Assembly (NCBI GenBank): GCA_003220055.1
Contig: QHRF01000011.1
Span: 1 to 45,969 of the forward strand
Length of the DNA stretch: 45,969 nucleotides
Direction of reading: 5' to 3'
From: Verrucomicrobiota bacterium
Lineage (GTDB): Bacteria > Verrucomicrobiota > Verrucomicrobiia > Chthoniobacterales > UBA10450
Translations under genes and position numbers: made by a program
The notes under the pieces: model-generated
What the model saw: the letters and a program-made list of their open reading frames with translations, nothing else
The model's database searches: none
What the model was told of the DNA's origin: nothing
Shown: piece after piece, positions 1 through 45,969 of the stretch
Numbering within the stretch: the first letter of the stretch is position 1
Layout of the letters: every line of letters starts with the position of its first letter

Positions 1-1239
1 CTCTGTCAGCTCGCGTCTTGCGGTAATTCCAGCCAATTCGTCCTCGAGCTTATCAATGCGCGCTTCGTACTTGGAAAGCGAAGCACGCGCCGTTTCGCGA
101 TCAACCTGGCGGGCTTCCCGTTTGGCGCGCAGCGTGTCGAGCGACTCGGTTACGTTGGCCAGCTCGTCTTGTTTCGATTGCAGGAACCGCTGCGTTTTTT
201 CAATCAACGCGTCGCTTTCACGAATCTGGGCCGCGTGCTGTTTGCGTTTGCTTTCGGCGGTAGCAATATCGCCGCGGGCGCGCTCGATCAGGTCGGACAA
301 TTCATCTTTGCGCTGGCGATTGAACTCGATCCGGCTTCGGTGCGCGGCAATCTCACTTTGCAATCGCTGCGCTTCCGCCCGGATATCGGCGACCTCGATG
401 TCGCTCTTATCCAGAGCGCGCCGTTCTTCGGCCAGTTCGGTCTCGCCACGATCGATCTTGCTCCGCGTGGTCTGTTCCGACGTTGCAATCTTTTCGATAT
501 CTCCCCGGCAATGCGCGAAATCCGCCTCCAACGCGGTCAGTTGTTTTTTCGAGTAATGCGTTTCGAGCACGCGCAAGTCGGCGTGCAAAGCCTGATAACG
601 TCGGGCTTTCCCGGCCTGACGCTGCAACGAGCCGATCTGCCGCTTCACTTCTTTGATCACATCGCCGATGCGGAGCAGGTTCGCTTCGGTCGCTTCCAGT
701 TTGCGCAACGCCTCGCGCTTTTGCGTTTTATATTTGGTGATGCCGGCCGCTTCTTCGAAAATCGCGCGACGATCTTCCGGCCGCGAGCTCAAGATCATGT
801 CGATCTTGCCTTGCTCCATCATCGAGTAGGCCGTGCGGCCGACGCCGGTATCGGCGAAAAGATTTTGGATGTCGCGCAAGCGGCACGGCGTCTTGTTTAG
901 CAGATATTCTGAATTGCCATCGCGATAAACGCGGCGGGTCACGCGGACATCGTGCCAATCGACATTCAATTCCGACGCGCAATCGGTGAAAGTGAGTGAG
1001 ACTTCGGCGAAGCTGAGCGGCTTGCGGTTGTCGGTCCCATCGAAAATGACGTCGGCCATTTCGCCGCCGCGGAGCGATTTGGCGGACTGTTCTCCGAGGA
1101 CCCAGCGAATCGCGTCGAGCAAGTTTGATTTTCCGCAACCGTTCGGACCGACAATTGCGGTAACGCCTTCATGAAAATTGAAAAGCGTCTTGTCGGCGAA
1201 GGATTTGAAGCCGAAGAGCTCGAGCGATTGTAAGTGCAT
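1..1239 (-). CDS. smc: Chromosome segregation protein SMC, N-terminal part (gene runs off the left edge)
   Basis: Minus-strand translation MHLQSLELFGFKSFADKTLFNFHEGVTAIVGPNGCGKSNLLDAIRWVLGEQSAKSLRGG: Walker A (GPNGCGKSN) and SMC N-terminal motifs followed by coiled coil. Open at the window edge, so absent from the ORF track. Confidence 0.95.
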   Translation of the reverse strand, partial: MHLQSLELFGFKSFADKTLFNFHEGVTAIVGPNGCGKSNLLDAIRWVLGEQSAKSLRGGEMADVIFDGTDNRKPLSFAEVSLTFTDCASELNVDWHDVRVTRRVYRDGNSEYLLNKTPCRLRDIQNLFADTGVGRTAYSMMEQGKIDMILSSRPEDRRAIFEEAAGITKYKTQKREALRKLEATEANLLRIGDVIKEVKRQIGSLQRQAGKARRYQALHADLRVLETHYSKKQLTALEADFAHCRGDIEKIATSEQTTRSKIDRGETELAEERRALDKSDIEVADIRAEAQRLQSEIAAHRSRIEFNRQRKDELSDLIERARGDIATAESKRKQHAAQIRESDALIEKTQRFLQSKQDELANVTESLDTLRAKREARQVDRETARASLSKYEARIDKLEDELAGITARRELTE

Positions 1240-1381
1240 GCGGCCGGGGCCAAAAATCAGTCTAAGGGGCAATATAGTAGCCTTGGTGCGGTTACAAGCA
1301 AAATCACACCATTGGTGGGCCCCCCCGGAGGCTCAACCGCAACATTTTGTGCCCACCTGCTTCCGATCCCTCTTGCTTCCA

Positions 1382-2740
1382 ATGCTGGAATCGCGCACCA
1401 TCCCGCGCATGGCCGCCGAGGAGCCGATCTCGATCCAGCAAGCGGAACGCGTCGATCACCAACTCATTCGGGCGATCGGTGTTCCAGGACTGACCGCGAA
1501 CATCGTTAATTCGACAATCGGCGCGGGGATTTTTGTCCTGCCCGCGTTGGTAGCGAAGGGTTTGGGATCCGCAGCGCCGGTTGCGTTTATTTGTTGCGCG
1601 GTCGCGATGGTTTTGTTCGTGACTTGTTTCGCAATTGCGGGCAGTCGCGTCTCGCTGACAGGCGGACTTTACGCCTACGTCGAGGTCGCGTTTGGCCGTT
1701 ATGTCGGTTTTCTCGCCGGCGTCCTTTATGGCATCACCGCGCTCGGTGCGGTCGCGGGCGTCGTTAATGTTCTCGTGAATTCAATCGCGGTCATCGCGCC
1801 ATTCCTCGGTCTTGGGGTAATGCGGGTAATCGTCATGATCGCTGTCTACGGTTTACTCGTCGGGATCAACGTGCGCGGCGTTCGTGGAGGCGCGGGCGCG
1901 GTGACGGTGGTAACACTGGCGAAACTTCTGCCGCTGCTCCTGTTTATTTGCGCGGGAATCTTTTTCATTCATCCGGCGAATCTTACGTGGAGCGCATGGC
2001 CAAGCAGCAAAGCTGTAGGCGACAACGTCATTCTATTAATTTTTGCTTTCGTCGGGATTGAGGTCGCGTTGATTCCGAGCGGGGAAGTAAAAAACCCGGC
2101 GCGCACTGTTCCACGTTCCGCTTACCTCGCGCTCGTCGTCACCACGATTATTTACATTACGATCCAGCTCGTGGCGCAGGGAACGCTCGGCAGCGATCTT
2201 GCAAATTACAAAGACGCGCCGCTCGCCGAAGCGGCCGCGAAGTTTCTCGGCAATATCGGCCGCACGATTCTCATCGCCGGCGCTACCATCTCCGCGTTTG
2301 GTTTTGTCACCAGCGATATCCTCAGTTCACCGCGCATGATCTTCGCCTTCGGCCGCGACGGTGCGTTGCCGACGTTTTTCGCGCACGTGCATCCGCGTTA
2401 TCGATCGCCCGACGTCGCAATCATTACTTACGCCGTGCTCGCCTTTAGCTTGTCTGTTACGGGCACATTTGAACAACTGGCCGTGCTTTCCAACGTCGCG
2501 GTCCTGTTGATGTATCTGCTTTGCTGCGCCGGCTGCTGGTTTTTGGTGCAACGGGACGTCCGCACCGAGGGTCAACCGTTTAATTTTCCTGGCATGAAAA
2601 TCGTGCCCGCGCTCGCGATTATCGCGATTATCTGGATTCTCTCGCACGCAACCGTGCGTGAGTTCGCCGTGAACGGAATCCTGCTGACGCTCGCGTCAGT
2701 TGTCTATCTGATCCGCGGGCAGTTTCGGCGGAAGTCGTAG
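1382..2740 (+). CDS. APC-family amino acid permease
   Basis: Hydrophobic multi-TM protein with 'TANIVNSTIGAGIFVLPALVAKGLG' typical of APC transporters. ORF is open from 1178; likely start ATG 1382 or 1409. Confidence 0.85.
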   Translation: MLESRTIPRMAAEEPISIQQAERVDHQLIRAIGVPGLTANIVNSTIGAGIFVLPALVAKGLGSAAPVAFICCAVAMVLFVTCFAIAGSRVSLTGGLYAYVEVAFGRYVGFLAGVLYGITALGAVAGVVNVLVNSIAVIAPFLGLGVMRVIVMIAVYGLLVGINVRGVRGGAGAVTVVTLAKLLPLLLFICAGIFFIHPANLTWSAWPSSKAVGDNVILLIFAFVGIEVALIPSGEVKNPARTVPRSAYLALVVTTIIYITIQLVAQGTLGSDLANYKDAPLAEAAAKFLGNIGRTILIAGATISAFGFVTSDILSSPRMIFAFGRDGALPTFFAHVHPRYRSPDVAIITYAVLAFSLSVTGTFEQLAVLSNVAVLLMYLLCCAGCWFLVQRDVRTEGQPFNFPGMKIVPALAIIAIIWILSHATVREFAVNGILLTLASVVYLIRGQFRRKS

Positions 2741-2772
2741 GCAAAAAGCGAAAAACTGATTAAGTTTTAATC

Positions 2773-4107
2773 ATGCGCGACAATTATCTTGAGGAATATT
2801 ATTCCTTCCTGCGATTTCCAAGCGTTTCGACCGACGCAAAATTTGCCGACAAAGTCCGCGAGTGCGCAGCTTGGGTCTCGCAAAAGCTGGAAAAGATCGG
2901 ATTGGAATCGAAAGTCGTTCCGACGCCAGGTCATCCAATCGTTTGGGCTCGCAACAAGCATCGCAACGGCAGGCCGACGGTTTTGATCTACGGCCATTAC
3001 GACGTTCAGCCGCCGGACCCGCTCGAATTGTGGGACTCGCCGCCGTTCGAACCGGTCTTGAAAAACGGTTACGTTTTTGCGCGCGGCGCAACCGACAACA
3101 AAGGCCAGATCTTTTCACATATTCTCGGTTTGCAGGAAACAATCGAAAAAAATCGTGATCTGCCGGTGAATGTCGATCTTGTCATTGAAGGCGAAGAAGA
3201 AGTTGGCAGTCAAAACCTGGGAAAATTTCTGACCGACAATCGCGACGCGTTGAAATGCGACGTCGTTTTGGTTTCCGACACGGGAATGATCGCGCGGAAG
3301 ACGCCGACCTTGAGTTACGGGCTTCGCGGGGTTGCTGCGCTTGAAGTCAAAGTCACTGGCCCGAAAATCGATTTGCACTCGGGGATTTTCGGCGGCGCGG
3401 TTACGAATCCAGCTACTGCGCTGGCCAGATTACTCGCTACTCTTCACGATCAAAATGGCCACATTGCCGTCCCAGGTTTTTACGACGACGTCGTGCCGCT
3501 CCAGGATTGGGAACGCGAGAGTTGGAGAAAATTGCCGATCGATCCGGATTCCGAGATGCTCGAGGAAACAGGCGCCCCTTCACTTTTTGGCGAAGCTGGT
3601 TTCAGCACTCTCGAAAGGATTTGGGCGCGTCCGACCGCCGAGATCAACGGAATGGGGAGCGGTTATCAAGGACCAGGAACAAAAACAGTCCTGCCGAGTC
3701 ACGCCATGGCGAAGCTGACGTTTCGTTTGGTCCCGAACCAAAACGGCGACGCGATTATCGATCTTGTTAAAAAACATTTCCAAAAAAATATGCCGACAGG
3801 AGTGACGTTGGAGATGACGAGCGGCCACTCCGGCCCGTGGTATTTGACCGATCCGCACAACAAATTCGGCCAAGCGGCGCAGCGCGCATTGAAGAAAGCT
3901 TTCAACAAGGACGCGGCTCTGATTCGCGAAGGCGGCAGCATTCCGATTGTCTCCGATTTTCGGAAGATCCTCGGTGTGGAGACGTTATTAATCGGTCTGG
4001 CGCTGCAAGATTGCCGGGCCCATTCGCCGAATGAAAATTTCCCGCTGGAAAATCTCGAGGCTGGCATTCGAATGAATCAAGCTGTGCTTGAGGAATTGGC
4101 CGGCTGA
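2773..4107 (+). CDS. M20-family dipeptidase/metallopeptidase
   Basis: YGHYDVQPPDPLELWDSPPF, RGATDNKGQ, EGEEEVGS motifs of M20 (carnosinase-like) dipeptidases. Confidence 0.9.
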   Translation: MRDNYLEEYYSFLRFPSVSTDAKFADKVRECAAWVSQKLEKIGLESKVVPTPGHPIVWARNKHRNGRPTVLIYGHYDVQPPDPLELWDSPPFEPVLKNGYVFARGATDNKGQIFSHILGLQETIEKNRDLPVNVDLVIEGEEEVGSQNLGKFLTDNRDALKCDVVLVSDTGMIARKTPTLSYGLRGVAALEVKVTGPKIDLHSGIFGGAVTNPATALARLLATLHDQNGHIAVPGFYDDVVPLQDWERESWRKLPIDPDSEMLEETGAPSLFGEAGFSTLERIWARPTAEINGMGSGYQGPGTKTVLPSHAMAKLTFRLVPNQNGDAIIDLVKKHFQKNMPTGVTLEMTSGHSGPWYLTDPHNKFGQAAQRALKKAFNKDAALIREGGSIPIVSDFRKILGVETLLIGLALQDCRAHSPNENFPLENLEAGIRMNQAVLEELAG

Positions 4108-4120
4108 ACCACTCGTTGGC

Positions 4121-4821
4121 GTGAAAGGAAAACTGAGTCTCGTGTTCGTGACGACGATGACGATTGCGATCAGCACTGGCGTAGTGCGCGGGACGGAGGA
4201 GCAGGACGAATCGTTCGGTCAGAAACTAAAAAGACTTTTCGTTCGACCGACGCCAACGCGGCCATTTCTCTCGCCGAGATATCGGGTTCTGAAAGTTACT
4301 CGCCAGACGTTAGAAAGATTATCGATCTCGGTCTCAATCTGACGGCCAAAAATCTTGCCTACAAAATCAACTCGGCTGATCTGGGGCGCCGTGGACTGGA
4401 CTCCTCAGGCTTTGTTTATTATCTGCTCTCGCAGTGCGGAATTAAAGGCGTGCCGCGCGATGCGCGCCAACAATACATTTGGGTGCGCAAAGCTGGAACC
4501 TTCGAAGCCGTGCTCGCGCAACGCGACGACAGTTTCGAGCTTGATGCGCTCAAGCCGTGCGACCTGCTTTTTTGGGCGACGCCATACAGTGTCAGTCGTG
4601 AGCCTGACGTGATTCAAACCATGATCTATATCCGTCGCGACAAAGCAACGAACCAGCGGCTCATGGTCGGCGCGAGTGAAGGCCGCACTTACAAAGGCCA
4701 AATGCGGAAACGTGTCACTGTCTTCGATTTCAAAATTGGGCGGACGGCATCAAAAGCGAGCAACGAGCCGGCTTCGTTATTCGTCGGTTATGGACGCATT
4801 CCCGGTTTAGGCGCGCATTAA
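4121..4821 (+). pseudogene. Probable decayed NlpC/P60-family secreted protein (frameshift, catalytic residues substituted)
   Basis: A signal-peptide-like start (GTG 4121: VKGKLSLVFVTTMTIAISTGVVRG) is in a different frame from the NlpC/P60-like part (GLDSSGFVYYLLSQCGIKGVPRDARQQY...LKPCDLLFWAT). No good start codon upstream in the second frame. Confidence 0.6.
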
Positions 4822-4822
4822 T

Positions 4823-5023
4823 TTAGCGCGAATCGTCCGGGTCGGGCTGTTCTTCCTCAGCGTGAATCGACGGCGAGTTTGTCGGCGTGGATGTCGAACT
4901 TGCGGGCAGTGGCTGCGATCTGTTCTCCCAAAAATGTTTTGCCAGTGTCGCTGCCACCAGCGCCGTCACGATCACAATGACGAGACGCTGCTCGCGCTTC
5001 GTTAGGTCGAAGATATTTTTCAT
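4823..5023 (-). CDS. Small single-TM hypothetical protein
   Basis: 66 aa: MKNIFDLTKREQRLVIVIVTALVAATLAKHFW, one TM helix then a low-complexity acidic tail. Confidence 0.55.
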   Translation of the reverse strand: MKNIFDLTKREQRLVIVIVTALVAATLAKHFWENRSQPLPASSTSTPTNSPSIHAEEEQPDPDDSR

Positions 5024-5039
5024 CCGCCTTCGCCAAGAG

Positions 5040-5735
5040 CTACGGCGCGACAGGTCGCGCGTACTTGATCGGATCGGTAACGCCGGCCTCGCGAAAACCT
5101 TTCAACCGCAACTGACAGGAATCGCATTCTCCACAGGCGCGACCGTCCGGCGTTGGGTCGTAACAGCTGTGCGTTAGCGAAAGATCGACATTCAGCTGAA
5201 CGGCTTTGCCAATGATTTCCGCTTTGGAAAGTTTAATCAGCGGGGCGTGAATTTGAATGCGACCGCCTTCCGCGCCCGCTTTAGTGCCGACGTTGGCCAG
5301 CGTTTCAAAAAGCGCGATGAACTCCGGTCGACAATCCGGATAACCGCTGTAATCGATCGCATTCGCGCCGATGAAAATGTGTCCGGCCGGAATCGTTTCC
5401 GCCCACGCCAGCGCGTGCGCGAGAAAAATTGTGTTTCGCGCCGGAACGTAAGTGGGCGGAATGCCGCGTCCGATTTCTTCTTTCGACCGCGATTTCGGAA
5501 CATCGACATCGTTGATCAGCGCGGAGCCGGCGAAGATCTGATTGTCGATCTTAATAATGCGATGTTCTTTCGCGGCTAACGAGTTCGCGATCTTCCGGGC
5601 CGCATCCAGCTCTTGTCGATGCCGCTGGCCGTAATCGAAAGAAAGCGCGTAAGTTTCGTAGCCCCGCAAGCGCGCAATAGCCAGCGTCGTGGCCGAGTCA
5701 AGGCCGCCGCTGAGAAGAACGACCGCGTGTTTCAT
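5040..5735 (-). CDS. queC: 7-cyano-7-deazaguanine synthase
   Basis: MKHAVVLLSGGLDSATTLAIA (PP-loop SGGLDS), C-terminal zinc motif CxxCxxC (HSCYDPTPDGRACGECDSCQLR). Confidence 0.95.
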   Translation of the reverse strand: MKHAVVLLSGGLDSATTLAIARLRGYETYALSFDYGQRHRQELDAARKIANSLAAKEHRIIKIDNQIFAGSALINDVDVPKSRSKEEIGRGIPPTYVPARNTIFLAHALAWAETIPAGHIFIGANAIDYSGYPDCRPEFIALFETLANVGTKAGAEGGRIQIHAPLIKLSKAEIIGKAVQLNVDLSLTHSCYDPTPDGRACGECDSCQLRLKGFREAGVTDPIKYARPVAP

Positions 5736-5820
5736 TTATTGATCGGGGAACTCGGCACTCATTACGTTTTCTTCTCCTCTCCCATTCGGAAAAGGGGAGA
5801 GGTAGAAAGCAATAACTGTT

Positions 5821-6273
5821 TCATCCGCCATCGCGGCCAATTTTTCTGTCGGGATACTCGGCGCGAACAGTCAGCGCGATTCCACCGCGCGCGGAAAACT
5901 GCGCGGTGACGATTGCTTCGCGCGGCGAACATGCTTTCACGAAATCATCCAGGATGCGGTTAGTCACGGCTTCGTTGAACGCGCGTTCGTTTCGATACGA
6001 AGCGAGATAAAACTTGAGCGATTTGCTCTCGACGCAAAGCCGGTCCGGCACGTAGTAGATGTCGATCCTGGCGAAATCGGGCTGGCCGGTAACGGGACAA
6101 AGGCAGGTGAAATCGTCCGTCTCAAAATGGATGTGGTAATTCCGGCGCGTCGGATTTGGAAATGTTTCCAGTCGCGCTTCCGAGGGCCCGGCCGGCAATT
6201 TCGTTTCGCTCCGGCCGAGCAGCGTCAGAGAAGTGCCTTTGGATTTCGCACGCTTCATCGCTTGAACGTTCAA
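5821..6273 (-). CDS. queF: NADPH-dependent 7-cyano-7-deazaguanine reductase
   Basis: FTCLCPVTGQPDFA and ESKSLKFYLASYRNE QueF motifs. Start may be 6258 (MKRAKSKG). Confidence 0.95.
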   Translation of the reverse strand: MNVQAMKRAKSKGTSLTLLGRSETKLPAGPSEARLETFPNPTRRNYHIHFETDDFTCLCPVTGQPDFARIDIYYVPDRLCVESKSLKFYLASYRNERAFNEAVTNRILDDFVKACSPREAIVTAQFSARGGIALTVRAEYPDRKIGRDGG

Positions 6274-6306
6274 CGTTCAACAGCCAACCTTCAACCTTCA
6301 AATCCT

Positions 6307-6684
6307 ATGGCGGGCTCTCAAAGCGAACATCCACGAAGCGAAGATCGCGTCGGCGTGATCGATTTGATCGCGCACGACCCAAAGACGGATGAGGCCGTGC
6401 TGGTGATGAACGAACCCGGGCCCTGGGACGGTTCAGGGCAACGATTGCTCGAATTACAAGAGCGCTTCAACGCCTACGTTTCTTTTTTGCTCGATGGCGA
6501 ATTTGCGGAGTGGGATCCGAAACTGGCGCAAAAACGCGCTCGGATCGAGGTCCGCTGCGCGCATCTGCCGGATGCGCGCGCTATCGATTTGTTAGGCAAC
6601 ATTCACGACCAACTCGCCCACCAGGAGATCAAAGTGGAAGTGGTCGTGAAGCCCGCAAATGCCAATCCGGCTCGGATCGATTGA
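6307..6684 (+). CDS. Hypothetical protein (DUF6572-like)
   Basis: MAGSQSEHPRSEDRVGVIDLIAHDPKTDEAVLVMNEPGPWDG; ATG 6307 preferred over the longer ORF, which overlaps queF antisense. Confidence 0.65.
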   Translation: MAGSQSEHPRSEDRVGVIDLIAHDPKTDEAVLVMNEPGPWDGSGQRLLELQERFNAYVSFLLDGEFAEWDPKLAQKRARIEVRCAHLPDARAIDLLGNIHDQLAHQEIKVEVVVKPANANPARID

Positions 6685-6722
6685 GGTCAACTCGCGAAAG
6701 CTTTCGGAGTCAATCGCCCTAC

Positions 6723-7256
6723 CTAATATTTCAGAAACGAAGTGACCGGCGTCGGCGTAAGTTTTTCTCGGCCGTGCAGGAATTCCAGCTCGATCAGGAA
6801 TATCGCTTCTACCAATTGACCGCCCACTTTTTTGATCAACGTCGCCGCCGAAGCTGAGGTCCCGCCGGTCGCAAGCAGGTCGTCGATCAGAATGATTTGT
6901 TCGCCGCGCGTAATGGCATCGATGTGCAATTCCATTTCCGCTTCGCCATACTCGAGGGAATATTTCGCGCTCTCGGTTTTGTAGGGCAGCCGGCCTTTTT
7001 TTCTCAGCGGCACAAAACCGATGCTGAGCTCGTAGGCCACGGCTGACCCGAAAAGGAATCCACGCGCATCGATTCCTACGATCTTGTCGATCCTTTTTCC
7101 GCGAAAGCGTTCGAGAAAAAGGTCGATCGACGCCCGAAAAAGTGTGCCATCCTTCAAGATCGGCGTGATGTCTTTAAAGACGATTCCCTTTTTTGGGAAA
7201 TCGGGCACGTCGCGGACGCCGGCGCGGAGTTTTTGGATTACGTCGGAATTCACCAA
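6723..7256 (-). CDS. apt: Adenine phosphoribosyltransferase
   Basis: VRDVPDFPKKGIVFKDITPIL, GIDARGFLFG, LIDDLLATGGTSASAA PRPP-binding motif. Confidence 0.95.
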   Translation of the reverse strand: MVNSDVIQKLRAGVRDVPDFPKKGIVFKDITPILKDGTLFRASIDLFLERFRGKRIDKIVGIDARGFLFGSAVAYELSIGFVPLRKKGRLPYKTESAKYSLEYGEAEMELHIDAITRGEQIILIDDLLATGGTSASAATLIKKVGGQLVEAIFLIELEFLHGREKLTPTPVTSFLKY

Positions 7257-7367
7257 GCCGATGCTAGCGGGCGCACGTTTCAGGTCAACGACGACGCGGG
7301 CCGCGCCTGAAAATATTCCGGAAAAAAAACGACTGCCGCAAACTTTCGTTTTAAAATCCCGTATTGG

Positions 7368-7495
7368 CTGGTGTGAGGAGTGGTTTTCTCACACGCGGAT
7401 AAGTCCGCCGGTGCGGCCGGAGGCACACGCGCGGCGTTCATAACATCGCGCGCTGGGCGATAACGACCCGGCCGTACCGGCTATCCGGACTTGAA
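7368..7495. ncRNA. Candidate structured RNA or leader upstream of ccsA (no known family assigned)
   Basis: Three stems: GTGTGAG 7371-7377/CTCACAC 7388-7394; AAGTCC 7401-7406 and CCGGTGCGGCCGG 7408-7420 paired with CCGGCCGTACCGG 7468-7480 and GGACTT 7487-7492; CGCGCG 7428-7433/CGCGCG 7447-7452. No ORF of note. Confidence 0.35.
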
Positions 7496-7574
7496 ATCCT
7501 GAAAAGCATCCGGCTGCGCGCGGAAAGCGAGGCATTGCCAAAGGTGAGGGGGTATCTAGAATAGAAAGCTCCCG

Positions 7575-8366
7575 GTGGATCGATATCTTCTCATTGTCTC
7601 AACGGTCTGTTTTCTCGTGGCGATTGGGCACACGGCCCTCGAAATGCGCGGTGGGATTTTTCGGCCGATGCGGTTCAATTTTTTCGCCGTCGGACTCGGC
7701 TTTATTTTTCAAACGGCGTTCTTGTCGATCCGCGGTCACGCGCTCGGCCGTTGTCCGATCACGAACCTCTTTGAGGTCATCGTTTTCGTCGCTTGGTCGA
7801 TAGCGCTCTTCTACATGCTGGTTGGTCCCGGGTATCGGCTTTCCCTGATGGGTGCCTTCACCGCGCCGCTGGTGGTTTTGCTTCAACTTTTTGCGCTGCT
7901 CGCGCCGATTGATAAACCACACCCCGTCCGCTTACGCGCGAACTCTTGGCTGGAATTTCACGCGTCCATCGCGCTCGTCGCCTACGGCGCGTTTGCTCTC
8001 GCTTGCATTGCAGGCGTGATGTACCTGGTGCAGGAGCGGCAGCTCAAGACGCACCATTTGCATTCGATTTTTTATCACCTCCCGCCCCTGACGGATCTTT
8101 TTGCGGCGATCACGCGATTGCTCTGGTGGGGATTCGCACTTTACACGCTCGGTTTGATCAGTGGTTTCTTTGTGGGCGAACCGCTGCCGTGGATACAAAT
8201 CACGTGCGCGATCGGAGTGTGGTTTCTGTATGGACTGATCTTACAAGGCCGATATTTGCACTGGTTTGCGCCAAAACGGGTGGCCGCGCTTTGCATCATT
8301 GGTTTTAGCGCCGCGTTGACTCTTCTTTGGGGCATCACCTTCACCGCCCAAACGCACACGCCATGA
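7575..8366 (+). CDS. CcsA/HemX-type cytochrome c assembly membrane protein
   Basis: Multi-TM protein with 'ASIALVAYGAFALACIAGVMYLVQERQLK'; directly precedes hemA, as hemX-like genes often do. Confidence 0.8.
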   Translation: MDRYLLIVSTVCFLVAIGHTALEMRGGIFRPMRFNFFAVGLGFIFQTAFLSIRGHALGRCPITNLFEVIVFVAWSIALFYMLVGPGYRLSLMGAFTAPLVVLLQLFALLAPIDKPHPVRLRANSWLEFHASIALVAYGAFALACIAGVMYLVQERQLKTHHLHSIFYHLPPLTDLFAAITRLLWWGFALYTLGLISGFFVGEPLPWIQITCAIGVWFLYGLILQGRYLHWFAPKRVAALCIIGFSAALTLLWGITFTAQTHTP

Positions 8367-9418
8367 ATTTATTCTGCGTCGGTCTCAGTCATCACAACGC
8401 GGACGTCGAGGCGCGCGAATACTTTGCCGGCCACGTCGAGTCCGACCGCGCGCTGCGGAATTGCGGTTGCAATGAGGCGTTGGTGCTCAGCACCTGCAAT
8501 CGCGTCGAAGTTTATGCTGCATGCGAGAAGCGAGTGTCGACTGATGAGATCGCACGCTGTCTCGTCCGCGACGACCTGCCTCATCGTTTCGCGCCGCCAT
8601 TTTATCGCTACGAAGGCGAAAAATGTGCGCAGCATCTCTTTCGTGTCACATCAGGGCTCGATTCCATGGTGGTAGGCGAAACGGAAATTCTTGGCCAGGC
8701 GAAAAAGGCGTACGAAGCGGCACGGGCAACCGGCGCAGCCGGTCGATATTTGCATCGGTTGTTTCAGCGAGCTTTTCGAGTGGCCAAGCAAGTTCGAACC
8801 CACACCGAGATTACGCGCGGCGCAGTCTCGGTCGGCTCAGTCGCGGTCGATCTTGCGCACAAAATCTTTGGTGATCTCCAGAATTGCAAAGTCCTGGTGC
8901 TCGGCGCCGGCGAAACGAGCGAACGAACGATTCGCGCGCTTGTTTCGCGCGGTGTCGCCGATTTGCGCGTCAGCAATCGGTCCCCGGAACGCGGCGAAGC
9001 TCTCGCGCTCGCCGTCAATGGCCGCGCGATTGCCTTTGAGCAATGGCTCGAGCAATGCCGCGAAGTCGATATTCTGATTACATCGACAGCTTCCGAAGTC
9101 CCGTTGCTCTGGCAGGAAAAACTCGCTCCGATGCTACGAGAACGAATCGATCGTCCGCTGTTCATCATCGACATCGCCGTGCCGCGTGATGTCGCGCCCG
9201 ATGTGAACGCGCTCGACGGCGTTTATCTTTACGACATCGATTCGTTGCAATCGATCGCCGAACAATCATTGGCCACCCGCCGGGCACAAGTGGCCGCGGC
9301 TGAGCAGATCATTTCCCAACATGTTGCTGAGTTTGGTGAAATGATCACGCTGGGACTGAATTGCCCGGTGCAATCGTCGGAGCATCCGACAGTCGGAATT
9401 GTTGAGCAGGGAAGCTGA
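8363..9418 (+). CDS. hemA: Glutamyl-tRNA reductase
   Basis: MNLFCVGLSHHNADVEARE, LSTCNRVEVYA, GLDSMVVGETEILGQ, VLGAGETSE. ATGA overlap with the upstream gene. Confidence 0.95.
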   Translation: MNLFCVGLSHHNADVEAREYFAGHVESDRALRNCGCNEALVLSTCNRVEVYAACEKRVSTDEIARCLVRDDLPHRFAPPFYRYEGEKCAQHLFRVTSGLDSMVVGETEILGQAKKAYEAARATGAAGRYLHRLFQRAFRVAKQVRTHTEITRGAVSVGSVAVDLAHKIFGDLQNCKVLVLGAGETSERTIRALVSRGVADLRVSNRSPERGEALALAVNGRAIAFEQWLEQCREVDILITSTASEVPLLWQEKLAPMLRERIDRPLFIIDIAVPRDVAPDVNALDGVYLYDIDSLQSIAEQSLATRRAQVAAAEQIISQHVAEFGEMITLGLNCPVQSSEHPTVGIVEQGS

Positions 9419-9436
9419 CAGCGTCCCCTGCAGGGG
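9414..9436. repeat. Palindromic fragment GACAGCGTCCCCTGCAGGGG
   Basis: CCCCTGCAGGGG palindrome at the end of hemA; shares AGCGTCCC with the element at 19145. Confidence 0.4.
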
Positions 9437-9449
9437 AAAACGCGAAATT

Positions 9450-9473
9450 TGTAGGGGAACCTGCTAGGTTCCC
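9450..9473. repeat. TGTAGGGG half-element with perfect hairpin (possible hemA terminator)
   Basis: TGTAGGGGAACCTGCTAGGTTCCC: GGGAACCT-GCT-AGGTTCCC perfect 8 bp stem between hemA and hemC; same layout as the start of the 19145 element. Confidence 0.55.
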
Positions 9474-9483
9474 ATTCAATTGT

Positions 9484-10458
9484 ATGAAGCGTCCACGCCG
9501 GATCAAAATCGTCGTCGGCACGCGTGGAAGCGAGCTGGCGCTGATCCAAACAGAGCTGGTCGTGCAGGGATTGCAGGCACGTTGGGCGGATTTGAAATTC
9601 GAAGTGAAAGTCATCAAGACTCGGGGAGACGATTCAAAAACGGCAATTCCCGATGTTCGCGCGGGTCGCAAAGGGTTGTTCACCGGAGAAATTGAGCGCA
9701 CTCTCGTCGCGGACGACGTCGATCTTGCCGTGCACAGCGCGAAAGATTTGCCGAGCAAGTTGGTGCCAGGGACAGAGATTGCCGCCGTGCTCCCGCGCGC
9801 TGGTCTGGGCGATGTGTTAGTGGCGACAACGCCTTGCGATTTAAATTCGCTGGCGGTGGACGGAATTGTTGCCACGGGAAGTGTTCGACGGAAACATCAA
9901 CTGCGCTGGAAACGGCCGGACGTGGAGATTGTCGATCTTCGCGGCAATGTGCCGACGCGATTACGCAAACTCGCGACCGACCAATGGCACGCGATCATTC
10001 TCGCGTGCGCCGGGTTGGAGCGACTTGGGCTGGACCCGGGTCGTGCGCGAATCAAGTTTGAAGAAAGCGAATTTTTTACGGCGCTGCTTCCCCGGGAAGT
10101 TTTTGTTCCGGCCGGTGGACAGGGTGTGATTGCGATGCAGATCCGTTCAGGAGACGAACAACTCAGAGAGATTGTCGATGCGATCAACGATTTTGATACG
10201 CGGCTGGCTTTGCGGGCGGAGCGCGAGTTTTTGCGCTTGCTGGATGCGGATTGCAATCAACCCGTAGGAGTGCTCGCCGTTGTCGATGGACCGATCATGA
10301 AAATTCGCGGACAGATTTTCGATCTTGGAGCGACAGCACCACGGGAGGGTCTTGTGCAAGGGCCGAGCGAGGACGCAGAGAAGTTGGCGGCGCAATTGTT
10401 AGAGCAGATTCGAGCACCAGCCTCCGCCCAAGGGCTACGGCTTGGCAAGCGAGCATGA
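9484..10458 (+). CDS. hemC: Hydroxymethylbilane synthase (porphobilinogen deaminase)
   Basis: KIVVGTRGSELALIQTELV, VHSAKDLPSKLVPG, DADCNQPVGVLA (cofactor Cys). Confidence 0.95.
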   Translation: MKRPRRIKIVVGTRGSELALIQTELVVQGLQARWADLKFEVKVIKTRGDDSKTAIPDVRAGRKGLFTGEIERTLVADDVDLAVHSAKDLPSKLVPGTEIAAVLPRAGLGDVLVATTPCDLNSLAVDGIVATGSVRRKHQLRWKRPDVEIVDLRGNVPTRLRKLATDQWHAIILACAGLERLGLDPGRARIKFEESEFFTALLPREVFVPAGGQGVIAMQIRSGDEQLREIVDAINDFDTRLALRAEREFLRLLDADCNQPVGVLAVVDGPIMKIRGQIFDLGATAPREGLVQGPSEDAEKLAAQLLEQIRAPASAQGLRLGKRA

Positions 10459-11996
10459 GCAAGAGCACGAGTAAGGACCAGAGCGGCAAAGTCTATCTTG
10501 TCGGCGCCGGGCCGGGAGATCTTGGACTGGTAACATTGCGTGCGAAGGAATGCATCGAGCGAGCGGACGTTATCGTTTACGATCATTTGGCCAACCCGGA
10601 AATGTTGAGCTGGGCCCGGGAGGAGGCCGAAATTATTTATGCCGGCAAAAAAGCGGGCGAGCACGCGTTAAGTCAGGCGGAAATCAACAAGCTGCTCGTT
10701 GAAAAAGCGCACGCTGGAAAAGAGATCGTGCGTTTAAAAGGCGGCGATCCGTTTGTTTTCGGTCGCGGCGCCGAGGAGGCCAAGGCGATTGTCGATGCCG
10801 GCCTCGCGTTCGAAATCGTTCCTGGAATTACGTCGGCGATTGCAGGCCCGGCTTATGCCGGAATTCCGGTGACGCATCGCGCGGAAAATTCGCACGTGAC
10901 TTTTTTTACCGGTCATGAAGCTCCGTCGAAAACAAAAAGTGCGATTGATTACGCCGCGCTCTCAAAGCTCGGCGGCACGCAGGTGATGCTGATGGGGGTC
11001 GAGAAAATCGAGGCGGTTGCCCGAGAAATGATGACCAATGGCGTCCGGGGTGATCTTCCGGTCGCGCTGGTTCGTTGGGCGACAACGGGACGCCAGGAAA
11101 CATTGACCGGCACGCTCGAGAATATTGCCAAGCGAGTAGCCGAAACTGGATTTGAAGCGCCGGCCGTCGCTGTTTTCGGCGATGTCGTTACATTGCGAAA
11201 AGATTTAAATTGGTACGAGCGCCGGCCGCTTTCAGGAAAGCGGATCGTGGTGACGCGGACGCGGAAACAAGCGGGCGCGCTCACGGCTCAGCTTCGCGCG
11301 CTCGGCGCCGACGTTTTTGAATTGCCGACGATTCGGATCGAGCCGCCGACTGATTTGCGCGAATTCGCTAAGCTCGTCCAGGACGCACACCAATACGACT
11401 GGATTGTGTTTACCAGTCCAAACGGGGTGGACGCATTTTTCGAAATATTCTACAAACTTTACGATGACGCGCGCGAAATCGGCGGCGCAAAAATTGCCGC
11501 GATTGGTCCGGCGACCGCTCAACGGGTTCGCGATTTCCGTCTCCATGTCGATCTTCAGCCCGAGGAATTCGTGGCCGAGGCGGTGGTCCGACAATTTCAA
11601 AAGCAAGGCGGCGTAGAAAATCTGCGAATCCTCCTGGCCCGCGCGGAAAAGGCGCGGGACGTGCTTCCGAAGGAGTTGTCGAAGCTGGGAGCGATCGTTG
11701 ATGAAGCTTTTGCCTATCGGACGGTTCCGGAAACGCGCGACATTACTGGCGCGCGCCGCCGCTTTTTGGAAGAGGGGGCAGATCTGATCACGTTCACGAG
11801 TTCGTCCACGGTGGAAAACTTTCTCGATCTGGGTTTGCCATGGCCAAAGGGAATGCAGGTCGCAAGCATAGGCCCGATCACGTCGAAAACGGCATCCGAT
11901 CGTGGATTAAAGATCGACATCGAAGCGCGACGCCACGACATCGACGGTTTGGTCGAGGCGATCCGGAAATTTCTTGGAACGAAAAATGTCGAATAA
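10455..11996 (+). CDS. cobA-hemD: Uroporphyrinogen-III C-methyltransferase/uroporphyrinogen-III synthase fusion (CobA-HemD)
   Basis: SAM methyltransferase VYLVGAGPGDLGLVTLRAKECIERADVIVYDHL...RLKGGDPFVFGRGAEE, then a HemD domain RIVVTRTRKQAGALTAQLRALGADVFELPTIRIEPP. ATGA overlap with hemC. Confidence 0.92.
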   Translation: MSKSTSKDQSGKVYLVGAGPGDLGLVTLRAKECIERADVIVYDHLANPEMLSWAREEAEIIYAGKKAGEHALSQAEINKLLVEKAHAGKEIVRLKGGDPFVFGRGAEEAKAIVDAGLAFEIVPGITSAIAGPAYAGIPVTHRAENSHVTFFTGHEAPSKTKSAIDYAALSKLGGTQVMLMGVEKIEAVAREMMTNGVRGDLPVALVRWATTGRQETLTGTLENIAKRVAETGFEAPAVAVFGDVVTLRKDLNWYERRPLSGKRIVVTRTRKQAGALTAQLRALGADVFELPTIRIEPPTDLREFAKLVQDAHQYDWIVFTSPNGVDAFFEIFYKLYDDAREIGGAKIAAIGPATAQRVRDFRLHVDLQPEEFVAEAVVRQFQKQGGVENLRILLARAEKARDVLPKELSKLGAIVDEAFAYRTVPETRDITGARRRFLEEGADLITFTSSSTVENFLDLGLPWPKGMQVASIGPITSKTASDRGLKIDIEARRHDIDGLVEAIRKFLGTKNVE

Positions 11997-12717
11997 CGCA
12001 GTCGAACAAGAAAAGGACTTCACGGTCGCGATGCAGCAATTAAGCGCCGAGGCGGAGAAAATCCGGCCGGCGAGGCCGATCCTTACGGATAATTCTTCTT
12101 CGAAGAGCCCGGATCAAAGGGAATCGGCGCCGCCGCCTGAAATTTTAGCCGAACAATTACAAACCCTAGAGAACAATTTGCTCGGCCGTATCGAAAAGCT
12201 ATCGGCTGATATGGATGCGACCAGACGGTCCGCGTTTGCACAACATTTCAAGAAAATTGATGAGCAGCTAGCGTTGATTCGCAACACAGAAAGTGTGAAT
12301 CAGCAGCTGTTCGACTCGCTCCACGCCGAGTTGCTCAAGTATCGCGACAATTTTCTGCACGAATCGCTCCAGAGACCGTTCATCCACGATCTGGTTTATC
12401 TCTACGACCACTTGAATGGACTTTGCGAACAGCTCTCAAGTGCTGCGCAACAGAAGGGGAAGGGCAGCCGGGTGTCCCAGTGGCGCGATAATTTGGAGAA
12501 CGCCATTCAGTCGCTGGTTGAAAGCCTGCACCGCTTCGATGTAAAGGAAATTGAGCCGCGAGAGCGCGTTGACCGGGCTTGTCATCGAGTTATCAGTTAT
12601 GAGCCGGCCGATTTTCCGGAAGAAGATGGCGCCATCGTAATGCGCGTGAAGCGCGGCTTCGTCTGGCGGGGCAAGCTAATTCGCCCCGAGGAAGTGATCG
12701 CAAAACGCTGTGGTTGA
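11986..12717 (+). CDS. GrpE-like nucleotide exchange factor
   Basis: Predicted long coiled coil, then RPFIHDLVYLYDHL and C-terminal EDGAIVMRVKRGFVWRGKLIRPEEVIAKRCG resembling the GrpE beta domain; directly upstream of an Hsp70 gene. Confidence 0.7.
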   Translation: MSNNAVEQEKDFTVAMQQLSAEAEKIRPARPILTDNSSSKSPDQRESAPPPEILAEQLQTLENNLLGRIEKLSADMDATRRSAFAQHFKKIDEQLALIRNTESVNQQLFDSLHAELLKYRDNFLHESLQRPFIHDLVYLYDHLNGLCEQLSSAAQQKGKGSRVSQWRDNLENAIQSLVESLHRFDVKEIEPRERVDRACHRVISYEPADFPEEDGAIVMRVKRGFVWRGKLIRPEEVIAKRCG

Positions 12718-12840
12718 TTGGCGCTTTGCCGTCGCGATTTCAACTCCGCAGTTTGCGCAAATTCTATCCCTTCCGGGGCACGAAAACTGCACTAACGAGC
12801 CGGCGCCGAACCCAAGGCATTCGTCCAACTTTTTTCAGTC

Positions 12841-14403
12841 ATGAGCAAACGCAAAGTAGTCGGAATCGATCTGGGCACGACCTTCTCGGCCATCGCACAT
12901 ATCGATGCCTACGGAAAACCGCAAATCATCCCCAATACAGAAACCGAACGCATCACGCCATCGGTGATTTTCTTCGACGACAGTCAGGTGATCATCGGCA
13001 CGGTGGCCAAGAACAACGCCGTGGCCGAGCCGGAAAAGATTGTCGACTTCGTGAAGCGCGAGATGGGCAAGCCGAAGGATCAATTCCATCGCGAATTCGG
13101 CGGTAAAATTTATTCCGCCGAAGAGCTTTCGGCCCTCATCATCAAAAAGTTAAAGGCTGATGCCCAGAAGTATCTCGATCAGCCGATCACCGACGCAGTC
13201 ATTACCGTGCCGGCTTACTTCAATGATGCCGAGCGCACCGCGACGATCACGGCCGGCCAGCTTGCCGGTTTGAACGTCCTTCAGATCATCAATGAGCCGA
13301 CCGCGGCGGCGCTCGCCTACGGCCTCGATAAGTTGGACGAGAACCAGACGGTGTTCGTTTTCGACCTCGGGGGCGGCACGTTCGACGTAACGATCATGCG
13401 AATTATCGATCACAAAATGGAGATGATCGCGACCAATGGCGATCACCGGCTTGGGGGAAAAGATTGGGACGACGTAATTGTTAATCTCATCGCCGAAGAA
13501 TTCGACCGGCTCCACGGTGAAAACCCGTTACTTGATTTGCACAGCTACCAGGAGCTGCATAACCGCGCGTTGGCGGCGAAGATTCAGCTTTCCAGCCGCA
13601 ACAATACTACCATCGTTTACCACCACGACGGCAAGAGCGTGAAGCTGACTTTGACCCGGAAGGAATTTGAGAAGCGCACGCGGCACCTGGTCGAGAAGTG
13701 CAAAACCATCTGTGAAATGGTGATGCAAGAAGCGAAAATGAAATGGGACAAGATCGACAAGGTGCTGCTGGCCGGCGGTATGACGCGAATGCCGATGATT
13801 CGCGCGATGATTTCAGGTTTTTCCTCTGTGGCGCAAGTCGATCAGGTAAATCCGGATGAGGTGGTGGCGAGAGGCGCCGCTATTCAGGGCATGTTGTCGA
13901 TATTGAACGATGAAGATATTTCGGGAGAAAGAACAGTCGATGACAGCGTCCGCCGGCAGTTTTCTGTGCTCGATGGCGGATTGATTGAAGTTACCGACAT
14001 CACGTCCCACACCCTCGGCGTCGTCCTTTGGGATGAGAGGCAGCTTCATGAATACGTCTTTCCGATGATCCCGAAAATGACGCCGATTCCCGCCGTAATT
14101 AAAAACTCATTCGGGACCGCTGACGCTAACATGCAGCGCGCCGTCGTTAAAGTAGTGGAAGGCGAAAGCACGGTGCCAGGTGAGTGTACGCCGCTCGGGA
14201 TCTGCGACATTCAGCTGCCGCCGTATTTGCCGAAGGGCTCGCCGGTAAAGCTCACTTATCAGTATAACGCCAATCAGGTGTTGGAAGTCGAAGTGCAGGC
14301 GGCCGGCAACAACGCCAAAGTCACTATCGATCGCAACACTGGTCTGGCTCCGCAGGAGATCGAACAAGCCGCTTCCGGCTTGGGCGAACTGCAGGTCAGC
14401 TAG
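12841..14403 (+). CDS. Hsp70-family protein (DnaK-like, C-terminally short)
   Basis: VVGIDLGTTFSAIAHID, NEPTAAALAYGLD, VFDLGGGTFDVTIM, substrate-binding beta region present; 520 aa, no recognisable helical lid. Confidence 0.92.
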   Translation: MSKRKVVGIDLGTTFSAIAHIDAYGKPQIIPNTETERITPSVIFFDDSQVIIGTVAKNNAVAEPEKIVDFVKREMGKPKDQFHREFGGKIYSAEELSALIIKKLKADAQKYLDQPITDAVITVPAYFNDAERTATITAGQLAGLNVLQIINEPTAAALAYGLDKLDENQTVFVFDLGGGTFDVTIMRIIDHKMEMIATNGDHRLGGKDWDDVIVNLIAEEFDRLHGENPLLDLHSYQELHNRALAAKIQLSSRNNTTIVYHHDGKSVKLTLTRKEFEKRTRHLVEKCKTICEMVMQEAKMKWDKIDKVLLAGGMTRMPMIRAMISGFSSVAQVDQVNPDEVVARGAAIQGMLSILNDEDISGERTVDDSVRRQFSVLDGGLIEVTDITSHTLGVVLWDERQLHEYVFPMIPKMTPIPAVIKNSFGTADANMQRAVVKVVEGESTVPGECTPLGICDIQLPPYLPKGSPVKLTYQYNANQVLEVEVQAAGNNAKVTIDRNTGLAPQEIEQAASGLGELQVS

Positions 14404-14405
14404 AA

Positions 14406-16022
14406 ATGACCAAGTGCGATATCAGCTTTCCGCTTCCGCTGCCCGATGATCCGCGAAAGTGGCAGGGATGGAATAATTATCGGTCGCCGAACTACTACGA
14501 ACGGCTCTGTCTCGATCCGCACGCCAATCCAAGCAACCAGCTGATCGAAGAGCACTGCCGCGAGCTCATGCGGTGGTGGCAAAAAAAACTGCCGCTCAAG
14601 AATCAGCCGAGCAATCCACTTGCCCAGCTGCTTCGCTCGGGACTAGAGGAATCATCTCGATTTCTGACCGAGGCGCGGGTGGAACTTCTCGATCCGGAAC
14701 ACCGCCGGGTTCTCGATGAACAACTGGAGGTGCAGCAACACGAAGCGGCCGTATTTGAATTTCTTAAATATCTCGAGTTCGTCCTTTCCAACGGCGTGCT
14801 CACGGCCGAGGAAGAAAAAAATCTCCTGCGCTTCGGTGCCGAGCGGGCCCTCACCGAAGCTGAAATGAATTCGGTGATCGAAGAGGCGCTGCACAAAAGT
14901 GGCGGGCAACGTCGAGCAGTTGCGCCTCCGCCGGTCGAGAAAGGCACCGAAGCGCCCGTGAAATCTTCGTCCGCTAATCCTCAGGAAGAATTCTTGCACC
15001 TGATGCGCCTGAGCAACCTCGACAGTTTCAGCATGAGTGACGATCAACGCGACACCTTCATCGACATGGCGGAAAACCTCGGGCTCGACCCGGGCGAGGC
15101 CGAGGATCTGGTCGATCGTTACCTGGAAGAAGCGGACGACAAATCGCTCGCAGCTTCGCCGAGCGCAACGCCGACCGCGCCTGCACCGCGCGCTGAAGGA
15201 AAGCCTGTTTCGACGCCGTCTCCGGTTGAGGGAAAACCGCCGCCGGTAAAGATCGGGCACAACCCAGAGCTGGAACGCTCGCGTTACGGCAATTTCACAA
15301 ACACGCTCGGTGGGATGATGATCTTTGTTCCATCCGTCGAATTCACAATGGGAAGTGACGCTGAGGACGCCGCGCCAAATGAGCGTCCGCTTACGCATGT
15401 TGCCCTGAGCCGCTTTTATATCTCGCGATGCCTGATCACCAACGCCGAGTACGAGCAATTCGATCGTGCGCACCAGGCCAAGCGGGCTCCCAGCGCGGGG
15501 GATCGCCATCCCGTCGTGTACGTGAGTTATCTCGATGCCGTGAAATTTTGCCAGTGGTTGAGCACGCGCGAACGTCGAAAATATCGTCTGCCCACCGAAG
15601 CGGAATGGGAGTACGCGGCCAAAGGAAAAGACCAGCGCAAATTCCCGTGGGGAAATTATGACGGCCGCGGCGATCTCGCCAATTTTGCGGATCGCAACAC
15701 CGTTTTTGCCTGGAGCGATCGCGAAATCGATGACGGTTATCCGGAAAGTTCGCCGGTCGGTGCGTTCCCGCTTGGCGCCAGTCCATTTGGAATCGAAGAC
15801 ATGGCCGGAAATGTCTGGGAATGGTGTCTCGATTATTACGAGCTTTATCGGCCGGGACCGAAAACGAACCCGCGCGGGCCGTCCGCCGGCACCAAGCGAG
15901 TGCATCGTGGCGGCAGTTGGAAATCGCGCTTCGGCAGTTTACGGACAACGGTGCGCAGTTCGAACGTGCCCGGGTTTTCGTGCAACGATCTCGGCTTCCG
16001 GATCGTTTGCGAATGTGATTAA
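14406..16022 (+). CDS. J-domain-like N-terminus fused to a formylglycine-generating enzyme/SUMF1-fold domain
   Basis: C-terminal GGMMIFVPSVEFTMGSDAEDA...RLPTEAEWEYAAKG...MAGNVWEWCLDYY...RGGSWKS...LGFRIV (FGE-sulfatase fold); N-terminus 'NYYERLCLDPHANPSNQLIEEHCRELMRWW...FLTEARVELLDPEHRRVLDEQL' resembles a J-domain without HPD. Confidence 0.75.
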   Translation: MTKCDISFPLPLPDDPRKWQGWNNYRSPNYYERLCLDPHANPSNQLIEEHCRELMRWWQKKLPLKNQPSNPLAQLLRSGLEESSRFLTEARVELLDPEHRRVLDEQLEVQQHEAAVFEFLKYLEFVLSNGVLTAEEEKNLLRFGAERALTEAEMNSVIEEALHKSGGQRRAVAPPPVEKGTEAPVKSSSANPQEEFLHLMRLSNLDSFSMSDDQRDTFIDMAENLGLDPGEAEDLVDRYLEEADDKSLAASPSATPTAPAPRAEGKPVSTPSPVEGKPPPVKIGHNPELERSRYGNFTNTLGGMMIFVPSVEFTMGSDAEDAAPNERPLTHVALSRFYISRCLITNAEYEQFDRAHQAKRAPSAGDRHPVVYVSYLDAVKFCQWLSTRERRKYRLPTEAEWEYAAKGKDQRKFPWGNYDGRGDLANFADRNTVFAWSDREIDDGYPESSPVGAFPLGASPFGIEDMAGNVWEWCLDYYELYRPGPKTNPRGPSAGTKRVHRGGSWKSRFGSLRTTVRSSNVPGFSCNDLGFRIVCECD

Positions 16023-16030
16023 GCGGACTA

Positions 16031-16097
16031 GACAGGATTTACAACATCGACAGGATTTCGGACCTCAGGAATCAGGATAATCCTGCTAATCCTGTCG
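16031..16097. repeat. AGGATT/AATCCT imperfect inverted repeat between convergent genes (possible bidirectional terminator)
   Basis: CGACAGGATT (16048-16057) versus AATCCTGTCG (16088-16097), plus GACAGGATTT at 16031 and AGGATAATCCT. Confidence 0.55.
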
Positions 16098-16100
16098 GTT

Positions 16101-16295
16101 TCAGGCGGTAAAGCGGAACTTGGTCCGGCCGCGCTTGGCATTGTTCTTCGCTTTGCGGCGGTGCTTTTGATTCGGCGTCTCGAAAGCGCGCAAACGGCGC
16201 ACTTCCTCGAGAATGCCCTCGGAATCAAGCTTGTTCTTCAACCGCTTGAGTGCGCGATCTACCGGCTCACCTTTGCGAACGAGTACTTCTGGCAT
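16101..16295 (-). CDS. rpsU: 30S ribosomal protein bS21
   Basis: MPEVLVRKGEPVDRALKRLKNKLDSEGILEEVRRLRAFETPNQKHRRK. Confidence 0.92.
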   Translation of the reverse strand: MPEVLVRKGEPVDRALKRLKNKLDSEGILEEVRRLRAFETPNQKHRRKAKNNAKRGRTKFRFTA

Positions 16296-16347
16296 CGATA
16301 ATCAACTCCTGACTTGCAAATTTTGTGCCCAAATGGCGAGGCGGAGC

Positions 16348-18642
16348 CTAATCGGGCAGGCCGACTTCGTCAAATGAGCCCCGGGTCCACCAGAGCACAA
16401 TCGGTGAGGCGATGAAAATAGACGAATACGTGCCAACCACGACACCGACGATAATTGCGAGCGAGAAATCGCGCAGGACCGCGCCGCCAAGCAGGAACAG
16501 ACACAGAATCGGGATGAGCGTGACCGTGCTGGTCAATATGGTGCGGCTCAACGTCTGATTGATGCTCGAGTTCATGATCTCTTCGATCGACCCGCGCCGT
16601 CCGCTGGCCAGACCTTCACGAATACGGTCGTAAACGACGATCGTGTCGTTGATCGAATAACCGGCGATGGTCAGAACGGCGCCGACCATGGTCAGGGTCA
16701 GCTCCCGTCCGAGAAGCGAAAAGACGCCGACCGTGATGATGACGTCGTGCAGCAACGCGACGATCGCGCCGACCGCGAACGAAAGTTCAAACCGGAACGT
16801 GACGAAAATTAAGATGCCAAGAATTCCGAGTCCGAGGGCAATGAGGGAGCTCTTGGCCAGTTCGCCGCCAACTAAAGCGCCGACTCGCTCCGACCGTTCC
16901 ACTTTGAAACTCGCGCTCGGCATGGTCTGGATGATTTGCTTCTCCACCTTGTCACTCGTGTTCAACGGGCTGCGAACAGTGATGTAGTATTTGCCGCTTT
17001 GGGCCGATTCCTGGATCGATGCGTCCGCCAAGCCGATCGGTTTCAATGAATCGCGGACCTGTCCGACGTCGATCGTGGCCGGCGAGCTCAGCGTCACCAA
17101 ATCGCCGCCCCGGAAATCGACGCCGAAGTTTTTTTCGCCTTTGATATAAAACGAAGTGGCTCCGGCGAGGATGAGCGCGAGGGAGCACATACAGGCGAGA
17201 AATCCTTTGCCGAGGAAATTGATGTTTTGCGACGAGATCAGATGCAGCATCGAGATCTTTTTCACCCGGCCCGTGTCTACCAGCCAGCCGAGTGCGTTCC
17301 GGCCGACGATGAGCGCAGTAAAGAGCGACGCGAGGATGCCGAAGGTCAGCGAAATCGCGAACCCTCGGACCGGACCAGCGGCCTGCCAGAATAAAATTAG
17401 TGCGGTGATGAGCGTAGTCACGTTCGCGTCGAAAATGGAGCTGAATGCTTTTTGATAAGCCGTTTCCATCGCCACCCTGAGCGATTTCCCAAGGGCCATT
17501 TCTTCGCGGAGGCGCTCGTAAATCAGCACATTGGCATCAACCGACAAGCCAATTGTCAAAATGATGCCGGCAATTCCAGGAAGAGTCAGAACGAAGCGAA
17601 ACATTGTGAGCGCGCCGATCAGGAGGACGAGGTTTACCAGGAGCGCGAGGTTCGCGACCAATCCCGGCAGTCGATAATAGATGAGCACGCACACCAACGT
17701 GATTGCCAATCCTAACAAGCCGGCCATGATGCTGGCGCGGATCGAATCGAGGCCGAGTGTTGGCGAAACACTGCGCTCTTCCTCGATACTGACCGGTGTT
17801 TGGAGCGGATTCTCGAGCACGCTCGCCAGACCGCGGGCTTCTTTTTCCTCGAACTTCCCGGTAATAATAGCGTCGCCGCCATAAATTGCATCGCGAATCA
17901 CCGGCGCGGATTGAATCACTCCGTCGAGCACGATCGCAAAGCGGTGCCCTTTGTATTGTTCTGTGATTTTGCCGAATTGTTTCGCTCCTTCGCCATCGAA
18001 CTTGAGCTGCACGGTCCAGCCTTCGTTGCCGTAGTAAGCATGCGATTCTTTGACGCGGTCACCGCCGAGATCGGCTTTCTTTTTGACGAGTAAACGTTCT
18101 TCCCGCGGCTTTTCATTTCCTTCCGCCGCCATTTTGTAAACTTCGATCCGATACTCCGGTGGAATGACTTCCTTGCCCTCATCGATCGCTCTTAAGCGCT
18201 CGCCGTTGTCGGGATAAACCAGGCGAAACTCGAGTTTTGCCACGCGGGAGAGTTGCTCGCGCGCCTCTTGAATTTTCGCCGTATCGAGACCGGGAATCTG
18301 AACCAGAATACGATCATTCCCGACTGGACTGATGACTGGCTCGCTAACTCCAAAATAATCGATGCGCTTACGAATCACTTCGACCGCCTGGTCGAGCATT
18401 CCCTTGTTCACATCTTTGTCGCCACCCATCAGGCGAATGAGGAACGAAGTGCCGCCTTGAATATCGAGACCGAGCTGAATTTTCTCTTTCGGCGGCCAAA
18501 TGGTGGCGATGCTGAAGGCGGCCAGCAGCATTACCAGAGTCGTGGCCAGCAATCGCTTTCGAAGTCCGACGTCGGTGGCAAAATACCAACCGAAAAGAAC
18601 CAGCAACCCAAGGCCGGCAAAAAATGTCAGTGCGGGACTCAT
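16348..18642 (-). CDS. secDF: Protein translocase subunit SecDF (fused SecD-SecF)
   Basis: SecD LGLDIQGGTSFLIRL...TLPGIAGIILTIGLSVDANVLIYERLREE fused to SecF FGVDFRGGDLV...LTIAGYSINDTIVVYDRIREG. Confidence 0.95.
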   Translation of the reverse strand: MSPALTFFAGLGLLVLFGWYFATDVGLRKRLLATTLVMLLAAFSIATIWPPKEKIQLGLDIQGGTSFLIRLMGGDKDVNKGMLDQAVEVIRKRIDYFGVSEPVISPVGNDRILVQIPGLDTAKIQEAREQLSRVAKLEFRLVYPDNGERLRAIDEGKEVIPPEYRIEVYKMAAEGNEKPREERLLVKKKADLGGDRVKESHAYYGNEGWTVQLKFDGEGAKQFGKITEQYKGHRFAIVLDGVIQSAPVIRDAIYGGDAIITGKFEEKEARGLASVLENPLQTPVSIEEERSVSPTLGLDSIRASIMAGLLGLAITLVCVLIYYRLPGLVANLALLVNLVLLIGALTMFRFVLTLPGIAGIILTIGLSVDANVLIYERLREEMALGKSLRVAMETAYQKAFSSIFDANVTTLITALILFWQAAGPVRGFAISLTFGILASLFTALIVGRNALGWLVDTGRVKKISMLHLISSQNINFLGKGFLACMCSLALILAGATSFYIKGEKNFGVDFRGGDLVTLSSPATIDVGQVRDSLKPIGLADASIQESAQSGKYYITVRSPLNTSDKVEKQIIQTMPSASFKVERSERVGALVGGELAKSSLIALGLGILGILIFVTFRFELSFAVGAIVALLHDVIITVGVFSLLGRELTLTMVGAVLTIAGYSINDTIVVYDRIREGLASGRRGSIEEIMNSSINQTLSRTILTSTVTLIPILCLFLLGGAVLRDFSLAIIVGVVVGTYSSIFIASPIVLWWTRGSFDEVGLPD

Positions 18643-18648
18643 TTCAGA

Positions 18649-18770
18649 GGTTGAGGGGTTGAGTTGTTGAGTGGTTGAGGAGCGACGGAATATCGTGTGC
18701 TCTGTTGTTTTTTGATGTTCATCTCAACTTCGCAATAATGCCAGTCCGGCTCGGACCTCAACATCTCAAC
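18649..18770. repeat. GTTGAG-rich repeat with distal inverted partner between secDF and yajC
   Basis: GTTGAGTGGTTGAGG (18666-18680) is complementary to CCTCAACATCTCAAC (18756-18770) at 13 of 15 positions. Confidence 0.45.
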
Positions 18771-19083
18771 TTTCTTTTAGAACATTCGTGATCGCCGATT
18801 TCTCCATCTCGATCTTCACGTTATCGGCCACTTTCAGCATCACGGTTGTCTCCTTCACGTTCGCGATCAACCCGTGAATCCCTGCGTTCGTCACCACTTG
18901 GTCGCCCGTTTTCAAACTGGAAATCAAGCGTTGCTGCTCCTGTTGCCGTTTTTTCTGTGGCCGAAACAGGACGAAATACATGATGACGAAAATGAAAATG
19001 AACGGGATGAAGAATCCGATGCCGCCGGCCGGCCCTGGAGCAGGCGCGGCCGGTTGCGCTTGAGCTAAAAACAAGAACAGCAT
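18766..19083 (-). CDS. yajC: Preprotein translocase subunit YajC
   Basis: Single TM then FVLFRPQKKRQQEQQRLISSLKTGDQVVTNAGIHGLI. Confidence 0.93.
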   Translation of the reverse strand: MLFLFLAQAQPAAPAPGPAGGIGFFIPFIFIFVIMYFVLFRPQKKRQQEQQRLISSLKTGDQVVTNAGIHGLIANVKETTVMLKVADNVKIEMEKSAITNVLKES

Positions 19084-19144
19084 GCTGAAAATTTAGGTGA
19101 GCCGGAGCTTAAACCCGAACGCTTCGGCTGCAATTCATAATAAC

Positions 19145-19203
19145 TGTAGGGGACGCTGTCAGCGTCCCGTTTCTTTGTCGGGAAGCAAACTGCTTACCCT
19201 ACA
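19145..19203. repeat. TGTAGGG...CCCTACA palindromic element (59 bp)
   Basis: 7 bp terminal inverted repeat with internal hairpin GGGACGCTGTCAGCGTCCC and second hairpin GGAAGCAAACTGCTTACC; lies between yajC and tgt and includes the tgt stop codon. Confidence 0.7.
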
Positions 19204-20440
19204 GATTTGCACTCTCGACATCTCGCGTTTCGTAGTTCGAAACGAACTCGCCGCGAAACCCGTCGAACGTGCCTTTGTCGATCTTGTCCCGCGCCTGGCG
19301 CATCAAATCGAGATAAAAATGCAAATTGTGCAGCGTGATCAGGCGCAGCCCGAGAATCTCTTCGGCTTTGATCAAATGGCGGATGTAACCACGACTGAAT
19401 TCACGGCAACTGGTGCAGTCGCAACTGTCTTCGATCGGCCGCTTATCCCTCGCAAACTCCGCGTTTTTCAAATTGAGCGTGCCGGTAGAAGTGAACGCGG
19501 TGCCATTCCGCGCGAGTCTCGTGGGCAATACGCAATCGAACATATCCATCCCGCGCGCGATCATTTCCAACAATTGCGGTGGGGTGCCGAGCCCCATCGC
19601 GTATCGCGGCTTGTCGTTCGGCAAGAGCGGCTCACTCGATTCGACCGCGCGAATCATCTCTTCCTCCGGTTCGCCGACACTGACGCCGCCGATGGCATAG
19701 CCGTCGAAATTAAGATCGACAATCGCCTGCGCGCTTCGTTGACGCAGTTCCTCAAACGTCGCTCCTTGAACGATTCCGAAGACTAATTGTTTGGCTGTAG
19801 TGGCGGCCGTGTCGGCCGCAGGGTTTTCGGAACTGCCGCTGGGGACAGCGGCAGCTACAACATCCGCTGTGCGTTGGGCGTTTGCTTCTGCCCACTCTCT
19901 GCATCTCTTCGCCCAGCGCGTTGTCATCTCCGCACTTTTTGCGGCGTAATCGTACTCGCATGGCCAGGGCGGGCATTCATCCAGCACCATCGCGATGTCA
20001 CTCCCAAGCGCCGCCTGGATTTCCATCGCGATCTCCGGCGAAATAAACGCGGGCGTTCCATCGACGTGATTTTGAAACTGAACGCCCTCCTCGGAAATCT
20101 TTCGCAATTTCGCCAGCGAAAAAATCTGGTAACCGCCGCTGTCGGTCAGAATCGGCCGGTCCCAATTCATGAACGTATGCAGACCGCCCAAATGTTTGAT
20201 CACCTCAATCCCCGGGCGGACGAAGAGATGGTAAGTGTTTCCCAGAACGATCGGCGCGTTCAGCTCGCGCAATTCGCGCGGACTGACTGCCTTCACGCTT
20301 CCCTGCGTCCCTACCGGCACGAAGGCCGGTGTTTCAATCGCGCCGTGCGCCGTGGTTAAACGACCGTGCCGCGCTCTTGACTCCCGATCTTGGGCCAGAA
20401 GTTCGAACATTTGCTGCATGCGAAGAGAGACTTCGCGCAA
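19199..20440 (-). CDS. tgt: Queuine/preQ1 tRNA-guanine transglycosylase
   Basis: GTQGSVKAVSPRELRELNAPIVLGNTYHLFVRPG, LTDSGGYQIFSL, zinc site CDCTSCREFSRGYIRHL. Likely start at 20410 (MFELLAQDRESRARHG). Confidence 0.93.
   Translation of the reverse strand: MREVSLRMQQMFELLAQDRESRARHGRLTTAHGAIETPAFVPVGTQGSVKAVSPRELRELNAPIVLGNTYHLFVRPGIEVIKHLGGLHTFMNWDRPILTDSGGYQIFSLAKLRKISEEGVQFQNHVDGTPAFISPEIAMEIQAALGSDIAMVLDECPPWPCEYDYAAKSAEMTTRWAKRCREWAEANAQRTADVVAAAVPSGSSENPAADTAATTAKQLVFGIVQGATFEELRQRSAQAIVDLNFDGYAIGGVSVGEPEEEMIRAVESSEPLLPNDKPRYAMGLGTPPQLLEMIARGMDMFDCVLPTRLARNGTAFTSTGTLNLKNAEFARDKRPIEDSCDCTSCREFSRGYIRHLIKAEEILGLRLITLHNLHFYLDLMRQARDKIDKGTFDGFRGEFVSNYETRDVESANL
19796..19859. repeat. TGTAG...CTACA palindromic element inside the tgt coding sequence
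   Basis: TGTAGTGGCGGCCGTGTCGGCCGCAGGGTTTTCGGAACTGCCGCTGGGGACAGCGGCAGCTACA: terminal TGTAG/CTACA, hairpins GCGGCCG-TGT-CGGCCGC and GCCGCTG-GGGA-CAGCGGC. Confidence 0.7.
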
Positions 20441-20476
20441 TCGCGGCGCAAAACAAATCCAGACGCAAAATATTCT

Positions 20477-20504
20477 TTGCGAGCCGTGATTTTCCCTCTA
20501 TATT
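20477..20504 (+). promoter_or_regulatory. Candidate sigma70 promoter for the ribosomal superoperon
   Basis: TTGCGA (20477-20482), 16 nt spacer, TATATT (20499-20504); followed by hairpin GCGCCT...AGGCGC at 20506-20526. Confidence 0.45.
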
Positions 20505-20606
20505 TGCGCCTCACCGCATCAGGCGCGTGACAGTGTATTACGCGACTGGGCGGGTTTTTTTGTCGCCTGGAACACGAGGTTTTTGGCGGCGCTTTGTTTG
20601 GAAAAA

Positions 20607-21053
20607 ATGCCCACGATTAATCAGTTGATTCGGAAAGGACGCCGGAAAATGTCGGTGAAATCGAAGTCACCGGCGCTGACCAATTGTCCTCAGCGCCGCG
20701 GCGTTTGCGTGCAGGTGATGACGCGCACGCCGAAGAAGCCGAATTCCGCCCTGCGCAAGGTGGCCAAGGTTCGCTTGACGAACGGCGAGGAAGTGATTGC
20801 CTACATTCCGGGCGAGGGCCACAACTTGCAGGAGCACTCGATCGTGCTTGTGCGCGGGGGGCGAGTAAAAGATTTGCCGGGCGTTCGCTACCACATTGTG
20901 CGGGGCACGCTCGATTCGTTGGGCGTCGATGGACGCCGGCGAAGTCGCTCCAAGTATGGGGCGAAGCGCCCGAAAGGTGGCGCGGGCGGAGGCGGCGGCG
21001 CGAAACCGGCCGCGGGCGCAAAGGAAGCGGCGCCAAAGGAAGAGAAGAAGTAA
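20607..21053 (+). CDS. rpsL: 30S ribosomal protein uS12
   Basis: [14 protein letters not shown]...[41 protein letters not shown]-terminal low-complexity extension. Confidence 0.96.
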
Positions 21054-21076
21054 ATTTTTGAGACGAAAGATCGACA

Positions 21077-21550
21077 ATGTCGCGACGGAAGAGAGTTTAC
21101 AAAAAGGAAGAGCGCGTCGATTCCCGTTACGGGAGTCCGGCGGTCGCGCGTCTCATCACCACGGTGATGAAGCGCGGCAAGAAATCGCTCGCCGAGCGCA
21201 TTGTCTACACCGCGATTGAGAAATCGCGCGAAGGTTCCGATTCGGTCGATCCGCTCGAAGTCGTAAACAAGGCGATCGAGAACGTTCGCCCGCGGCTGGA
21301 AGTGAAATCACGTCGTGTCGGTGGCGCGACTTATCAGGTGCCGCTGGAAGTTCCGCCCGCGCGCCAGATTTCTCTGGCAACGCGTTGGATCGTTCAATAC
21401 GCCGATACTCGCAAAGGCATGCCGATGGCTCAGGCGCTCGCCCAGGAAATTAAGGACGCGGCCGCCGGTCAGGGCAACGCGATCAAGAAACGCGAAGACA
21501 CACACAAAATGGCGCAAGCCAACCGCGCGTTTGCCCATTTCCGTTGGTAA
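21077..21550 (+). CDS. rpsG: 30S ribosomal protein uS7
   Basis: [11 protein letters not shown]...[25 protein letters not shown]. Confidence 0.96.
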
Positions 21551-21554
21551 TTTT

Positions 21555-23732
21555 ATGCCCGCGACGCTCGAAAAGAAAAAATCGGCATCGGCGGGCCCGA
21601 ACTCGCCGAATCGCAAGTTCCCGCTCGAGCGAACACGGAACATCGGCATCGCCGCGCACATCGACGCCGGTAAAACGACGATCACCGAACGCGTGCTGTT
21701 TTACACCGGCATGATCCACAAGATGGGCGAGGTGCATGAAGGCACCACCGTCACTGACTGGATGGACCTGGAGCGCGAACGCGGAATCACGATCACTTCG
21801 GCCGCGACGACCTGCAGTTGGGCGCAGCGCAAAGAGGAAGGCGTTTACAAAATTTTCGAAGGGATCAAGCAGCGGATCAACATCATCGACACGCCGGGGC
21901 ACGTCGATTTCACCGCCGAAGTGGAACGTTCACTTCGCGTGCTCGACGGCGCGATCGCGGTGTTTGACGCCGTTGCCGGCGTGCAGCCGCAATCGGAAAC
22001 GGTTTGGCGTCAGGCCACGAAGTACAACGTGCCGTGCCTCGCTTTCATCAACAAGATGGACCGTGTTGGCGCCGACTTTAAGATGTCGATCGATAGCATG
22101 CGCAAGAAGCTTGGCGCGAACGCCTGGCCGGTGCTTTTGCCTCTTGGCAGGGAAGATCAGCTCAAAGGCCAGCTCGACGTCATTAATAAGAAGGCGATTA
22201 TTTATTCGGACAGCGACCAGCTTGGATCGACATACGAGGTGACAGATGTGCCGAAGGAATATCTCGATCTTGTTGACAAAGCGTACAGCGATTTGGTCGA
22301 ACAAATTTCAAATCTCGACGACGACGTTGCTCATGTCGTTCTCGAGGAGAAACCGGTTACGCCGGAGCTTTTGAAAGCGGCCATTCGTCGCCAAACGATC
22401 GCGAACAAATTTGTGCCGGTGATCGGCGGCTCGGCGTTGAAGAACATCGGTGTGCAGTACTTGGTCGATGCGGTGGTCGATTACCTGCCGAGTCCGCTCG
22501 ACATTCCGCCAGCCAAAGGAATGGAACCCGACACACACGAGCCGATGGAAGCGCCGACGGACGATAACGGGAACTTCTGCTCCCTCGCGTTTAAACTTTG
22601 GAGCGATCCATTTGTCGGCAAACTCGTTTTCTTCCGCGTTTACTCCGGCACACTGAGCAAAGGCGACACCGTTTACAATCCGCGCACGAACAAACGCGAA
22701 CGCATCTCGCGGTTGATCCAAATCCAAGCCGACAAACGCGAAGAAATCGAGACTTGTTACTCGGGCGACATCGCGGCGATCGTCGGAATTAAGAATATCA
22801 CGACCGGCGACACGCTTTGCGACGAGGACCATCCGATCCTGCTCGAACCGCCGACGTTTCCTGATCCCGTCATTTCAATGGCGATTGAGCCGAAGACGAA
22901 ATTGGACCAGGAAAAAATGGGCGTGGCCTTACAGCGTCTGGCCGAAGAAGATCCGACGTTCCGCGTTTACACCCACGAAGACACCGGGCAGACCATCATC
23001 GCGGGCATGGGCGAGTTACATTTGGAAATCATTCGCGACCGCATGTTCCGCGAATTCAAGGTGGACGCGAACGCGGGCAAACCGCAGATCGCGTATCGCG
23101 AAACAATCACCACCAACGCGCACGGTGTCGGCAAGTTAATCAAACAGTCGGGCGGTCGAGGTCAGTACGGACACGTTGAAGTGGATTTACGGCCAGGCGA
23201 GCGCGGCAAAGGACTCGTCGTCGAAAACAAGATCGTCGGCGGCATTATTCCGCGCGAATACATCCCTGCGGTCAAGAAAGGCATCGAAGAGGCAGTGCTC
23301 GATGGAGTGCTTGGTGGCTACCCAGTTGTTGATGTTGAGGCGGACATTGTTTTCGGAAGCTTCCACGAAGTCGATTCGAGCGAGCTCGCTTTCAAAATGG
23401 CCGCGATCTTCGCAATGAAGGACGGCTTCCGAGCGGGCAAACCAATCCTGCTTGAGCCGATCATGAAAGTGGAAAACATCACCCCGGAAGAATATCAGGG
23501 CGACATTATCGGCGACTTAAACCGGCGTCGCGGCCAGGTCAATAGCATCGAGTCACGTGGAAACCTGACCATCGTGCACGCTGAAGTTCCGTTGGCAGAG
23601 CTGTTCGGTTATGCCACCGCGATTCGCTCGCTTTCCAAAGGCCGCTCAAGTTACTCGATGGAGCCGTCGCACTTTCAACAGGTGCCGCAGAATTTGGTCG
23701 CGGCAATCCTGGATCAAAGGGAGGACAAATGA
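21555..23732 (+). CDS. fusA: Elongation factor G
   Basis: [31 protein letters not shown]...[23 protein letters not shown]; start ATG 21555 rather than the longer ORF. Confidence 0.96.
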
Positions 23733-24040
23733 CCGACAGCCAACGTATTCGCATTCGCTTGAAAGCATTCGATCATCGCATGCTCGACCAGTCCGCGGTC
23801 GAGATTGTGGAGACGGCGAAGCGCACCGGCGCTCGGGTGGCCGGGCCGATCCCGCTGCCGACATTGATCGAGAAGTTCACCGTGAACCGCTCGCCGCACG
23901 TGGACAAGAAATCGATGGAACAATTTGAAATCCGCACGCACAAACGGTTGCTCGACATTATCGAGCCGACCGCGAAGACGGTGGATGAGTTGAAGAAACT
24001 GAATTTGCCTGCGGGCGTCGATATTACGATTAAGATTTAG
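23729..24040 (+). CDS. rpsJ: 30S ribosomal protein uS10
   Basis: [45 protein letters not shown] overlap with fusA. Confidence 0.96.
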
Positions 24041-24069
24041 CCGCTTGAGAATTTTGCCACGCCGCCAAC

Positions 24070-24849
24070 ATGAGTATCGGGTTACTAGGACAGAAAATCG
24101 GCATGACCAGCGTCTACGACGCCAACGGTCGGCTGCATCCTGTGACCGTCATTGCGGTCGGCGATAACGCTCTCTTGCGTCGCCTGACTAACGACAACGA
24201 CGGCTACTCGGCCGTGCAAGTTGGGTTCGGTTCACAAAAGGAATCGCGTGTGAGCAAAGCCGAGCTCGGCGTCTTCAAGAGCGCGAATTCGGAACCGAAG
24301 CGCTTCGTCCGCGAATTTCGCCTAACGGCCGATCTCGGTGATGGCGAAGTGAATCTCACCGTCACGCAATTTCAACCGGGAGATTTTGTTGACGTGATTG
24401 GTCGCTCCAAAGGAAAGGGCTTCCAGGGCGTGATGAAGAAGCACAACTTCGATGGGCAAGGTGCGGCGCACGGTTCGAAGACGCATCGCCGCAATGGCGC
24501 CGTCGGCAATCGTTCCACTCCGGGCCGCATTTGGAAGAACATGGGGATGCCCGGTCATCTCGGCGACGAGCGCGTCACTGTGCAGAACCTGCAAGTGATG
24601 CAGGTGCGCGAGGCCGAGAAAGTAATTTTGATCAGTGGCGCAGTTCCCGGTTGTAACGGGAGCTATGTGGTCGTTAGGCCGGCGATTAAGAATCCCGCAG
24701 CTCAGATAAGGCTGCACCAACAGCACGCAAAACAAGATAAGGCCGTCGCGAAGAAGCACGAGGCTGAAAAGAAATCGGAAGAGAAGAAGCCTGAAGCAGG
24801 GAAGAAACAAGAAGCCGAAGAAAAGCCTGAGGCGGCAGAGAAGAAATGA
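24070..24849 (+). CDS. rplC: 50S ribosomal protein uL3 (with Lys/Glu-rich C-terminal tail)
   Basis: GLLGQKIGMTSVYDANGRLHPVTVI...GRIWKNMGMPGHLGDERVTVQNLQV. Confidence 0.95.
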   Translation: MSIGLLGQKIGMTSVYDANGRLHPVTVIAVGDNALLRRLTNDNDGYSAVQVGFGSQKESRVSKAELGVFKSANSEPKRFVREFRLTADLGDGEVNLTVTQFQPGDFVDVIGRSKGKGFQGVMKKHNFDGQGAAHGSKTHRRNGAVGNRSTPGRIWKNMGMPGHLGDERVTVQNLQVMQVREAEKVILISGAVPGCNGSYVVVRPAIKNPAAQIRLHQQHAKQDKAVAKKHEAEKKSEEKKPEAGKKQEAEEKPEAAEKK

Positions 24850-25481
24850 GTGCGAAAGTTTTAACGAAAGCCGCGGCCAAGGAGGCGAAGATCGACATCA
24901 TCGAGGATGGTCGTGGCTCGCAAGCCGTTTACGATGTAGTGGTCGCGATGCGCGCAGCGCGGCGTTCGGGTTCAGCGAATACGAAAACAAAGGCCGAAGT
25001 CGACATGTCGGGCGCAAAACCGTGGCGGCAAAAAGGAACGGGCCGCGCACGCGCCGGTTATGTTGCATCGCCGATCTGGCGAGGTGGCGGCGTTGTCTTC
25101 GGACCCAAGCCGCGCGATTACTCCAAGAAAGTTTCCAAATCAGTCCGACGTCTGGCATTGCAAAAAGCTCTGAGCGAGCGAATCAAAGCCGGCGACGTCC
25201 TAACGATCGACAAATTTGCCGTTTCGGAAATCAAAACCAAGACGTTTGTCGATCTTGTCCGGAAACAAACTGACGCTGAGAAAGTTCTGATCGTTTCCGA
25301 TTCGTTTGACGACAAGACCTATAAATCGGCGCGGAACGTGAAGCCGGTGAAACTTGCGACCGCGGCGGACGTGAACACGGAACAATTGCTCGCGTTTCAG
25401 AAAATTCTAGTGACGTCCAAGGCGCTCGAAAAGTTAGCGGAGAGAATCCATCCACCTTCGCCGGAGGCTACGGCGCGATAA
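24846..25481 (+). CDS. rplD: 50S ribosomal protein uL4
   Basis: KPWRQKGTGRARAGYVASPIWRGGGVVFGPKPRDYS. Confidence 0.95.
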   Translation: MSAKVLTKAAAKEAKIDIIEDGRGSQAVYDVVVAMRAARRSGSANTKTKAEVDMSGAKPWRQKGTGRARAGYVASPIWRGGGVVFGPKPRDYSKKVSKSVRRLALQKALSERIKAGDVLTIDKFAVSEIKTKTFVDLVRKQTDAEKVLIVSDSFDDKTYKSARNVKPVKLATAADVNTEQLLAFQKILVTSKALEKLAERIHPPSPEATAR

Positions 25482-25482
25482 A

Positions 25483-25764
25483 ATGAGAGAGCCGCACGAA
25501 ATTATCGAGACCGCCTCGCTGACCGAGAAATCGACGCTGCTGAGCGAAAAACAGAACAAATATGTTTTTCGGGTCAGCCCCCGCGCGAACAAGATTCAAA
25601 TCAAAGACGCGGTTGAGCGTTTGTTCCAGAAGAAGGTCGTGAATGTGAACACGTGCAATTACGCCGGAAAAGAAAAGCGCGTCCGCGGACCGCTTGGCCG
25701 GCGCGCGCATTGGAAGAAAGCGATTGTGACTCTCGCTCAGGGCGAGAAGATCGAGCTGGTGTAA
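25483..25764 (+). CDS. rplW: 50S ribosomal protein uL23
   Basis: [44 protein letters not shown]. Confidence 0.94.
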
Positions 25765-25766
25765 TT

Positions 25767-26615
25767 ATGGCGCTCAAAAGTTATCGTCCACTCACGCCGA
25801 TTCAGCGGTTCAAGCAGACGCCTGCCTTCGATGAGATCACGAAGTGGCAGCCAACGCGCAGTTTGCTTGAGCCGAAGAAAAAATCGGGCGGCCGGAACAA
25901 TTATGGCCGCCTCACGTCGCGCCATATTGGCGGAGGTCACAAGCAAAATTATCGCAAAGTCGATTTCAGACGCCGCAAGCACGGCGTCTCGGCCGAAGTG
26001 ATGGGGATTGAGTACGATCCGAACCGTTCGGCGCGAATTGCTCTTATTAAGTACAGCGACGGCGAACTGAGCTACATCCTGGCGCCGAATGGCCTGCAGG
26101 TCGGCGCCAAAGTTGTCGCCGGTAACGACGTCGCGCCCGATCTTGGCAATTCATTGCCGCTGCGCGCGATTCCGCTCGGCACCAACATTCACAACATCGA
26201 ACTAAGCCCCGGCCGGGGCGGTCAAGTTGCGCGTAGCGCCGGTCAGCAAGCGATCCTGAACAATCTCGAGGGCGGCTACGCGCTCGTGAAAATGCCGTCC
26301 GGCGAAGTCCGCCGAATTCACGAGAACTGTTTCGCCACCATCGGCCAGGTTGGAAACGTCGATCACATGAATGTGGCCAGCGGCAAAGCCGGGCGCACGC
26401 GTTGGCAGGGACGTCGTCCGCACGTGCGCGGAATGGTGATGAACCCGATCGACCACCCGATGGGCGGCGGTCAGGGCAAATCAAAGGGCGGCGGCGGACG
26501 TCATCATCCAGTCAGCCCATGGGGGCAGCTGGCCAAAGGATTTAAAACACGCAGTAAACGCAAGCCGAGCGACCGATTCATTCTCGAGCGCAAGCGAGCG
26601 AACAAGAAAAGTTGA
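25767..26615 (+). CDS. rplB: 50S ribosomal protein uL2
   Basis: [17 protein letters not shown]...[28 protein letters not shown]...[22 protein letters not shown]. Confidence 0.96.
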
Positions 26616-26620
26616 TTTTT

Positions 26621-26899
26621 ATGGGAAGATCACTAAAGAAAGGACCCTTCGTCGAATCGCATCTTCTGGAGAAGATCGACAAGATGAACGCGTCGGGCTC
26701 GAAAAAAGCGATCAAGACCTGGTCGCGACGCTCGATGGTAACGCCGGATTTTGTCGGCCACACGTTTTTGGTGCACAACGGAAAGATATTTAATTCCGTT
26801 TTCATCACCGAGAACATGGTCGGTCATAAGCTCGGCGAGTTTTCGGCTACCCGAATCTTTAAGAAGCACGGTTCGCACACGGCGAAGGTGACCAAATAG
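26621..26899 (+). CDS. rpsS: 30S ribosomal protein uS19
   Basis: [20 protein letters not shown]...[32 protein letters not shown]. Confidence 0.96.
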
Positions 26900-27691
26900 T
26901 TGAGAATTTTTTTGGCAGTGTTGGGCTGCGTAACGCTGGCTCGAGGGCTGGCGGCAGAGGGAAATAGTTCTTTGTCAGAATCCAAAATTGAAAGCGCGGA
27001 GCAAAAGATCACAGCGGAATCGCTGCTGGCGCAGAACGAAGATTTGCGCAGGCAATTGTCGATTCAACAGGAGTCGCTCAAGACAGTGACAGCGAGCCTG
27101 GCGGAATCGAACGCGGAAGCGGAAGTGTTTCGCCGCAAATATTCCGACTTGGAATCGCGGATGGCAGCGTTGGGGCTGGCGTCGGCGAGCAAAGATCGGG
27201 CAAAACTCGAGCAACGTTTGCTTGCCGCAGTAAGTGATCTTCGGTTGGCGCAAAGAGAGCGCGATGAGCTTCGCGATCAACTACTTGGTTTGAACGAGGC
27301 CCTGTTGCGATATTTGCAGACATCGCAGGGTGGCGACGCGCAGGCGCGGATGGACGTGGAAACGCAATTGCGCAAAACGAACGAGCTGGTGGGAAGATCG
27401 ATCCCGCCGCTGCGGGACGCGCAAGAGCCGCAACCGAGTTTGATGGACGGCAGCGTCCTGAGCGTGAAGGACGAATGGTCTTTTGTGGTTGCGAACATTG
27501 GCGAGCAGCAAGGCGTCAAGATTGGAATGCCGCTGCGAGTAATGCATGGGGAACAAAAGATTGCGACCCTGAGGGTGGTGGACGTGCGACAGCGAATTTG
27601 CGGTGCGGTAATTGAGGATTCTGGAAAAGAGAAAATAAAAGTGGGCGATCGCCTCCAGGCGGATGCCCGCTCGAATGTGACTTTAAAATAG
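26900..27691 (+). CDS. Secreted/periplasmic coiled-coil hypothetical protein inside the S10 operon
   Basis: TTG start directly after the rpsS stop; signal-like MRIFLAVLGCVTLARGLAAEG, long coiled coil, then a C-terminal domain (VANIGEQQGVKIGMPLRVMHGEQKIATLRVVDVRQRICGAVIED). Confidence 0.75.
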   Translation: MRIFLAVLGCVTLARGLAAEGNSSLSESKIESAEQKITAESLLAQNEDLRRQLSIQQESLKTVTASLAESNAEAEVFRRKYSDLESRMAALGLASASKDRAKLEQRLLAAVSDLRLAQRERDELRDQLLGLNEALLRYLQTSQGGDAQARMDVETQLRKTNELVGRSIPPLRDAQEPQPSLMDGSVLSVKDEWSFVVANIGEQQGVKIGMPLRVMHGEQKIATLRVVDVRQRICGAVIEDSGKEKIKVGDRLQADARSNVTLK

Positions 27692-28150
27692 ATGGAAGTT
27701 AGATCGATATATAAGTACGCGCGGATTTCGCCATTCAAGGTGCGCGAAGTCACGCGAGAGATTCAGGGTCTGCCGGTTTCGGCGGCACTCGACATTCTTG
27801 CTTTCACGCCCAAGAAAGCGGCCTTCCTGATCAACAAAACGCTCAAGAGCGCGATCGCGAACGCGGAAAACAATGCGAACTTGAAAGCCGACGGTCTGGT
27901 GGTCAAGGAAGCGGTCGTTGGCGAAGGTCCCACCTTCAAGCGAATGACGCCGCGCGCCCGCGGCAGCGGCAGCCGGATTTTGAAACGGACCAGTCATATC
28001 CGAATCGTTTTGACGGACGACGTGGCCATTGAAACGCGCGAAACGAAAAAGGCGAAGCGCGATCAGGAAAAGAAGGGCGGCGAGAGCTCAGGAAAACCGG
28101 CAGCGACGAAAAAAAGTAAGAAGAAGACCGCGAAGGCGGCGAAGAAATAA
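27692..28150 (+). CDS. rplV: 50S ribosomal protein uL22
   Basis: [53 protein letters not shown]; Lys-rich C-terminal tail. Confidence 0.94.
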
Positions 28151-28154
28151 TTTT

Positions 28155-28853
28155 ATGGGACAAAAAGTTAATCCGATTGGATTCAGACTCGGCGTGAACC
28201 GTGATTGGCGGTCGCGCTGGTACGCGTCGCCGCAGGAGCTGCCTGCATTTCTGCACAGCGATCTCGAGATTCGCGCTTACGTGAAGAAGAAGCTGCAATT
28301 CGCCGCGGTCTCGAAAATTGTGATCGAACGCGCGTGGAATTCGATTCGCGTGACAATTCACACTGCCCGTCCCGGCATCGTCATCGGCCGCAAAGGCGCC
28401 GAGATCGAGAAAATGACGGAAGAAATTTCGAAGATGGCGCAGGGCAAACAAATCAAGATTGACATCCAGGAGATCAAGACGCCCGAGTTGGACGCGCAAT
28501 TGGTCGCGGAGAATGTTTCGTTGCAGATCGAGCGCCGAATCGCCTACCGCCGCGCGATGAAAAAAGCGGTGCAGGTTGCAATGGATTTCGGCGCGGAAGG
28601 AATTCGCTTGCGCTGCTCGGGCCGGCTGAACGGCGCGGAAATCTCGCGCTCGGAATGGTACCGCGAAGGGAAAGTTCCATTGCACACTTTGCGCACTCCG
28701 ATCGACTACGGTTTCGCCGAAGCAAACACCGTTTACGGAAAGATCGGCGTGAAATGCTGGATGTGTAAGAAGGAAGAAGCGCCGAGCGAAGCTCCGATTG
28801 CAATGGCTCCGCCGCCGCCGCCACCGCCGCCAGCTGAACCAGTCGAAGCCTGA
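28155..28853 (+). CDS. rpsC: 30S ribosomal protein uS3
   Basis: [25 protein letters not shown]...[10 protein letters not shown]; ends with a CxxC-containing, Pro-rich tail. Confidence 0.95.
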
Positions 28854-28858
28854 TTTTT

Positions 28859-29284
28859 ATGCCGTTGATGCCCAAACGAGTGAAGTATCGGAAGTCCCAG
28901 CGGGGAAGCCGCAAGGGGACTGCTTCGCGCAACCTGAGGATCAATTTTGGTGAGTTCGGCCTGCAAACGCTCGAGCGCGCCTGGATCACGAACACGCAGA
29001 TTGAAGCGGCGCGAGTGGCATTGACCCGCAACATGAAACGCAAAGGCAAACTGTGGATCCGGATCTTTCCGGACAAATCAGTCACTGCCCGTCCGCCGGA
29101 AACGCGAATGGGCAAGGGAAAAGGTCAGCCGGAGTTCTGGGTCGCGACGGTGAAGCCCGGAAACATTTTGTTTGAGCTCGACGGCCTGACTGAATCGGTC
29201 GCGCGCGAGTCGCTGCGACTGGCGGCGGATAAATTGCCCGTGCGCACGAAATTTATCAGCCGTCACCACGTGGCCGCGGCCTAA
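28859..29284 (+). CDS. rplP: 50S ribosomal protein uL16
   Basis: [21 protein letters not shown]...[21 protein letters not shown]; start 28859 or 28868. Confidence 0.95.
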
Positions 29285-29289
29285 CGAAC

Positions 29290-29526
29290 ATGAAAATTAA
29301 AGAAATAGTTGAGATGAGCACGGACGAATTGCTGACGAAACGGCGCGATCTCCGCCAGGAACGTTTGCATCTGCGTTTGCAACAGCAGAGCGGCCAGCTC
29401 GAGCAGCCAAGCCGGCTGCGTTTGCTGCGGCGCGATGTGGCGCGGATCGACACGATTCTTTCTCAGCGGGCCAAGCAACCACAGGCCATTCCCGCCGCAG
29501 AACCAAAGCCGAAGAAGAAGAACTAA
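29290..29526 (+). CDS. rpmC: 50S ribosomal protein uL29
   Basis: MKIKEIVEMSTDELLTKRRDLRQERLHLRLQQQSGQLEQPSRLRLLRRDVARIDTIL. Confidence 0.92.
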   Translation: MKIKEIVEMSTDELLTKRRDLRQERLHLRLQQQSGQLEQPSRLRLLRRDVARIDTILSQRAKQPQAIPAAEPKPKKKN

Positions 29527-29529
29527 TTT

Positions 29530-29871
29530 ATGGCCGAGCAAGCAACACACGATCGACCCGCCTCCGATCCTCTACGGCGCGGCGAGCAATCGACGGCGCA
29601 ACCGCCGCCGTTGCCGGCGAAGTACACGCGCTCAGCGCGGAAGACGCGGGTGGGCGAAGTTATTTCCGAGCGGATGAACAAGACGATCGTGGTCCGGACG
29701 ATCACGCGCGTGCCGCATCCGAAGTTCGGCAAGATTGTGAAACAGATCCGAAGATTTTACGCGCACGATGAGGAGAACAAGGCGAAGACGGGCGACACCG
29801 TCCGGATTATGGAGACGCGGCCGCTGAGCAAATTGAAACGCTGGCGATTAGTAGAGGTGCTTCAGAAGTAA
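29530..29871 (+). CDS. rpsQ: 30S ribosomal protein uS17 (N-terminal extension)
   Basis: [75 protein letters not shown]. Confidence 0.94.
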
Positions 29872-29876
29872 TTGTT

Positions 29877-30242
29877 ATGGTGCAGCTTCGATCGAGACTT
29901 GACGTCGCGGACAATACCGGCGCGCGGATGGCGACGATGATCGGCGTGATCGGCAAGGCCACGCTTTACGCTGGGATTGGGGACGTCATCACTGCGAACG
30001 TGAAAGAAGCGAGCGCGACGGGCACGGTGAAAAAGGGCGAAGTCGTGCGAGCGGTCGTGGTTCGCACGCGGCAAGCGATTCGTCGCGATGACGGCTCTCT
30101 TCTGCGATTCGACAACAATGCGATTGTGATCATCGACAAAGATCTGAACCCGCGCGGCACCCGCATCTTCGGTCCGGTCGCGCGCGAACTGCGCGAGCGC
30201 AATTTCATGAAAATTGTTTCGCTGGCTCCGGAGGTTTTATGA
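29877..30242 (+). CDS. rplN: 50S ribosomal protein uL14
   Basis: [26 protein letters not shown]...[29 protein letters not shown]. Confidence 0.96.
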
Positions 30243-30538
30243 GCCGGATGAAATTTCACGTCAAAAAAGGCGACGAAGTGGAGGTGATCTCCGGGAACTT
30301 CAAAGGTTCGAGCGGCAAAATTCTCGAGGTGTTGCCAAGCAAACAGCGAGTGCTGGTCGAAGGTGTGCGGATTATCAAAAAGCATCTGCGCAAATCGGAA
30401 GACAATCCGCAGGGCAAAATTGCCGAGCGCGAAGGGCCAATTCACATCTCGAATGTGAAATTGGTCGATCGCGAGAAAAAGGCCGAAAAGAAAAGCAAAA
30501 CGAAGCCGAAGAAGGAGGCTGAGAAGAAGGCGGCGTAA
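30239..30538 (+). CDS. rplX: 50S ribosomal protein uL24
   Basis: [46 protein letters not shown]; Lys-rich tail. Confidence 0.94.
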
Positions 30539-31146
30539 TGGAAAACGAATTTTACCGTCATTACAAAGACCGCGTGGTGCCCGCTTTGCGCGAGCGGCAT
30601 AAGTACAAAAATGTCCACCAGATTCCGCGAGTCCATAAAGTCGTGATTAACACTTCGGTTGGTTCGCAATCGGACATCAAGCAGGCTTTGGACGAAGCGA
30701 AAGTGGAGCTGGCGCTCATTACCGGGCAACAACCGGCGGAAACGCGATCAAAGAAGAGCATCGCCAATTTTAAATTGCGCAAGAACCAGGTCATCGGCGC
30801 GAAGGTTACACTGCGTGGCGATCGGATGTACGAATTCCTCGAGCGGTTGATCAAAGCCGCGCTTCCTCGAATTCGAGACTTTCGCGGCGTCTCGCCCCGT
30901 TGTTTTGACGGGAACGGCAATTACACACTCGGTGTCCCCGATCAGACAATCTTTCCCGAGATCGAGATGGACAAAATTAAGCGCAACATCGGTTTTGATG
31001 TTACAATTGTGACCACCGCGCGAACGGACGAGGAGGCCAAATCGCTCTTGAGCGAACTGGGAATGCCTTTTTCCGATCGCGCGAAAAAGCTCGCCACGGC
31101 GAGTCCGTCCGAAGGCGGACCGGCTGGGCAAGCGCAAGCCGCCTGA
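30538..31146 (+). CDS. rplE: 50S ribosomal protein uL5
   Basis: [19 protein letters not shown]...[21 protein letters not shown]...[27 protein letters not shown]. Confidence 0.95.
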
Positions 31147-31151
31147 ATTTC

Positions 31152-31550
31152 ATGAGTACTGTTACAGATCCAATTGCAGACCTGCTTGCTTGCATGCGCA
31201 ACGGCGCGAGCGCGCAGAAGATCGAGATCTTCGTGCCGTACTCCAAGCTGAAAGCCGAGGTCGTCCGGATTTTGAAGAACGAAGGTTACATCAGCGATTA
31301 CGAAGTCGACACGAAGGCGGCGCATCCGCGCATCAAAATCACAAACAAGCTGGTCGATCACACTTGCGCCATCACCGGATTGAAACGGGTCAGCCGGCCC
31401 GGTCTGCGGCGTTACGTTGGCGCCGGCGAAATTCCGCGCGTGCTCGGTGGAATGGGAACGGCGATTTTGTCGACGTCGCGCGGTATTATGTCCGGTCGTG
31501 AAGCCAAGAAACAAAAAGTGGGCGGCGAACTGCTCGCCTACGTTTGGTAA
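31152..31550 (+). CDS. rpsH: 30S ribosomal protein uS8
   Basis: TDPIADLLACMRNG...LKNEGYISDYEV...STSRGIMSGREAKKQKVGGELLAYVW. Confidence 0.95.
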   Translation: MSTVTDPIADLLACMRNGASAQKIEIFVPYSKLKAEVVRILKNEGYISDYEVDTKAAHPRIKITNKLVDHTCAITGLKRVSRPGLRRYVGAGEIPRVLGGMGTAILSTSRGIMSGREAKKQKVGGELLAYVW

Positions 31551-31555
31551 ATTTT

Positions 31556-32095
31556 ATGTCGCGAATTGGAAACAAACCGGTCGACATTCCCGACAAAGTC
31601 AAAGTCAACATCGACAATGACGGCGGCGTTTCGGTCGAGGGACCGAAGGGCAAGCTCAATTGGAAACTGCCGCGGCAAATCACCGGTAGCGTGAAAGACA
31701 ATCACGTATCGCTCGCGCGCGGCGCGGAAACGCGCAGCGTGAAAGCGTTACACGGTCTTTCCCGCGCGCTCGTGCACAACATGGTCGTCGGGGTGAGCGA
31801 AGGTTTTACGAAACAGCTCGAGGTCGAGGGCGTCGGTTTTAAAGCCGCAGTGCAAGGAACGAATCTCAATCTTAGTCTCGGTTTTTCGCACCCGATCCTG
31901 TTTCCGATTCCAAAGGACATCAAAATCACCGTCACCGATCAGACCAAGATCATGATTCAAGGCGCGGACAAGAAAGTTGTCGGCCAGGTTGCGGCGGACA
32001 TTCGCCGCTATTACCCGCCGGAACCGTACAAGGGCAAAGGCGTGCGTTACGCCGGCGAGCAAATCCGTCGCAAGGAAGGCAAGACGGTCCAGTAA
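31556..32095 (+). CDS. rplF: 50S ribosomal protein uL6
   Basis: [17 protein letters not shown]...[23 protein letters not shown]. Confidence 0.95.
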
Positions 32096-32099
32096 TTTT

Positions 32100-32465
32100 A
32101 TGGCGACGTTCAATCGAAAAGCTGCGCGGGAGCGATTGCATCGGCGAATCCGGAAAAAAATTTCCGGTACGTCGACGCGTCCGCGTTTGTCGATCTACTT
32201 TTCTGGTAAACACGTTTATGCGCAGGTGATTGATGATGACGCGGGCAAGACGTTGATCGCAGCTTCAACCGCCGAGAAGGACGTGCTTGGGAAAAACAAA
32301 GCCGCCGCCAATCGTGCGAGCGCCGAAGTTGTCGGCAAAGTGATTGCCGAGCGCGCGCTTGGAAAAAAGATCGACAAAGTCGTGTTCGACCGCGGCGGAT
32401 TCCAATATCAAGGCAAAGTAAAAGCGTTGGCGGATGCGGCCCGCGAAGGTGGATTAAAGTTTTAA
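32100..32465 (+). CDS. rplR: 50S ribosomal protein uL18
   Basis: [46 protein letters not shown] 32100. Confidence 0.94.
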
Positions 32466-32469
32466 TTTC

Positions 32470-33030
32470 ATGGCAGCACCAGGACAAGGCAGACGACCAG
32501 ACTCCCGTCATCAGGACAGAACGCCGGCGGCAAGAGGCGACACGACCGAGAAGGTCGTGTTCATCAACCGCTGTGCAAAAGTCGTGAAGGGGGGACGGCG
32601 TTTCAGTTTTAGCGCGCTAATCGTGGCTGGGGATCACGACGGCAGCGTTGGTGTCGGCTTCGGAAAAGCGAACGAAGTTTCGGAAGCGATTCGCAAAGCT
32701 TCCGAGTCAGCGCGGAAATCGATGGAGAAAGTGTCACTTCACGAAAACACGATTCCGCACGAGACGATCGGCGAGTTCGGTGGCGGGCGCGTTCTGTTAC
32801 GGCCGGCTTCACCGGGAACCGGGGTGATCGCGGGCGGCGGTGTGCGCGCGGTCGTGGAAGCGGCGGGAATTCGCGATGTGCTCGCGAAATCTCTCGGCTC
32901 GAGTAATCACGCGAATGTGGTGAAGGCGACTATCGCAGCGTTGAAATCGTTGCGCCGCAAAGACGAAATTTTCAAAGTGCGCGGAATCAAAGGCGGCGGC
33001 GACGGAAAGGCAGCCGCGCAAGCGACATGA
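32470..33030 (+). CDS. rpsE: 30S ribosomal protein uS5
   Basis: [44 protein letters not shown]. Confidence 0.95.
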
Positions 33031-33605
33031 TGCGGTTGCATAATCTTAGGCCGCGTCCGGGCGCTCGGCACCGGGTCAAGAGGCTTGGTTCCGGCGAAAG
33101 CTCCGGCCACGGAAAAACGAGCGGCAAAGGCCACAAAGGTCAAAAGGCGCGCTCCGGCGGCAGCATCCGTCTTGGATTCGAAGGCGGACAGATGCCGCTA
33201 ATTCGACGTTTGCCGAAGCGCGGCTTCAACAACGCCGCTTTTCGCGCAACCTACGCGATCGTGAATCTGAGCGATCTGAACGAATTTAAAGCCGGCACAG
33301 TGGTGAACGAAGAGTTGCTGCGCGAATCGAAGCTTGTGCGTGGCGACGTTGCTGGAATCAAAATTTTGGGCGACGGAGAATTGAAGCACGCGCTCAAGAT
33401 CGAAGCGGACAAAGTCAGCGAATCGGCCAAAGCAAAGATCGAGAAGGCTGGGGGAACGATCACGATGCGGGAAGCGGCAACGCGAAAGCCGACGGCGGGC
33501 GCCGACGATGTTGATCAAACGGCCAAAGAACCTGAAGCCGCAACTAAGTCGAAGAAAAAATCGACAACGGCGAAGTCAAAAAAGAAGGCTTCCAAGAAGC
33601 GGTAG
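33027..33605 (+). CDS. rplO: 50S ribosomal protein uL15 (Lys-rich C-terminal tail)
   Basis: [48 protein letters not shown] overlap with rpsE. Confidence 0.95.
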
Positions 33606-33625
33606 CGCCGAGCGTGAATTTCTAA

Positions 33626-35131
33626 ATGGTTTCGGCCTTTCTCAACACGGTCAAGATACCGGAGTTACGGCGGCGAATTTTGTTCACGCTGGCGATCGTC
33701 GTTGTTGTGCGACTTGGCGCGGCGATCACCACGCCCGGAGTCAATCAGGCGGTGTTGCAGGAATGGTTTCGAAGCGCGTTAACGGAAAAATCCGGCGGGA
33801 ATCTCGCGGCTTTGTTGAATTTGTTCAGTGGCGGCGCATTGGAAAATTGCGCGATATTTTCACTTGGGATCATGCCCTACATCAGCGCATCGATCATGAT
33901 GCAGCTGCTTTCGGCGGTAATTCCGCAATTGGGGAGACTCGCTCGCGAAGATGGCGGCCGGCAAAAGATCATGCAAGACACCCGGTTCATGACCGTCGGC
34001 CTTTGCATTTTTCAGGGATATCTACTCGCAATCTCATTCCAGCATCCGGAAGCTTATCGCGTCGCGTTGCCGGGAATTTCGGAGACGATTGCGCGATTGG
34101 GCATTCCACTAGTCGACGATCCCGGATGGGTTTTTCGCGTCGTGACGGTGATTTCCCTAACCACCGGCACATTGATGTTGATGTGGCTGGGCGATCAAAT
34201 CACTGAGCGCGGCATCGGGAACGGCATTTCGTTGATTATCACCATTGGTATCGTCGCGCGATTACCGGCCGCGCTCGCCCAGGCGTGGAAAACGTTTGTC
34301 CCGAGCGGCGGCGCGGCGACGCAAGTCAATCCGATGGTGCTCGTACTGATGATTTTGTTTCTCTTTTGTGTTATCGCCGGAGTCATTGCGATTACGCAAG
34401 GTGTGCGCAAGATCACGGTCCAATACGCCAAACGTGTGGTCGGTCGCAAACAATACGGCGGCAACACGCAGTACATGCCGTTAAAAGTGAATTATCCCGG
34501 CGTGATGCCCATCATTTTTGCGTGGGCGCTCCTGCTATTCCCGAACCAGATCGTGAGCTGGGCCTTCCCAAACAGTCCGACCGCGCGGCAACTTTCAGAA
34601 ATGCTTTCGACCGGATGGCTGCATTACGTCGTCCTGGCTGCGATGATTTTCTTCTTCAGCTATTTTTGGGTCGCGACCCAGTTTCAACCATCGCAGATCG
34701 CAGACGATCTTAAGAAATATGGCGGTTATATTCCGGGCGTCCGACCCGGGAAGCCAACTGCGGATTTTCTCGATTACACCATGACGCGTCTCACTTTCGC
34801 GGGCGCGATCTTCCTCACTTTAATTGCGGTGCTGCCGAGTTTGCTCAGCCAGGGTTTGCATGTGCCGACTGTAACCGCGCAATTTTTCGGCGGCACAAGT
34901 TTGCTCATTATTGTTGGCGTGATGCTAGACACGATGCGTCAGGTTGAAACGCATTTGATTCAGCGGCATTACGACGGATTTCTGCGCAAAGGTCGGGTGC
35001 GCGGCGGATTCACCGGCCGCTCTGCTTATGTTCGCGGTGAAGCCGCAGCGCAACGCACACTGATGTGGCTGTATGTTGGCATCGCCATTATTGTGATAGG
35101 CGGAGTGGCGGCGTTTTTGGCGTCGAAGTGA
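33626..35131 (+). CDS. secY: Preprotein translocase subunit SecY
   Basis: Multi-TM; LFSGGALENCAIFSLGIMPYISASIMMQLL, ITERGIGNGISLIITIGI, KYGGYIPGVRPGKPTADFLDY. Confidence 0.96.
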   Translation: MVSAFLNTVKIPELRRRILFTLAIVVVVRLGAAITTPGVNQAVLQEWFRSALTEKSGGNLAALLNLFSGGALENCAIFSLGIMPYISASIMMQLLSAVIPQLGRLAREDGGRQKIMQDTRFMTVGLCIFQGYLLAISFQHPEAYRVALPGISETIARLGIPLVDDPGWVFRVVTVISLTTGTLMLMWLGDQITERGIGNGISLIITIGIVARLPAALAQAWKTFVPSGGAATQVNPMVLVLMILFLFCVIAGVIAITQGVRKITVQYAKRVVGRKQYGGNTQYMPLKVNYPGVMPIIFAWALLLFPNQIVSWAFPNSPTARQLSEMLSTGWLHYVVLAAMIFFFSYFWVATQFQPSQIADDLKKYGGYIPGVRPGKPTADFLDYTMTRLTFAGAIFLTLIAVLPSLLSQGLHVPTVTAQFFGGTSLLIIVGVMLDTMRQVETHLIQRHYDGFLRKGRVRGGFTGRSAYVRGEAAAQRTLMWLYVGIAIIVIGGVAAFLASK

Positions 35132-35787
35132 AACGGCGACTCGTTTTACTCGGCGCTCCCGGTTCCGGCAAAGGAACACAGGCGGAAATGATCACCCGCC
35201 AATTTGGAATTCCGGTCACGTCGCCCGGCGCGATTTTGCGCCGCGAGAAAGATTTAGAGACGCCGCTTGGATTGGAGACGGCTGAAATCCTGCAGCGGGG
35301 CGATTTAGTGCCGGACAAAATCATTGTGAAGTTGATCGAAGATTGGCTGCGCTTGCATGGTGGATACGGTTTCGTGTTCGATGGATTTCCGCGCACACTG
35401 CCGCAGGCGGAAAGTTTGGCATCTATTTTGAGCGGCCTCCACACGTCCCTCGCCGCGGCGATCTGGCTGGAGGTTTCGGAAGAAACGGTCCGCGCTAGAA
35501 TTTCGGGGCGGCTACAATGCCGGACCTGCGGTTTCACGACCAGTATGGACAGCGCAAAATTTGCTGACCGTCCGATTTGTCCTTATTGCGAAGGGCGGCT
35601 CGAGCGCCGAAGCGATGATGACATGAGCGTATTGCAGACGCGGTTGCGCGAATACAACACCAAGACACAGCCGCTCGCGGATTTTTACGGGAAGATGTCG
35701 ATCTTGCGCCGAATCGATGGAAATCGCGATCGTGAAACGGTGTTCGGCGATATTTCGCGAGTAATCGAAAATAAAGTGCCGGCATGA
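35128..35787 (+). CDS. adk: Adenylate kinase
   Basis: RLVLLGAPGSGKGTQAEMI, FDGFPRTLPQAESL, Cys4 zinc lid CRTCGFT...CPYCEGRL; GTG start 35128 overlapping the secY stop. Confidence 0.94.
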   Translation: MKRRLVLLGAPGSGKGTQAEMITRQFGIPVTSPGAILRREKDLETPLGLETAEILQRGDLVPDKIIVKLIEDWLRLHGGYGFVFDGFPRTLPQAESLASILSGLHTSLAAAIWLEVSEETVRARISGRLQCRTCGFTTSMDSAKFADRPICPYCEGRLERRSDDDMSVLQTRLREYNTKTQPLADFYGKMSILRRIDGNRDRETVFGDISRVIENKVPA

Positions 35788-36560
35788 TCCCAATCAAAAG
35801 CGCAAAAGAAATAGAAAAGATGCGGCAATCATGCCGCACGGCGAGCGACATTCTGGATCGCGTGAGCGAACTGATTCGTCCTGGAATTACAACGAAGGAA
35901 GTGGACGAAGCCGCCGCGGATTTCATGAACGAAGCGAAGGTGAAGAGCGCGTTCCTCGGTTATCGACTGGGTCATCGTGTTTTCCCGGGTAACATTTGCA
36001 TCTCGCTGAATGATGAAGTTGTGCACGGCATCGGTAGTCAACGCCGGATTCAGTACGGCGATATCGTCAAACTTGATATCGGTGTGATTCAAGAGGGTTG
36101 GGTGGGGGACACGGCCACAACGGTTCCGGTTGGAATTGTCGACGAACGGACCGATCAGCTTTTGCGCGTTACCGAAAAAGCGCTCGATTGCGCGATTAAC
36201 ATCGCCGGGGAAGGCGTTCGGCTGGGTGATATCTGCGCAGAGATTGAAGATGAAGCTGCGCGCAACGGGTTCTCGGTTGTGCGCGAGTTTGTCGGACACG
36301 GCGTGGGCCGCAAATTGCACGAAGAGCCGCAAATTCCCAATTACGGCCGGCGCGGCAGCGGACCCAAACTGAAATCCGGCATGACGCTGGCGATCGAACC
36401 GATGATTAACATCGGCAGCGCAGAGGTTCGCCTCCTCGATGATGGGTGGACGGTGCGCACGGCTGACGGCACTCGATCGGCGCACTTTGAACATACGGTC
36501 CTGATTACCAAAGATGGGCCGGAAATTTTGACATGGCACGGAAAGACGCAATTGAAGTAG
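35784..36560 (+). CDS. map: Methionine aminopeptidase, type I
   Basis: [23 protein letters not shown]...[25 protein letters not shown]...[18 protein letters not shown]. Confidence 0.96.
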
Positions 36561-36751
36561 AAGGCACTGTCGTCGAGCTGCTTCCGAATACCATGTTTCG
36601 GGTCCAGTTGCCAAATGGCCATGAGGTTTTGGCCCATATTTCCGGAAAAATGCGGCTCCATTTCATTCGTATCTTGCCCGGCGACAAAGTTATGCTAGAG
36701 GTATCTCCCTACGATTTGTCGAAGGGGCGGATCACCTTCCGCCAGAAGTGA
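36533..36751 (+). CDS. infA: Translation initiation factor IF-1
   Basis: [72 protein letters not shown]. Confidence 0.96.
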
Positions 36752-36790
36752 CAACGCGGAAATGGCTCCGCGTTTTTTGTTTCGACCAAC

Positions 36791-36904
36791 ATGAAAGTGC
36801 GACCGTCAGTTAAAAGACTTTGTGAAAGCTGCAAGATTGTGAAGCGCAAGAATGTGGTGCGCGTGATTTGCAAAAATCCGCGCCACAAACAGCGCCAGGG
36901 CTGA
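36791..36904 (+). CDS. rpmJ: 50S ribosomal protein bL36
   Basis: Too short for the ORF track; reads [37 protein letters not shown]. Confidence 0.93.
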
Positions 36905-36920
36905 TTTTTAACGATTACCA

Positions 36921-37316
36921 ATGCCACGATTACTCGGAGTTGAAATCCCAGCGGACAAGCGCATCGAAGCGTCACTGACCTATATTTATGGGATCGGATT
37001 CAGCACCGCGCGCAAGATTTTGGAGCAAACCAACATCGATCCCAATCTGCGTGCCAATAAACTGACTCCTCAGCAAATCAACGAGATCATTCACGCGATC
37101 ACCAACAACAAAATCAAAATCGAAGGCGACCTGCGGCGCGACATTCAGGGAAATTTGAAACGGTTGCAGGCGATCAATTGTTATCGCGGGCAACGACACC
37201 GTCGCGGTCTACCCGTGCGTGGACAGCGAACATCGACAAATGCGCGGACGCGCAAGGGGCCGCGCAAAACGGTCGGCGTGATCCGTAACCCTGAAGCAAA
37301 AGCAGGCAAGGTTTAA
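36921..37316 (+). CDS. rpsM: 30S ribosomal protein uS13
   Basis: [33 protein letters not shown]...[19 protein letters not shown]. Confidence 0.95.
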
Positions 37317-37321
37317 TCAAG

Positions 37322-37951
37322 ATGGCTGAACACAAAAAACCAGCGAGGCCCAAAGCGGAGGAGGCAACGAAGAAGCCACAAGCGGAAGAGCAGTCTCCGA
37401 CAGCCGACGTGAAAGAAGAGGCAGCGCAACCAACGCCCACTCCTAAAACGGCGGCGCCGGTCGCGGCTGCGGCAAAACCGGCGAAAAGGCCGGCGAAGCC
37501 AAGTAAATCAGAAACAGCGCCGGCTGAAGCCCCGCGCGAGAATCTTTCGCTAGATGCCGACGACGTCGAGAAGCCGAAGATAGTTAAGGCAAAAGGGGCC
37601 AAGAACATTCATTCCGGCATCGCGCATGTTTACGCGACCTTTAACAACACCATCGTCACGATTACGGATTTGAACGGAAATGTGATCGGCTGGTCGAGCG
37701 CCGGGAAAGTTGGTTTTAAAGGTTCGCGCAAGAGCACGGCGTATGCGGCGCAATTGGTCGCACAAGATGCATCGCGACAGGCGATGGGCCACGGGCTCAA
37801 AGAGGTCCAGGTCCTTGTTAAAGGTCCCGGTGCCGGACGCGAGTCGGCAGTGCGTGCGTTGCAGGCGATCGGCCTCGATCTCACCTTGATCCGTGATGTC
37901 ACGCCGGTTCCGCATAACGGTTGCCGGCCGCCGAAACAACGCCGCGTCTGA
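37322..37951 (+). CDS. rpsK: 30S ribosomal protein uS11 with a long low-complexity N-terminal extension
   Basis: Core [51 protein letters not shown]...[13 protein letters not shown] preceded by roughly 90 residues rich in A/P/K/E. Confidence 0.95.
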
Positions 37952-37956
37952 TTTTT

Positions 37957-38568
37957 ATGGGTAGATACACCGGACCGAAAACAAAGATCAGCCGCCGTTA
38001 CGGCGTGCAGATTTTTGGACCGTCGAAGTCGCTCGAACGAAAGAATTATCCACCCGGGATGCATGGGCCCAAAGGCTCGCGGCGCAAACAATCCGATTAC
38101 GCGATCGCGCTCGGCGAGAAGCAAAAGCTGCGTTATCAATATGGCCTGCTCGAACGACAGTTCCGCCGGATTTTCCAAAACGCGCTCCGCAAGCGCGGTG
38201 TCACCGGTGAAACGCTGCTGCAACTGCTCGAGACGCGTCTCGATAATGTGATTTATCGTCTAGGTCTGGCCAACACTCGCAACGCGGCGCGCCAGCTCGT
38301 TTCGCATGGGCACGTCCAGGTCAACGGTCGCAACGTCAACGTCGCTTCCTTCAATGTGAAAGCCGGCGACGAGATCGCGATCAAAGACAAACCGAAATCG
38401 CGGCAGCTCGCTCTCCGCAATCTCGAGCTCACTCAAATTGTACCGGTGCCGGATTGGCTGACGGTTGATCGCGACGCTCTCAGAGGAAAAGTCGCGCATA
38501 TCCCGTCGCGTGAAGAAATGCAGCCGATCGTCAACGAACAGTTGATCGTCGAGTTGTATTCGCGCTAA
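37957..38568 (+). CDS. rpsD: 30S ribosomal protein uS4
   Basis: MGRYTGPKTKISRRYGVQIFG...GVTGETLLQLLETRLDNVIYRLGLANTRNAARQLVSHGHVQVNG. Confidence 0.96.
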   Translation: MGRYTGPKTKISRRYGVQIFGPSKSLERKNYPPGMHGPKGSRRKQSDYAIALGEKQKLRYQYGLLERQFRRIFQNALRKRGVTGETLLQLLETRLDNVIYRLGLANTRNAARQLVSHGHVQVNGRNVNVASFNVKAGDEIAIKDKPKSRQLALRNLELTQIVPVPDWLTVDRDALRGKVAHIPSREEMQPIVNEQLIVELYSR

Positions 38569-38577
38569 CCGCGCTCT

Positions 38578-38814
38578 TTAGACGCGGTTGTTTTGCAAGA
38601 ATTCCAAGGCTTTGTCGTAGCTTTTGCGCTGGAGAAAGTGGGCGAGCTGCGGGTCGATTGGTTTCGGTAACGCGGCTTCGAGCTTCTCGATCTTCTCTGA
38701 AACGGCTCGCAACCGGGCGGCGTGTGCTTCCGGATCGCGCCGACTGTTTTGGTCGCTGATAATGGCAAGCCGCTCTCGTAAGGCGGCGGCAAGATCGGCA
38801 ATCACATTTTCCAT
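38578..38814 (-). CDS. Small helical hypothetical protein
   Basis: MENVIADLAAALRERLAIISDQNSRRDPEAHAARLRAVSEKIEKLEAALPKPIDPQLAHFLQRKSYDKALEFLQNN; ORF also open to 38838. Confidence 0.6.
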   Translation of the reverse strand: MENVIADLAAALRERLAIISDQNSRRDPEAHAARLRAVSEKIEKLEAALPKPIDPQLAHFLQRKSYDKALEFLQNNRV

Positions 38815-38841
38815 CTGGTTAAATAAACACGAATACATGGT

Positions 38842-38901
38842 TGTAGGGCAAGCGCTCCGCTTGCCATCTTAGAAGTCGGCCGGCGATGCGCCTGCCCTAC
38901 A
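38842..38901. repeat. TGTAGGGCA...TGCCCTACA palindromic element (60 bp)
   Basis: 9 bp perfect terminal inverted repeat; internal perfect hairpin GGCAAGCG-CTC-CGCTTGCC and GGCG-ATG-CGCC. Confidence 0.75.
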
Positions 38902-38936
38902 ATTCATTCGTGCTTAGTCGCGTCCATTCGTGGTAA

Positions 38937-39365
38937 ATGAACGCCGTGGCCGCCGAGCCGAAACGCATTTTGATGGTAGACGATGATGTCGCACTTCTGC
39001 GCGTGGTGCGTGAAGCGTTGATGGCGTCTCTCCAGTGTGAGGTCGATACCTCGCCCAAGCCGGAGTACGCGTTCGAACTGGCGCTCAAGAAGAAATACGA
39101 CCTGTTCATCTTCGATTTTCAAATGCCGATGATCGACGGCTCGATGTTATTTTTTTTGATCGCCAAGGTTTATCAAAATATCCAGCCGATTAGGGAGCTG
39201 CCGCAGCTTATCCTTGTTTCCGGCAAGGCTGAGGAAAAGCGGGCACAAGAGCTCCTCAAGGAGCCTGGCGTAGCCGGTTTAGTGGCCAAGCCTTTTGCAA
39301 TCAATCGCCTGCTCGAAAAAATCAAAGCAGCTGTTCCCGCAATCCAGTCGGCCACATCATCCTAG
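38937..39365 (+). CDS. Stand-alone response regulator receiver protein
   Basis: KRILMVDDDVALLRVVREALMA, phospho-acceptor FIFDFQMPMIDG, Thr/Ser and Lys motifs (LILVSGKAEE, GLVAKPF). Confidence 0.85.
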   Translation: MNAVAAEPKRILMVDDDVALLRVVREALMASLQCEVDTSPKPEYAFELALKKKYDLFIFDFQMPMIDGSMLFFLIAKVYQNIQPIRELPQLILVSGKAEEKRAQELLKEPGVAGLVAKPFAINRLLEKIKAAVPAIQSATSS

Positions 39366-39405
39366 CCGGCGGACGTTTCGTCCCCCGGCGGCGGAGGCGG
39401 CTACA
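39363..39405. repeat. TAGCCG...CGGCTACA GC-rich palindromic element
   Basis: TAGCCGGCGGACGTTTCGTCCCCCGGCGGCGGAGGCGGCTACA with perfect hairpin GGACG-TTT-CGTCC. Confidence 0.5.
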
Positions 39406-39408
39406 ACG

Positions 39409-39843
39409 CTAGTGGCGTGTTTCGGATAGAAGCTGTCGCTTGGCTTCCAGCCAATCGGAATTTGCGTCGCCCGGAAGGTCGAATCGGCGGCGTCGCTCGG
39501 ATATGAAATAAGCGCGGGTCTGGATCTGTTCATCCGTTGGCTCGGGGCCGAGCTGAACTGCTGTTGGCTGGTCTGTCTTCTCAGGAGCCAGCTTTTTTCG
39601 CGGCGGAGATTTTTTCCTTGGAGAGGTCGATCTTCCGCCGGCCTTGATTTTGTCCACTTTGCCGTCGCCGGCCATCGAGACCGCGTCAGGCACCAATTGT
39701 TTTGCAATTCCATTTTTCCTCTTCGCCACAACTAAAATTCCTTCCCAAAATAACGCTTTAGCGAGGGGCGTTTGCTTGACAAGCAGTTTCTGAACTTTGC
39801 TTGGCGAAAAGATAAACTTCCAATAACGTGCCCCATGCGGCAT
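39409..39843 (-). CDS. DUF2934-like hypothetical protein
   Basis: C-terminal DEQIQTRAYFISERRRRFDLPGDANSDWLEAKRQLLSE resembles DUF2934; true start may be GTG 39729 (VAKRKNGIAKQL). Confidence 0.55.
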   Translation of the reverse strand: MPHGARYWKFIFSPSKVQKLLVKQTPLAKALFWEGILVVAKRKNGIAKQLVPDAVSMAGDGKVDKIKAGGRSTSPRKKSPPRKKLAPEKTDQPTAVQLGPEPTDEQIQTRAYFISERRRRFDLPGDANSDWLEAKRQLLSETRH

Positions 39844-40251
39844 TTCGTTTTTCGCTGGTTCGTCACGGCGTTTGCCGTGTTTGTGGCGGCGCCAATCGTG
39901 GGAATTGATTACACCGGGATCGGCTGTTTGCTCGGCGCATCGCTGCTCTTGGGAATCATCAACGCTTTTGTTCGACCGATTCTACTGTTCCTGAGTATTC
40001 CGTTGATTCTGGTAACGCTCGGCTTCTTCATTTTGATCATCAACGCGCTGATGTTGAAGTTCGTGAGCGAAATTGTGCCGTGTTTTAAAGTGCATGGGTT
40101 TTGGAGCGCGATTTTTGGCGCGATCATCATCTCGATTGTGAGCTGGCTTCTGAGCGCATTCTTTCGCGGCAGTGACGGACGGGTCCACGTGCTGACGCAT
40201 CACAGCCAAATCAAACAGGTTCGCGGTCGGGTGATCGACCCCGGCGAATAA
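39835..40251 (+). CDS. Membrane protein of the phage holin family 4/YvlD type
   Basis: FVAAPIVGIDYTGIGCLLGASLLLGIINAFVRPILLFLSIPLILVTLGFFILIINALML. Confidence 0.75.
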   Translation: MRHFVFRWFVTAFAVFVAAPIVGIDYTGIGCLLGASLLLGIINAFVRPILLFLSIPLILVTLGFFILIINALMLKFVSEIVPCFKVHGFWSAIFGAIIISIVSWLLSAFFRGSDGRVHVLTHHSQIKQVRGRVIDPGE

Positions 40252-40259
40252 TCGCGAGC

Positions 40260-40925
40260 ATGTTTGGCGGTAAGTTACGCTCAAGCGGCCGCGTTCGCGT
40301 CAAAATCTGTGGGATCACGAATGAGCCAGACGCGCTCGCCGCGATCGAGGCCGGCGCGAATGCGCTCGGATTCAATCTCGTTCGCGAAAGCAAGCGTTAC
40401 ATCGATATTCAGGCGGACGCCGGCTGGATCGACAAATTGCCGAAGGAAATCTGCAAGGTGGCGGTGACGGTGAACCCGAGTTGGGACGAGGCGTTTCAAA
40501 TTAGTCATCTGCCTTTTATCGATGCTTTGCAATTGCACGGCAACGAATCGGCGGAGTTTTGCGGGCGTTTGGCCGAAGCCGGAATCCAATTTGCCAAAGC
40601 CCTGCCAGTGGAAGATTCGAAATCGCTCCTCAACGTGCCCGAATTTTCGACGGACACGGTCATTTTGGATTCCGCTTCGGGCCGCGAGTTCGGCGGGACC
40701 GGCAAAGTGTTTCCGTGGAAATTAGCGCGCCAATTCGTCGAGACGCACCCGAATCTGAATGTAATCCTTGCCGGTGGATTGACGCCTGAAAATATCGCCG
40801 AAGCCGTTCGTCGCGTCTGTCCCCATGGGGTCGACGTTACCACTGGCGTCGAAGCCTCTCCCGGCCGCAAAGATCACCGGCTGATTGAGGCCTTTATTCG
40901 GGCCGCTCGTCGCGTCGAGGGCTAA
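40260..40925 (+). CDS. trpF: Phosphoribosylanthranilate isomerase
   Basis: RVKICGITNEPDALAAIEAGANALGF...LQLHGNES...LAGGLTPENIAEAV...GVDVTTGVEASPGRKD. Confidence 0.94.
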   Translation: MFGGKLRSSGRVRVKICGITNEPDALAAIEAGANALGFNLVRESKRYIDIQADAGWIDKLPKEICKVAVTVNPSWDEAFQISHLPFIDALQLHGNESAEFCGRLAEAGIQFAKALPVEDSKSLLNVPEFSTDTVILDSASGREFGGTGKVFPWKLARQFVETHPNLNVILAGGLTPENIAEAVRRVCPHGVDVTTGVEASPGRKDHRLIEAFIRAARRVEG

Positions 40926-41032
40926 ACACTTCCGGGTAGCGGCTAGTTTGGCCGATCCACTGGGGAAACTTCCCCTAGGCTGGTCTGCTTCCTGCTTTTA
41001 TCGCGGCAGCACTTATCTCACTCCTTCTAATT

Positions 41033-42793
41033 ATGGTTACTTCTCTTAAGCAACGGGGATGCGTTTCTCTTAAGCAACGGGGATGCGTTTCTCTTAAGCA
41101 ACGTGGATGCGTCGCGGCGGTGGCGTTCCTGGGCATGCTTTCCCTGTCACAAGCACAGACAATTCCCGCTCCTGCTGGCCCGGCTCAGGTACCCGAGCCG
41201 ATCAAACCCGCTGACCACCCGCCGATGTTGCTGGTGCAAGCTCCGGCGCAGGCCGCTTCTCCAGCCGCCCCTAAGTCGACCACGGCGACAACGGCTGCTC
41301 CCGTCCTGACTGACGCCGATGCCGCAATTGAAAGCGGCGGTGTTGGCGTACGCGAATTTCAAGGCGACGACGTCGGCCAAGTGCTCCGATTGCTCGCCCG
41401 CCAGGCCAAGGTCAACATGGTTGTGAGTGATGCCGTTATCGGCACGGTAACGATGCGGTTGGAAGATGTGACCGCGCTTCAAGCGATCTCCATTATCGTT
41501 AAAGCCAAAGGGCTTTTCATGGATAAGATCGACACCGTCTATTACATCAAGACCGCGGCCGAGCGGACGGCTGAGCCCACTGAAACTGACAATTACCAAT
41601 TCAGCTACGCGCGCGCGAAGGACGTTTCGCCGCTGCTTGCATCCCAACTTGCGAGCAAGGATCCACCGCAAATCGACGAACGCACCAACACCATTTTCTT
41701 CCGCGAGACCCGGAGCAACATCGACAACATCCGTAAAATGCTGTTGCAGATCGACAAGCCAACCAAGCAAGTCATGATCGAAGCGCGCTTGGTGGAAGTA
41801 ACGGCAGATCCAATCCAGGCCTACGGAATCAACTGGGCCGGAACGGTTGGAAGTTTTACGGCCCCGAAGACAGTGACTTACGGGGGATTCAATACTGTAA
41901 CCCAGCCGAAACCGGGTGAAAATATTCCAACGAACGGTTTGGCCCTTGGCGACCAATCGAATCACAATTTCTTCGGCGGCCTGGGCCAGTTGTCGGGCGT
42001 AGCCAACAGCGCATTCGCCATTTTGTCCGTGCCGCAGTTTTCCGCGACGCTGCAAGCGTTGAATGAAGATTCGGACGCCGAGTTTCTCGCCAATCCGCGA
42101 GTGGTGACGGCCGACAATCAACAGGCGAAAATCGAGATCATCCGCAATCAGCCGGTGCCGCAATTGAATTTTAACGAACAAACCGCCACCGCGGTCTTCG
42201 GCGGATTTCAAGACAAGACTTTTGGTAACCTGCTGATTGTCCGGCCATCGATAAACAAGGACAACTTCATTACCCTCTCCGTGAAGCCAGAAATAAGTAA
42301 CAAGGTAGGGGATTTTGATTTCATATTTAATGGCGCAGACGTCAAGAGCCCGATCATCGACAAGCGCTCGCTCGATTCCAGCGTTTTGATCAAGAGCGGC
42401 GACACTCTCGCGATTGGCGGATTGATTTCCGATCAAGTGGCCAAATCGAAAACGAAGGTCCCGTTGCTTGGAGACATTCCAGTGATTGGCTACGTGTTTC
42501 AGAGTCACGCCAATGAGCGGCACAAACGCAATCTCTTAATTTTTGTCACGCCGACGATTATCGATCAGCACTATGGGACTGGTTTAGAAGATCAGGTTTC
42601 CGGGCTCCATCACGTCGGCGAAGAATACGCTGATCCGAACGGTTGGCGAAATAACGCCAAAGGCGCGGTGCGCTTGGTTCCAACGTCCCATCGTCAGCTC
42701 GCGGCCGATTACGCCAAGCCGGGGTCGCCTCCAGCGGTTGAGGAAGCCGCCCAAGTCCAGTTCAAGAGCGACGTAAAAGATCGCGACGAATAA
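41033..42793 (+). CDS. Secretin (PilQ/GspD-type outer-membrane channel)
   Basis: Secretin_N/NolW-like regions and C-terminal secretin signature VPLLGDIPVIGYVFQSHANERHKRNLLIFVTPTII. Confidence 0.9.
   Translation: MVTSLKQRGCVSLKQRGCVSLKQRGCVAAVAFLGMLSLSQAQTIPAPAGPAQVPEPIKPADHPPMLLVQAPAQAASPAAPKSTTATTAAPVLTDADAAIESGGVGVREFQGDDVGQVLRLLARQAKVNMVVSDAVIGTVTMRLEDVTALQAISIIVKAKGLFMDKIDTVYYIKTAAERTAEPTETDNYQFSYARAKDVSPLLASQLASKDPPQIDERTNTIFFRETRSNIDNIRKMLLQIDKPTKQVMIEARLVEVTADPIQAYGINWAGTVGSFTAPKTVTYGGFNTVTQPKPGENIPTNGLALGDQSNHNFFGGLGQLSGVANSAFAILSVPQFSATLQALNEDSDAEFLANPRVVTADNQQAKIEIIRNQPVPQLNFNEQTATAVFGGFQDKTFGNLLIVRPSINKDNFITLSVKPEISNKVGDFDFIFNGADVKSPIIDKRSLDSSVLIKSGDTLAIGGLISDQVAKSKTKVPLLGDIPVIGYVFQSHANERHKRNLLIFVTPTIIDQHYGTGLEDQVSGLHHVGEEYADPNGWRNNAKGAVRLVPTSHRQLAADYAKPGSPPAVEEAAQVQFKSDVKDRDE
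41042..41113 (+). repeat. 3 x 24 bp tandem repeat (TCTCTTAAGCAACGGGGATGCGTT) in the secretin signal region
   Basis: Units 41042-41065, 41066-41089, 41090-41113 encode SLKQRGCV three times; the last unit differs at two bases. Confidence 0.95.
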
Positions 42794-42812
42794 ATTTCGG
42801 AATGTGGGGTTG

Positions 42813-42848
42813 AGAGGGGGCGGGCGCCCGCGAGGGTCCCGCCCTCTT
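42813..42848. terminator. Bidirectional terminator-like hairpin between convergent secretin and sigma-factor genes
   Basis: AGAGGGGGCGGG...CCCGCCCTCTTT inverted repeat with inner palindrome CGGGCGCCCG. Confidence 0.55.
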
Positions 42849-42854
42849 TGGGTC

Positions 42855-43454
42855 TTATCGCCCTAGGTAAATCTTTAAACGCTCGCGCAATTCCGTTCGC
42901 GCGCGAAAGAGCAGACTCTTCACTGCCGGCACGGACAGATCGAGAACGTCCGCAATTTCTTCATAGCTCAACTCTTCGTATCGCCGTAGCACGATCGCCA
43001 TGCGCTGCGTTTCCGGCAGGAGCGTGATGGCTTTTTCAATCGCGGCCTGTAATTCGGCTTGAAGCAGCGTTGCGTCGGGGGCGGCCGTTGCCTCGTCCTT
43101 TAACGGTATCTCGTCCGCTTCTGGTTCGATTTTCACCGGCAAATGCGGATGACGCTTGGCCCGGCGCATTTCGTTAAACACTAGATTGCGCGTGATCTTC
43201 AGTAGCCAAGTGGTGAACTTCGCGCGCGCGACGTACCGGCCGGCGCTTTTCCAGACACGGATGAAGACCTGCTGCGCGATATCTTCCACGTCCGAATTGC
43301 TACCGAGCATGCGGGCGACGGTACCGGCAACTAGGGCCTGGTGGCGCTCGATCAGTTGTTCAAGCGCGGTAGCATCCCCGCCTGAAACCAATTGCATCAG
43401 GCGGACGTCCTCGGCGTCATCCTCGGATCGCGCCGCTACTTCGGGATCGGCCAT
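42855..43454 (-). CDS. ECF-type RNA polymerase sigma factor
   Basis: Sigma2 DVEDIAQQVFIRVWKSAGRY...FTTWLLKITRNLVFNEMRRAKR and sigma4 LPETQRMAIVLRRYEELSYEEIADVLDLSVPAVKSLLFRAR. Confidence 0.93.
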   Translation of the reverse strand: MADPEVAARSEDDAEDVRLMQLVSGGDATALEQLIERHQALVAGTVARMLGSNSDVEDIAQQVFIRVWKSAGRYVARAKFTTWLLKITRNLVFNEMRRAKRHPHLPVKIEPEADEIPLKDEATAAPDATLLQAELQAAIEKAITLLPETQRMAIVLRRYEELSYEEIADVLDLSVPAVKSLLFRARTELRERLKIYLGR

Positions 43455-43606
43455 TGATAAACAGACGGTGGTTGATGGGCGCGGATTCGAAGGTTATTGC
43501 GTTATGCGCCGGCACGCCGTTTCCGCCGCCCCCGCCCAGTGCTTTTTGTTGCAACTCGTGAGTCGCCTGTGCATGGTAGGCCATAGATTTCCAGCGTCGG
43601 CTCCGG

Positions 43607-44746
43607 ATGAATTACACACTTATTCCAAAGGAACTTAGACCGATCGCTGAGAAAATCGAGGCGGCCTCGCGTATCTCGGAACGCGACGCTCTCATATTGT
43701 ATCGCTCAAACGATCTTAATGCCCTCGGAATGTTGGCCAATGTCGTGCGCGAGCGAAAGAACGGAAATTTCGCCACTTACATCCACAATCGTTACATCAA
43801 CTACTCGAACATCTGCGTCTTATCGTGTCAATTTTGCGCGTTTGCCGCCAAAAAACGGGATGCTCATGCCTTCGAGCATGCCGTCAGCGAAATTATTCAG
43901 GCGGTAGCGGAAGCGCTGCCGCTCGGAATTACCGAAGTGCACATGGTCGGTGGTTTGCATCCGACCTTGAAAAAGGAGTGGTATCTCGATCTGTTGCGCG
44001 GATTGCGCGCTCTCGATCCTGATTTGCACATTAAAGCCTTTACGGCGATCGAAGTTCGCCATCTCGCCCAGCGAATCTTCAAGATGCCGATCCCCGAGAC
44101 GCTCGAGCTGCTTCGCGAAACCGGATTAGGCTCCATCACTGGCGGTGGCGCCGAAATCTTTGATGCGGGAGTGCGAGACCGCATTTGCCGCGGCAAAGAA
44201 ACGGCCGAGGAATGGCTCGATGTTCACCGGATCTGGCATCGGATGGGCGGCCGCAGCACTTGCACCATGCTTTACGGTCACATTGAAACGCTTGAACAGC
44301 GCGTCGATCATTTGCGACAACTACGCGGGCTTCAGGATGAAACCGCCGGCTTCAGCGGCTTTGTTCCGTTTGCCTTCGAGCCGCAAACCACTGTGCTTGC
44401 TCATATCAAACGCGCCTCCGCCATTGAGCAACTTCGCAATCTGGCCGTTAGCCGGATTTATCTCGATAACATCGACCATCTGACTGCTTATTGGGTAAGC
44501 TTGGGTCTGCCGCTGGCGCAGGTGTCGCTCAGTTACGGGGTAGACGATTTGCACGGGACGATCATGGAAGAAAAGATTTTCCATATGGCCGGCGCGACCA
44601 CGCCGCAGCAGCAAAGCATCGCTGCGCTGGAGCACGCCATTCGCGAGGCTCGACGAATTCCGGTCCAGCGCGACAGTTATTACCGGCATCTCAAAAGATC
44701 GACGTCGAGCCGACCGCGCTCTGAAGCGGAGCTCGCCTGCGCCTAA
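43607..44746 (+). CDS. mqnE: Aminofutalosine synthase (radical SAM, futalosine menaquinone pathway)
   Basis: Radical SAM NICVLSCQFCAF, EVHMVGGLHPTL, GLGSITGGGAEIFDAGVRD, GVDDLHGTIMEEKIFHMAGA. Confidence 0.92.
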   Translation: MNYTLIPKELRPIAEKIEAASRISERDALILYRSNDLNALGMLANVVRERKNGNFATYIHNRYINYSNICVLSCQFCAFAAKKRDAHAFEHAVSEIIQAVAEALPLGITEVHMVGGLHPTLKKEWYLDLLRGLRALDPDLHIKAFTAIEVRHLAQRIFKMPIPETLELLRETGLGSITGGGAEIFDAGVRDRICRGKETAEEWLDVHRIWHRMGGRSTCTMLYGHIETLEQRVDHLRQLRGLQDETAGFSGFVPFAFEPQTTVLAHIKRASAIEQLRNLAVSRIYLDNIDHLTAYWVSLGLPLAQVSLSYGVDDLHGTIMEEKIFHMAGATTPQQQSIAALEHAIREARRIPVQRDSYYRHLKRSTSSRPRSEAELACA

Positions 44747-44749
44747 AGA

Positions 44750-45523
44750 GTGCAGGATCGACAACCGCTAAGAATTGGCTGCGTTAAATATCTCAACGCG
44801 CGTCCGCTCATTCTCGGCGGCCCAGCCGATGTTGTGCTCGATCATCCATCGGTTCTTTGCGCGCAGCTTGCCCGCGGCGAGCTCGACGTCGCGCTCGTTT
44901 CTAGCGTCGAGTTTCTCCGGAACCCGATTTACAGGATCGTAGATGGCATTTCTATTTCATCGGATGGCCCGGTTTATAGCGTTGTGGTGGCGCACGTCGG
45001 CGAGATCTCCGCGGCAGAACAGATCGAGCTCGACCCGGCTGCGGAAACGTCCGGCAATTTGCTGCGCTGTTTGCTCAGCGAGTTGAAGCTGAGGCCGCGG
45101 TTCGTCGCAACATCGACATCTTCTCCTGCGAAAGTTAGGGCGCGCTTGCTCATCGGGGATCAAGCCATTCGGTTCCGGCAACAGCATGGAAACGAATTCC
45201 AGTTTTGGGACCTCGGCGAAAATTGGCAAAAACTTGCCGGCCTTCCATTTGTCTATGCGCTCTGGCTCGTTCGACCGGAAGTTGTCGATCCAAAATCAAT
45301 TGCGGATCGACTGCGCGCGCTGCGCGATCAAAATCTTGCGAACATCGAAAATCTGATTGCCGCCGAGAACGAATTCGATCGCGGTTTTTGCGACCGCTAT
45401 TACCGGGAGCATCTCCGATTCAATTTTGGAGAACGTGAAAAGAAAGGCCTGCGCGCCTTCCATCAATTATGCCAAAAACACGACCTGCTGCCAAAACGCG
45501 ACATCGCGTTCAGCGTCGTATAA
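44750..45523 (+). CDS. mqnA: Chorismate dehydratase (menaquinone biosynthesis protein MqnA)
   Basis: RIGCVKYLNARPLILG...LARGELDVALVSSVEFLRNP; GTG start 44750, adjacent to mqnE. Confidence 0.9.
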   Translation: MQDRQPLRIGCVKYLNARPLILGGPADVVLDHPSVLCAQLARGELDVALVSSVEFLRNPIYRIVDGISISSDGPVYSVVVAHVGEISAAEQIELDPAAETSGNLLRCLLSELKLRPRFVATSTSSPAKVRARLLIGDQAIRFRQQHGNEFQFWDLGENWQKLAGLPFVYALWLVRPEVVDPKSIADRLRALRDQNLANIENLIAAENEFDRGFCDRYYREHLRFNFGEREKKGLRAFHQLCQKHDLLPKRDIAFSVV

Positions 45524-45535
45524 TGCGCCGAAGCG

Positions 45536-45940
45536 CTACTGCCTAGTCTGTTTGGGCGCGTTCATGTTCGGTCCGGTGGCACCGCCGGGTGGCGTCCATT
45601 GTCCGACGATATCGGCGCCGAAAATCCAATCATCTTGAAGGGTTCCGTTCACAGAGATGGTTTTTTCGTAGTACTTTCTCAGATTAATTTGCTGTTGCGC
45701 AAACTCGGTTTCTCTGCGAGCGCGCGTGAGACGCAAGGGCGTGTCCGGATCTTTCAGGAGACTTAAGCGGTATGCACCATCAACCAAGACAACTTTACCA
45801 GTGAACACCTCCGTCTTGCGTTCGAGCTTGGCCGATTGTTTTTGTAGCGGCCCGCTTGGCTGCTCCAACATTTTTTTGCCAAGTGCGCATCCGGAGAAGG
45901 CAAACAGACTCGCGGACAACATGATTGCGATCGATTTCAC
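45536..45940 (-). CDS. Putative lipoprotein of unknown function
   Basis: MKSIAIMLSASLFAFSGCALGKK lipobox (FSGC); no recognised domain. Confidence 0.65.
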   Translation of the reverse strand: MKSIAIMLSASLFAFSGCALGKKMLEQPSGPLQKQSAKLERKTEVFTGKVVLVDGAYRLSLLKDPDTPLRLTRARRETEFAQQQINLRKYYEKTISVNGTLQDDWIFGADIVGQWTPPGGATGPNMNAPKQTRQ

Positions 45941-45969
45941 AGATCTCTGTCTATTTAGCGCTTTGGCGA

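Follow-up and report, generated by a model that had tools for sequence, protein, structure and literature searches.

Does a locus that sets a GrpE-like gene beside an Hsp70 gene and a gene fusing a J-like domain to an FGE/SUMF1 fold encode a dedicated Hsp70 machine, and how would such a machine be switched and targeted? The window, a 45,969-nucleotide stretch of DNA from a Verrucomicrobiota bacterium, carries this trio at 11986-16022 as three consecutive ORFs, with the ATG of the fusion gene 2 bp downstream of the Hsp70 stop, as a first-pass annotation had read them. All features described below are on the plus strand. The genes are conserved across the order Chthoniobacterales and are under purifying selection, with dN/dS of about 0.06-0.2 across the GrpE-like, Hsp70, J-like and FGE parts, so the features of the trio do not reflect chance.

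The GrpE-like protein and the lidless Hsp70

The first gene (11986..12717) encodes a putative nucleotide-exchange factor of 243 aa with a long coiled-coil helix and a beta wing, which fall at residues 78-157 and 186-241 of its AlphaFold model. The annotation of a GrpE-like coiled-coil protein is borne out by a PF01025 match (44.1 bits, cut-off 25.8) and by the GrpE fold of the model, whose top Foldseek matches are the crystal structures of GrpE (1dkg, 4ani) and GrpEL1. Matches to designed armadillo proteins were set aside as repeat-biased chance matches. No CIRCE heat-shock operator was found within the window.

The second gene (12841..14403) encodes an Hsp70 of 520 aa with a complete NBD and SBD-beta, matching PF00012 with 407.7 bits over model positions 1-510 of 599. 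Its nucleotide-binding motifs are intact as annotated, and the equivalents of the catalytic DnaK residues K70, E171, T199 and D201 are conserved in the orthologue alignment. The description as lid-less is also correct: all 53 orthologues end 19 residues past DnaK position 507, compared with 101-156 residues in canonical DnaKs, and the SBD-alpha lid is therefore lacking. The NBD loop region 270-310 spans 35 residues, against 41 in DnaK, 31 in HscA and 33 in HscC. In a tree of Hsp70s the trio proteins form their own branch with support of 1.0, which rules out that they are HscA or HscC.

The changes in this Hsp70 extend to the surface that meets a J-domain. In the published DnaK-DnaJ interface D35 pairs with R167, H33 with L391, and helix II contacts the beta-hairpin (PMC13012618, PMC5519331, PMC8215388). 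The position of R167, the partner of the HPD aspartate, is Q148 in the window (codon 13282..13284); it is Q in 49 of 51 resolved orthologues and Q, N or K in every one, whereas R167 is retained in 19/19 sampled canonical DnaKs and in E. coli HscA and HscC. At the E206 position of the J-binding hairpin the charge is reversed (R187, codon 13399..13401), with R or K in 50 of 52 trio orthologues and E in 19 of 21 members of the comparison set. Because E206R occurs in HscA too, this substitution alone is no marker of HPD independence. The interdomain linker, VLLLD in the DnaK type, typically reads I-Q/K-V-T-N/D, and a refined alignment places N or D at the position of DnaK D393.

The J-like/FGE fusion protein

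The third gene (14406..16022) encodes a fusion protein of 538 aa. Its first 110 residues (14406..14735) are modelled by AlphaFold with an extended helix II and helix III (helices 44-60/62-66 and 71-95; pLDDT 86), the helical hairpin by which the proposed J-domain resemblance was to be checked. The top PDB matches of the model in Foldseek are J-domains with probabilities of 0.99 and 0.93, with weak E-values (best 0.4); the first is the dnj-12 J-domain, with a TM score of 0.71 by target length. As modelled, then, the N-terminal domain has a J fold. Sequence-only methods failed to detect it, so structure was needed: Pfam J-domain models matched none of 55 fusion homologues, a profile search against the PDB returned no match, and hhalign of the J-like profile with three J-domains gave a probability of 1.6%, in the correct register.

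The resemblance does not extend to the HPD signature, a point that the first-pass annotation missed. In its place stand the residues QKK (aa 59-61; 14580..14588), within an invariant WWQKKLPLK-QP block. Among the 55 homologues 54 have QKK, one has QNK and none has HPD (by residue, Q 55/55, K 54/55 and K 55/55). Helix II carries a net charge of mostly -2/-1, compared with +2/+3 in canonical J-domains, and its R22 is E in 52 of the 55. A J fold with a non-conservatively replaced HPD characterizes pseudo (type IV) J-domains as defined in PMC13254874, and this one is visible as such by structure rather than by Pfam. Carrying QKK at the site that is HPD in activating J-domains, the domain does not qualify as an ordinary J co-chaperone, and R167, its counterpart in the Hsp70, is gone; this part of the first-pass reading needs correction. 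The other part, that an FGE-type domain replaces the client domains of DnaJ, stands.

Between the two domains lies an all-helical region of no known family (aa 111-250; 14736..15155), with AlphaFold helices to residue 249 and no above-cut-off Pfam match. The C-terminus has the FGE/SUMF1 fold that was annotated (15318..16007), with a PF03781 match of 168 bits at aa 305-534. Aligned to human FGE, it reads GGSW-KSR in place of GGSY-MCH...C, and neither catalytic position is a cysteine in any of 21 aligned orthologues. Judged by these residues, the domain is a predicted pseudo-enzyme, catalytically dead.

Distribution and co-inheritance of the trio

A survey across Verrucomicrobia and Planctomycetes had been proposed; we found the trio confined to the Chthoniobacterales, which are soil bacteria, and one sampled genome of another order. 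The Hsp70 and fusion genes are adjacent in 26/26 genomes tested (25/25 fusion-bearing genomes searched plus G511, outside the order), and they co-occur in the same five of 388 phylum-wide genomes. Consistent with this pairing, trio-type Hsp70 is absent from 28 Chthoniobacterales genomes without the fusion, and in one genus (five genomes) the entire trio is missing between cobA-hemD and secDF. The expected conservation of all three genes as neighbours thus holds without exception for the Hsp70-fusion pair; the GrpE-like gene is present at 31 of 36 loci and missing from five. In Chthoniobacter flavus Ellin428 the reading frames of the locus are apparently broken. A weak match in G060 proved to be a RecN-like protein and was dropped.

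The reading of the trio Hsp70 as the organism's only one was rejected, as canonical DnaK is encoded elsewhere in the genomes of relatives; the window's own genome (80% complete) contains a canonical grpE and two dnaJ genes. Together with the strict conservation of the Hsp70-fusion unit, this upholds the proposal of a second, dedicated Hsp70 set. We saw no HPD-bearing J gene beside the fusion and, apart from the trio, the hem genes and housekeeping genes on the flanks, no widely shared neighbours. Our literature search found no paper on FGE with DnaK or DnaJ, and its one text match for Chthoniobacter and Hsp70 was unrelated.

A candidate orthogonal Hsp70 machine

Based on these results, we favor, by a modest degree of confidence, a dedicated Hsp70 machine that is orthogonal to DnaK, works through a rewired, HPD-independent J interface and is targeted by the dead FGE domain. 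A more specific version, in which the HPD-R167 trigger has been abandoned on both sides for a charge-shifted replacement docking surface in a lidless, FGE-targeted machine orthogonal to DnaK-DnaJ, we advance tentatively, as a proposition just short of evenly balanced. The lidless Hsp70 would bind and hydrolyse ATP, its open SBD-beta holding an extended peptide, and the fusion protein would be its sole obligate partner. The J-like domain would dock near the usual J site via its rewired surface and without the HPD-R167 contact; the FGE-fold domain would recognise a client or target and bring the Hsp70 there; and the GrpE-like protein, where present, would eject ADP. The genetics and the surface changes suggest that the proteins bind one another, and we infer continued stimulation of the Hsp70 ATPase by the J-like domain and client binding by the FGE domain. 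HPD and R167 may have been lost in a single old, correlated event rather than in many independent ones.

A less likely but serious alternative is that the J-like domain is a non-stimulating, Pam16-like pseudo-J that tethers the Hsp70 to the FGE target or locks it in one state. ATP hydrolysis would then be intrinsic or otherwise triggered, and the machine would act as a holdase gated by nucleotide, not as a J-driven chaperone. The replacement of HPD in all homologues fits this, as does the finding that in known systems even mild HPD changes abolish stimulation, with Pam16 (DKE/DKS) as an HPD-less precedent lacking ATPase stimulation (PMC13254874); four genomes also have an additional fusion gene that does not lie near a trio-type Hsp70. 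However, the Hsp70 has also altered its R167 position, hairpin and linker, and together with the invariance of the QKK block this has more the look of a specialised contact than of simple decay; the same source (PMC13254874) cites a designed J sequence that lacks HPD and yet stimulates Hsc70. The retention of the GrpE-like gene at most loci, moreover, suggests an active ATP cycle.

The genomic setting raises a further, rather improbable reading, that the trio is a tetrapyrrole-biosynthesis chaperone in a hem operon that folds, stabilises or regulates HemA, HemC or CobA-HemD. A cobA-hemD fusion (siroheme/haem biosynthesis; 10455..11996 in the window) is the same-strand upstream neighbour of the trio or pair at 28/36 loci in several families, its stop overlapping the GrpE-like ATG by 11 bp in the window, and many loci have hemA and hemC ahead of it. 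Yet the genes lie elsewhere at 8/36 loci, including that of the genome outside the order, the trio-less genus retains hemC and cobA-hemD in place, and the synteny may be merely ancestral. We regard cobA-hemD as a synteny partner of the trio, not established as a functional part. Quite unlikely is a module for stress or conflict (defence) of the type of the HSP70-GrpE-DnaJ/FNIII GTPase and FGS-domain systems of Kaur et al. 2020, which join HSP70, GrpE and J-domain fusions and in which FGS domains are non-enzymatic binders (PMC7159879): PADLOC gave no match, the neighbours include no conserved effector, GTPase or further gene besides those of the trio and hem, the chromosomal place is largely fixed and inheritance is order-wide rather than patchy. 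The idea that the fusion protein works as an FGE-type enzyme, with the Hsp70 set aiding sulfatase maturation, is largely refuted by the missing cysteines, despite a PF03781 score well above cut-off, and we give it almost no credence.

HPD has been described as the most conserved J-protein motif, and a 2026 review treats it as an enigma whether J-domains without HPD are accidental or selected, and raises the question of their effect on Hsp70 (PMC13254874). In the present pair a J-like domain without HPD stays invariant throughout an order and is tied to one Hsp70 without the matching arginine, so that this question becomes testable with one purified pair. With both partners lacking the HPD-arginine trigger, the pair is a natural test case for rewiring of the switch. 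The machine we favor would be a ready-made orthogonal Hsp70 system, and would give a defined role to a catalytically dead form of the FGE fold, which is widespread and has few non-enzymatic functions assigned to it.

Like DnaK-DnaJ-GrpE, the trio co-encodes an Hsp70 with intact ATPase residues, a J-fold partner and a GrpE-fold factor, but its Hsp70 lacks the lid and has an altered R167 position and linker, its J-like protein is without HPD, G/F and client domains, and the canonical set coexists with it in relatives. HscA-HscB and HscC-DjlB/DjlC are likewise dedicated second Hsp70s with their own adjoining J-proteins, and HscA shares R at E206; unlike the trio, HscA and HscC keep R167, have a lid and work without GrpE, and their J-proteins keep HPD or HPE. 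SUMF2, PvdO, TvpA and PorK/GldK are FGE folds without catalytic cysteines, whereas in the trio the FGE domain shares a protein with a J-like domain, and that protein is paired with an Hsp70. The type IV or pseudo J proteins Pam16/Tim16 and DnaJB13 also combine a J fold with a non-conservatively replaced HPD, but the J-like protein of the trio is tied genetically to a single Hsp70, one that has lost the matching arginine. Finally, GAP1-N2 GTPase systems (Kaur et al. 2020) bring HSP70, GrpE and a J-domain fusion into one neighbourhood, whereas the trio has no GTPase, GAP1 partner or effector and carries FGE instead of FNIII.

The trio and its canonical counterparts

The three plus-strand genes that the first-pass annotation grouped as a specialised chaperone set are real and lie where it placed them. 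The GrpE-like gene (11986-12717) matches Pfam GrpE at 44.1 bits (cut-off 25.8), and the Hsp70 gene (12841-14403) matches its Pfam model at 408 bits, with only model positions 1-510 of 599 matched. The fusion gene (14406-16022) carries a Pfam FGE-sulfatase domain at residues 305-534, in agreement with the FGE/SUMF1 fold proposed for its C-terminus; for its helical middle region (14736-15155) there was neither a match to a known family nor a clear separate fold match. Every part of the trio is under purifying selection. Because the GrpE-like ATG overlaps the cobA-hemD stop by 11 bp and only 2 bp separate the Hsp70 stop from the fusion start, the trio and the hem genes very probably share one transcript.

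The proposal of a second Hsp70 set is borne out by canonical chaperones elsewhere. A full-length canonical DnaK (874-896 bits) is encoded elsewhere in 22 of 24 fusion-bearing relatives; in the other two it is split into two pieces (one genome) or a fragment (one genome). The window's own genome, an assembly 80% complete in 148 contigs, carries two dnaJ genes, one behind a canonical grpE on contig C83 and the other on contig C93. Its single PF00012 match besides the trio Hsp70 is a short stretch of 44 bits, which we take to be probably MreB-like. Genomes of these relatives also commonly encode a third Hsp70 group (for example loci L068, L069 and L071-L073), a further DnaK paralogue of ~600-650 aa with R167 and a lid, 41-44% identical to E. 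coli DnaK.

The J-like/Hsp70 interface

Sequence methods alone detected no J-domain in the fusion N-terminus. An AlphaFold model built from 55 natural homologues (mean pLDDT 86) predicts a short helix at residues 30-33, helix II at 44-60/62-66, helix III at 71-95 and a long helix at 97-129. Foldseek against the PDB ranked J-domains on top, with dnj-12 first (prob 0.99, TM 0.71 by target length), then Tid1 (0.93 and 0.84) and the DnaJ J-domain of DnaK complex 5NRO (0.47), all at weak E-values (best 0.4). The claimed resemblance to a J-domain thus holds for the predicted fold but not for the HPD motif, which is replaced in all homologues by Q, K (N in one) and K inside a WWQKKLPLK.QP block. Helix II runs to residue 60 in the model and therefore has QK at its end, which fits a published simulation in which helix II lengthens once the HPD proline is removed. 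This helix is mostly acidic (-2/-1) rather than basic (+2/+3), with R22 replaced by E in 52 of 55.

DnaJ residues D35, H33, P34 and K48 contact DnaK R167 and Q378, L391, P419 and D477, respectively, and DnaJ helix II touches a DnaK beta-hairpin region including D208 and E217 (PMC13012618, PMC5519331, PMC8215388). Position 167 is Q in 49 of 51 trio Hsp70s (N and K in the other two) and R in 19/19 canonical proteins. E206, in the same beta-hairpin, is R or K in 50/52, and the VLLLD linker typically reads IQVTN or IKVTN. The ATPase catalytic residues are retained, as are P419 and Q378 (one H) among 11 orthologues compared. Among E. coli controls, R167 is kept in DnaK, HscA and HscC, whose J partners bear HPD or HPE, and not in YegD; R at position 206 also occurs in HscA. 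From these alignments we read the changes on both sides as a rewired interface. All of them may stem from a single ancient event, so they represent a correlation of two families and not a tally of independent events.

Compared with human FGE, the fusion has serine for one catalytic cysteine (GGSW-KSR versus GGSY-MCH) and lacks the other through deletion in 21/21 orthologues, and the domain most likely acts in binding rather than as an oxidase. A C-terminal Cys-x-Cys (VCECD/E; window 16005-16019) closes it in 20 of 21 orthologues.

Inheritance of the pair

The predicted neighbour conservation was found, with a trio-type Hsp70 immediately upstream of the fusion in 25/25 genomes. Of 197 genomes searched within the order, 71 had a match to the N-terminal 245 residues of the fusion, and in a phylum-wide draw of 388 both genes were confined to the same five. 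Twenty-eight fusion-less genomes of the order contain only ordinary Hsp70s (best 236 bits, versus 725-1161 bits for the trio type), and the two genes adjoin in a genome outside the order (G511). The Hsp70-fusion pair is a single evolutionary unit. The GrpE-like gene is present at 31 of 36 loci; cobA-hemD immediately precedes Hsp70 at four of the five that lack it.

In one genus without the trio, hemC and cobA-hemD are followed by secDF with no trio gene between (5/6 genomes examined), the very gap that the trio occupies in the window. On this gene order the trio is gained or lost as a block.

Named matches are Chthoniobacterales/Spartobacteria, nearly all metagenome-assembled, plus Chthoniobacter flavus Ellin428 (NZ_ABVL01000001.1), the only named cultured species found. 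There the Hsp70 coding sequence falls into two frames, and an in-frame TAA interrupts the fusion, reflecting either draft errors or real decay. Four genomes encode a second J-like/FGE fusion (~45% identical) with no trio-type Hsp70 nearby and no neighbours common to the four. Since all four also carry the trio, this paralogue may act in trans with the trio Hsp70.

Putative mechanism and known relatives

We propose that the FGE domain would capture a target on which the J-like domain, through a non-HPD contact, would set the lidless Hsp70. ATP turnover, aided by the GrpE-like protein where present, would then drive brief binding in the open SBD-beta. The J-like domain would either stimulate hydrolysis or only tether. 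The position in the hem operon suggests, rather than shows, a tetrapyrrole client, because 8 of 36 loci lie outside this setting and genomes that lack the trio still have the hem genes.

The literature searched, mostly without subscription journals, yielded no description of an R167-less lidless Hsp70 with a J-like/FGE fusion. The nearest concepts are the specialised pairs HscA-HscB and HscC-DjlC, type IV J-proteins (Pam16, PMC13254874) and the HSP70-GrpE-J/FNIII neighbourhoods of Kaur et al. (PMC7159879), none of which joins such an Hsp70 to an HPD-less J-like FGE fusion.
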